Part shown: in pieces, positions 1 through 42,501 of the stretch
Layout of the letters: every line of letters begins with the position of its first letter
Numbering within the stretch: position 1 is the first letter of the stretch
NCBI GenBank assembly: GCA_947629945.1
Contig: CANRFR010000011.1
Coordinates: 1 to 42,501, forward strand
DNA: 42,501 nucleotides
Direction: 5' to 3'
DNA from: an uncultured Clostridia bacterium
GTDB lineage: Bacteria > Bacillota > Clostridia > Oscillospirales > Ruminococcaceae
The notes under the pieces: model-generated
What the model saw: only the letters and a program-made list of their open reading frames with translations
What the model was told of the DNA's origin: nothing
The model's database searches: none
Made by a program: the position numbers and the translations under genes

Positions 1-634
1 CGTCGTCCGCGGCGATTATGGTAAGGCTGCTTTCGTCTATTGAAAGCGCGTCCTTACATTTTACGGCGTCGCCGAATTTGCTCTCGATATTAAGTTCGCC
101 CGCGCCCTTAAATTCCAGATCGGAGCGTGTGAACACCGCCGCGTCCGCTTCGTCGTTCGCGGTATAGCTCTCGCTGTCGGAAAGCGCGTTCTTTGTGCCG
201 TCCTTTGAAAAGATCGTCAGCGTTTTCGCGCTTTCACAATCGATGACCGCGCCGTTCTTGGAGGTAAGCTCGGCGTTGTTGAGCAGCAGCGTTATCTCGG
301 CGTTTTTATCCGCTTCTATAAAAATTTTACAGTCGGAGCATTTGCCGGAAAGCTCGTAAACGCCCGCGTCCGTTATCTTTACGGTTTTATCGGACTCCAC
401 CGCGCCGCTGCCGTTAACGGAGATTTTTTCATCGGAGAACGTCACCGTACAGCTTGTTTCAACGGGGACGGCAAGTTCGCTTTCCTCATCGCTTGTATTG
501 ACGCTCGCGGTTTTGTCCGCCGTGCTTAAAAGCGGGCTTGACGAACTGTTGGATATGTCGTTGTCGTTGGCGCAGCCTGTCATCATAGTTGAAAAGGCGC
601 AGAACGCCGCCAGAGTCTTAAAGTTGAATTTCAT
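1..634 (-). CDS. Cthe_2159-like carbohydrate-binding lipoprotein, C-terminus outside window
   Basis: The reading frame is open from ATG at 634 to the window edge, so about 211 N-terminal residues are visible. The start MKFNFKTLAAF, a hydrophobic stretch and the lipobox-like MMTGCAND (Cys near residue 22) indicate an exported lipoprotein. A Ser/Asp/Glu-rich linker follows, then repetitive beta-strand sequence with short motifs such as ADKNAEITLLLNNAEL and SDLEFKGAGELNIESK. That pattern resembles the carbohydrate-binding domain family typified by Cthe_2159 (DUF4353), a beta-solenoid that binds acidic polysaccharide. The family call is from recognition, not a search. The gene lies 63 bp downstream of the DUF4956 gene on the same strand and probably shares its transcript. 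The likely role is binding a surface or extracellular glycan. Confidence 0.75.
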   Translation of the reverse strand, partial: MKFNFKTLAAFCAFSTMMTGCANDNDISNSSSSPLLSTADKTASVNTSDEESELAVPVETSCTVTFSDEKISVNGSGAVESDKTVKITDAGVYELSGKCSDCKIFIEADKNAEITLLLNNAELTSKNGAVIDCESAKTLTIFSKDGTKNALSDSESYTANDEADAAVFTRSDLEFKGAGELNIESKFGDAVKCKDALSIDESSLTIIAADD

Positions 635-697
635 ATTATTCCCTCTTAAAAATCTCCCGTATACCGCTTTACACTGCGGGATACTCCAAAATTCCCA

Positions 698-1372
698 TCA
701 CATTTCCTCGTGATTATCGGTAAGTACGCTGCACATTATCGTAAGATTACCGTTGCGTGTTCTTATCTTGTCCAAAAACTCCTTTTCCTTTGAAGCGTCC
801 TTTAAGACAAGCTCGTAACGTAATTCATAGAGCGTTCCCATACTGACCGTCTTGGACATTACCAAACGGTGCGAGACTGTGTATTCCTCGAACAAATCTT
901 TAAAGCAGCTCATATAGTCCAGATCCTCGGGGATCAGCACTTTAAGGAGCTTCGCGGACTTGACGATACCGAACGCCGGAATAAATCCCAACAACCCCAG
1001 AATAAGCCCTGCCGCAAGCGTGATTATCAGCGCGAAGCCGAGATATCCCATGCCCGTTGCCAAACCAATGCCCATTGCCAAGAACACGTAGCACAGCTCT
1101 CTGGAAGTGCCGGGCGCCGAACGAAACCTTACAAGGTTGAACGCGCCCATAACCGCTATTCCCGCGCCCACCGAGCCGTTCACCAGCATTATAACCGACT
1201 GCACCAAAATGGGCAGCACCACCAGCGTTACCATAAGATTTTTAGACGCGCGCGGATTATTTAATCTGTAAAGCATAGCCGCCACAAGTCCAAGTCCCGC
1301 CGAGGTCAGCGTGCAGAATATCGCGCTCTGCGCGGTAAGCCCCACGGACGTATCTATAATTGTCGAAAACAT
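698..1372 (-). CDS. DUF4956 family integral membrane protein
   Basis: This 224-residue protein has several hydrophobic segments in its first 140 residues (around 13-35, 45-65, 70-85 and 95-135), then a soluble tail of about 85 residues beginning near SAKLLKVLIPEDLDYMSCF. The membrane part carries the loop FNLVRFRSAPGTSRELCYVF, which I associate with DUF4956. Members have no established biochemical function but are repeatedly found beside VTC-domain proteins. Here the gene starts 6 bp after the VTC gene stops, with a GGGAG-type ribosome site inside the upstream gene, so the two are probably translated together. It is likely the membrane partner of a VTC-like enzyme, but this is inference from context. 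Confidence 0.8.
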   Translation of the reverse strand: MFSTIIDTSVGLTAQSAIFCTLTSAGLGLVAAMLYRLNNPRASKNLMVTLVVLPILVQSVIMLVNGSVGAGIAVMGAFNLVRFRSAPGTSRELCYVFLAMGIGLATGMGYLGFALIITLAAGLILGLLGFIPAFGIVKSAKLLKVLIPEDLDYMSCFKDLFEEYTVSHRLVMSKTVSMGTLYELRYELVLKDASKEKEFLDKIRTRNGNLTIMCSVLTDNHEEM

Positions 1373-1378
1373 ATTGAA

Positions 1379-2086
1379 TTAAACTCCCATCTTTAAATTC
1401 TGCCACACCTCGCTTGAATAAATGGTGCCGTATTTTGAAAACGAACCGTTGTAGATTTTGAGCCGCGATAAGACCTTCACAAGCGTTAAAGGAACAGCGC
1501 CGACGGACTTTACCTCCATAACCGTGAACGGCTGAGAGCTTAACCTCTTTCCGACGTCGCCCGCTCTCAAATCAAGATTTTGACGGCGATATCTTATGTT
1601 GCTGTCAAACGTTACGCGAAATTCTTTGTCCTCGTTGCCGTAAAACGCGCAGCGGTCGTAACAGATAACTATTTTCGGCTTCAGATCCATTCGCTTTATA
1701 AGGTAATCGACCTCCTCAAAGACCTGTCCGCGCTTTTCGGGCTTTACGCCGTCGGTTATGTAATCGTGCAGTTCTTTGTAAGTGCCGTCATAGCGCCGCT
1801 TATAGGTGATCCCTCGATATTTCTTCTTTATTTCCAAAAACGCGTTGGAATCGTCCTCGGCTCTGCCGTAGCAGCGCAGCCGTACTTTTTCTTTATAGAC
1901 GGGCTTTCCAAGCGAGCTTCTTATCAGATCGTTGTTGCGGTTGTCAAGGTAGATGTTGAGTATGGTATGAAGCCCGAATTCGTCCTCGGTCATAAAATTC
2001 GATATTTCTTTCACGACCCCGTTATATTGCTCTTCATCCAGCAAGAATTTCATCTCGCGTCGTTTGAACGTATTCGCGTATGCCAT
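1379..2086 (-). CDS. VTC-domain protein (polyphosphate polymerase-like)
   Basis: The 235-residue protein starts MAYANTFKRREMKFLLDEEQY, where the K/R-rich strand matches the entry strand of the VTC/CYTH triphosphate tunnel fold. Later charged strands fit the same fold: SLGKPVYKEKVRLRCYG, AFLEIKKKYRGITYKRR, FRVTFDSNIRYRRQN and FTVMEVKS, the last with the acidic metal-binding Glu. In yeast, Vtc4 makes polyphosphate from ATP inside such a tunnel. Bacterial relatives beside DUF4956 genes are usually annotated polyphosphate polymerase domain proteins, but their product is not proven. There is no signal peptide or membrane segment, so it should act at the inner face of the membrane. It is the first gene of the minus-strand operon that continues into DUF4956 and the lipoprotein. 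Confidence 0.85.
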   Translation of the reverse strand: MAYANTFKRREMKFLLDEEQYNGVVKEISNFMTEDEFGLHTILNIYLDNRNNDLIRSSLGKPVYKEKVRLRCYGRAEDDSNAFLEIKKKYRGITYKRRYDGTYKELHDYITDGVKPEKRGQVFEEVDYLIKRMDLKPKIVICYDRCAFYGNEDKEFRVTFDSNIRYRRQNLDLRAGDVGKRLSSQPFTVMEVKSVGAVPLTLVKVLSRLKIYNGSFSKYGTIYSSEVWQNLKMGV

Positions 2087-2344
2087 TGATATTCACTCCC
2101 ATTGAGAATCGCAAAGCCTCGCCGTGTCTTCTGTGCTTCGCTTTTTGTAATTTTATTATAACTTAGCTTTGTGTTAATTTTATGATAAAAGCACAACAAT
2201 TTTCTGTTTTTTAGACAGCATTTTTTATGTTGATTGAGAAAAATTTCATTTGTTATACCAACCGACAAAGCAAACCGCTGTTCTATTTTATGAGTAAGCA
2301 GCATAGATTTTATAAAAACGGACAAGTAAAGAAAGGACAAAAAA
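2087..2344. promoter_or_regulatory. Divergent intergenic region between VTC operon and spoIIIA operon
   Basis: An AT-rich 258-bp spacer without a convincing gene. For the minus strand a TATAAT lies near 2154-2159, about 70 bp before the VTC start, but I see no good -35. For the plus strand the sequence CATAGATT at 2302-2309, with an AT-rich element about 15 bp upstream, loosely resembles a sigma-E -10 box, as expected for spoIIIA; this is weak. The ribosome site AAAGGA precedes the spoIIIAA ATG. Confidence 0.4.
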
Positions 2345-3184
2345 ATGATAAAAGCAACAGCTATCCCATTAAAGAGTATTGAAAAAATTCAAGTACCAAG
2401 GCCGATCTCACAGATCGCCGAGATACGTCTTCGCGCGGGCAGACCTTGCGTTGCGGTGGACGTTAACTCAAATATGCAGGTCTGCTCACCGCCGTTTTCC
2501 GCAAAAGAAATCGCGGAATGTTTCGACGAAATATGCAGATATTCCGTTTACAGCTTTGAGGAGGACATCTCCCGCGGCTTTGTGACGCTTGACGGCGGAC
2601 ACCGTGTTGGGATCTGCGGGACTGCGGTCACAAAACAAGGAAAGATAACGGCGTTCAAGGATATTTCGGGACTTAACATACGCGTTGCTCACCAAATTTT
2701 GGGCTGCTCAGACGAGTTGTACGAACGCGTTTTTTCGAGCGGGCTTCAATCGCTTCTGCTAGGCGGCAAGCCGCTTTGCGGAAAAACGACGGTTCTGCGC
2801 GATCTTGCGAGACTGCTGGGCGAACGTCACCGTGTAACCCTTATCGACAGCCGCGGCGAACTTTCCGCCTCGGTGCGCGGAAAACCGAACTTTGACATAG
2901 GACTAAACACCGACGCATTATGCGGAATTGAAAAATCCGAGGGCATTATGCTCGCAATAAGAAGTCTCAGCCCGGAGGTAATAATCTGCGACGAGATAGG
3001 CGACGATCAGGCGGCAGTCGAGCAAGCTATGTTCTGCGGTGTTAAGATAATCGCTTCGGCGCACGCCGCAAGCTTAGCAGAACTTAAACGGCGCAATTCC
3101 ACGCGCGGACTTTTTCCGCTGTTCGACTGCGCCGCCGTTTTAAATGAAAACGGAAGGCTTGCGGAATTTGAAAGGCGCAGGTGA
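2345..3184 (+). CDS. spoIIIAA: Stage III sporulation protein AA (engulfment-channel ATPase)
   Basis: The 279-residue protein is slightly shorter than the B. subtilis protein (about 307). It has an N-terminal region with EIRLRAGRPC (residues 26-35) and SFEEDISRGFVTLDGGHRVG (70-89), both typical of SpoIIIAA. A Walker A P-loop GGKPLCGKTT lies at 140-149 and a Walker B-like segment is VIICDEIGDD. SpoIIIAA is a mother-cell AAA-type ATPase related to secretion ATPases; it powers or assembles the SpoIIIA-SpoIIQ channel feeding the forespore. The ATG has an AAAGGA ribosome site. The stop overlaps the start of spoIIIAB, so this is the first gene of a tightly packed operon. Confidence 0.95.
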   Translation: MIKATAIPLKSIEKIQVPRPISQIAEIRLRAGRPCVAVDVNSNMQVCSPPFSAKEIAECFDEICRYSVYSFEEDISRGFVTLDGGHRVGICGTAVTKQGKITAFKDISGLNIRVAHQILGCSDELYERVFSSGLQSLLLGGKPLCGKTTVLRDLARLLGERHRVTLIDSRGELSASVRGKPNFDIGLNTDALCGIEKSEGIMLAIRSLSPEVIICDEIGDDQAAVEQAMFCGVKIIASAHAASLAELKRRNSTRGLFPLFDCAAVLNENGRLAEFERRR

Positions 3185-3675
3185 TGACCGTGAATATATT
3201 CAGGCTCATCGCGGCGGCGCTTGCGTTCGTTATCTGCGCTTCGGAGGGCAGTCGGCGCAGCCGCGCGCTTAAAGAACGCTCGGAATTTACGGCGGAAATT
3301 CAATCGATGATTGAACGGTTCTCTGTTGGGATACGCTATTCGGCAAAAAACTCGGACGAGCTGCTGGACGCGGAAAACGGACGTTTCGCGCGTATGGTCA
3401 AATCGTTCAAGGAACAAACGAACAACACTCGTCTGGCGTGGGAAATGGCTTGCAGCGAACTTCCGCAATATCCCGACGAAACAGCCGTTCTGCGGGAGCT
3501 TGGAGCGTCGTTCGGTACAATGGACACCGACAACACTCTGCGGCTTTTGGAATGCTGTCAAGCGGAGATCTCATCGCTTAAAAATGCCGCCGAGGCGGAA
3601 TACTCCAAACGCGGCAAGGCAGTCTTTCAGGTTGGGGCGTTATGCGGAATAGGCGCGGCTATCTTGATTATTTAA
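3181..3675 (+). CDS. spoIIIAB: Stage III sporulation protein AB
   Basis: The protein is about 164 residues (B. subtilis about 171). It has an N-terminal hydrophobic segment (residues 4-20), a long mostly helical soluble part with many Arg and Glu residues, and a C-terminal hydrophobic segment FQVGALCGIGAAILII. This layout matches SpoIIIAB, which resembles type II secretion GspF-like proteins and sits in the mother-cell membrane of the engulfed forespore. Translation may start at GTG 3181 or ATG 3184; both overlap the spoIIIAA stop (TGA at 3182-3184), implying coupling. The next gene begins 10 bp after the stop. Confidence 0.92.
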   Translation: MMTVNIFRLIAAALAFVICASEGSRRSRALKERSEFTAEIQSMIERFSVGIRYSAKNSDELLDAENGRFARMVKSFKEQTNNTRLAWEMACSELPQYPDETAVLRELGASFGTMDTDNTLRLLECCQAEISSLKNAAEAEYSKRGKAVFQVGALCGIGAAILII

Positions 3676-3685
3676 GGGGTTAGCA

Positions 3686-3883
3686 ATGGAAATTGATTTG
3701 CTTTTTAAAATAGCGGCTGTGGGCGTTATAGTCGCCATCTTGAACTTGATACTCAAAAAAACCGACCACGACGAGCAAGTGGTAATGTTGAACGTTGCGG
3801 GGCTGATCATCGTTCTTATGATGATAATACCGTTCATTCAGGAGCTTTTTGAAACGGTAAAGGACGTGTTTGGACTGTGGTGA
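3686..3883 (+). CDS. spoIIIAC: Stage III sporulation protein AC
   Basis: A 65-residue membrane protein with two hydrophobic helices (about residues 4-24 and 33-53) separated by the short polar loop KKTDHDEQ, as in SpoIIIAC (68 residues in B. subtilis). The family forms part of the SpoIIIA channel that joins mother cell and forespore. The ribosome site is in AAGGGGTTAGCA before the ATG. The gene overlaps the start of spoIIIAD by 7 bp. Position, size and topology together make the call secure even though the sequence is short. Confidence 0.93.
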   Translation: MEIDLLFKIAAVGVIVAILNLILKKTDHDEQVVMLNVAGLIIVLMMIIPFIQELFETVKDVFGLW

Positions 3884-4272
3884 CGGATATTTTAAGACTT
3901 TGCGGATTCGGGCTGTCGGCGGTAACGCTTTGCGTTATTGTTCGGCAGCTAAAACCCGAAAGCGCGGTTATCGTGAATATCGCGGCGGGGCTTATGATAC
4001 TTATTTCCGCAGTTAAGCTGCTGTCGCCCTCCGTAAAAGCCGTTGGAGAACTTGCGGAAAACGCCGGTATAAGCGGCAGCTTTGCGGAGATCCTGCTGAA
4101 AGCTCTGGCGATAAGCTACATAACCGCGTTGTCCTCCGACTGCGCCAAGGACGCGGGCGAGACGGCTCTGGGAACAAAACTGGAGTTTGCGGGAAGAGCC
4201 GCGATCGCTGCGCTGTCTCTGCCTGTCTTTACTCAATTGGCGGAGATCATCACAAAAATGATAAACGGATAG
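3877..4272 (+). CDS. spoIIIAD: Stage III sporulation protein AD
   Basis: This 131-residue hydrophobic protein has about three to four membrane segments and the family's typical pattern, including SFAEILLKALAISYITALSSDCAKDAGE near residues 70-97. The length matches B. subtilis SpoIIIAD (133). It probably starts at GTG 3877 or GTG 3880, inside the end of spoIIIAC. SpoIIIAD is a membrane component of the SpoIIIA-SpoIIQ feeding channel. Confidence 0.93.
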   Translation: MVTDILRLCGFGLSAVTLCVIVRQLKPESAVIVNIAAGLMILISAVKLLSPSVKAVGELAENAGISGSFAEILLKALAISYITALSSDCAKDAGETALGTKLEFAGRAAIAALSLPVFTQLAEIITKMING

Positions 4273-4279
4273 GTAAAAT

Positions 4280-5374
4280 ATGAGGAATTTTTTTGCTGTT
4301 TTATTTGCGGTTTTCGCGATTTTGATTTTCAGTCCTCGATCTTATGCCGAAGAATTCGACTACGGCAGAGACGCTCTTGAAAGCGCTCTTCCCGACGACG
4401 CGCGGGAATATCTTGAAAGCGAGGGGATAACTCCCGAGACCACAACGGCGTTTTCTTTTTCGGACGCGCTCGGCAAGGGGTTTGAGCTTTTGAAAAGCAA
4501 GGCTTCAAAGCCGCTGAAAACGCTGTGCGCTTTATGCGGAGTAGTTTTGTTCTGCGCTTTGACGCAAAGCTTGGAACATTCGGGCAGCCTGAAAGGAGTG
4601 TTTTCGGCGGTAGGGGTTCTTTGCGGCGCAGGTATCGCGGCGGCGGCAATGTACGATCTGCTGAACAGCTCTCTTACCGCGATAAGCGCGGCGGCAAATT
4701 TTATGCTGATTTTTATTCCCGTACTTACGGGTATCTCGGCGGCGATGGGTCACACGCTGACCGCCGCTGCGGTAAACTCTGCGGTTATTGGCGGAACTCA
4801 ACTGTTTTCGCAGCTTGCCGCTAACTTTTTGGCTCCGTTGTGCGGCGCGATACTGGGAGTTTCCACAGCGGGCGCGGTTCATCCTCAACTGAAGCTGGAC
4901 AAGATAGGCGAACTCATAAAAAAATTCGTCGTATGGGGACTATCTCTTGTTATGACGGTTTTTATGGGTGTTTTATCAATACAAACCGCCGTTTCCGCCG
5001 CTTCCGATAACGCCGCCGTTAAAACGGCAAAGTTTATGGTATCTCAGGGCGTTCCCATCGTCGGCGGTACTGTATCCGACGCGGTGAACACGCTGCAAAC
5101 GGGGATATCGATACTCAAAAGCAGCGTCGGAGTTTATGGGATAATAGCCGCCGCAGCAGTCATCGTGCCCGTACTGGCGGGTCTGTTTTGCTACAAAATA
5201 GCGATAATTCTGGCGCAAAGCCTTGCGGAGACTTTCGATCTGAAAGAGCTTGCCGCGCTGTTTAAAAGCTGTGGCGCTATAGTTACCATTATCATCTCAA
5301 TCACGTTTGGCGTTCTGTTGATAAACACTATCGCCGCCGCGGTTACGCTTTGTATGACGGGAAACACCGGCTGA
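4280..5374 (+). CDS. spoIIIAE: Stage III sporulation protein AE
   Basis: The 364-residue protein has a cleavable-looking signal (MRNFFAVLFAVFAILIF, then SPRSYAEE), a short extracytoplasmic region, and then multiple hydrophobic segments from about residue 75 to the end. The Ala/Gly/Ser-rich membrane region with GVLCGAGIAAAAMYDLL and VSQGVPIVGGTVSDAVNT is characteristic of SpoIIIAE, a polytopic channel component of the engulfed forespore. It begins 7 bp after spoIIIAD. It is the last gene before a strong terminator; spoIIIAF, AG and AH, which normally follow, are not here. Confidence 0.93.
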   Translation: MRNFFAVLFAVFAILIFSPRSYAEEFDYGRDALESALPDDAREYLESEGITPETTTAFSFSDALGKGFELLKSKASKPLKTLCALCGVVLFCALTQSLEHSGSLKGVFSAVGVLCGAGIAAAAMYDLLNSSLTAISAAANFMLIFIPVLTGISAAMGHTLTAAAVNSAVIGGTQLFSQLAANFLAPLCGAILGVSTAGAVHPQLKLDKIGELIKKFVVWGLSLVMTVFMGVLSIQTAVSAASDNAAVKTAKFMVSQGVPIVGGTVSDAVNTLQTGISILKSSVGVYGIIAAAAVIVPVLAGLFCYKIAIILAQSLAETFDLKELAALFKSCGAIVTIIISITFGVLLINTIAAAVTLCMTGNTG

Positions 5375-5386
5375 ACCTCAAAAAAC

Positions 5387-5425
5387 AAGACCTCCGCAAA
5401 GTCAAATTGCCTTTGCGGAGGTCTT
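5387..5425. terminator. Bidirectional intrinsic terminator between spoIIIAE and cysK
   Basis: A perfect 15-bp stem pairs 5387-5401 with 5411-5425 around a 9-nt loop, and a T-run follows in the plus direction (A-run for the minus direction). It lies between the convergent 3' ends of spoIIIAE and cysK and can stop both. Confidence 0.92.
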
Positions 5426-5457
5426 TTAGAAAAACGAATTATTGTCTGTTGTAAAAA

Positions 5458-6387
5458 TTACTCGGCAAACATCTCCGTTGAAAGATATCGCTCGCCCGTA
5501 TCCGGCAAAAGCGCGACGATAGTCTTGCCCTTGTTTTCGGGGCGCTTTGCAAGCTCTACCGCCGCCCAAACAGCCGCGCCCGAGCTTATGCCGACAAGAA
5601 CGCCCTCGGTTCTCGCGACGCGTCTGCCCGCTTCAAAAGCGGCTTCATTCTCAACCTGTATTATCTCGTCGTAGATGTCGGTATCAAGAGTTTCGGGAAC
5701 GAAGCCCGCGCCTATTCCCTGAATTTTATGCGGACCCGAAGCGCCCCCGGAAAGCACGGGGCTGGATTTCGGCTCAACGGCGATTATCTTCACGTTCGGG
5801 TTCTTTTCTTTGAGCGTTTTGCCCACGCCCGAAATCGTACCGCCCGTGCCTATGCCCGCTACGAAAATATCCACCTTGCCGTCGGTGTCGTCCCAAATCT
5901 CAACGCCCGTTGTCGCCGCGTGCGCAGCGGGGTTTACGGGGTTTACGAACTGACCCGGGATAAAGCTGTTCGGAATCTCCCGGGCAAGCTCGTCCGCTTT
6001 CGCGATCGCGCCTTTCATTCCCTTCGCGCCGTCGGTCAGCACAAGCTCCGCGCCGTACGCTTTCATAAGATTGCGGCGCTCAACGCTCATTGTTTCGGGC
6101 ATAACTATGATTATTCTGTATCCTTTCACGGCGGCGATAGCCGAAAGTCCCACGCCCGTATTTCCGCTTGTAGGCTCAATAATCACCGACCCCTGCTTTA
6201 ACTTACCCTGTTTTTCCGCGTCCTCTATCATTGCTTTCGCGACACGATCCTTGACCGAGCCTGCGGGATTGAACAGCTCGAGTTTCGCCAAAACGACAGC
6301 CTCCAGCTTATCCTCCCGCTCGATATGAGTAAGCTCCAACAACGGAGTTTTGCCGATAAGCTCTGTAACATTCTTGTAAACGTTCAT
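5458..6387 (-). CDS. cysK: Cysteine synthase (O-acetylserine sulfhydrylase)
   Basis: The 309-residue protein makes cysteine from O-acetylserine and sulfide with pyridoxal phosphate. The PLP lysine is K46 in [11 protein letters not shown], and the substrate loop PTSGNTG is at residues 72-78. The phosphate loop [12 protein letters not shown] and the C-terminal GISSGAA are also present. The length equals that of typical CysK. The gene is alone, with its own promoter and 5' leader, and the 15-bp terminator follows it. CysK rather than CysM is favoured by overall length and motif spelling, but CysM activity cannot be excluded. Confidence 0.95.
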
Positions 6388-6412
6388 AAAACCTCCATAA
6401 AATAAAACCTAC

Positions 6413-6440
6413 CCTTAAGCTGTTCCCAACAGCATTAAGG
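6413..6440 (-). promoter_or_regulatory. Hairpin in the cysK 5' leader
   Basis: In the roughly 90-nt leader, CCTTAA-GCTGTT (6413-6424) pairs with AACAGC-(A)-TTAAGG (6428-6440), giving a 12-bp stem with one bulge and a 3-nt loop. On the transcript it is followed by a T-rich stretch, so it could attenuate transcription or stabilise the mRNA. It has no T-box or SAM riboswitch signature that I can see. Confidence 0.5.
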
Positions 6441-6485
6441 CGGCGGCAAAGTACAAAAGGAAAATTTGCTCTGACTTTCGATATC

Positions 6486-6514
6486 ATTATAGCACACTTT
6501 ACCTACAATGTCAA
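6486..6514 (-). promoter_or_regulatory. Consensus sigma-A promoter of cysK
   Basis: On the minus strand a perfect TTGACA (6509-6514) and a perfect TATAAT (6486-6491) are separated by 17 bp. Transcription would start near 6479, about 90 nt before the cysK ATG. Confidence 0.9.
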
Positions 6515-6575
6515 TAGGCTTTTGGTATTTTTATACATAAATACAGTTCTTTGCTATAAGTGTCGTAAACATAAA

Positions 6576-6599
6576 ACCGCGCAGCCGAAGCCGCGCGGT
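6576..6599 (-). terminator. Intrinsic terminator of the 620-residue FN3 gene
   Basis: In the minus-strand RNA a 10-bp GC-rich stem with one mismatch closes on a UUCG tetraloop and is followed by TTTTA. The same hairpin sequence recurs after the neighbouring FN3 gene (8586-8609), showing that the duplicated unit included the terminator. Confidence 0.88.
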
Positions 6600-6608
6600 C
6601 GATGTAGT

Positions 6609-8471
6609 TTACTTTTTCGTTTTAACCGTTATGTTGCTGTACGCTATCGCTTTTTTGCTTGCGTTGTACGCTGTCACGCGGAACTTATAAGAGGTGTTCG
6701 CGGCGAGCTTGCTTGCAGTATAAGTAAGTACACTGTTGCTCTTGGTCTGTGTAAGCTGCGTCCATTTGTTGTTCTTCCACACGAATACCTTATAGTACTT
6801 CGCGGATGTATTTTTGCTCCACGTAAGCTTTGCGTAATTCTTTGCAGGAGCGGCTTTCAGATTAGAGATGTTCGCCAGTGTTCTTGTGGAAATATCGCTG
6901 AACGCTATCGCTTTGTTGCTTGAATTGTACGCCGTCACGCGGTACTTGTACGCGGTGTTGAGCTTGAGATTTGCCGCCGTGTAGTTTGGCGCAGTGGAGT
7001 TGTTTAACTGCTTTAACAATTGATATTTACCGTTGTTCCACACAAATACCTTGTAATATTTCGCGGACGCGTTTCTGCTCCAAGTCAATTTTACGGAATT
7101 TTTAGTGGGAGCGGCTTTCAAATTCGCGATGTTCGCTAAAGTCTTAGCGGAAACGTCAGAGAACGCTATTGCCTTATTGCTTGCATTGTACGCCGTTACT
7201 CTGAACTTGTAAGACGTGTTCGCATTAAGTTTGCTTGCGTTGCAGCTAAGTACGCTGTTGTTTACAGTTTTCGTGAGTTCTGTGTACTTGTTGTTCTTCA
7301 AAACGAATACCTTATAGTACTTCGCAGACGCGTTTCTGCTCCACGTAAGTTTTACGGTATTTTTGCTCGGAGCGGCTTTCAAGTTCGCTACATTTGCGAG
7401 GGTTTTTGTGGAGACATCGCTGAATGCTATCGCTTTGTTACTTGCATTATAAGCAGTAACTCTGAACTTGTAGGAAGTGTTCGCATTGAGTTTACTTGCA
7501 GTGTAATTAAGTACGCTGTTGCTCTTGGTCTGCGTAAGCTGTGTGTATTTGCCGTTCTTCCAGACAAACACTTTATAATATTTCGCCGCCGTGTTTTTAT
7601 TCCACGTTATTTTCGCGGTATTCTTGCTTGGAACGACTTTGAGGTTCACAATGCTGTCGAGTTTTGTTGTGACGCTTACCTCTTCCGGTATCGAACAATA
7701 ACCCTGATAATAAATCAGCGGTTCGCTAATTCCATAATTTATTGCTATTTCTTTTCCGTATGGTATAACTTTGAAATCATATTTTACACCCTTATCCAAA
7801 TTGTTAACTTTGTAGGTGGTTTTTGATGTTGTGCCGATTTTTTTCCACTTGCCATCAACACGCTGCTCTATGGAATAACGAACTATATCTTCCGGTTTAA
7901 TGGAATTGGCATTCATCGTCGCGCTGCTACTTACTTTGCCCCATTTCAACGTTACGCTGTTTTGAGTTGATGTTGCGCTTAATTTCTCCGTACATTTTAA
8001 AAAGTACGGCGGCGTGTACACATTTTTGCTGTACCAAAGTAACGCCTCGTCGCCGTTCACATTTTCATAAAAGCCATCGCAGCCGAATACCTCTGAGTTC
8101 ATAAGGAATATTTTTACGGTATAATCCCTTTCGCTCAAATTATAAACCGGAATTGTAATTTCATTGCTTTTTACGAGATAACCCTTGCTGTTGCCCATTC
8201 TCGCTTGAAACCGCACCCAATACCACCCGTTCGGATTTACATCGTTCCAAGTTATTTTCATATCATAACTGTTTTCACTGTCCGCAGGTTCGACATATTC
8301 TATATTAACCTTCGGATTAGCAAATGTATTATTTTTAACGATTATCTCCTCGCTGTCCGAAACGGAAGATTGCATTCTCTCGGTGGTCTCCTCCGCGCTC
8401 GAAACAAACGTCACCAAACTTGCCGTCATCGCCGCCGCCAAAAAAACAGAAAGAATTTTTTTCAGTTTCAT
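6609..8471 (-). CDS. Secreted protein with fibronectin type III repeats
   Basis: The 620-residue protein has a signal peptide (MKLKKILSVFLAAAMTASLV, cleavage near SSA-EE). A unique N-terminal part of about 155 residues resembles an immunoglobulin-like or FN3-like fold. One diverged FN3 domain follows (about 160-265), then four closely similar FN3 repeats of about 88 residues to the C-terminus. Each has KYYKVFVWKNGK, then a TAxxLxxNTxYKxRVTAYN core and an AFSD strand. No catalytic domain, sortase signal or anchor is seen, so it is probably secreted or loosely wall-bound. FN3 arrays commonly act as spacers or adhesion modules. Its 3' half is nearly identical to that of the next gene upstream. 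The start has an AGGAGG ribosome site. Confidence 0.85.
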   Translation of the reverse strand: MKLKKILSVFLAAAMTASLVTFVSSAEETTERMQSSVSDSEEIIVKNNTFANPKVNIEYVEPADSENSYDMKITWNDVNPNGWYWVRFQARMGNSKGYLVKSNEITIPVYNLSERDYTVKIFLMNSEVFGCDGFYENVNGDEALLWYSKNVYTPPYFLKCTEKLSATSTQNSVTLKWGKVSSSATMNANSIKPEDIVRYSIEQRVDGKWKKIGTTSKTTYKVNNLDKGVKYDFKVIPYGKEIAINYGISEPLIYYQGYCSIPEEVSVTTKLDSIVNLKVVPSKNTAKITWNKNTAAKYYKVFVWKNGKYTQLTQTKSNSVLNYTASKLNANTSYKFRVTAYNASNKAIAFSDVSTKTLANVANLKAAPSKNTVKLTWSRNASAKYYKVFVLKNNKYTELTKTVNNSVLSCNASKLNANTSYKFRVTAYNASNKAIAFSDVSAKTLANIANLKAAPTKNSVKLTWSRNASAKYYKVFVWNNGKYQLLKQLNNSTAPNYTAANLKLNTAYKYRVTAYNSSNKAIAFSDISTRTLANISNLKAAPAKNYAKLTWSKNTSAKYYKVFVWKNNKWTQLTQTKSNSVLTYTASKLAANTSYKFRVTAYNASKKAIAYSNITVKTKK

Positions 8472-8505
8472 AAATAAAATCCTCCTAAACTCTCTTTATT
8501 TATAA

Positions 8506-8535
8506 ATTATACCAAAAAACATTACTGTTTGTCAA
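8506..8535 (-). promoter_or_regulatory. Sigma-A promoter of the 620-residue FN3 gene
   Basis: On the minus strand TTGACA (8530-8535) and TATAAT (8506-8511) are separated by 18 bp. The ATG follows 35 bp after the -10 box, so the gene has its own promoter although it lies in tandem with its paralogue. Confidence 0.88.
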
Positions 8536-8585
8536 TAGAAATTATCAACATATTACAACGGAACTTTTGTGCAAAATATGCAAAA

Positions 8586-8609
8586 ACCGCGCAGCCGAAG
8601 CCGCGCGGT
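8586..8609 (-). terminator. Intrinsic terminator of the 1091-residue FN3/LRR gene
   Basis: This hairpin has the same sequence as that at 6576-6599: a GC stem with one mismatch and a UUCG loop, followed by TTTTT in the minus-strand RNA. It separates the two tandem paralogues. Confidence 0.9.
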
Positions 8610-8618
8610 CGATGTTGT

Positions 8619-11600
8619 TTACTTTTTAGTTTTAACCGTTATATCGCTAAACGCTATAACTTTGCTGCTTGCATTATAAGCTGTCACGCGGAACTTATAA
8701 GAGGTGTTTGCGGTGAGCTTGCTTGCAGTATAAGTAAGTACACTGTTGCTCTTGGTCTGTGTAAGCTGCGTCCACTTGTTGTTCTTCCACACGAATACCT
8801 TGTAGTACTTCGCGGATGTATTTTTGCTCCACGTAAGCTTTACGGAATTCTTCGCGGGAACGGCTTTCAGATTAGAAATGTTCGCCAATGTTCTTGTGGA
8901 AATATCGCTGAACGCTATCGCTTTGTTGCTTGTGTTGTACGCCGTCACGCGGTACTTGTACGCTGTGTTGAGCTTGAGATTTGCCGCCGTGTAGTTTGGC
9001 GCGGTGGAGTTGTTTAACTGCTTTAACAATTGGTATTTGCCGTTGTTCCACACGAATACCTTGTAATATTTCGCGGACGCGTTTCTGCTCCATGTAAGTT
9101 TTACGGAATTTTTAGTGGGAGCAGCTTTCAAATTCGCGATGTTCGCCAAGGTTCTTGTGGAAATATCGCTGAACGCTATCGCTTTGTTGCTTGAATTGTA
9201 CGCCGTCACGCGGTACTTGTACGCGGTATTCACGGTGAGATTGCTTGCCGTATAGTTAACCACGCTGTTATTAGCGGTTTGTGTAAGCTGCGTCCACTTG
9301 TTGTTCTTCCACACGAATACCTTGTAGTACTTCGCGGATGTGTTTTTGCTCCAAGTAATTTTCGCGTTGTTTTTGCTCGGTGCGACTTTCAAATCTGCGA
9401 TCTTTCCGCACTTAGTTTTGACCGTGATATCGGAATACGCTATTGCCGTATTACTCTTATTATACGCAGTTACTCGGAACTTGTAAGAAGTATTCGCTTG
9501 CAAACCCGTTTTATTGTAAGACAAAACACTGTTGTTCTTAGTTTGTATCAGCTTCGTCCACTTACTGTTTTGCCAAATCCATACTTTGTAGAAGCTTGCT
9601 GAGGTGTTTTTGCACCATGTAAGCTTTATGCTGCTGTTTGTTGGTGCAGCTTTTAAATCCTTGATTTTTTGATGATAATTATAATGGATGGTTGAATACT
9701 CCAACCCCCAGTTGCCGTAATTAATTGTAACTTTACCCCACTGGGCTTTAGAACCAGTGTAATATATATCTTTAAGATTTACAAAAATGTCAAACGCTTT
9801 CTCGCCAATTGACGTAACGCTGCTTGGTATCGTTATCCGGGTAAGGCTTGAACATTCGCTAAAAGCACGATCCCCAATACGCGTAACTTTTTTACCATTT
9901 ACTGTTGATAGAATAGTGGCTTTCACCAAATTTTGATCAACGGGACCATAAACCTCCGCCGTGCCGTCGTCAAATGCCATATACTCTAAATTACCTACGG
10001 TAATTTTTTCTTTCTGCGTCTTTAAAGTAATATCGGAATACGCGATTTCTGTATTTCCTTTATATGCGCTTACACGAAACTTATAAGAAGTATCGGGATT
10101 AAGTTTTTCCAGAGTGTAATTGAACTTTGTACCACCCTTTATCTCTGCAATTTTATACCGATATCCATTGTGCAAAAGCCATATGTAATAGGAATCCGCA
10201 TTCGCAAATTTGCTCCACTTAAACTTGACCAACCTAATTCCCGGCGTTGCTTGTAGATTTGCGATCTTCCCGATTTTTGTATTTGATGTTATGTCACTGT
10301 AAGCTATTGCTTTGTTACTTTTATTATAAGCAGTTACGCGGAATTCGTACGAGGTATTCGGAACGAGTTTTGTTGCTGTGTATGTTAAAATTGTGTTATT
10401 CTTGGTTTTAGTAAGCTCTGTCCACTTGCTGTTTTTCCAAATAAATACTTTGTAATAGCTTACTAAAGCATTTTTGTTCCACGAAAGCTTTATGCTGTTT
10501 TCTTTCGAAGTTGCCTTTAAATTTGCAATTTCTCCAACTTTGGTCTTTATCGTAATATCAGAATGTGCAATCGCAGTGTTTTTCTTATTGTATGCCGAAA
10601 GACGTAACTTATATGAGGTGTTTGAAGCCAGATTCGTTATATTGTATGACAAGGTTTGGCTATCCTTGGTTTGATAAAGAAAAGTCCACTTATTGTCTTT
10701 CCAAATCCACACCTTATAACATTTCGCCGGGTAATATATATCCCATTCAAGCGACACGCTGTCAGATGTAACATCGCTCGCCGAAAATCCGCTTAAAACG
10801 ACCGGCGGTAATTCAAGATGCTTCGCATTGTAATAAAAGTCGGCGTTTAAAAGAGCATCGTTATATCGTTGAACCGAAATACTATCCCAATTCTCTTGGG
10901 AGCCGGTATAATAAACGCTTTTTAAGCTTATGCAATTTAAAAAAGCGTATTGTTTTATTTCTGAAACACCCGGCAAACGAATAGCGCGGAGGCTATAGCA
11001 ATTTGAAAATGTTCCGCTTTCAATATTTCTTATATAATGTGGCAATTCAATGCTTTCCAAAGACAAGCAACCGGTAAACGCGAAATCGCCAATCACGGTA
11101 ATATTATCGGGCAAGCTTATTTTAGTTAAAGAGGTGCAGTTTGCAAACGCATACCAATCTATTTGTGTCACCGCACTGCTGATGTCAATTTCCTCAAGAT
11201 AGGAGCAGTCCTGAAATGCGCCGTATCTTATCGCATTGGAGTAAGAAACATCGACAAATTTTGTTGCTTTTTTTGCCGGAGGATACTTTTCAACCCAAGC
11301 AAGCATGTTATCTTTTGAATTATACCTATACAGCACACCGTCAACTGCTTTGTACCATAGCGCGGTAGAATCGGTTGTAAAGTTTTCCAATGATTTACAT
11401 CCAACAAATGCGCCTTCTTGAATTTCTTCCACACTATTTGGTATATGCATTGTTTTAATATTCGTACAATATTCAAATGCATATTCTTCAATACATTTTA
11501 AGCCTTTGGGAAGCGTCAAAGCTTCAAGAGAACAGCAATTCATAAATGCATTTTTTTCTATTTTTTTTAGTGTTTTAGGTAAGGATATGCTTTTTAGTGA

Positions 11601-11894
11601 TTCAAGTCCAATAAAACCAATCCTTGATATTGTCGAAACCGATTTTCCTTTTACAGTTTCTGGAATAACTATCTTAGTTACAGTTGCCGCATCATTTCCG
11701 GCATATTTTACCGAAAGTGTGTCATCATCAAGCTCAGTGTACTCTAAATCCCCCTCAGTGAACGTATCACCGCTTGCCATTTTCCTGTCAATGCAATCTT
11801 CAACGAAAACATCCTGCGCGAACGAAGTCACGGACACAGAAGCAACCGTCATCACTCCCGCAATCAAACCCGCGATAATATTCTTAAACCTCAT
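8619..11894 (-). CDS. Secreted BspA-type leucine-rich repeat and FN3 protein
   Basis: The 1091-residue protein has a signal peptide (MRFKNIIAGLIAGVMTVASVSVTSFAQD). A BspA/LRR_5 region covers about residues 50-360, with units such as CSSLEALTLPKGLKCIEEYAF and SLTKISLPDNITVIGDFAF, ending in the usual cap YYTGSQENWDSISV. Three FN3 domains follow (about 370-635). A second short LRR_5 segment comes next (about 640-725, again capped by YYTGSKAQWGKVTI). Four FN3 repeats finish the protein. The architecture LRR-FN3-LRR-FN3 is typical of gut Clostridia surface proteins of unknown ligand. No sortase motif or membrane anchor is visible. The last repeats match the neighbouring FN3 protein almost word for word, so the pair is a recent duplication or a conversion partner. 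Confidence 0.87.
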   Translation of the reverse strand: MRFKNIIAGLIAGVMTVASVSVTSFAQDVFVEDCIDRKMASGDTFTEGDLEYTELDDDTLSVKYAGNDAATVTKIVIPETVKGKSVSTISRIGFIGLESLKSISLPKTLKKIEKNAFMNCCSLEALTLPKGLKCIEEYAFEYCTNIKTMHIPNSVEEIQEGAFVGCKSLENFTTDSTALWYKAVDGVLYRYNSKDNMLAWVEKYPPAKKATKFVDVSYSNAIRYGAFQDCSYLEEIDISSAVTQIDWYAFANCTSLTKISLPDNITVIGDFAFTGCLSLESIELPHYIRNIESGTFSNCYSLRAIRLPGVSEIKQYAFLNCISLKSVYYTGSQENWDSISVQRYNDALLNADFYYNAKHLELPPVVLSGFSASDVTSDSVSLEWDIYYPAKCYKVWIWKDNKWTFLYQTKDSQTLSYNITNLASNTSYKLRLSAYNKKNTAIAHSDITIKTKVGEIANLKATSKENSIKLSWNKNALVSYYKVFIWKNSKWTELTKTKNNTILTYTATKLVPNTSYEFRVTAYNKSNKAIAYSDITSNTKIGKIANLQATPGIRLVKFKWSKFANADSYYIWLLHNGYRYKIAEIKGGTKFNYTLEKLNPDTSYKFRVSAYKGNTEIAYSDITLKTQKEKITVGNLEYMAFDDGTAEVYGPVDQNLVKATILSTVNGKKVTRIGDRAFSECSSLTRITIPSSVTSIGEKAFDIFVNLKDIYYTGSKAQWGKVTINYGNWGLEYSTIHYNYHQKIKDLKAAPTNSSIKLTWCKNTSASFYKVWIWQNSKWTKLIQTKNNSVLSYNKTGLQANTSYKFRVTAYNKSNTAIAYSDITVKTKCGKIADLKVAPSKNNAKITWSKNTSAKYYKVFVWKNNKWTQLTQTANNSVVNYTASNLTVNTAYKYRVTAYNSSNKAIAFSDISTRTLANIANLKAAPTKNSVKLTWSRNASAKYYKVFVWNNGKYQLLKQLNNSTAPNYTAANLKLNTAYKYRVTAYNTSNKAIAFSDISTRTLANISNLKAVPAKNSVKLTWSKNTSAKYYKVFVWKNNKWTQLTQTKSNSVLTYTASKLTANTSYKFRVTAYNASSKVIAFSDITVKTKK

Positions 11895-11926
11895 AAAAAT
11901 ACCTCCAAAATTAAATTTATATTATA

Positions 11927-11955
11927 ATTTTACCAAAAATCCCATATATAGTCAA
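11927..11955 (-). promoter_or_regulatory. Sigma-A promoter of the FN3/LRR gene
   Basis: On the minus strand TTGACT (11950-11955) and TAAAAT (11927-11932) have a 17-bp spacer, and a GGAGG ribosome site stands just before the ATG. Confidence 0.85.
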
Positions 11956-12002
11956 GAGTAATTTCCACCAAAACTACACATTGTGATTTGGTTAAAACAA
12001 CA

Positions 12003-12030
12003 AAACCGCCCGAATTTCTCCGAGCGGCTT
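12003..12030 (-). terminator. Intrinsic terminator of gpmI
   Basis: In minus-strand RNA AAGCCGCTCG pairs with CGGGCGGTTT through two G-U wobbles, followed by a T-rich stretch. It ends the glycolytic operon 18 bp after the gpmI stop. Confidence 0.75.
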
Positions 12031-12048
12031 TGTTGAAAATACCGAAAA

Positions 12049-13620
12049 TCAAATCATAGACGGCTGCCAAGAGCTCGGCGCTTCCAGCCCGAACATCTTA
12101 ATAACCGTGGGAGCAACGTTGGAAAGCCCATAATTGCCCTCTTTTATCGTGTAGGTCGTGTCCTTGTCGTAGATGATGAACGGCACGGGGTTGAGCGAGT
12201 GCGCGGTACGCACCTGAACCTCGCCCTTTTTGTTCTTCTCGAGCATTTCGTCGGCGTTGCCGTGGTCGGCGGTTACGAGCATTGTAACGCCCTCCTCGTC
12301 GCAGACCTTTTTGAGCCGCGCAAGCCCGATATCTACGCTCTCCACGCCGATTATCGTAGCTTCAAGCGAACCTGTGTGTCCAACCATATCGCCGTTCGGG
12401 AAGTTGCACCGCAGAAAATCGTACTTTTTGGACTTTATCGCTTCGATAAGGTCGTCCACGATGTCCGCGGACTTCATCCACGGGCGCTGGTCGAACGAAA
12501 CGTTGTCGCTCGGTATCTCCTTGAACGTTTCCAGTTCCTCGGAGAATTTGCCGCTTCTGTTGCCGTTCCAGAAGTACGTTACGTGACCGTATTTCTGCGT
12601 TTCCGATACCGCGTACTGGCGAAGTCCCGCCTTAACAAGCACCTCGCTCATAGTATCGTGTATCTCGGGCGGATTTACGAGGAAACGCGCCGGGAGCTTC
12701 AAATCGCCGTCATACTGGAGCATACCCGCGTAGCAAACGTCGGGCTTCGGTCCTCTGTTAAAGTGCGTGAACTCCTCCATATCGAACGCCATGGAAAGCT
12801 CGATAGCGCGGTCGCCGCGGAAGTTATAGAGAATAACGCTGTCGCCGTCTACGATTTTTCCAACGGGAACGCCGTTCTCCGCGATAACGAACGCGGGAAG
12901 ATCTTGGTCGATTGCCCCCGTCTCCTTGCGGAGCGTTTCAAGAGCCTCCATTGCAGAACCGAACGTCTTGCCCTCGCCCTTAACGTGAGTGTTCCAGCCG
13001 CGCTCCACCATTGCCCAATCGGCTTGGTATCTGTCCATTGTGATTTTCATACGACCGCCGCCGCTTGCGATTTTGCCGTCGAAATTCGCGTCGTTCAGCT
13101 CCTTGAGAACGTCCTCAAGCTGCTGAATGTAGATCTGCGCGGAAGTCGCGGGAACGTCGCGCCCGTCAAGCAAGGTGTGAACGCGTACCTTTTTAACGCC
13201 CTCAGCCTTTGCCTTTTTCAGCATATTGAACAGATGCGAGATGTTGGAGTGAACGTTGCCGTCCGAAAGCAAGCCGATAAAGTGGAGCGTGCTGTCCTTA
13301 GACTTCACGTTTCCGATAAGCTCTTTCCACGCTTCGGAGTTGTACATCTTGCCGCTCTCGATGCTCTCATTTACGAGCTTCGCGCCCTGAGAGTAGATCT
13401 GTCCGCACCCGAGCGCGTTGTGTCCGACCTCGGAGTTGCCCATATCGTCGTCCGTGGGAAGTCCCACCGCGTCGCCGTGCGCTTTAAGGCGCGTGTTCGG
13501 ACAGTTCTTCAAAAGCCAGTCCAAAGTCGGCGTATTCGCGAGCGTTACCGCGTCGCCTAAGCCCGTTTTGGAGTAGCCCACGCCGTCCATTACTACCAAT
13601 AAAATAGGTTTTACTGCCAT
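12049..13620 (-). CDS. gpmI: 2,3-bisphosphoglycerate-independent phosphoglycerate mutase
   Basis: The 523-residue enzyme converts 3-phosphoglycerate to 2-phosphoglycerate using two metal ions. Metal ligand D12 is in VVMDGVG, and the phosphorylated serine is S63 in MGNSEVGH. The segments HTLLDGRDVPATSA, FNFPNGDMVGH-like (NFPNGDMVGHTG) and TADHGNADEM carry the remaining metal ligands. Length is normal for the family (about 510). It is the last gene of the minus-strand glycolytic cluster, with a terminator after it and a small ORF 34 bp upstream. The ribosome site is GAGGT. Confidence 0.97.
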   Translation of the reverse strand: MAVKPILLVVMDGVGYSKTGLGDAVTLANTPTLDWLLKNCPNTRLKAHGDAVGLPTDDDMGNSEVGHNALGCGQIYSQGAKLVNESIESGKMYNSEAWKELIGNVKSKDSTLHFIGLLSDGNVHSNISHLFNMLKKAKAEGVKKVRVHTLLDGRDVPATSAQIYIQQLEDVLKELNDANFDGKIASGGGRMKITMDRYQADWAMVERGWNTHVKGEGKTFGSAMEALETLRKETGAIDQDLPAFVIAENGVPVGKIVDGDSVILYNFRGDRAIELSMAFDMEEFTHFNRGPKPDVCYAGMLQYDGDLKLPARFLVNPPEIHDTMSEVLVKAGLRQYAVSETQKYGHVTYFWNGNRSGKFSEELETFKEIPSDNVSFDQRPWMKSADIVDDLIEAIKSKKYDFLRCNFPNGDMVGHTGSLEATIIGVESVDIGLARLKKVCDEEGVTMLVTADHGNADEMLEKNKKGEVQVRTAHSLNPVPFIIYDKDTTYTIKEGNYGLSNVAPTVIKMFGLEAPSSWQPSMI

Positions 13621-13654
13621 ATTCTATATACCTCTTTCATATTAAGATTTACTA

Positions 13655-13834
13655 TCAATCCAAATCATCGGGAAGTTCCAACGGCTGAAGTTTCAATCTG
13701 ATTTTTTTCATTTGCACCTCAATCGCCCGAACCACCTCGTCCGCGTTTGTCTTTTTCGCCAATTGGCGCAAGTCTCTGAACGTATAATAATCGTCGATAA
13801 GTTTCGCGTTAAATTGTCTGTCGCTGTCGCCCAT
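13655..13834 (-). CDS. Small charged protein of unknown function
   Basis: The frame also allows an upstream GTG at 13843, but the ATG at 13834 is preferred because AAGGTG stands 6 nt before it; the product is then 59 residues (MGDSDRQFNAKLIDD...). It is highly charged and predicted mostly helical, ending in the acidic tail PLELPDDLD. No cysteines, signal or membrane segment are present. It sits between tpiA and gpmI on the same strand, 34 bp before gpmI, and is probably co-transcribed. I do not recognise the family. Confidence 0.65.
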   Translation of the reverse strand: MGDSDRQFNAKLIDDYYTFRDLRQLAKKTNADEVVRAIEVQMKKIRLKLQPLELPDDLD

Positions 13835-13974
13835 TTTATTCACCTTCTTTCTTAATCCTACAAAGTATCAGCGAAATGTTAAGCAACAGTGTGCGTTTTT
13901 TCGGATGTTCCTTTCAATCCGCGTTACATTTATATTCCGCTTTAATCGGCGTAGTCAGCGTTACGCGGCATAAC

Positions 13975-14002
13975 TGTCAATTGTCAACTTTACATTGTCA
14001 AC
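13975..14002. repeat. Heptad repeat array at the tpiA 3' end
   Basis: Four 7-bp units in tandem on the plus strand: TGTCAAT, TGTCAAC, TTTACAT, TGTCAAC. The array ends 5 bp from the tpiA stop codon. A weak palindrome (GCGTA 13949-13953 with TACGC 13962-13966) lies just beyond. It belongs to the dispersed family also seen at 16774, 23854/23940 and 41632/41701. Confidence 0.8.
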
Positions 14003-14007
14003 TGATA

Positions 14008-14781
14008 TCAGCCGTTCTCCGCAGCCTTGATAATCGTCGTAAAGTCGGGAGCTTTCAAAGAAGCGCCGCCGATAAGACCGCCGTCGACGTTGGTCTTGGA
14101 TACTAAGTCCTCGGCGTTCTTCGCGTTCATAGAGCCGCCGTACTGAATGGTAATGCTCTCTGCGGTGTCGTTGTCGTAGAGCTTCGCGAGCTGCGCTCTG
14201 ATAAACGCGCAGACCTCCTCGGCTTGGTCGGCGGTAGCGGTCTTGCCGGTGCCGATAGCCCATACCGGCTCGTAAGCGATAACACACTTCTTAACGTCCT
14301 CTTTGGAGATCGCGAAGAAGTCCAGCTTTATCTGACGCGCGATAACCTCCTCGGTGATGTTGCACTCGCGCTCCCAGAGCAGTTCGCCCACGCAGACGAT
14401 AGGCTTCAAGCCCGCCGCGAGAGCCGCTTTTGTGCGCTTGTTGACGGTCTCGTCGGTCTCGTTAAAGTACTGACGGCGCTCGGAGTGTCCGAGAACCACG
14501 TACTCAACGCCCATTTCCGCGAGCATATCCGCAGAAATTTCGCCCGTGAACGCGCCGCTCTTCTCGAAGTGGCAGTTCTCCGCGCCTATCTTGATGTTCG
14601 TGCCCTCGGCAGCCGCGAGAGCCGTTTCAAGGTTCGTAAACGGTACGCAAGCCACTATCTCCACGCCCTTAACGTCCGCTACGAGAGGTTTCAGCTCGTC
14701 TAGCAGAGCCTTAGCCTCGGGGCGCGTCTTGTTCATTTTCCAGTTTCCGGCGATTATCGCCTTTCTTACATTCTTCTTCAT
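14008..14781 (-). CDS. tpiA: Triosephosphate isomerase
   Basis: The 257-residue enzyme interconverts dihydroxyacetone phosphate and glyceraldehyde 3-phosphate. Catalytic residues are N13 and K15 in AGNWKMNK, H99 in VLGHSERR and E171 in IAYEPVWAIGTGK. The phosphate-binding IQYGGSMNAKNA is near the C-terminus. The length is as expected. The start ATG has the ribosome site AAAGGAA. It sits between the acyltransferase remnant and the small ORF before gpmI, in a cluster with pgk. A heptad repeat array lies directly after its stop. Confidence 0.97.
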   Translation of the reverse strand: MKKNVRKAIIAGNWKMNKTRPEAKALLDELKPLVADVKGVEIVACVPFTNLETALAAAEGTNIKIGAENCHFEKSGAFTGEISADMLAEMGVEYVVLGHSERRQYFNETDETVNKRTKAALAAGLKPIVCVGELLWERECNITEEVIARQIKLDFFAISKEDVKKCVIAYEPVWAIGTGKTATADQAEEVCAFIRAQLAKLYDNDTAESITIQYGGSMNAKNAEDLVSKTNVDGGLIGGASLKAPDFTTIIKAAENG

Positions 14782-14797
14782 AGTATGTTATTTCCTT

Positions 14798-16063
14798 TCA
14801 ATTTCGGGAATAACCCGAATTATTTTGTAGATTTTTCGCTTTTTTGATACCCGTGATAAATCTTAACGGGGCTATTCTCTTGCAAATTTCGTACAGCCCG
14901 ACGGTAACGGCGAAGCTAACGACCGCTATCAAAAAGAACTGTATTAAATCAGCGCAATTTATCTTTACGATAAAGAACGCAGCCGCCGCAAGCACCGTCT
15001 GATGAAGCCGGTATATAGGAAAACAAGCGGGAGAAAAATAATCCGTAAACCCGTTTTTGAAATCCAAGAACTTAGGGAAGCACTGATTAAATCGGATGTG
15101 CACAGCTTGCTTGCATATTTTCCGTTATCTTGCACAAATTCTCCTTGGCGGGCGTCAGCCCGCCGGCGTCGAATTTGTACAATCTAACGAAAAATCTGCG
15201 CACCCCGATTTAATCAGCACTTCCTTAGCTCCGATCGCTGTCGCTCCCAGAACGCCCGTCCACTCCAAGGCTCTGAAATCGAGATACCAAAAAAGCACGC
15301 TTTCAATGCCGACATTCCGCATTACGCAGCGGAATATCATCATCGCAAGCCATAAGCCGCCGAGCAATATCCAATTGCGCTTCAGCTTTTCAATTACTTT
15401 GTCGTCGGTAAACAAAAAGAAGCCCAACAGAAAACATATCGCAAATTCAAGAACTCCTTTTCCGCCGACATTCGCGACAAGACCGCCCGCGCAAAGCAGT
15501 ACAAAGCCGCCGATTATCAGTAACACAACGGGATTTTTCGACAACTCCGGTTTTTTATCCCTCTTAACGTACCAAACGTTCAGGGGCAGGAACACCAGCG
15601 AAATCACAAACAAAAACAGTATAAACCATAAGTGCCCCGGCGTGAACCCGCCGTCATATCCCGTAAGGTCGGTAAACTTGGTGAAGAAAACCGAATAGAG
15701 TCTGAAAAATCCGCCCCGATAATCGTTGTAAAAAACGTCCGCTATAAAGCTCTGTATCGGTATCCAAAGCAGCAGCCCGCTCACAAACGGAACAAGCAGT
15801 CTTAAGACGCGCTCCTTTGCGTATTGGGCGGCGGTTCGCTTTTTCAGAGCGAAAAACGACGACGCTCCCGCCAACGCAAACAGCAAGGACATCCACCACG
15901 GATACACCGAGAGATCGATATATTGAAGCGCGGGTATCTCGCCGCCGTAAACGTAAAAGCCGTAATAGCCGCCCGACAGGAAGCACATTGACGCGTGAAA
16001 CGGAAACAACATCAAGATACATAATATCCTGAGATTGTCTATGAAATACTTTCTTTTTTCCAT
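14798..16063 (-). pseudogene. Acyltransferase 3 family membrane protein, interrupted by a MITE
   Basis: The N-terminal part (MEKRKYFIDNLRILCILMLFPFH onward) has the family's start with His in the first helix, and about eight to ten hydrophobic helices follow. The frame runs into the MITE at 15225 and stops at 15155. The C-terminal part (KFLDFKNGFTDYFSPACFPIYRLHQTVL to the stop at 14798) lies on the other side. Removing the element and one TA (153 bp) joins GATAIGA directly to KFLDFKNGF in frame, giving 370 residues, the normal length. Such proteins O-acylate surface glycans. ATG 16063 is preferred because AGGAGG stands just before it, although the spacing is tight. In-frame restart inside the element at 15103 could make a C-terminal fragment, but the enzyme is probably inactive. 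Confidence 0.9.
15075..15225. mobile_element. 151-bp MITE inserted in the acyltransferase gene
   Basis: The ends are inverted repeats of about 21 bp: GGGAAGCACTGATTAAATCGG on the left and its near-complement ending CAGCACTTCCT on the right. TA is duplicated at 15073-15074 and 15226-15227 (the duplication can also be read as TTA). Inside, GCACAAATTC pairs with GAATTTGTAC, and the centre is a 7-bp hairpin, GGCGGGC (15147-15153) with GCCCGCC (15158-15164). It has no transposase and must be mobilised in trans, probably by an IS5- or IS630-type enzyme (inferred from ends and TA target). Confidence 0.9.
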
Positions 16064-16090
16064 TAGCCTCCTATTCATTTGCCGCTTATT

Positions 16091-16714
16091 TCAATATCCG
16101 CCCGTCAGCTCCGAATAGCTGAAATATTCGTCGTCGTCAAGTTCAAGAGTTCGGTCGACATAATATTCAAGCCAGTCAATAAAGTGCATAGCCTTTCCGC
16201 TAAAAGGATTGATAAGCGGAAATATACCCGCGTCGTCGGCAAGGTCGTAAAACCATACCGTGCCGTAGGTTTCCTTGTCTTCGGCGTTCACTATCAAAAT
16301 GCTGTACATACCGCAGCCCTCGTCACAAAGCTCGATAAATCCCGAATTCACATAACACGCATCTAATAATCTATCATATTCTTCATCGGAGAGCTCCGCA
16401 ATATTTAGCGGCTTTTTCAGCGTATAGGGGAACTTGGCTTTAACGTTGGCAATAAGTCCGCCTTTCCGTTTGCCATCATCAATACTGCGCAATCCGTAAA
16501 AGGGCTGGGTACCGCCTTTTGAGACGGTGGTTATAAACCGCCTGTAATCCTCGGGCAGACTTATTCCGCTACGAACCTCAAAATCCCGCACTTTCTCCTC
16601 CGAAAGCGGCTCTTTCCACTTAGGGGGAAATTCTCCGCACGTATCTTTCGGGTGTTTAGCCGAAAGTTTTTCCATCTTCGCCATTATATCGGATATGCGC
16701 TTATTGATGTCCAC
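16091..16714 (-). CDS. SMI1/KNR4 (SUKH superfamily) protein
   Basis: The 207-residue soluble protein carries the SUKH signature around residues 38-75: EEKVRDFEVRSGISLPEDYR, then RFITTVSKGG with the following FYGLRSIDD. Later segments GCGMYSILIVNAEDKETYGTVWFYDLADD and FIDWLEYYVDRTLE fit the family's closing strands and helix. SUKH proteins are often immunity proteins against secreted nuclease toxins, but many are orphan housekeeping regulators. No toxin gene is adjacent. The start is GTG 16714 with GGATGGTG upstream. It lies between pgk and the acyltransferase, apparently in the same transcript. Confidence 0.85.
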   Translation of the reverse strand: MDINKRISDIMAKMEKLSAKHPKDTCGEFPPKWKEPLSEEKVRDFEVRSGISLPEDYRRFITTVSKGGTQPFYGLRSIDDGKRKGGLIANVKAKFPYTLKKPLNIAELSDEEYDRLLDACYVNSGFIELCDEGCGMYSILIVNAEDKETYGTVWFYDLADDAGIFPLINPFSGKAMHFIDWLEYYVDRTLELDDDEYFSYSELTGGY

Positions 16715-16773
16715 GTTATTTCACCATCCATATCACAAAAATGTACCGCCGCAGCGCGGCGGCACACCATAAC

Positions 16774-16801
16774 TGTCAATTGTCAACTGTACATTGTCAA
16801 T
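16774..16801. repeat. Heptad repeat array at the pgk 3' end
   Basis: Four tandem 7-bp units: TGTCAAT, TGTCAAC, TGTACAT, TGTCAAT. The array ends 2 bp from the pgk stop codon. A GC-rich hairpin, CCGCCGC (16746-16752) with GCGGCGG (16756-16762), adjoins it and may serve as a 3' end structure for pgk. Confidence 0.85.
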
Positions 16802-16803
16802 TG

Positions 16804-18024
16804 TTACTTGTCTTGGATAGCGTCGATTCCGGGAAGTCCCTTGCCCTCAAGGTACTCAAGAGAAGCGCCGCCGCCCGTGGAGATGTGGCTCATCTTGTCC
16901 GCGAAGCCGAGCTGTACAACAGCCGCCGCAGAATCGCCGCCGCCGATAATCGTAGTAGCGTCAGCCTCTGCCATTCCCTTTGCAACTGCGATAGTACCCT
17001 TTGCAAGAATGGGATTCTCAAATACGCCCATAGGACCGTTCCAAACCACGGTCTTAGCGCTCTTAACCTCGTTTGCGAACAGCTCCATAGTCTTGGGACC
17101 GATATCAAGACCTTCCATATCTGCGGGTATCTTGTCGCTGTCAACGGTAGAAACCTCGATAGGAGCGTCAATCGGGTCGGGGAAGCCCGCCGCTATAGTC
17201 GTGTCAATCGGGAGCAAAAGCTTCTTGCCGTTCTTCTCTGCTTTCGCAATCATTTCCTTGCAGTAGTCAATCTTCTCATCGTCAACGAGCGACTTGCCGA
17301 CTTCCTTGCCCTGCGCCTTAAGGAACGTGTAAGCCATACCGCCGCCGATAATGAGCGTATCGCACTTTTCAAGCAAATTGCTGATAACGTTCAGCTTATC
17401 CGCTACCTTAGCGCCGCCCAGCACAGCAACAAACGGACGTGTCGGGTTCTCAACGGCGTTGCCGAGGAACTCGATCTCTTTATTCATCAAATAACCTACG
17501 GCGGTCTCCTTAACAAACTTTGTTACGCCGACCGTAGAAGCGTGCGCTCTGTGAGAAGAACCGAAAGCGTCCATTACGAAAACTTCGCCGTTTACGAGAT
17601 CTGCAAGTTCCTTTGCAAAGCCCTCGCCGTTCTTGGTCTCGTCAGCGCCGCGGAAACGTGTGTTCTCGAGAACTACTATTTCTCCCTCGCCCATAGCCGC
17701 AACAGCCTTTTTAGCATTTTCGCCAACAACGTTATCATCGGGAGCGAAAGTTACCTTAGCTTTAACCAGTTCCGCAAGTCTGTCTGCGGCGGGCTTCAAA
17801 GAGAACTTAGCCTCGGGACCGTTCTTCGGCTTGCCGAGGTGCGAGCATAGCACTACCTTAGCGCCGTTTTCCGTGAGCTTGTTTATCGTGGGCAGAGCCG
17901 CTGTGATACGGTTATCGTTGGTGATCTTGCCGTCTTTAAGCGGTACGTTGAAGTCAACGCGCACCAAAACGTGCTTGCCCTTTACGTTCAAATCTTCGAC
18001 ATTCTTCTTATTAAGCTTAGCCAT
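16804..18024 (-). CDS. pgk: Phosphoglycerate kinase
   Basis: The enzyme transfers phosphate from 1,3-bisphosphoglycerate to ADP. ATG 18024 ([12 protein letters not shown]) is chosen over the longer frame at 18081 because AAAGGAA precedes it and the product is then 406 residues, normal for Pgk. Substrate-binding [29 protein letters not shown], the hinge region with [11 protein letters not shown], and nucleotide-binding [11 protein letters not shown] and [14 protein letters not shown] are all present. It is the first gene of the glycolytic cluster here. No gap gene is adjacent in the window. Confidence 0.97.
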
Positions 18025-18031
18025 AGTTATT

Positions 18032-18060
18032 ATTCCTTTCGTTAATGAAATATTTGTCGG
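18032..18060 (-). other. pgk leader immediately upstream of the start
   Basis: The transcript leader between the promoter at 18132-18160 and the ATG at 18024 is about 100 nt. It is AT-rich and I see no riboswitch or strong hairpin in it. Confidence 0.3.
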
Positions 18061-18131
18061 AAAATTAAGAAAAACATTCAAAAGTTTTTTGGAAGTTTCT
18101 TAAATTTCTCACCCGACACATTACACTATAT

Positions 18132-18160
18132 ATTGTACAATATTTTAAGAAATTTTTCAA
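18132..18160 (-). promoter_or_regulatory. Sigma-A promoter of pgk
   Basis: On the minus strand TTGAAA (18155-18160) and TACAAT (18132-18137) are separated by 17 bp, in an AT-rich setting about 110 bp before the pgk ATG. Confidence 0.82.
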
Positions 18161-18276
18161 GGCTTTTTTACAAATTTAATAAATTTTTTCCAATTTAGGA
18201 AATATCGGGAAGTACAAATCAAATCAAGACGCGCAGACCGCGCCGCGAAGTATGAAAAAATACATCACACATAAAA

Positions 18277-18305
18277 ATCCCCCTCGGTCTGAATCCGAGG
18301 GGGAT
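18277..18305 (-). terminator. Intrinsic terminator of acpP
   Basis: An 11-bp stem, 18277-18287 with 18295-18305 (core CCCCCTCGG), has a 7-nt loop and is followed in the minus direction by TTTTTA. It separates acpP from pgk. Confidence 0.9.
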
Positions 18306-18316
18306 CAAATGCTCAA

Positions 18317-18550
18317 TTACTGCTTATCCTCAATATACTTTACGATATCGCCAACGGTCTTCATGTTCTCAACCTGGTCTTCGGGAATCTCCACGCTGAA
18401 CTCGTCCTCAAGAGCCATAACCAAATCAACGACGTCCAAGGAATCCGCGCCGAGATCATCGGTGATGGAAGAGGTTTCGGTTATACTTTCCTTGTCGTCA
18501 ACGTCCAACTGTTCCGCGATAAGATCCTTTACCTTTTCAAAAATGTCCAT
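18317..18550 (-). CDS. acpP: Acyl carrier protein
   Basis: The 77-residue acidic protein carries growing acyl chains on phosphopantetheine attached to S37 in [10 protein letters not shown], the classic ACP motif. Length, acidity and the three helix regions (about 2-15, 37-51, 66-75) match AcpP. It has its own promoter and terminator and is separated from the rest of the fatty acid genes by 160 bp, while lying at their downstream edge. The ribosome site GGAGGT precedes the ATG. Confidence 0.96.
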
Positions 18551-18646
18551 AAAATACCTCCATAAATTTTCGCCGCATTATTTTTCGGTGCTTCCGCAAA
18601 AATTCTACACAGCCTAAAAAAATTCCCCGCGGCATTGTCACATTCT

Positions 18647-18675
18647 ATTATAAATCAATCGGCAAAAATAATCAA
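18647..18675 (-). promoter_or_regulatory. Sigma-A promoter of acpP
   Basis: On the minus strand TTGATT (18670-18675) and TATAAT (18647-18652) are separated by 17 bp. It allows acpP to be transcribed independently of the long upstream fab/acc operon. Confidence 0.87.
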
Positions 18676-18714
18676 TAGGCATTACGAAAAAATTACGGGT
18701 AATTTTTAACAAAA

Positions 18715-19518
18715 TTATTCGGTAAACATTCCGATTTTTCTAAATTTTTGATAACGGCGCTCCAAAAGCTCATTGGGGTCTACCGCCTTAACGCGCAAAA
18801 CCGCGTCCGCAAGATACTCATAGATACTGTCCGCTGCTTGCTCCGGAGCGTTTTGAGCACCGCCCTCGGGCTCTTTGATTATCTTGTCGCAAACACCGAA
18901 TTTTGTCAGATCCTCGGCGGTTATCTTCAATATCTCGCACGCTTCCCTTTCCTTGGAGCCGTCTTTCCATAATATGGACGCCGCCCCTCTCGGAGAAATC
19001 ACGCTGTAAAGCGCGTTTTCCAACATAGCAAGCTCGTCGCAGACCGCCAAAGCCAGCGCTCCGCCGCTTCCGCCCTCGCCCAAGATAACCGAGATAACAG
19101 GCGTTTTCAACGTCATAAACTCATACAAATTCCGCGCTATCGCCTCACCCTGACCGCGTTCCTCAGCCTCTATGCCGCAATATGCGCCGGGAGTGTCCAC
19201 AAAACAAATAACGGGTCTGTGGAACTTCTCCGCCTGTTTTGCAAGCCGCAGCGCCTTTCGATACCCCTCCGGGTGCGGCATCGAGAAATTCGTCCGCTTA
19301 TTCTCCTCCAAATTGCGCCCCTTGACTTGCGCCAACACTGTAACAGGCTGTGACGACAGCATACCTATACCGCCAATTATCGCCGCGTCGTCGCCGAAAT
19401 AGCGGTCGCCGTGAAACTCCATAAACCGCGTGAATATCGCGGGTATATAATCGTTTACCGTCGGGCGGTTCTTGTCGTGAACCAGACCCATTCGCTCCCA
19501 TGCCGTCAAATTACTCAT
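18715..19518 (-). CDS. accA: Acetyl-CoA carboxylase carboxyltransferase subunit alpha
   Basis: The 267-residue subunit pairs with AccD to move CO2 from carboxybiotin to acetyl-CoA, forming malonyl-CoA. Family segments include AWERMGLVHDKNRPTVNDYI at the N-terminus, DRYFGDDAAIIGGIG, CFVDTPGAYCGIEAEERGQGEAIARN, and the oxyanion-hole region ILGEGGSGGALALAVCDE. It lacks the extra N-terminal segment of E. coli AccA (319 residues), as is usual in Firmicutes. It is the last gene of the long fab/acc operon and is separated from the upstream unknown gene by a palindromic repeat of about 95 bp. Confidence 0.95.
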   Translation of the reverse strand: MSNLTAWERMGLVHDKNRPTVNDYIPAIFTRFMEFHGDRYFGDDAAIIGGIGMLSSQPVTVLAQVKGRNLEENKRTNFSMPHPEGYRKALRLAKQAEKFHRPVICFVDTPGAYCGIEAEERGQGEAIARNLYEFMTLKTPVISVILGEGGSGGALALAVCDELAMLENALYSVISPRGAASILWKDGSKEREACEILKITAEDLTKFGVCDKIIKEPEGGAQNAPEQAADSIYEYLADAVLRVKAVDPNELLERRYQKFRKIGMFTE

Positions 19519-19529
19519 ATTTTGATTTT

Positions 19530-19625
19530 AAATTCACGAACCGTGCGGCTTCGCCGCACTAGCCGAGTGACATTGCCTCCGTTCGCTTCGCTCACTACGT
19601 CAACGTCACTCGCTTTCGCGAATTT
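19530..19625. repeat. Nested palindromic repeat between accA and the unknown gene
   Basis: A 96-bp element with 11-bp outer inverted repeats with one mismatch (AAATTCACGAA 19530-19540, TTCGCGAATTT 19615-19625). Inside are a GTGCGGC-TTC-GCCGCAC hairpin (19543-19559) and GAGTGAC (19565-19571) pairing with GTCACTC (19605-19611). Its right end touches the stop codon of the upstream gene. It is probably a small non-coding mobile or REP-like element. Confidence 0.75.
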
Positions 19626-20182
19626 TATGCTCCTCCTGTCTTGTTGTATTCCCACTTAAAAATCGTTTTTGAGAGCGGACATTCTCCGTCCGTAAAAATA
19701 TTATCGATAATTTGCTCCAAGCCTTTAAGCTGCTCCTCGTTATCAACAGAAGCTGTCACCATCATATCCCGCACGGGCACGGCAAAGTAAAAATCGCCGC
19801 CGTACTGCTCGCCGATAGTGTTCAAAACGTTCATCAGAAGAATACTGCTCGCCTCGAAATTGCCGCCACAGATCACTCCCCAGCCGCCGTAATTCGCCTG
19901 CTGAATGTGGAACTCAACGTCGTTCCACAGATTGCGGCACGCGATTTCGTAAAGCTCGTCCTCGGTCACTCCCTCGGGCAGCATCGACTTTTGCACTAAT
20001 GTGAATTGTTCACCCGTATCAAAAATATAGAACACACCCACATCCTCGCCGAAAACGTGCCACGGAATATCCTCGCTTATTTCCAACCTTTTTCCTTGTT
20101 TGCCGTTTGCGGCGTAAACGGTGATGTAACCCGTTCCGTTCTCGACGGTCACGGACTTTATCCACGGGTAAACCTTGTTCAT
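19625..20182 (-). CDS. Unknown protein between accD and accA, DUF1444-like
   Basis: The start is taken as ATG 20182 (MNKVYPWIKSV), because TGGAG lies 6 nt upstream; an alternative GTG is at 20194. The 185-residue product is soluble, without signal or membrane segment. It has an N-terminal beta-rich part and a C-terminal part with GGDFYFAVPVRDMMVTASV, which recalls DUF1444/YtpQ proteins (weak recognition, about 0.35). Its gene starts just after the accD stop and lies in the acetyl-CoA carboxylase operon, so it is likely co-expressed with it. No catalytic motif is evident. Confidence 0.72.
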   Translation of the reverse strand: MNKVYPWIKSVTVENGTGYITVYAANGKQGKRLEISEDIPWHVFGEDVGVFYIFDTGEQFTLVQKSMLPEGVTEDELYEIACRNLWNDVEFHIQQANYGGWGVICGGNFEASSILLMNVLNTIGEQYGGDFYFAVPVRDMMVTASVDNEEQLKGLEQIIDNIFTDGECPLSKTIFKWEYNKTGGA

Positions 20183-20197
20183 ATCAAACTCCACAGT

Positions 20198-21082
20198 TTA
20201 CCTCATGGTCGTTTCCTTTGTATAACCGTGCAGCTTCAAAATATTCGACAACGTTTTCCGCATCATTCCGCGCTCGACTATCGTATCAACGAACCCGCAC
20301 TCCTCTTGGAACTCCGCGCTCTGGAAGTCGTCAGGCAAGCGCTGTCTTATCGTATCTTGAATAACTCTGCGCCCCGCAAACCCGATAAGTACTTTCGGTT
20401 CGGCAATGATGATGTCGCCCAGACTTGCAAACGACGCCTCCACGCCGCCCGTAGTCGGGTCGGTAAGGACGGTTATATATAAACCGCCCGCGTCGCTGTG
20501 GCGTTTTGCCGCGCCCGAGGTTTTCGCCATTTGCATAAGCGAAATAATACCCTCCTGCATACGCGCGCCGCCGCTCGCCGTGAACATAATAACCGGCAGT
20601 CCGCGCTCGGTCGCATACTCGAACGCTCTTGTTATCTTCTCGCCGACTACGCTGCCCATACTCGCCATCATAAAATGGCTGTCCATAATGCCGAGCACAC
20701 AGCGATATCCGCGTATCGTACATTCGCCAGTTACGATCGCTTCATTTGTGCCGCACTGGTCGCTGCATTTCGCGACTTTTTCCTCATATCTCGGAAAGCC
20801 TATGGGATTCAGCGACTTCAACTCCGTGTCGAACTCTCTGAAGCTGTCCGCGTCAGCCGTCAGCTCCAGACGCTCCTGCCATGTAAGTCTCGCGTGATAG
20901 CCGCATTTCGGGCAGACTTTTAAAGCCCGCTGAAATTCCTCGTTATACACAACGTTTCCGCAACGCGGACATTTAAACAGCAGATCCTGCGGTATTTCCA
21001 CGCTTTTTGACTTCGCCGCGGGGCGGCTATCGTCCGTAAAGCGATTTTTTACAACCTTAAACAAATCCTCTATTGAAGCCAT
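20198..21082 (-). CDS. accD: Acetyl-CoA carboxylase carboxyltransferase subunit beta
   Basis: The 294-residue protein has an N-terminal Cys4 zinc ribbon (FKCPRCGNVVYNEEFQRA then KVCPKCGYHARL, about residues 33-65). The crotonase-type carboxyltransferase fold follows, with GTNEAIVTGECTIRG, FTASGGARMQEG and LTDPTTGGVEASFASLGD. It partners AccA in malonyl-CoA formation. Zinc-ribbon AccD proteins can also bind their own mRNA in E. coli; whether that applies here is unknown. It starts 30 bp after accC and ends 15 bp before the start of the unknown gene. Confidence 0.96.
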   Translation of the reverse strand: MASIEDLFKVVKNRFTDDSRPAAKSKSVEIPQDLLFKCPRCGNVVYNEEFQRALKVCPKCGYHARLTWQERLELTADADSFREFDTELKSLNPIGFPRYEEKVAKCSDQCGTNEAIVTGECTIRGYRCVLGIMDSHFMMASMGSVVGEKITRAFEYATERGLPVIMFTASGGARMQEGIISLMQMAKTSGAAKRHSDAGGLYITVLTDPTTGGVEASFASLGDIIIAEPKVLIGFAGRRVIQDTIRQRLPDDFQSAEFQEECGFVDTIVERGMMRKTLSNILKLHGYTKETTMR

Positions 21083-21111
21083 AATTTTCCTCTGTTATCG
21101 GCTTTTCGCCG

Positions 21112-22461
21112 TTAGTTATCCATTATATTCGTGCGGTTGAGAAAACCGTTGTCGAACTCGCCGCGCTCGAAATTTTCGTTCTTCAGCAAACGCAAGTGGA
21201 AGTCGATATTGGTTTCCACGCCGTCTATTATGAACTCCGAAAGCGCCACGCGCATTTTCGCTATCGCTTCTTCCCTGTTCTCGCCCTTGACAATCAGCTT
21301 CGCTATCATGCTGTCATACTGCGGCGGTATCTCGTAGCCCGCGTAAGCCGCGCTGTCTATTCTTACGTTAAAGCCGCCCGGAACGTGTATCGAGCGTATT
21401 GTCCCGGGGCACGGACGGAAGTTTTGCCGAGGATCCTCGGCGTTTATTCTGCACTCGACCGCGTGACCCGTAACTTTCACATCGTCTTGTGTGAACCACA
21501 GCGGCTCGCCGCCCGCGATACGTATCTGCGCCTTTACCAGATCTATTCCCGTGACGAATTCCGTTACGGGATGCTCCACCTGAATTCTGGTGTTCATTTC
21601 CATAAAATAAAAGTTCCTGTCCTTGTCCACCAAAAACTCAATAGTACCCGCATTTCGATAGCCACAAGCCTTTGCCGCCGCGACTGCCGCCGCGCCCATT
21701 TTAGCGCGAAGCTCCTCCGTCATAATGGGACTTGGACTTTCCTCGAGCACCTTTTGATTACGCCGCTGAAGCGAACAGTCGCGTTCGCCCAAATGAACGA
21801 CGTTTCCGTAATTGTCCGCCAAAAGCTGAACCTCGATATGACGGGGATTCACAACGAACTTCTCAATATACAAATCGCCGTTGCCGAAACACGCAAGCGC
21901 TTCGGACTGTGCCTCGGCGAACTTCGCTTCCAAGTCGGCTTCGTTTTCCACCATGCGAATGCCGCGTCCGCCGCCGCCCGCCGTAGCTTTCACCATAACG
22001 GGATATCCTATTTCCTTGCATATCCTCTTCGCCGCTTCGATATCGGGCACAATGCCGTCCGAGCCGGGAATTACGGGTACGCCCGCGTCTATCATCGTCT
22101 GTCTTGCGTGCGCCTTATCGCCCATTTCCTCCATCGTCTTAGGCGTGGGACCAATGAACGTTATTCCGCACTTTTCGCACAGCCGCGCGAAATCCGCGTT
22201 CTCCGACAAAAATCCGAAGCCCGGATGCAGAGCGTCCGCACCCGTCACCTCGCAAGCAGCTATAATAGACTTCGTATTAAGATAACTGTCCTTTGACGGC
22301 GCCGGACCTATGCACACCGCTTCGTCCGCGATCTGCGCGTGAAGAGCGGTTTTATCCGCCGTGGAATACACTGCGGCTGTCTTTATTCCAAGCTCCCGAC
22401 AGGCTCTCATTATACGAATGGCTATTTCGCCGCGGTTAGCTATAAGTATCTTGTTAAACAT
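21112..22461 (-). CDS. accC: Biotin carboxylase subunit of acetyl-CoA carboxylase
   Basis: The 449-residue ATP-grasp enzyme carboxylates the biotin on AccB using ATP and bicarbonate. Recognisable parts are the N-terminal [19 protein letters not shown], the glycine-rich ATP loop [35 protein letters not shown], and the metal and bicarbonate region [18 protein letters not shown]. The length is typical. A GGAG ribosome site precedes the start. It follows the coiled-coil ORF by 45 bp in the operon. Confidence 0.97.
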
Positions 22462-22506
22462 CTTCCATTACTCCGCTTTTTTCTATTGTCAATGTATATG
22501 ACGTTT

Positions 22507-22869
22507 TCAGCCTTTATTGAGTTTTTCGCGCTCGGCCTGTATTCTCGCCCGTTCAAGTTCAATTTTTTCGCGCTCCAACGCCAGACGCTCCCGTTCAAGT
22601 GCAGCACGCTCCGCTTCAAGAGACGGATCAAAAGAATTTTGCCGCTGACGCTGCTGTTCTTGACGACGTCTTTCCTCGTCCTCGCGCTGACGCGCCCTCT
22701 CTTCCTCTTGACGGCGCATTTCGTACTCGCGGCGCTCCTGTTCTTCCTTGCGCTGACGTTCTCTGTCCTGCTCCTGACGGTCGCGGTCGGCTTTGCGGCG
22801 GGCGGCTTCACCCACCTCTCTGCCGATATCGTGACCTGCTCTAAGCAGACCTTTCCACAAATCGCTCAT
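22507..22869 (-). CDS. Highly charged coiled-coil protein between fabZ and accC
   Basis: The 120-residue protein starts MSDLWKGLLRAGHDIGREVG and continues as a nearly uninterrupted run of Arg, Glu, Gln and Lys, with heptad-like spacing in two blocks (about 20-75 and 85-118) around the break NSFDPSLEA. It should form a long single helix or coiled coil. The reading frame is supported by an AGGAG sequence upstream, by fabZ ending 32 bp before it, and by a start at a family-like ordered segment. The competing frame (22440-22811) has no comparable start. I do not recognise a family; the repetitive codons may also reflect expansion of a short repeat. Confidence 0.7.
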   Translation of the reverse strand: MSDLWKGLLRAGHDIGREVGEAARRKADRDRQEQDRERQRKEEQERREYEMRRQEEERARQREDEERRRQEQQRQRQNSFDPSLEAERAALERERLALEREKIELERARIQAEREKLNKG

Positions 22870-22901
22870 AAAAAATCACGCTCCTTGAACGGACTTGGTT
22901 T

Positions 22902-23336
22902 TCACTTCGGGTCTGCCACCGCGAAACTTATCTCCGCAGTGACCACTTTTTTGCCGTTGACCTTGGCAACCGCCTTTCCAAAGCCGATCGCGCCCTTTTT
23001 ATCTGTCATTGTAACGTTTAATTCCAGCGTGTCGCCCGGCAGCACCTGACCTCTAAAACGCGCCTTGTCTATACCCGCGAAAAACGCTATCTTGCCCTTA
23101 TTTTCCGGCAGCGAAAGCGCGCAAACCGCGCCCGCCTGCGCCAGCATCTCTATCATCAGCACGCCGGGAGTTACGGGCTGTCCGGGGAAATGCCCCTTAA
23201 ACCAATACTCGTCGGGCTTCAGATATTTCTTCGCCGTCACCGAAACGCCCGGCTCCAGTTCGGTTACCTCGTCAATTAGAAGAAACGGGTCGCGGTGAGG
23301 GATTATTTCTTTGATCTGTTCTTGATTTAATACCAT
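22902..23336 (-). CDS. fabZ: 3-hydroxyacyl-ACP dehydratase FabZ
   Basis: The 144-residue hot-dog-fold enzyme removes water from 3-hydroxyacyl-ACP. The catalytic histidine is H49 in FKGHFPGQPVTPGVLMIEML and the catalytic glutamate is E63. The N-terminal IIPHRDPFLLIDEV is the usual FabZ opening. There is no second FabZ or FabA domain. The gene sits 9 bp after accB and is translated with GAGG upstream of the ATG. Confidence 0.97.
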   Translation of the reverse strand: MVLNQEQIKEIIPHRDPFLLIDEVTELEPGVSVTAKKYLKPDEYWFKGHFPGQPVTPGVLMIEMLAQAGAVCALSLPENKGKIAFFAGIDKARFRGQVLPGDTLELNVTMTDKKGAIGFGKAVAKVNGKKVVTAEISFAVADPK

Positions 23337-23345
23337 TTTTTATCC

Positions 23346-23831
23346 TCATTCAATTCTCATAAGCTTTTGATCGTACTCTACAGCGTCGCCGTTGTTTACA
23401 TAAATCTCGGCGACCTTGCCCGAGAACTCGCTGTTTATCTCGTTCATCAGCTTCATACTCTCGATAATGCACACAACGTCGCCCGCGTTCACCGTGTCGC
23501 CGAGTTTAACGAAGCTCGGCTTTTCGGGACTGGGCGAACTGTAAAATGTTCCTATTATCGGACTGGTTATATAATTTCCTTTTTCGGGAGATTCCGCCGG
23601 CTTTTCCGCGGAAATTCCCGGCGCCGCCGCGGAAGCCGCGCCCATTGCGGGAGGCATTACTCCGATCGGAGGCGGAGGCGGCGCGGCTTTTTTCGCGCCG
23701 ATCTCAATATCAATATCCTCGGTGCTGATCTTAATGATCCCAAGGTCGTTCTCTTTCAGTATACGCGCCAATTCCTCAACGCACTCAATAGTATCCTCGA
23801 TCTGGCGAGGTCCTTTATCCTTTAATGTCAT
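23346..23831 (-). CDS. accB: Biotin carboxyl carrier protein
   Basis: The 161-residue protein carries biotin on K127 in the motif IIESMKLMNEI (usually AMKM/EAMKLMN). A Pro/Ala-rich linker around residues 48-85 joins an N-terminal helical part to the C-terminal lipoyl-like domain (about 87-161). The ribosome site is GGGGGAG. It is placed between fabF and fabZ, the usual order in clostridial clusters. Confidence 0.96.
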   Translation of the reverse strand: MTLKDKGPRQIEDTIECVEELARILKENDLGIIKISTEDIDIEIGAKKAAPPPPPIGVMPPAMGAASAAAPGISAEKPAESPEKGNYITSPIIGTFYSSPSPEKPSFVKLGDTVNAGDVVCIIESMKLMNEINSEFSGKVAEIYVNNGDAVEYDQKLMRIE

Positions 23832-23853
23832 GTGATCTGCTCCCCCAAATTTA

Positions 23854-23888
23854 ATTTACAATGTAAAATTGAAAATTGGCAATTAACG
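23854..23888. repeat. Heptad repeat array, inverted orientation, left side of the fabF-accB element
   Basis: Five 7-bp units read ATTTACA, ATGTAAA, ATTGAAA, ATTGGCA, ATTAACG, the complement orientation of the TGTCAAY type. A GC-rich palindrome of the form GTGCGCGC-TTC-GCGCG follows at about 23888-23903. With the array at 23940-23967 it makes an element of about 114 bp with inverted arms in the fabF-accB gap. Confidence 0.75.
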
Positions 23889-23939
23889 TGCGCGCTTCGC
23901 GCGTAATTTTAATAACCCTCCGCAAACGGCAACCTTAAC

Positions 23940-23967
23940 TGTCAACTGTCCATTGTCAATTGCCAAC
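23940..23967. repeat. Heptad repeat array overlapping the fabF 3' end
   Basis: Four 7-bp units: TGTCAAC, TGTCCAT, TGTCAAT, TGCCAAC. The fabF stop codon (23956-23958) and the codons for its last residues VGN fall inside the array. Confidence 0.82.
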
Positions 23968-25197
23968 GGGCTTTAAGCAAATGCAGCCGTTGTGACCGCC
24001 AAAGCCCAATGAATTTGACAGCGCGGCGGTTATTTTCAAATCGCGGGCGCCCTCGGTTACGTAATCCAAATCACATTCCGGGTCGGAAACTTTAAAGCCC
24101 AAGGTTTGATGAATTTTCGAGTTCTTTACGGAAAGCGCGGTGACTATCGCTTCAACGCCGCCCGCAGCTCCCAGCAAATGCCCCGTCATCGACTTTGTGG
24201 AATTTATCGCGATATTTTTCGCGTGGTCTCCGAACGCCGTCTTTACAGCCATCGTTTCCGTGAGGTCGTTCAAGTGAGTGCCCGTGCCGTGAGCGTTGAT
24301 GTAATTAACCTCGGACGGTGCGATACCCGCCTCCTTAACAGCAAGCTCCATGGCTTTCGCGCCGCCTTTACCCTCGGGGTCGGGGCTGGTCTCGTGGTAT
24401 GCGTCGCAGGTGGAGCCGTAGCCGCATATCTCCGCGTATATCTTCGCGCCGCGAGCTTTCGCGTGCTCGTATTCCTCAAGAACCAAAATACCGCAGCCGC
24501 TGCCGAGAACAAATCCGCCGCGCTCCGCGTCAAACGGGATAGAAGCGCGGTCAACGTCCTGAGAACGCGTAAGCGCTTTCATATTATTGAACGCGGCATA
24601 ACAAAACCCGATATCCGCGCACTCCGTACCGCCCGCTATAGCCGCGTCCAGATAGCCGTGCTTTATCGAACGGAACGCCTCTCCGATCGCTTGCGTACCC
24701 GAAGCGCACGCTGTCGTTACGCAAAAGTTCGAGCCTTTAAACCCTGTCCTTATTGCAACTTCGCCCGCCGCCATATTCCCGATCATCTTGGTTATCGTAA
24801 ACACGGAAACGCGCTTGCTGCCTTTTTCCGCATAGGTGCGCATTTCCTCGTCAGTAGTGCGTATTCCGCCGATTCCGCTGCCGATAACGCACCCGACCTT
24901 ATACGGGTCTATATCCTTTAAATCGGTGCCCGCGTCTTTCAGCGCCTGTTCCGCGCAATATACCGCGTACTGAACTATGACATCGTTGCGCCGTACCTCT
25001 TTTTTATCAAACACTGCCGTCGGATCGAAGTTCTTGACGCGCGCCACAATGCCCTTAGTGTCCGGCTCCTCGGGGAACCAATTATCAAGCTCAAAGCCGT
25101 GCTTTCCCGCGAGCAGGTTGTCCCAAAGCTCCTCAGGCGAGTTCCCGCATGGCGTTAAACAGCCCATTCCCGTTATTACTACTCTTTTGTCGCTCAT
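23956..25197 (-). CDS. fabF: 3-oxoacyl-ACP synthase II
   Basis: ATG 25197 (MSDKRVVITGMGCLTPCGNS) is preferred to the longer frame starting 25233, because GAGGAGAA stands before it; the product is 413 residues, normal for FabF. The condensing-enzyme nucleophile is C164 in TTACASGTQA, with histidines in INAHGTGTHLND and TKSMTGHLLGAAGG. It elongates acyl-ACP with malonyl-ACP. Its last codons and stop lie within the heptad repeat. It follows fabG by 49 bp. Confidence 0.96.
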   Translation of the reverse strand: MSDKRVVITGMGCLTPCGNSPEELWDNLLAGKHGFELDNWFPEEPDTKGIVARVKNFDPTAVFDKKEVRRNDVIVQYAVYCAEQALKDAGTDLKDIDPYKVGCVIGSGIGGIRTTDEEMRTYAEKGSKRVSVFTITKMIGNMAAGEVAIRTGFKGSNFCVTTACASGTQAIGEAFRSIKHGYLDAAIAGGTECADIGFCYAAFNNMKALTRSQDVDRASIPFDAERGGFVLGSGCGILVLEEYEHAKARGAKIYAEICGYGSTCDAYHETSPDPEGKGGAKAMELAVKEAGIAPSEVNYINAHGTGTHLNDLTETMAVKTAFGDHAKNIAINSTKSMTGHLLGAAGGVEAIVTALSVKNSKIHQTLGFKVSDPECDLDYVTEGARDLKITAALSNSLGFGGHNGCICLKPVGN

Positions 25198-25246
25198 AAA
25201 GTTTATTCTCCTCAAATCGGCATTCCGCCGCATAATTTCTCCTGTT

Positions 25247-25984
25247 TTACATCATTAAGCCGCCGCTTATTTCTATCGTCTGTCCTGTGACGTAACTTGC
25301 GCTGTCGCTGCAAAGGAAAGCCACCACGGAAGCTACTTCTTCCGGCTCGCCGTAACGGCCCATTGCGATCTGCTTTAACATCGCGGCTCTCTGCTCCTCC
25401 GTAAGCTTATCCGTCATCGGAGTTTTGATAAAGCCCGGAGCCACTGCGTTCACCGTAATACCGCGGCTTCCCAGCTCCTTGGCGGCAGTTTTTGTCATAG
25501 CGACCACAGCGCCCTTGCTCGCCGAATAGTTCATCTGACCGGGGTTTCCGTAAAGACCCGCCACGGACGCGAGATTAACTATTCTGCCGCTCTTTTGCCG
25601 CAGCATAACGGCTCCCACGTGCTTTGTCATATTAAATACGGACTTTTGATTTATACGGATAACGTCGTCGTAATTTTCCTCGCTCATTCTCAGCAGCAGA
25701 CCGTCGCGCGTTATTCCCGCGTTGTTTACCAACACGTCTATCGTGCCGAAGTCCGCTTTGACTTTCTTTGCCAGCTCGGCGCACTCATCGTGACTTGAAA
25801 CGTCCGCGATATACTTCTCGCACCGAACTCCCGGCGCCGTTATTTTCTCAATTATATCGTTATCTTCAAAACTCTTCTCGCTGATGTCGTTCAGCGCAAT
25901 ATTGAAGCCGTCTTTCGCCAGTCTTAACGCTATAGCCGCGCCTATCCCGCGCGCGCTTCCTGTTATCAATGCCGTTTTGCTCAT
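25247..25984 (-). CDS. fabG: 3-oxoacyl-ACP reductase
   Basis: The 245-residue short-chain dehydrogenase reduces 3-oxoacyl-ACP with NADPH. The nucleotide motif is TGSARGIG at residues 8-15, followed by NNAG. Catalytic Ser, Tyr and Lys are in [21 protein letters not shown] (about 136-156). The C-terminal [14 protein letters not shown] is typical. The ribosome site AAAGGA precedes the ATG. The gene is between fabH and fabF in the operon. Confidence 0.96.
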
Positions 25985-26056
25985 TGTTTATGTCCTTTCA
26001 TTTAATTTGCTTCTTTAATATTATATAATATTGGCAGATCCCGCAGATCTATACTT

Positions 26057-27055
26057 TTAAGTCTCAATAATAGCCGACCCGTAGGTAAGTCCCGCGCCGA
26101 ATCCCACGAAACAAATCTTCATACCCTCGCGTATCCTGCCCGCCTTACTCAGTTCGTCAAGGCAGACGGGAATGCACGCACTGGATACGTTACCCATGTG
26201 CTCTATGTTGGTGTAAACCTTTTCGCCCGGTATTCCGAGAAGCTCGGTAGCTTTCTCGATAATGCGGAGATTAGCTTGGTGCGGTATCACAATATCAAGC
26301 GCTTCAAGCTCGATACCGCCTTGTGCCGCCGCGTTTCTTACCGCGTCCGCCATTGCGTTCACCGCAAATTTATACACTGCCTTGCCGTCTTGCACAAGGA
26401 AATTGCGCTTCTGTTCGGTATCGAAACGATTTTCGTAGAATTTGTCAATATCGCCGTACCACGGGCAATTAGTATTGTAATTTGCCTTGCAATACAGCGC
26501 TTCAAACTCATCGCCCTCGGCTCTTAAATACGAACAGAACGACTTATCGGAAGAAGTCACAAGCACCGCGCCCGCCGCGTCTCCGAAAAGTATGCTTGAA
26601 GCGCGGTCGGTGTAATCCACTTGCTGCGACAGCTTCTCGCTCGATACTATCAACACGTTTTTATACTTTCCGCAAGCCAAAAACTTCTGTGCAATATCCA
26701 GCGAGGTTATAAAACCCGTACACGCGCTGTTAACATCGAAACAGGCAGCGTTTTTCGCGCCTATCCGCTTCTGAATAAGGCAGCTCATTGCAGGATAGAA
26801 GAAGTCGGGCGTACAGGTCGACACGATTATCAGTTCAACGTCCTCGGGCGTAACCCCCGCGCTCTCCAGCGCCTTTTCAGCAGCCTTTGTTCCCATATAA
26901 TAATTGGGTATATCCGTCGCAATATGCCGCTGTTTTATTCCCGTTCTCGGAAATATCCACTCATCGGACGTATCGAGGATCTCCGAAAATTTATCGTTAT
27001 CCGCCGTAAACTCGGGCGCGTAGCTGCCCGTTCCCAAAATCTTTATTCCGTTCAT
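26057..27055 (-). CDS. fabH: 3-oxoacyl-ACP synthase III
   Basis: The 332-residue enzyme begins fatty acid synthesis by condensing acetyl-CoA (or a branched starter) with malonyl-ACP. The nucleophile is C112 in VNSACTGF, and the catalytic His and Asn are in IPHQANLRIIEKA and ENVGNVSSACIP-like (EHMGNVSSACIPVCLDE). ATG 27055 follows AAGGAG. It is the first gene of the long operon, preceded by a strong promoter and a leader with a 14-bp palindrome. Confidence 0.96.
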   Translation of the reverse strand: MNGIKILGTGSYAPEFTADNDKFSEILDTSDEWIFPRTGIKQRHIATDIPNYYMGTKAAEKALESAGVTPEDVELIIVSTCTPDFFYPAMSCLIQKRIGAKNAACFDVNSACTGFITSLDIAQKFLACGKYKNVLIVSSEKLSQQVDYTDRASSILFGDAAGAVLVTSSDKSFCSYLRAEGDEFEALYCKANYNTNCPWYGDIDKFYENRFDTEQKRNFLVQDGKAVYKFAVNAMADAVRNAAAQGGIELEALDIVIPHQANLRIIEKATELLGIPGEKVYTNIEHMGNVSSACIPVCLDELSKAGRIREGMKICFVGFGAGLTYGSAIIET

Positions 27056-27452
27056 CAAAAAACTCCTTGATTTTATTCACCAAATATTGTATAATATATC
27101 GTAGGGCTTGTCCCCGCCTTTGAGCGCGCTCAAGAACCGCTTCACTTCAAGATATACCAATATATATTTTAACCTATTTTTTCCTTTTTGTCAACCTACT
27201 TTTTTTAATTCACGTAAATTTCACACTTTATTCCTATTATATATTAAGTCGTATTTCGCGTTTTTTGCGGAATTTGCTCAAATATCTTCGAAAGCGGACG
27301 ACAGCCTCAATCGCATCGGCTGATTTTGAGCGCGTTTGAAAATAACAGTCGAAATCCGTTGAACGAACATTTTTTTAAGAAACACTCCCCCAAAAGGGAT
27401 AACAGCGTAAATCGCGCTAATTGAAAAGACAATAACTTTGGAGGTACAATCA
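27056..27452. promoter_or_regulatory. Divergent regulatory region between fabH and fabD
   Basis: This 397-bp stretch holds no convincing gene. It contains the fabH promoter, a perfect 14-bp palindrome TTGAGCGCGCTCAA (27120-27133) in the fabH leader, and a partial copy TTGAGCGCG on the fabD side near 27326. It also holds an ATTTG-CT-CAAAT palindrome at 27272-27283. I found no clear TATAAT-type promoter for fabD. The paired motifs suggest a common regulator (inference). Confidence 0.5.
27166..27194 (-). promoter_or_regulatory. Sigma-A promoter of the fabH operon
   Basis: On the minus strand a perfect TTGACA (27189-27194) and TAAAAT (27166-27171) are separated by 17 bp. The hexanucleotide TAGGTT occurs both just before the -35 and just before the -10, a direct repeat a regulator might use. 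Confidence 0.88.
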
Positions 27453-28373
27453 ATGAAAAAGGCATTTTTATTTTCGGGACAGGGATCGCAGTATCCCGGA
27501 ATGGGCAAAGAGCTTGCGGAAAAATATCCGGCAAATAAGGCGGTATTGGAGTGCGGCTCTGATATCATGGGATTTGACTTGATGAAAAAGCTGACAGAAA
27601 GCACGCCCGAGGAATTGGCGCAAACGCGGCTTTCACAGCCCGCGATATTCACGACGTCGGTGTTGGCATTGACCGCCATCCGCGAGGAGGGCGTGGACTG
27701 CGACGCGGTCGCGGGACATTCGCTGGGCGAATACGCGGCGATGTACGCGTCGGGAATGCTGCCGTTGGAGGACGCGTTCAAAGCTATCAAACTAAGAAGC
27801 GCGGCAATGGCTAGGGCGGCGGAAAGCTCTCACGGAGCGATGGCGGCGGTAGTAGGCGCGGAAAACTCGCAGATAGACGAGGTGTGCGCGGCGGTAAACG
27901 GATTTGTCGCTCCCGCGAATTACAACTCCCCTGTTCAGACGGTCATAGCAGGAGAAGCGGCAGCGGTCGACGAGGCTGTGGCGAAATTTACGGAAATGGG
28001 AAAACGCTGCGTAAAACTAGCGGTTTCGGCGGCGTTCCACACCAAACTTATGCAGAGTGCTGCGGACGAATTCAAGGAGCAGATAAAGGATATGCAGTTC
28101 GGCAAACCGAGCGTTGATTTCTACTCGAATTTGTACGGCAAAAAGTTGGAGGATTATTCGGATATGCCAAACTATCTGGCGGCGCATATCTGTTCGCCCG
28201 TCAAGTTCGTAAACGAGCTTAACGAAATGCAAAACGCGGGCATTAAAGCATTTGTAGAACTGGGACCGGGACACGTGCTTACGGGTCTTGTACGCAAGAC
28301 GTTAAAGGGCGTAGTGAACACAAATGTTGAAAATACCGAGACAATGGGAAAGGCGCTTTCCGCGTTAAAGTAA
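27453..28373 (+). CDS. fabD: Malonyl-CoA:ACP transacylase
   Basis: ATG 27453 (MKKAFLFSGQGSQ) is chosen over an in-frame upstream start because GGAGGT stands 7 nt before it; the product is 306 residues, normal for FabD. The nucleophile is S90 in AGHSLGEYAA and the catalytic histidine is H196 in AAFHTKLM. It moves malonyl from CoA to ACP. Unlike most clostridial clusters, it is transcribed away from fabH, as the first gene of an operon with aroE and aroK. Confidence 0.96.
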   Translation: MKKAFLFSGQGSQYPGMGKELAEKYPANKAVLECGSDIMGFDLMKKLTESTPEELAQTRLSQPAIFTTSVLALTAIREEGVDCDAVAGHSLGEYAAMYASGMLPLEDAFKAIKLRSAAMARAAESSHGAMAAVVGAENSQIDEVCAAVNGFVAPANYNSPVQTVIAGEAAAVDEAVAKFTEMGKRCVKLAVSAAFHTKLMQSAADEFKEQIKDMQFGKPSVDFYSNLYGKKLEDYSDMPNYLAAHICSPVKFVNELNEMQNAGIKAFVELGPGHVLTGLVRKTLKGVVNTNVENTETMGKALSALK

Positions 28374-28383
28374 AGGAGAAGAA

Positions 28384-29229
28384 ATGAGAAAATTCTGTTT
28401 GATAGGGCACCCGTTAGGTCACTCGCTTTCGCCGCAAATACACTCGCGGCTGTTTGAACTGTCCGGAGAAAAAGTCGAATATACGCTGCAAGATATCCCG
28501 CCCGAGGAAATAAAATCGAAGTTCGATTACCTTAAAGAGTTTGACGGCTTTAATATCACGATCCCTCACAAAATGGCGATAATAGATTATTGCGGCGAGT
28601 TGTCGGCGGAAGCGCGGCGGTATAACTCGGTGAACTGCGTGAAAAACGGCGATAAACCGCTCGGTTACAATACCGATTGTGTTGGTTTTACCAAATCTAT
28701 AGATATGCTCGGAGCAAGCTTAAAAAGCAAGGTTCTGCTGATAGGCTGCGGCGGCGTGGGAAGAATGATCGCCATAGAGACGGCTCTGGAGGGCGGCGAG
28801 CTGTCTATCGCAGCTCTGAAAAGCGATCTGCCGCTCGTTGAAAAGGTCATCGAGGAAATTCACGAGCAAAACCCCGACGCGCACGTCAGAATAGTGATAA
28901 TCGGCGAAAACGGCTTAACGGCGGAAAGTCTGCACAACGAGAAGTTCGATCTGCTGATAAACTCCACGCCCGTTGGAATGTTCCCGAACGTCGATAAAAT
29001 GCCGTGTGCGGCGGACGTGCTCGATAACGTAAAATTCGTGTTCGACGTGATCTACAACCCGCGCGAAACTCTGCTTGCCAAAACCGCGCGGAAAAAGGGC
29101 TGCAAAACGCTCACAGGAATGGCTATGCTGGTGCTTCAGGCAGTTGCGGCTCACGAGATATGGGACGGCGCGGATTACAAGAAAGAGGACATTGACAAAT
29201 TGATCTCCGATATGGAGGAATTGGTATGA
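28384..29229 (+). CDS. aroE: Shikimate dehydrogenase
   Basis: The 281-residue enzyme reduces 3-dehydroshikimate with NADPH. The substrate site has GHPLGHSLSPQIHSRLF (residues 8-24), K63 in NITIPHKMAI and D98 in YNTDCVGF. The nucleotide loop is GCGGVGRMIAIE. A GGAG ribosome site lies before the ATG, 10 bp after fabD. The stop overlaps the aroK start by 4 bp. It is assigned as AroE rather than a quinate dehydrogenase (YdiB) because aroK follows. Confidence 0.95.
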   Translation: MRKFCLIGHPLGHSLSPQIHSRLFELSGEKVEYTLQDIPPEEIKSKFDYLKEFDGFNITIPHKMAIIDYCGELSAEARRYNSVNCVKNGDKPLGYNTDCVGFTKSIDMLGASLKSKVLLIGCGGVGRMIAIETALEGGELSIAALKSDLPLVEKVIEEIHEQNPDAHVRIVIIGENGLTAESLHNEKFDLLINSTPVGMFPNVDKMPCAADVLDNVKFVFDVIYNPRETLLAKTARKKGCKTLTGMAMLVLQAVAAHEIWDGADYKKEDIDKLISDMEELV

Positions 29230-29741
29230 GCTCGGTGTATTTATGCGGATTTATGGGCTGCGGTAAAAGCCACGTTGGCAGACAGCTCGCGGCTGCTCTG
29301 GGCAAGGAATTCATAGATCTTGACAGATATATAATTAATTCCGAGCGTATGACTATTCCGTTTATTTTCGAGAAATTCGGCGAGTCGCACTTCCGCAAAC
29401 TGGAAGCGAAGTACATCAGAGAGCTTTCAGGCAATAAAGTAGTTGCAACGGGCGGCGGCGCTTTGATAAACGACGAGACCGCAGAATTCGCGCGGCAAAG
29501 CGGTTTGTCGGTGTACATCAACACACCGTTCGAGGTGTGCTACAACAGAATAAAGGACGACTCCAACCGTCCGTTGGTGGTGAATAACTCCAAGAAGAAG
29601 CTGCGTGAACTGTATAAAAACCGCGCAAAGATCTACCGCCGCAATTCGATGTATATGGTGAACGGCTCCGCCACGGACACGGTCATAGTGGAGGAAATAG
29701 CCAAGCTTACGCGTTATTTTGAGGGTAACAATAAATTATGA
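29226..29741 (+). CDS. aroK: Shikimate kinase
   Basis: The 171-residue kinase phosphorylates shikimate, the step after AroE. Walker A is GCGKSHVG (residues 11-18), D32-containing LDRYI binds shikimate, and FRKLEAKYI and ATGGGALI complete the site. The lid has DDSNRPLV. The start overlaps the aroE stop (ATGA) and the stop overlaps the next gene, so translation is coupled through this stretch. Confidence 0.95.
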   Translation: MSSVYLCGFMGCGKSHVGRQLAAALGKEFIDLDRYIINSERMTIPFIFEKFGESHFRKLEAKYIRELSGNKVVATGGGALINDETAEFARQSGLSVYINTPFEVCYNRIKDDSNRPLVVNNSKKKLRELYKNRAKIYRRNSMYMVNGSATDTVIVEEIAKLTRYFEGNNKL

Positions 29742-30169
29742 AATACGAAAACATAACCCTCGCCGACCACGAACAATTTTTGCGGCTGCTTTCCGTTTTG
29801 GAGAAATATACTGCCGTTGTCGAAATCGTCCAAATAAACGGCGAGGACTTGAACGAGCCGCTGATAAAAGCCGCTATGCCTTATGTTATAAAAAAAGAAA
29901 CCGTAAACAAATGGTTTGGAACAAAACGCGGCGGCAAGGGCGCGCCGAAGTTCACCGTCCGCGCGGACAAAACGATTTTCGCGCATTTAAGAAAATACGA
30001 GCATTTTTTCGTGAACTCTCGTGACGAATACGGTTGTGATATGGTCGTTGAAACAGATTTCGGTCAGGACGACATAGCGTTTCTCGACAGAAACGGCGAA
30101 CCGCTGTTTTTCACCACCACTCACGAGGGGTATGCGACAATAACAGCGGAGCTTTTGAAGAGGATTTGA
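29738..30169 (+). CDS. Unknown protein coupled to aroK
   Basis: A 143-residue soluble protein starting MKYENITLADHEQFLRLL. Its start overlaps the aroK stop (ATGA), and it ends near the ribosome site of the amidohydrolase gene. It contains KWFGTKRGGKGAPKFTVRADKT (about residues 58-79) and an acidic C-terminal part with VVETDFGQDDIAFLDRNGEPLFF. No signal, membrane segment, cysteine cluster or known catalytic motif is visible. I do not recognise the family. The tight overlap argues that it is translated with the aro genes. Confidence 0.75.
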   Translation: MKYENITLADHEQFLRLLSVLEKYTAVVEIVQINGEDLNEPLIKAAMPYVIKKETVNKWFGTKRGGKGAPKFTVRADKTIFAHLRKYEHFFVNSRDEYGCDMVVETDFGQDDIAFLDRNGEPLFFTTTHEGYATITAELLKRI

Positions 30170-30186
30170 GCAAAAGGAACTTAACA

Positions 30187-31383
30187 ATGATAATCAAAAA
30201 CGTTAAAATAATCACAATGGCGGACAATGACATTGAAAACGGCTACGTCCGCTTTACCGACAAAATTACGGAACTCGGCTCAATGGACGAACTCACACCT
30301 GTAATCGAGGACGAGATAGACGGCACTGGGAAAACGCTTTACCCGGGATTTATTGACGCTCACTGCCACTTGGGAATGTGGAGCGACAGCCTTTCCATGC
30401 AGCTTGAGGGCGATGACGGCAACGAGACCACCGATCCCTCAACCCCGCATCTTCGAGCCATCGACAGTATAAACGCTATGGACAGGTGTTTCGCCGACGC
30501 GATATCGGCGGGAGTAACCTCCGTCTGCACCGGCGTAGGCTCTGCAAATCCTATAGGCGGCTCGTTCGCCGTTATAAAAACTTTCGGTTCTAAAAGAGTC
30601 GATAAGCTTATAGTAAAAAATCCCGCTGCTATCAAGTTCGCGCTCGGCGAAAACCCCAAAGCCACCTACAACGACCGTGACGAAACACCCGTTACGCGTA
30701 TGGCGACCGCCGCCGTTATCCGCGAACAGCTTCAAAAGGCTCTGCGCTATAAACAGGACCGCGACGAATATTACGCAAAAAAAGGCACGGACGACGAAAT
30801 TGGCAAACCCGATTTCGACGCTAAATGCGAGGCTCTTCTGCCGCTGTTCGACTACGACAAGAAACGCCGCCTTAAAGCGCATTTTCACTGCCACCGCGCG
30901 GACGATATCTTTACGGCGATACGCATAGCGAAAGAATTCGACTTGGATTACGTGCTCATTCACTGCACGGACGGTGCTTTGATTGCCGACGAGCTTTACG
31001 AAGAATTGAGCGTAAGCCCCGCGATCGTTCTCGGACCGCTTTTCGGCGACCGCGGCAAGCCCGAGCTTGCTCACCACGATATTTCCACGCCAAAAGTTCT
31101 CAAAAATAACGGCTTGAAATTTGCCGTCTGCACCGACCACCCCGAAACTCCCATTCAATATCTCCCGCTCACGGCGGCGCTTGCGGTACGCGGCGGCTTG
31201 CCCCGCGACGAAGCGCTGAAAGCGATAACGATAAACGCCGCGGAGGTTCTCGGCGTATCCGACCGTCTTGGCTCCGTTGAAGTCGGCAAGGACGCGGACT
31301 TCGCGTTATTTTCTGGCGACCCTCTCGACATTTGCGTCAATCCCGACGTTGTTATCGTGAACGGAAAAGTCGCTTATAAATAA
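30187..31383 (+). CDS. Amidohydrolase family metal-dependent hydrolase
   Basis: ATG 30187 (MIIKNVKIITMADNDIENG) is chosen because AAAGGAA precedes it; an in-frame TTG at 30166 overlaps the previous gene. The 398-residue protein has the TIM-barrel metal site HxH (H59 and H61 in GFIDAHCHLGMW), a carboxylate or histidine region KAHFHCHRADD, LIHCTDG, and the conserved aspartate in FAVCTDHPETP. The C-terminal GSVEVGKDADFALFSGDPLD is typical of the imidazolonepropionase/dihydropyrimidinase-like group. The substrate cannot be told from sequence. It is in the fabD-aro operon. Confidence 0.88.
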   Translation: MIIKNVKIITMADNDIENGYVRFTDKITELGSMDELTPVIEDEIDGTGKTLYPGFIDAHCHLGMWSDSLSMQLEGDDGNETTDPSTPHLRAIDSINAMDRCFADAISAGVTSVCTGVGSANPIGGSFAVIKTFGSKRVDKLIVKNPAAIKFALGENPKATYNDRDETPVTRMATAAVIREQLQKALRYKQDRDEYYAKKGTDDEIGKPDFDAKCEALLPLFDYDKKRRLKAHFHCHRADDIFTAIRIAKEFDLDYVLIHCTDGALIADELYEELSVSPAIVLGPLFGDRGKPELAHHDISTPKVLKNNGLKFAVCTDHPETPIQYLPLTAALAVRGGLPRDEALKAITINAAEVLGVSDRLGSVEVGKDADFALFSGDPLDICVNPDVVIVNGKVAYK

Positions 31384-31417
31384 TAAGCAATCGTAATCAT
31401 TTAAAGAAAGGAAAGAC

Positions 31418-32257
31418 ATGAGAGAAATTAACAGTGAGGAAATAACAAAAAACATCGCGGAGATGTGCGTGGACGCCAACTTAAATCTTCCGTGCGGAAT
31501 GCGCGAGTGCATTGAAAACGCGCAAACGTGTGAAAAAAGCGAGCTTTGCCGCTCCGTTTTGGGAGATATCGCCGCGAACATCGACTGCGCCGCCGAACTC
31601 GGCGTGCCGATATGTCAGGACACAGGAATGGCGGTTATTTTCGCGGAAATAGGACAGGACGTTCACATAAACGGCGATTTCGAGCAAGCTGTGAACGACG
31701 GCGTAGCACAGGGCTATGTTGACGGACGGCTGAGGCTCTCGGTAGTCGCCGACCCTTTAGAACGCGTAAACACCAACAACAATACCCCCGCCGTTATTCA
31801 CACAAAACTCGTAAGCGGCGATAAAATACGGCTTACAGTTGCTCCAAAAGGCTTTGGCAGCGAAAATATGAGCCGCCTTAAAATGTTCACGCCGTCCGCC
31901 ACAAAAGAAGATATTGTTAAGTTTGTTGTGGAAACCGTGTCGCTGGCGGGTTCCAACCCTTGCCCGCCGATAGTTGTCGGCGTGGGAATAGGCGGCGATT
32001 TTGAGTACTCGGCGCTGCTTGCAAAAAAAGCGCTCTGCCGCGACCTGAACACGCGCCACCCCGAGCCGCTTTACGCGGAGCTTGAACAGACCATGCTCTC
32101 GGAAATAAACAAGCTCGGAATCGGTTCTCAAGGCTTTGGAGGAACTGTCACGGCGCTTTACGTAAACATCGAAAAAGCCGCAACTCACATCGCGGGCTTG
32201 CCCGTCGCGGTGAACGTGGGGTGCCATGTCACTCGGCACTGCGAACGCGTTCTGTAA
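31418..32257 (+). CDS. Fumarate hydratase class I alpha subunit (fumarase/tartrate dehydratase type)
   Basis: The 279-residue protein matches the alpha subunit of two-subunit iron-sulfur hydro-lyases. Cysteines likely to bind the 4Fe-4S cluster are in PICQDTGMAV, SNPCPPIVVGVGIGG and NVGCHVTRHCERVL. The partner is a beta subunit encoded elsewhere: none follows, since a terminator and a minus-strand gene come next. Substrate (fumarate, tartrate or related) cannot be told from the alpha subunit alone. A ribosome site (GAAAGGAAAG) precedes the ATG. It ends the fabD-aro operon. Confidence 0.88.
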   Translation: MREINSEEITKNIAEMCVDANLNLPCGMRECIENAQTCEKSELCRSVLGDIAANIDCAAELGVPICQDTGMAVIFAEIGQDVHINGDFEQAVNDGVAQGYVDGRLRLSVVADPLERVNTNNNTPAVIHTKLVSGDKIRLTVAPKGFGSENMSRLKMFTPSATKEDIVKFVVETVSLAGSNPCPPIVVGVGIGGDFEYSALLAKKALCRDLNTRHPEPLYAELEQTMLSEINKLGIGSQGFGGTVTALYVNIEKAATHIAGLPVAVNVGCHVTRHCERVL

Positions 32258-32285
32258 AACGAAACGTTTGCCGCTCCATACAAAA

Positions 32286-32314
32286 ATCCGCCCTCTCAAA
32301 ACAAGAGGGCGGAT
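32286..32314. terminator. Intrinsic terminator between the fumarase gene and the surface protein gene
   Basis: An 11-bp stem pairs 32286-32296 with 32304-32314 (core CCGCCCTCT) around a 7-nt loop. A T/A-rich flank on both sides lets it serve both convergent genes. Confidence 0.88.
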
Positions 32315-32327
32315 ATGTTATATTTTG

Positions 32328-35300
32328 TCACTTCTTTTTACGCTTGCCTGTCGCCGCCAGCATTATAAGAGCCGCTCCCGATACTACAAAGCCCGCGCTT
32401 GAGACCACAACGCCCGTTTCGGGGTTGACCGACGAGCCTTCACGTTTTGCGGAAAGCGCTTTCTTTGTAACCACAAAAGTCTTGGATTCGTCCGCCGTAA
32501 AGAACACTTTTCCGTCCTTGACCGTGGAACCAGTCTTGCTGTATTTTCCGTCCTCCAGTTCGTAGACTTGAACGGAACTACTGTCTTTATAATCCTCTGG
32601 CAGCGGTACTTGCACGGTTACGCCGCTGTCGGCAGTCACGGTTTCGCCGTTTTTGTCGACCATTGCGATATCCATGGCTATCCCGCCGCTGCCGGTAGAG
32701 TTGTTCGGCTTGACAACGGTTTTAGTGCCGCCGGGCAAATTGCCGTTCTGCGCGTAGATCTTCACTGCCGACAAAGTTTCGGCATATTCCGAATCGCCGT
32801 CCGCAATCTTATTCGAGGGCGTATACATATTTAAATATTCCTGTACGGCGTCCTCGTTCTTTGCTATTATCGATTTGTCATCGACAATGATAAAGTTCTG
32901 CGCGGCTATTTTGTAGTTTTCCGTGGAGTTCGGCTTATATACGAACACCAACGTGTTAACCTCGTTCTTAGCAATTCCGTCGAACGCGGAGGGTTCAAGC
33001 GTTATTTGCGTTGAACCGTGCAGTCTTTTGTAATCATCGGAGCCGCGTTTCAGCTTAACTCCGTTCAGCCAAAGGTCGCTGAATTCACTGCACTCGCCGT
33101 TCAGTAAAACAAACTGCTTTTCAAATGTTTCCTCTGTCGAAACGTAGTATGCGCGCCCGTCAATAGCCTCACCAAGCGGCTTTAAAAATCCGTAATTGGG
33201 GTCGGTTATCAGCTTTAAGTTTTTCTCGGTGTTGTTTGATATCGAAAGAGATACTTTACGCACCGTCTGCGCGGTATCTGAATTTTCGTCTCCGTTTCGT
33301 ATTATGTTCGCCGCGATCTCAAAATCAAATGTACCCGCGACGGTCGGAGAGCCGCTCAGTCTGCCGCTTTGCGAATCAAGCTCCAGACCCTCGGGCAATT
33401 CGCCTATTACCGAGAACTTCGCGGAAAGCCACGGATAATCGCGGTCAAGCGAAAACTCACTCCAATACGGAACATATTTCATTGCAATACCGAAACTGTC
33501 GCGCTCAACGACACGCGCACAGCCCGAATGTCCGCTAAGTTCGATGAGAAGCGGCTCGGCATTGTCGGCTTTTACGACAAGTCTGCCGGAAATGTCACCG
33601 AAAGCCAACTCGTCGTTAATGTCCTTGACCGCGCTCAGCACTATCTTTACGCCGCCGTCGTACAATTCCGTACCCGCGAGAACAACGTTCTCCGCGCCGA
33701 CAAGCTCCGCGTCAAATCCTTTGGAAGCGCCTTTAACATTTATCTCAAAGCTGTCGCCGCTTATGTTATCAAAGAATATCTCAGCCGAGCCGCCGCAGTC
33801 CGCAGTAAGTTCTATTGGAGCCGTAACGGCGGGCTTGCTTGCGGGTCTTTTTATGGGTTTGCTTGCGGGTTTGCTTTCCGTAGGTTCACTTGATGTGTTG
33901 CTTTCCGTAGGTTCACTTGATGTGTTGCTTTCCGTAAGCTCACTCGAAGTGTCGCTTTCTGTAGGCTCACTCGAAATATCGCTTTCCGTAGGCTCACTCG
34001 ACATATCGCTTTCTATAGGTTCACTTGTAGTATCGCTTTCCGTAGGCTCACTCGAAGTGTCGCTTTCTATAGGCTCACTCGAAGTGTCGCTTTCTATAGG
34101 TTCACTTGTAGTATCGCTTTCTGTAGGTTCACTTGATGTATCGCTTTCTGTAGGCTCACTCGAATTGTCGCTTTCTGTAAGCTCACTCGAAATGTCGCTT
34201 TCCGTAGGCTCACTCGAAATGTCGCTTTCTATAGGCTCACTTGTTGTGTTGCTTTCTGTAGGTTCACTTGATGTGTCGCTTTCAACAGGCTCTGATTGAG
34301 CAGATTCAACATTTACAAACAAATGCACCACGAACGCCGCCGAATCTTTGTTCACCAATTCGGGAACAGAACTCGGCTCGATAAACAGGGTGAACTCCGC
34401 GCCGCCCTCTGTGGCAGTCTTAAAACCGTCTCCGAAAAGCTCGGCTTTGATATCCTCGGCATTGTCATTTTCGGCGTCGAAAGCCGATTCGTAACGTCCA
34501 AGTACCGCTTTTGTGATGTCGCTTTCCGAAAGTTCCCTCTCGGCAAACTTCAGACTTAACTTGTCAAGCTTAACACTGTGCTCCGTATCCGCAGAATCCG
34601 TCTTGAACAGTACGCTTATCTCCGCTTGATCCGCACTGTCGGACGTTAAAGGGAACGCTCCGTCAAAGGTCGCCGATGAGCCGCCGTCAGGGTCGAGCCG
34701 TGCCGAAAGCACAAACTCTTCACGAAGAGCGGTAACGGTAAAGCCCTTTAACTCGGCAACGACATTTTCGTCCTTATCAAGTGCGCGGACGTCTATAGTC
34801 ATCTTGCCATCGGTCAAGATATGCTCGTCTTTGGCGTTTTCGCCGTAATATTTTACTTCCGTCGTTACATCGTCACGGTTAAGCATACGCGGCGACGCTT
34901 TAAGATAAACGTTTCTGCCCTCCTCAATCGGACTGTTTATTGTAAAGTCACAGGCATTTAAACGTATCTCGTTCACTGCGGAGCGCAAATAAGCTTTCTT
35001 GTCGTTCGCACCGACAGTGTAAAACTCAAACTCGTCAAACGACCAACAATTCTTTGTTATCTTGAATTTTGTGCTATAAATTTTGTTGTTCGGATCGTCA
35101 AACTCCGCACTGCCAACCGTCACGGTCTTTTCGACCGTGTAATGATCCTCGGGGGTCTCAACAAAAAGATCGACAGCCGCGTCCTTATCGGAAAGCGGGA
35201 ATTTCTCCTCCCCTATCCATATATACTCGGCGTCCGAGTCAATTTCGACCTTTTCGCCTTTTATATGTATCGGTTTAGGCAGATCGTCCGTGTTTTCCGA

Positions 35301-35819
35301 CACTCCGATCTCGACTTTCGCCTCGGAGCCACTGTCCGATGATTTACCATCGTCGGCGCTTTCGGAAGCAATCGGCTCACTGTTTTCAAGAGCACCGGGG
35401 TCGCTGCTTTCGGGAGCGACAGGCTCACTATTTTCAAGAACATTGGGTTCGCTGCTTTCGGGAGCGACTGGCTCGCTGTTTTCAAGAACATCGGGTTCGC
35501 TGCTCTCGGGAGCGACAGGCTCACTATTTTCAAGAACATCGGGGTCGCTGTTTTCGGGAGCGACAGACTCACTGTTTTCGGGAATAACGTGGTCGTCATT
35601 CTCATAAACATCGTAAGCGTACATCATATTGTCAAGGATAGCTTCAAGCGGGATCTTTTTCGCATATTCATCGGTAACTCCGTTAAGCTCCACCGAAACG
35701 TCTACGGGACCCGCGGGTATTTCCGAGGAAAACGCCGTAACGCTTTTTATAAAAGAAGCTGCCGAAGCCATCATAACACAGGTCGCCGCTGCCGCCGCGA
35801 CAGTCTTTTTAAATCGCAT
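32328..35819 (-). CDS. Large surface protein with SEPxES repeats and NPETG sortase-type signal
   Basis: The 1163-residue protein has a signal peptide (MRFKKTVAAAAATCVMMASAASFI). A first Ser/Glu/Pro repeat region uses 16-residue units of the ENSEPVAPESSEPDVL type (about residues 78-155). About 350 residues of beta-rich sequence follow. A second array of 16 units of nine residues (SEPTESDTS type, about 509-652) comes next. The C-terminal part has an Ig-like segment ending LPEGLELDSQSGRLSGSPTVAGTFDFEI (a putative He_PIG-like domain). The tail NPETG, a hydrophobic helix and KRKKK is a sortase sorting signal. The protein is therefore probably covalently attached to the wall. Start ATG has the AAGGAG ribosome site. 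No enzyme domain is seen. Confidence 0.85.
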   Translation of the reverse strand: MRFKKTVAAAAATCVMMASAASFIKSVTAFSSEIPAGPVDVSVELNGVTDEYAKKIPLEAILDNMMYAYDVYENDDHVIPENSESVAPENSDPDVLENSEPVAPESSEPDVLENSEPVAPESSEPNVLENSEPVAPESSDPGALENSEPIASESADDGKSSDSGSEAKVEIGVSENTDDLPKPIHIKGEKVEIDSDAEYIWIGEEKFPLSDKDAAVDLFVETPEDHYTVEKTVTVGSAEFDDPNNKIYSTKFKITKNCWSFDEFEFYTVGANDKKAYLRSAVNEIRLNACDFTINSPIEEGRNVYLKASPRMLNRDDVTTEVKYYGENAKDEHILTDGKMTIDVRALDKDENVVAELKGFTVTALREEFVLSARLDPDGGSSATFDGAFPLTSDSADQAEISVLFKTDSADTEHSVKLDKLSLKFAERELSESDITKAVLGRYESAFDAENDNAEDIKAELFGDGFKTATEGGAEFTLFIEPSSVPELVNKDSAAFVVHLFVNVESAQSEPVESDTSSEPTESNTTSEPIESDISSEPTESDISSELTESDNSSEPTESDTSSEPTESDTTSEPIESDTSSEPIESDTSSEPTESDTTSEPIESDMSSEPTESDISSEPTESDTSSELTESNTSSEPTESNTSSEPTESKPASKPIKRPASKPAVTAPIELTADCGGSAEIFFDNISGDSFEINVKGASKGFDAELVGAENVVLAGTELYDGGVKIVLSAVKDINDELAFGDISGRLVVKADNAEPLLIELSGHSGCARVVERDSFGIAMKYVPYWSEFSLDRDYPWLSAKFSVIGELPEGLELDSQSGRLSGSPTVAGTFDFEIAANIIRNGDENSDTAQTVRKVSLSISNNTEKNLKLITDPNYGFLKPLGEAIDGRAYYVSTEETFEKQFVLLNGECSEFSDLWLNGVKLKRGSDDYKRLHGSTQITLEPSAFDGIAKNEVNTLVFVYKPNSTENYKIAAQNFIIVDDKSIIAKNEDAVQEYLNMYTPSNKIADGDSEYAETLSAVKIYAQNGNLPGGTKTVVKPNNSTGSGGIAMDIAMVDKNGETVTADSGVTVQVPLPEDYKDSSSVQVYELEDGKYSKTGSTVKDGKVFFTADESKTFVVTKKALSAKREGSSVNPETGVVVSSAGFVVSGAALIMLAATGKRKKK
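33864..34295 (-). repeat. 27-bp tandem repeat array within the surface protein gene
   Basis: Sixteen imperfect 27-bp units (9 codons, SEPTESDTS type) lie head to tail with no unique spacers. The repeated composition also leaves a long open frame on the opposite strand (33544-34299), which is a by-product. Confidence 0.95.
35365..35590 (-). repeat. 48-bp tandem repeats within the surface protein gene
   Basis: About four and a half copies of a 48-bp unit coding ENSEPVAPESSEPDVL-type sequence. Boundaries are approximate. Such arrays change copy number easily. Confidence 0.85.
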
Positions 35820-35929
35820 AACATCTCAACTCCTTAACGTATCTCCGTATTTTGCCGCAAACACCGCGGTAAAACAGTCAATTTCCAATCATAACAGGCA
35901 GAGAAAACTGCCCCACTCTGCTATTATAT

Positions 35930-35958
35930 ATAATAACATATTTCTCCGAAAAAATCAA
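35930..35958 (-). promoter_or_regulatory. Sigma-A promoter of the surface protein gene
   Basis: On the minus strand TTGATT (35953-35958) and TATTAT (35930-35935) are separated by 17 bp, about 110 bp before the ATG. Confidence 0.8.
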
Positions 35959-36119
35959 GTACTTTGCGGAGTTTCAGTCGATTTTGACAAAAAAAGTTTT
36001 CTCGGGATCCGGCTCCGTTCTTCAGAAAATTGACCCCGCGTCTATTATCAAGAGCAAACTGTGAACTTTTTTACACAATCTGTTGCAAAACACTCATATA
36101 ATATAAATATATGAAAAAA

Positions 36120-36134
36120 TTGTGAAAATCACAA
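36120..36134 (+). promoter_or_regulatory. Inverted repeat upstream of the GGDEF/EAL gene promoter
   Basis: A perfect TTGTGA-AAA-TCACAA repeat sits 8 bp upstream of the -35 box, a position suited to an activator or repressor. Similar half-sites are known for CRP-type proteins but with a longer spacer, so the regulator is unknown. Confidence 0.45.
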
Positions 36135-36142
36135 AAAAGCAC

Positions 36143-36171
36143 TTGAAATGTTGAAAATTTTGTGTTATAAT
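36143..36171 (+). promoter_or_regulatory. Sigma-A promoter of the GGDEF/EAL gene
   Basis: TTGAAA (36143-36148) and a perfect TATAAT (36166-36171) have a 17-bp spacer, giving a leader of about 165 nt. Confidence 0.85.
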
Positions 36172-36341
36172 ATACACAGAGATAAGATGTAACAAAAATA
36201 CGAACATTCGGCAACCGTCGAAATAATTTCTGCGTTTAATTGTAATCAACCGTACAAAATCACAATATAATTATTCTTGTGCTGTCAAAAGGTCTGTGAC
36301 GCACGGTTCATCATGGTAAGTTCCCAAAGAGGTGGTCTGCA

Positions 36342-38885
36342 ATGACAAAACTGGAAAAAACTGTAGCACAAAGCGGAATATTCGTATTCACAATGAAATA
36401 TAAGCCGGATTTTCCAACTGAGTTTCACTTTGATAACAACCCGTTTTCCGAAAGCTCGAACGTGCTGTTCGGCGATATAGTACACCCCGATGACTTCCAG
36501 CCGTTCTGCGAAATAATCAACGATATCGTAAGCCGCCGCGCCGATAAAATAAAGGCGCACGCAAGACTTATGTGCGGCGGTTCCTACAGATGGTACTATA
36601 TCTCGGCACAGCCCGATTTCAGCGAAAAGGGGCTGCTTGCCGAAATAAACGGAATAATGTATGATGTAACGGCGTATCTCGACTGCGAGGACGTGGATCC
36701 GGTTATGCGCGAGGTACAAGACAAGGTCAAGGCGGCGTTCGATTCGGCGGAGCATACGCCGCGCCTGTCCAATATCCTCGGTGATGACTATTTGGCGCGC
36801 ATTCAACAGCCGTTTACTTTCATTGAAAACCTATACTCTGTCATAATTGACGAAGAAGGAAAGGTTATAGCCGCGGCGCCGGGTCAAAACCCCGAAATAA
36901 ACCTCAACAAAATGAGCTATCAGCGGAAGAAATATATACGTATAAAGCACCAGAACGCCGCCTCGTGGCTTATCGCGGGAGAGTCCTCCGAAGCTATCAA
37001 CAAATGCGCTCCGCTGCTTGATACGATGGTACAAACGCTGTCAGAGATAGCAAACAGTTATCTCGTAATAAGCGAGGAAATGGAAAATTCGCAGAACGCA
37101 AACAAGCTGCTGGGGCAGAACTTTGAGGATCAAATATTGGTGAACAACATCTACTCGCTTATTCTGCAAAGCAAGGACACAACCACATCTTTCGGCAGCG
37201 TTATACCGCTCATCAAAGAATATTTCGACTTGGACGATCTGTTGTTCTGTTCGGACAACAAATATCCCGCCAAGGTTTACCGCTGGGACGAAAACGGCTC
37301 TATTATCCCGATGATATCACATGACGTTTACAGCGATGAGTTTGATCGAAAGCTCGACAACGACGCGGTGGTCTGCGTAAACGAAAACGAATTCCGCAAT
37401 AACACGGACAAAAACCGCAGCTGCGCTATGTCGCGGATTTACGAAAACGGAGTCAAACGCGGCGTTATAGTCTTTATATCGCGTGAAAACGACAGAAGCT
37501 GGTCTAACCGCGACCGTAAAGCCATTCGCAGCGTAACTCAAATTATGTCGACGATTATTTACCGCTCGTTTATGGAAACTGAGCTTGCGGTGTCGCAAGA
37601 GCATTTACTGCGGCTGGCTTACTACAACACCACCACGGGTATTCCGAACCGCAGCGCGTTTGAGCGCGATTTCCGAGAACTTATCGCGAAAAGCAAAAAC
37701 GGCGCGGTAGTCTCCGTTGAGATCTCAAATCTTAAAGAGCTGTCCGAATTGTATTCCTGCCGCTACGCGGACGAAGTCATGCGCAGCATAGCCGAATACA
37801 TTTCCGCAATCCGCACCGAAAATGAAAAGCACATTTATATGTTCTCAAACGATATCCTATTTGTAACGATCGACGGCGCAAAGCGCGACGAAGCGGTTTC
37901 TCTGGCACAGGCGATACTGTTCAAGTTCCGTTCGCCGTGGTATCTGAACGACAACGAGAATCAACTCGATATATACGCGGGGGTAAGTATGTTCCCCACG
38001 GACGCGGACTGCGTTCCCGACTGCGTTCGCGTTGCCACAAAAACGCTGCGGCTTGCCAAGGACAGAAAGCTTCACGACGCGGTCTGCTACTCGGGAGATC
38101 TGGAAGAGAAGCTCGACGACACTCAGCGCGTTAAAAAACTTATCATAGACGCCGTGGAAAACAAATTCAAAGGATTCTATTATCTGTACACGCCCGTTAT
38201 GAATGTTAGCGACGGTTCGCTTGTCGCATGCGAGGCTCACCTGTTTTGGAGCAATGGGGAAACCATCGTTTCGCGCGACAGATTTTTGCCGATAATAGAG
38301 CGCATGAACGCCTTGCCCGAGCTTTACAAATTCTCGTTGAATAAGCTGTGTGAACTTTGTGCCGAGGTAAGGTCGAACGGCATACCGAATTTCAAAGTAA
38401 GCTACACTATTCCGGAAAACATTCTCAATTCGGAAAATTGTATAGTGATGCTTAAAGAAACCCTATTGCGTCACTCGCTGACTCCTGACGCGATAGCGGT
38501 GTCCGTTTCCGAAAGCGATCATACAATGCTGTCAAACAGCGGCAGCTTGCGTTTGATGTCAAAGCTGGGAATGTCGGTTATTGCCGACGATAAAGGCGAG
38601 AACTTCTTCACCGGCGCGTTCCTCGACAACCCCAACATCAATGTTGTAATGCTGCGTGCACGCCGTCTCAACGACGACCCCGTAGCGGCTTCGTTTGTGC
38701 AGTCGCTTATCCAAAAAGCTCATGAAAAGAAAATTTCCGTGTGCATAAAAGGCGTTGACAATGAAAGGTCGCTTGAATACGCGCGGCATTTCAACGCCGA
38801 TATGTATCAGGGGATTGTAAACTGCCGCCCGCTTCATACCACGGAATTCATAAAAAAAATGGTGGTTCGGCAAGCAGTCAAATAA
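36342..38885 (+). CDS. Degenerate GGDEF-EAL signalling protein
   Basis: The 847-residue soluble protein has a PAS-like N-terminus (about 1-115, with SYRWYYISAQPDFSEKG), a middle region with a GAF-like segment (about 265-415), then a GGDEF-type domain (about 425-575) beginning RLAYYNTTTGIPNRSAFERDF. The GGDEF signature site reads SNDIL, so diguanylate cyclase activity is unlikely. The EAL-like domain (about 590-845) keeps CEAHL in place of the EAL motif, but has ADDKGENF instead of DDFGTG and lacks the usual metal and substrate residues. Both domains are therefore probably non-catalytic, perhaps binding c-di-GMP or partner proteins. No membrane segment is seen. The start follows GAGGTGG. Confidence 0.85.
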   Translation: MTKLEKTVAQSGIFVFTMKYKPDFPTEFHFDNNPFSESSNVLFGDIVHPDDFQPFCEIINDIVSRRADKIKAHARLMCGGSYRWYYISAQPDFSEKGLLAEINGIMYDVTAYLDCEDVDPVMREVQDKVKAAFDSAEHTPRLSNILGDDYLARIQQPFTFIENLYSVIIDEEGKVIAAAPGQNPEINLNKMSYQRKKYIRIKHQNAASWLIAGESSEAINKCAPLLDTMVQTLSEIANSYLVISEEMENSQNANKLLGQNFEDQILVNNIYSLILQSKDTTTSFGSVIPLIKEYFDLDDLLFCSDNKYPAKVYRWDENGSIIPMISHDVYSDEFDRKLDNDAVVCVNENEFRNNTDKNRSCAMSRIYENGVKRGVIVFISRENDRSWSNRDRKAIRSVTQIMSTIIYRSFMETELAVSQEHLLRLAYYNTTTGIPNRSAFERDFRELIAKSKNGAVVSVEISNLKELSELYSCRYADEVMRSIAEYISAIRTENEKHIYMFSNDILFVTIDGAKRDEAVSLAQAILFKFRSPWYLNDNENQLDIYAGVSMFPTDADCVPDCVRVATKTLRLAKDRKLHDAVCYSGDLEEKLDDTQRVKKLIIDAVENKFKGFYYLYTPVMNVSDGSLVACEAHLFWSNGETIVSRDRFLPIIERMNALPELYKFSLNKLCELCAEVRSNGIPNFKVSYTIPENILNSENCIVMLKETLLRHSLTPDAIAVSVSESDHTMLSNSGSLRLMSKLGMSVIADDKGENFFTGAFLDNPNINVVMLRARRLNDDPVAASFVQSLIQKAHEKKISVCIKGVDNERSLEYARHFNADMYQGIVNCRPLHTTEFIKKMVVRQAVK

Positions 38886-38957
38886 TCTTGATCCGCTAGT
38901 TTTGCGTTATAAATGCGCCAAATGAACCTTTAATGTTAAATATACAAATTGTTGTTA

Positions 38958-38994
38958 AAAAAGCCGAAGATTTTCAAAAAATCTTCGGCTTTTT
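38958..38994. terminator. Intrinsic terminator after the GGDEF/EAL gene
   Basis: A stem of 14 bp or more centred on AAGCCGAAGAT (38961-38971) with ATCTTCGGCTT (38981-38991), an A/T-rich loop and a following T-run. Confidence 0.92.
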
Positions 38995-39043
38995 ATCTGT
39001 TTTGGCGAATTTTCATTATCGGAAAAATTTCACCGAAAATGTG

Positions 39044-39072
39044 TTGCAAACGCGCGAAAAAAGGTTTATAAT
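39044..39072 (+). promoter_or_regulatory. Sigma-A promoter of the RodA/FtsW-type gene
   Basis: TTGCAA (39044-39049) and a perfect TATAAT (39067-39072) have a 17-bp spacer. The transcript then crosses the MITE-like palindrome at 39101-39153 before the ATG at 39177. Confidence 0.82.
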
Positions 39073-39113
39073 AGAAATGTGCGTAATAAAAAACTATTGA
39101 ACCGTTTTCTCTA

Positions 39114-39142
39114 AGGAAGCCTTGATTTAATCAGCTCTTCCC
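39114..39142. mobile_element. 29-bp MITE remnant in the loop of a palindrome
   Basis: AGGAAGCCTTGATTTAATC followed by AGCTCTTCCC has the same terminal sequence as the 151-bp MITE and is flanked by TA (39112-39113, 39143-39144; also readable as CTA). It looks like two element ends joined after internal deletion. The outer arms ACCGTTTT (39101-39108) and AAAACGGT (39146-39153) form a palindrome around it. Confidence 0.7.
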
Positions 39143-39176
39143 TAAAAAACGGTAATTGGAAATATATGGGAGCAAA

Positions 39177-40319
39177 ATGAAAACTGTTTTAAATTTTTTG
39201 TGGCGGCATTTCAAACACGTCGATAAGGTGCTGCCCGTTATCTGTATTATTATAACAGCGTTCGATATTTTCTTGATGAACAGTATGGTACAAAGCGGGA
39301 TACTTGCCCCGGGTCCGGCAAAAACTCAGCTTATAGCCGCAATTTTGGGAATTGTAGGCGCGTTTTTGATAAGCTTTATAGATTACAAATTTCTGTCGAA
39401 ATATTGGTTCGTTTACGCGCCCGTCGCGCTGATATTGCAGCTTTTGCTGTTCGTGCCGTCGCTCACCATACAGGTCGACGACGATATGGCGTGGCTTAAT
39501 ATCGGCGGATTTACCATGCAGCCGTCCGAGGTGCTGAAATTCGTGTTTATAATCACGCTGGCGACTCACATCTCAAAGCTCGGCGACAAGATAAACTCAA
39601 TAAAGCATCTGATACCGGTGCTGGCGCACGGGCTGTTTCCGGTCGCGCTGATAACGTGGCAAGGCGACGCGGGAAGCGCGCTGGTTTTTTTGTTCATCCT
39701 TCTTTGTATGCTGTTTATGGGCGGACTTTCGTGGAAATATCTGCTGGCGGGTGTGGCGTGCGTGCCCGTCATAGGCTACGTAGCGTGGAACTTTATAATG
39801 CAGGATCACCACCGAAAGCGTTTTCTGATACTGTTTGACAAGGAAATGCAGGAGCAGGAGATACGCGGCGACTTCTACCAACAGTATCGCGGAACGATAG
39901 CGCTCGGCTCGGGGCAGCTCAAGGGCTTGGGCTTCAACGCCGAAAACTATACCGAAACCGCATTTCTTGAAAACGACTATGTGTTTGCCTATATAGGAAT
40001 GACGCTCGGATTTATCGGCTGTATCGGCGTGGTGATCGCGCTTGCGGTGTTGTGTCTCAAACTGCTGTCGAACGCCTCTGGAGCACCCGATTTTCTGGGC
40101 AAGCTCATCTGCGTGGGCGTTTTCGCTATGATATTTTTTCATTGTGTAATAAATATCGGAATGGTGCTGTGCGTGATACCCGTTATCGGCATACCGCTGC
40201 CGTTTATAAGCCAGGGCGGCACCTCGATGATGATGATGCATTTCAGTATAGGGTTGGTGCTAAGCGTGTCCTGTCACCGAGAAAAGCCAAAGCACATGTT
40301 CTATACGGAAAAGGATTAG
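39177..40319 (+). CDS. RodA/FtsW/SpoVE family peptidoglycan polymerase
   Basis: ATG 39177 is preferred over an in-frame TTG at 39156 because GGGAG stands before it; the product is 380 residues. It has about ten hydrophobic segments. SEDS family marks are ARPSE-like MQPSEVLKFVFI, WQGDAGSALVF with the catalytic Asp in the D-x-G-S form, GSGQLKGLGF, and the C-terminal PLPFISQGGTSMMM (usually LPFISYGGSS). It polymerises lipid II glycan strands with a class B PBP. RodA-like is likelier than FtsW by length, but I keep the family-level call. No PBP gene is adjacent. galK follows 71 bp later. Confidence 0.88.
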   Translation: MKTVLNFLWRHFKHVDKVLPVICIIITAFDIFLMNSMVQSGILAPGPAKTQLIAAILGIVGAFLISFIDYKFLSKYWFVYAPVALILQLLLFVPSLTIQVDDDMAWLNIGGFTMQPSEVLKFVFIITLATHISKLGDKINSIKHLIPVLAHGLFPVALITWQGDAGSALVFLFILLCMLFMGGLSWKYLLAGVACVPVIGYVAWNFIMQDHHRKRFLILFDKEMQEQEIRGDFYQQYRGTIALGSGQLKGLGFNAENYTETAFLENDYVFAYIGMTLGFIGCIGVVIALAVLCLKLLSNASGAPDFLGKLICVGVFAMIFFHCVINIGMVLCVIPVIGIPLPFISQGGTSMMMMHFSIGLVLSVSCHREKPKHMFYTEKD

Positions 40320-40390
40320 CGCACAAATCTTGTTAAGGGTATCTCTAAAAACCTTGTTTAAGGTGCCCATTATCCAAATAGGAGGACTTT

Positions 40391-41647
40391 ATGAAACCGA
40401 TAGTCAGAAACCTTAAGGACGTTTACCCGGCTGCCCAGACCGAGTCGCAGCTTCAGCGCTACAGAGCCGCCGAGATCGGCTTTGCCGAACATTTCGGAGA
40501 ACTCGGTGCACACCGATTTTTCTCAGCACCCGGGCGTACGGAGATCTGTGGCAACCACACCGATCACAACAACGGCAAAGTGTTCGCGGCAAGCGTCGAT
40601 CTCGACGTTATCGCGGTGGTTGAGCAGACCGACGACGGTTTTGTAACAATAAAATCCGACGGCTTCCCCGAAGACAAAATTGATATTAACGACCTCGATG
40701 TTCACGAGGACGAGAAAAACACCTCCGCGTCACTGATACGCGGAGTTCTTAAAGGATTTCGGAAAAACGGACACAAAATAGGTTCATTCCGCGCCTACAC
40801 CACCTCCACGGTAATGAAAGGCTCGGGACTTTCAAGCTCCGCGGCGTTTGAAGTGCTTTTGGGCACGATACTTACACATTTATACAACGGAGGGCAGATT
40901 TCTCCCGTAAAGATCGCACAGATATCGCAGTTCGCCGAAAACGTCTATTTCGGCAAGGCTTCGGGGCTGATGGATCAAATGGCGTGCGCCTATGGCGGTT
41001 TTGTGGCTATCGATTTTAAAGATAACGACATTCCCGTTATTGAAAACATCCAATGCGATTTTGAAAAATACAAACACGCCCTCTGTATTGTAGATACAAA
41101 GGGCGACCACGCCGACCTGTCGGACGAGTACTCGGCTATCCCCAACGAGATGAAAGCAGTCGCGCGCTTTTTCGACTGCGAAACGCTGCGTTCTCTTTCA
41201 CTCGACGACATAATGCTGAACATCAATATTTTGCGCGATAAATTCGGCGACCGCGCCGTGCTCCGCGCCATTCACTTCTTCCACGAAAACGAGCGCGTGG
41301 AAAAGGTAGTCCACGCGCTTAAACACGAAGAATTCGATAACTTCCTGCTGTCCGTCAAGGAAAGCGGCGACAGCTCGTTTAAATATTTGCAGAACATCTA
41401 TGCGAACAGCGACATTAAACATCAGTGCCTGTCTGTAGGTCTCAACATCGCGGAAAGTACGCTGCACCGCAAAGGCGCGTGCCGAGTTCACGGCGGCGGA
41501 TTTGCCGGAACTATTCAAGCGTTCGTGCCGTTTGAAGCGCTAAAGCAATTCCGTATGAATATGGAGAAAGTGTTCGGCATAGGGTCATGCCACGTTCTTT
41601 CAATACGTAATGTAGGCGGCTGCGAAGTTTTAATTGATAATGCATAA
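40391..41647 (+). CDS. galK: Galactokinase
   Basis: The 418-residue GHMP kinase phosphorylates galactose at C1. The galactokinase signature GRTEICGNHTDHNNG is at residues 48-62, the ATP loop is MKGSGLSSSAAFEV, and the third GHMP motif is HGGGFAGTIQAF. Catalytic Asp is probably in SGLMDQMACAYGG. The ribosome site GGAGG precedes the ATG. galT and galE are not in the window. Its last residues LIDNA and stop lie in an inverted heptad array. A small palindrome (ACCTT-GTTT-AAGGT, 40351-40364) lies upstream of the start. Confidence 0.94.
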   Translation: MKPIVRNLKDVYPAAQTESQLQRYRAAEIGFAEHFGELGAHRFFSAPGRTEICGNHTDHNNGKVFAASVDLDVIAVVEQTDDGFVTIKSDGFPEDKIDINDLDVHEDEKNTSASLIRGVLKGFRKNGHKIGSFRAYTTSTVMKGSGLSSSAAFEVLLGTILTHLYNGGQISPVKIAQISQFAENVYFGKASGLMDQMACAYGGFVAIDFKDNDIPVIENIQCDFEKYKHALCIVDTKGDHADLSDEYSAIPNEMKAVARFFDCETLRSLSLDDIMLNINILRDKFGDRAVLRAIHFFHENERVEKVVHALKHEEFDNFLLSVKESGDSSFKYLQNIYANSDIKHQCLSVGLNIAESTLHRKGACRVHGGGFAGTIQAFVPFEALKQFRMNMEKVFGIGSCHVLSIRNVGGCEVLIDNA

Positions 41648-41721
41648 TTAATTTTTGCGGAAATAAATGCGCCGCAAAGCGGCGCACCTTAATTATACAC
41701 TGTACATTGTCAATTGTCCAA
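41632..41721. repeat. Inverted heptad element shared by the galK and hflX 3' ends
   Basis: Left arm units read ATTGATA, ATGCATA, ATTAATT; right arm units read TGTACAT (41701-41707), TGTCAAT (41708-41714) and TGTCCAA (41715-41721). Between them is the hairpin GCGCCGC-AAA-GCGGCGC (41669-41685). The last codons of both convergent genes lie in the arms. Confidence 0.78.
41668..41686. terminator. GC-rich hairpin between galK and hflX
   Basis: An 8-bp stem including the outer T-A pair (TGCGCCGC with GCGGCGCA) and an AAA loop, between two convergent genes. It may end both transcripts, but only a weak T-run follows in either direction. Confidence 0.55.
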
Positions 41722-42501
41722 CGAGCGAACGATCTACCAACGCGTCGGCTTCGATACCGTTTTCGGTATAGTTTTCCTCGAAAACCTTTCCTTTTTCGCG
41801 TATCTTAGCGAGTATACCCGTCTTATCATACGGCAGCAGCAGCTTCATACGCTTAGCGGTCTGCGGGAGATTTCTTGCGATAGCCGCCAAAAGTTCGTCG
41901 ATACCTTGGTTTTTCAGAGCGCTTATCTTTACCGTGGAATCATCCGTCGGGATATTCTCCGAGAGCTTGTCGCATTTGTTGAGCACTGTCACAACGGGAA
42001 TTTCCGCCGCGCCGAGTTCGGCTAGCGTTTTCAGCGTTACATCGGCTTTTTCGGCGGCTTCCGAGTCGGAAACGTCGCAAACGTGGAGAATAATGTCCGC
42101 GCAGGCGGCTTCTTCCAGCGTTGACTTGAACGCTTCAACAAGGTGGTGCGGCAAACGGCGGATAAGCCCTACCGTGTCGACCAAAAGCAGACTTCTTCCG
42201 TCGGGCAGTTCAATAGCCCGAGCGGTAGGGTCAAGGGTCGCAAAGAGTTTGTCCTCGGCGAGAACGTCCGCGCCCGTAAGAAGATTCAGCAGCGTGGACT
42301 TTCCCGCATTGGTATAGCCGACTACCGCGCCAACCTGAACGCTGTCTTTTTTGCGGCGTTCGCGGGAGTAGCCGCGGCGCTTTTCAAGTTCGCGCAGTTC
42401 CTCAGAGAGTTTGTCTATCCTACGGCGAATGTGACGGCGGTCGGTCTCGAGTTGGGTTTCGCCCGGACCGCGTGTGCCGATACCGCCGCCAAGTCTGGAC
42501 A
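41693..42501 (-). CDS. hflX: GTPase HflX, N-terminus outside window
   Basis: The frame is open from the window edge to the stop at 41693, so about 269 C-terminal residues are visible. They begin in the N-terminal domain with GGIGTRGPGETQLETDRRHI, a signature of HflX. The GTPase domain follows with P-loop GYTNAGKST, switch FATLDPTAR, DTVGLI and the NKCD motif for guanine. HflX is a ribosome-associated GTPase that splits stalled ribosomes under stress. An internal ATG at 42184 is not the start. The C-terminal residues GQLTMYSV are encoded by the heptad repeat, so the normal end has been replaced or extended. Confidence 0.95.
   Translation of the reverse strand, partial: SRLGGGIGTRGPGETQLETDRRHIRRRIDKLSEELRELEKRRGYSRERRKKDSVQVGAVVGYTNAGKSTLLNLLTGADVLAEDKLFATLDPTARAIELPDGRSLLLVDTVGLIRRLPHHLVEAFKSTLEEAACADIILHVCDVSDSEAAEKADVTLKTLAELGAAEIPVVTVLNKCDKLSENIPTDDSTVKISALKNQGIDELLAAIARNLPQTAKRMKLLLPYDKTGILAKIREKGKVFEENYTENGIEADALVDRSLVGQLTMYSV

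Follow-up and report, generated by a model that had tools for sequence, protein, structure and literature searches.

Short tandem repeats with a 7-bp period (STRRs) occur in the intergenic DNA of heterocystous cyanobacteria and, to our knowledge, are tandem repeats without fixed-register inverted ends. ERIC, REP and REPIN sequences are palindromic repeats that lie in operon gaps and carry no genes of their own, and we know of none with heptad arms.

Heptameric intergenic repeats are known in scattered bacteria, and the available parts of two reports discuss slippage, regulation or quadruplexes for them, with their origin unsettled (PMC4679880, PMC4692102). TAACTGA direct repeats were described in marine Beggiatoaceae, Cyanobacteria and Bacteroidetes (MacGregor 2015, PMC4679880, available part). 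They lie mostly toward a start codon, although one Bacteroidetes genome has a set in reverse directly past a stop codon; their stop codons in three frames have already been described, and translational regulation has been proposed. In the same part of that report, one inverted repeat is given among 170 sets of the Guaymas genome, with 2-6 units per set there and up to 43 elsewhere. The available part of Flood et al. 2016 (PMC4853749) reports TAACTGA in Thiomargarita, but not among its repeat consensus sequences. The heptameric repeats GGGAATC and GGGGA(C/T)T were found in Xanthomonas and Nostoc (Rehm et al. 2015, PMC4692102, available part), with 70 and 75 inverted pairs of GGGAATC in two Xanthomonas genomes, 83% of the repeats sharing their context between the two genomes, and generally no link to mobile elements. 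Heptameric intercistronic repeats are known, and what appears to be new here is the architecture of an element with heptad ends and a core. No report of heptad-ended mobile elements was found in the literature searched, a scope outside which subscription papers mostly fell, and four exact heptad strings had no match in the paper texts searched.

The window, i.e. the whole stretch of 42,501 nt that was analysed, belongs to a genome of 2.75 Mb in 206 contigs that is 97.75% complete. The initial annotation had placed a 7-bp-periodic array at 13975-14002 and, in all, arrays at the ends of tpiA, pgk, fabF, galK and hflX, with inverted arrays on both sides in two cases. All of these were located, the first with an extent of 13973-14007, and the two inverted cases are the fabF and galK-hflX elements. 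The features are as follows.

13973..14007, plus strand: single heptad array, ACTGTCA ATTGTCA ACTTTAC ATTGTCA ACTGATA; its outward end abuts the tpiA stop codon
16742..16766, no strand: GC-rich hairpin inward of the pgk array, with CCGCCGCAGCGCGGCGG inside, then TTTTTGTG in the sense direction
16772..16806, plus strand: single heptad array, ACTGTCA ATTGTCA ACTGTAC ATTGTCA ATTGTTA; its outward end abuts the pgk stop codon
23856..23883, minus strand: left arm of the fabF element, read outward ATTGCCA ATTTTCA ATTTTAC ATTGTAA
23884..23937, no strand: core of the fabF element, with hairpin GCGCGCTTCGCGCG
23938..23965, plus strand: right arm of the fabF element, with the fabF stop codon within the array (protein end ...KPVGN, then stop)
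41631..41653, minus strand: degenerate left arm of the galK-hflX element, TAATTGATAATGCATAATTAATT; galK terminates inside (...VLIDNA, then stop)
41654..41691, no strand: core of the galK-hflX element, with hairpin GCGCCGCAAAGCGGCGC
41692..41719, plus strand: right arm of the galK-hflX element, ATTATAC ACTGTAC ATTGTCA ATTGTCC; the hflX ORF ends inside the array

The left arm of the fabF element sits 20-24 nt ahead of the start of the gene at 23346-23831. The galK-hflX element is placed between convergent genes, and its left arm has a PWM score of 13.5, which is under the threshold used for array counts. With at most three mismatches allowed, the window contains 16 matches to ATTGTCAATTGTCAA, where 1.23 were expected; none of 100 shuffles reached this number. 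Pfam matches above curated cut-offs support tpiA (TIM), pgk (PGK), fabF (ketoacyl-synt) and galK. The identity of hflX is weaker, since the part of the gene within the window matched HflX_C at 26.1 bits (cut-off 26.4) and MMR_HSR1 at 23.7 (cut-off 21.9). An Rfam scan of the window gave no family at the gathering score.

Other features were observed in the window. Another dispersed palindromic repeat, of 157 bp, occupies 15072-15228, has ends like AGGAAGTGCTGATTAAATCGG, occurs in many copies in the genome and in congeners, and overlaps the end of an acyltransferase gene. Between this gene and pgk lies a gene of the SUKH (SMI1/KNR4) family at 16091-16714; in the closest congener, about 63 bp separate the flanking matches at that locus. 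Large ORFs contain long tandem repeats at 33871-34283, 35358-35583, 6636-7640 and 8641-9362, with periods of 27/54/81, 24/48 and 261 bp. A ribosomal-protein region (L055:19568-19711, equal to C8 39568-39711) holds a third kind of dispersed repeat, about 144 bp long; four other sampled stretches also carry it, one of them in two copies.

A PWM scan with overlaps removed gave 58 arrays in 1,016,306 bp. This sample represents 37% of the genome and was not random, as it comprised longer contigs and included contigs with arrays already known. In a scan of both strands of 709,988 bp, in which a few arrays were counted twice, 46 arrays scored at least 20 and 48 at least 18, against none in one realisation of an order-3 Markov control; at lower thresholds, the counts were 51 vs 3 (score 16) and 59 vs 9 (score 14). 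A Markov control was used in place of reversed sequence because ACTGTCA is its own mirror. The exact 13-mer TGTCAATTGTCAA had 34 matches in the genome, versus 0-5 in each of 24 congeners. The arrays are abundant, and they are neither absent from the rest of the genome nor random with respect to genes.

Unit number is nearly constant. Five units were found in 33 arrays, four in 16, six in three and three in three, with two, seven and eight units once each (n=58). With four or five units in 49 of 58 arrays, the freely variable unit number of simple sequence repeats is not seen. In these 49 arrays, with units numbered from the core, AC at positions 6-7 was found in the third unit in 28 cases, against 8, 11 and 4 of 49 in units 1, 2 and 4 (chi-square, p 1e-7). 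The third unit is position-specific, so the end is one defined sequence, 7-bp periodic internally, whose units are not interchangeable. The outward consensus of the ends is about AAYTGTCAAYTGTCAAYTGTACATTGTCAAYTG.

Pairing is equally regular. Among 20 pairs of adjacent arrays at most 320 bp apart, 18 were '-+' (outward), two were '--' and none was '+-'. Thirty-six of the 58 arrays consequently form 18 inverted pairs, all of them outward, as terminal inverted repeats would be, and a pair with its core spans 91-238 bp. The 22 unpaired arrays make 22 of 40 elements single arrays. Unit position 2 is mostly C or T and was uniform in 27 of 54 arrays (7.0 expected); the two arms of a pair agree in base type at this position (rho 0.82, n=18, p 4e-5), and arm-to-arm identity is weakly higher within than between pairs (p 0.06). 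Homogeneity at position 2 would also follow from duplication of units by slippage.

The initial annotation had assigned a GC-rich palindrome to each array. Enrichment was found on the inner side, although a perfect hairpin (stem of at least 6, G+C of at least 60%, within 50 nt of the inner end) accompanies just 13 of 58 arrays, including 5 of the 22 single ones, and that of tpiA is imperfect. By the same definition, the outer side had none in 58 arrays, and random 50-mers had 3.5%. When the 18 pairs (91-238 nt) were folded as RNA, z scores ranged from -1.6 to -11.7. In 44 of 54 arrays, inward reading meets stop codons in two or three frames within 28 nt (random sequence, 14%); outward reading does so in one of 54.

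Of the 39 elements classified, 35 have co-directional genes on their two sides, one lies between divergent genes and three, including that at 41692, were called inside ORFs; the 40th is at a contig edge, and genes were called by a custom script. Co-directional gaps make up 85% of all gaps (806/951) but 65% of intergenic bases, so that 35/39 is a modest excess by number and a strong one by bases alone. The elements occupy the L2-S19, S13-L36, S5-L30 and trpB-trpA junctions (trpB by its PALP domain and position). Once a paired element was subtracted, the gap left was at most 35 bp in 14 of 17 cases. Gaps of this size hold 4.7% of bases and constitute 40% of gaps above zero, and the enrichment of elements in short gaps is strong per base (15/36 elements, p 3e-11) but absent per gap (p 0.90).

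In this genome, arrays meet a stop codon at their outward end or, mostly, have that end 9-30 nt ahead of the next start, which is rare for the inward end. Because inward-read arrays themselves carry stops, stops inside arrays are expected, and the test was therefore binned at 1-10 nt outside the array; stops wholly before an array are not explained in this way. For each set, the list below gives the ORF stops that lie 1-10 nt ahead of the outer end, those in the 10 nt preceding that stretch and those at the inner end; loci from other bacteria were grouped by taxon from record titles.

This genome, 56 arrays: 9 outer, 1 preceding, 1 inner
Bacteroidota, 85 arrays: 11 outer, 1 preceding, 3 inner
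Cyanobacteria, 21 arrays: 3 outer, 1 preceding, 1 inner
Other Firmicutes, 26 arrays: 5 outer, 2 preceding, 0 inner
Members of the class picked by the TAC register, 10 arrays: 2 outer, 0 preceding, 0 inner
Congener G023, 12 arrays: 3 outer, 1 preceding, 0 inner
39 loci of mixed origin, 71 arrays: 5 outer, 0 preceding, 7 inner (no polarity)
9 loci of other phyla, 10 arrays: 1 outer, 2 preceding, 0 inner

The first six sets, from which the nine mixed-phyla loci were left out, give 33 outer stops in 210 arrays, with 6 in the preceding 10 nt and 5 at the inner end. All eight sets (291 arrays) give 39, 8 and 12. The sets of 39 and 9 loci weaken the stop-codon polarity, and a true boundary lying one unit beyond the called one could account for part of the stop peak. 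The arrays are non-random with respect to genes, and in this genome their outward ends are directed toward stops.

The same gene junctions were sought in congeners for 15 elements, of which 14 were comparable (pgk was left out), for a total of 116 element-by-genome cases. An array with a score of at least 14 was present at the corresponding site in 3 of the 116, and 12 of the 14 elements had none in any congener compared. The three shared cases are C8:41530 in G018 and G024 and C9:1972 in G024; since relatives carry arrays in these comparisons, some copies are inherited. At the tpiA site, 19 congeners with both flanks lacked an array (best score 12.4), and direct alignment of the C8:36578 site in G024 revealed none. 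The distance between flanks is about 103 bp at C8:37427, where G024 has 14 and G006 has -1; about 165 bp at C2:22254, versus 18-26 bp in 4/6 congeners; and 182-194 bp at C27:12812, versus 15-26 bp in 6/7 congeners. The gene upstream of C27:12812 (topoisomerase I by Pfam) ends in LDK with its stop at the junction, and in G014 and G024 it continues for 3 to 7 codons.

Cores have also been copied. Those at C27:10576 and C27:12840, oriented oppositely, share 97% identity over 101 bp; the core at C2:33548 matches both at 96-100% over 54-56 bp. A second core type with similar ends is represented by 77 identical bp common to three contig ends, one of which lies about 170 bp ahead of a tRNA cluster. 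Among the junctions inspected by eye, there was no consistent target-site duplication, the ends of the elements not being defined to the base. The congener spacer frequently fails to align with the flanks, so the insertions are not clean and older rearrangement is possible. As judged by these comparisons of sequence, mobility of the elements is well supported. The initial annotation had suggested a mobile unit of small size with 3' ends as its target. Its mobile nature is supported by the array-free congener sites, the near-identical cores and copies in phage tail genes, and an association with 3' ends exists in this genome; targeting as such is less certain, given the lack of short-gap enrichment per gap and one set of other bacteria without polarity.

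Elements of this kind are not confined to one genome. Of 391 genomes of the class, 7, spread over several families, contain a register-specific 23-mer, and none contains its reversed control. Its eight places in other genomes include two inverted pairs, one of them between tRNA-Gly and tRNA-Arg genes, and by eye three of the arrays begin one base past a stop codon. Three successive units were found in at least 119 loci of Bacteroidales, Cyanobacteria, Firmicutes, Planctomycetota and others; these were chosen by an exact ATTGTCA triplet, so the unit sequence there is fixed by selection of the loci. In 80 of them, neighbours at most 320 bp apart were '-+' in 20 cases, '+-' in one, '--' in five and '++' in two; in a further 39, they were '-+' in nine, '+-' in two and '++' in six. 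Arrays of up to 16 units occur in other loci. Anabaena UHCC 0204, Bacteroides stercorirosoris DSM 26884 and Parabacteroides massiliensis are among the carriers that can be cultured.

The TAC register was also present in five IMG/VR contigs. One contig, L427, is a phage tail module, as judged by baseplate, endolysin, tape-measure and XkdN-like matches. Of its three elements, two share 92% identity over 118 bp, and heptad DNA supplies the protein ends ...LTVDN, ...SLDN and ...LIDN. In L426, an array forms the end of the terminase large subunit. Collection matches were partial, with one phage record for a piece of L427 and two plasmid records for one element. In a Parabacteroides distasonis plasmid, the match starts four bases past the end of a CDS in a 54-bp gap between co-directional genes, with the last unit of the PWM overlapping the stop. 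Three further observations were made. L427:7913-8942 holds a HicA/HicB pair on the opposite strand with heptad-ended elements on both sides, similar to a composite transposon. L425:858-1152, in a GC-rich (66%) IMG/VR contig, holds an inverted pair of 22 + 17 heptads, and the contig has more pairs, some within an ORF. At L429:13821-13848, a heptad array lies directly past the end of a PDDEXK_2 (Rpn-type) gene.

The arrays probably represent the termini of a non-autonomous, MITE-like element that would be moved in trans by a putative enzyme. A complete copy would consist of about 4.5 heptads, a core and about 4.5 heptads, the ends being inverted repeats that point outward; the core would combine frequent GC hairpins beside the heptads with a variable middle. 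Different cores with similar ends are expected if a trans-acting enzyme recognises the ends, and we infer that a transposase-like enzyme moves the elements and reads the heptads. Single arrays may be solo ends, or copies in which the other end has decayed. The elements would settle mostly between co-directional genes, with the outer end at the upstream stop codon and the opposite end immediately ahead of the ribosome-binding site of the following gene. An insertion near the end of a gene would close the gene at once through the inward stops, and deeper insertions would be lost by selection; stops in two or three frames of the inward array are probably part of why elements sit at gene ends. Co-directional placement stems partly from the build of the genome and from selection.

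In the 1.016-Mb sample (37% of the genome), no neighbouring '-+' arrays were 320-8000 bp apart, i.e. no gene was flanked by outward arrays as in an autonomous copy. PDDEXK_2 (PF12784) was considered as the mover because of the L429 array and a remark on Thiomargarita MITEs (PMC4853749, available part), and was rejected, being absent from this genome and present in 12/25 genomes.

Of the other readings of the arrays, in-place growth by slippage of STRR-like heptads, with pairs arising by template switching between arms, is unlikely. One survey reportedly ranked heptanucleotides first in abundance among long simple repeats in most of its genomes, with slippage proposed (PMC4679880, available part). 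In addition, position 2 is homogeneous, C or T, within arrays, long arrays exist elsewhere (22 + 17 units in L425, up to 16 in other loci) and some sets have little polarity. This reading does not account for four or five units in 49/58 arrays with a position-specific third unit, for arms and near-identical cores copied between loci, or for opposite-strand neighbours that are outward in 18/18 cases in this genome. Length, register and copied cores rule out slippage as the sole cause, and homogeneity leaves some room for it. Selected RNA punctuation, in which intercistronic stem-loops would stabilise or process polycistronic mRNA, is a doubtful alternative that retains some appeal: the elements fill co-directional gene gaps, their predicted folds are stable by z score, and intercistronic stem-loops control processing in Ruminiclostridium (PMC10311766, available part). 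Against it, 22 of 40 elements are single arrays unable to form an arm-arm stem, and nearly all congeners compared lack arrays at the sites, which argues against a conserved function per site. RNA punctuation is compatible with mobility and does not exclude it, and an effect of the elements on mRNA stability is possible. Protection of 3' ends, raised in the initial annotation, is a conceivable role; the pairs do fold well.

Termination, one of the roles raised in the initial annotation, is disfavoured and highly improbable, with 35 of 39 classified elements between co-directional genes. GC hairpins are enriched on the inner side, and the pgk hairpin is followed by TTTTTGTG, the longest T-run among seven elements with hairpin and T-run; yet the combination occurs in sense in 7/40 elements and is missing from 33/40, and strong termination would be polar between the same-direction ribosomal-protein genes and at trpB-trpA. 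The unit read inward contains TTGACA, in 51/58 arrays, so that the arrays could be tandem -35 boxes acting as promoters or sigma decoys. We regard this as very unlikely: a -10 element at 16-18 bp matches at 5/6 or better in 5/51 (1.8 expected) and at 4/6 or better in 23 (11.7 expected), but the excess is small, a perfect -10 is found in 0/51, and the control consisted of random genome positions, which AT-rich surroundings would exceed anyway. The bipartite inverted structure, the GC hairpins and the mixture of singlets and doublets resemble REP/REPIN, and REPIN-like elements could be moved by RAYT (Y1 transposase, PF01797). This family has no match in this genome, at 97.75% completeness, and is found in 4/25 genomes (G006, G008, G015, G020), all with 0 matches to TGTCAATTGTCAA; movement by RAYT is hardly credible here.

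The preferred reading, a heptad-ended element moved in trans, can be set against the known systems. The initial annotation had likened the arrays to cyanobacterial STRRs; both are tandem, intergenic and of 7-bp period, and the likeness holds for position and period, but the arrays here have nearly fixed length and a register, with fixed-register inverted ends. ERIC, REP and REPIN share an intercistronic, palindromic character with the elements, which differ in having heptad arms and in a genome without the RAYT family. As in other heptameric repeats, the unit is tandem, 7 bp long and intergenic; placement between co-directional ORFs with strand polarity is also found here, a polarity that is lacking in the 39 loci elsewhere. 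Rotated, TAACTGA becomes AACTGAT and has the same AAYTGNN form as the units here, but the Guaymas genome has one inverted repeat in 170 sets, and the available part of the report describes no presence/absence or core-copying result (PMC4679880). GGGAATC repeats are similar in placement and inverted pairs, and differ in unit sequence and in forming G-quadruplexes (PMC4692102, available part); unlike what that part describes, congener sites here are mostly array-free, the number of units hardly varies and cores have been copied. The closest resemblance in structure is to MITEs (PMC4853749, available part), which are short, without an ORF, dispersed and bounded by inverted terminal repeats, with several cores that have common ends. 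The elements also have near-identical copies at three loci (54-101 bp) and element-free sites in close relatives; they differ in their 7-bp periodic ends, and neither a consistent target-site duplication at the junctions inspected nor a parent element in the sampled 37% of the genome was seen.

It is conceivable, though speculative and on balance doubtful, that heptad-ended elements constitute one trans-phylum mobile class that settles at stop codons, of which STRRs, TAACTGA and GGGAATC would be ends or remains. The polarity in Bacteroidota, Cyanobacteria, other Firmicutes and phage genes would then reflect a common, undescribed movement that recognises both the 7-bp period and the ends of genes, possibly via mRNA or translation termination.

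Heptad repeats break draft assemblies, as at the three contig ends with the shared 77 bp, and heptad elements can donate the C-terminus of a protein, as in ...LTVDN. If the arrays are, at least in this genome, ends of mobile elements that settle at stop codons, the puzzle of the heptameric repeats would become testable by strain comparison and transposition assays, and the elements would point to a putative enzyme that moves them.
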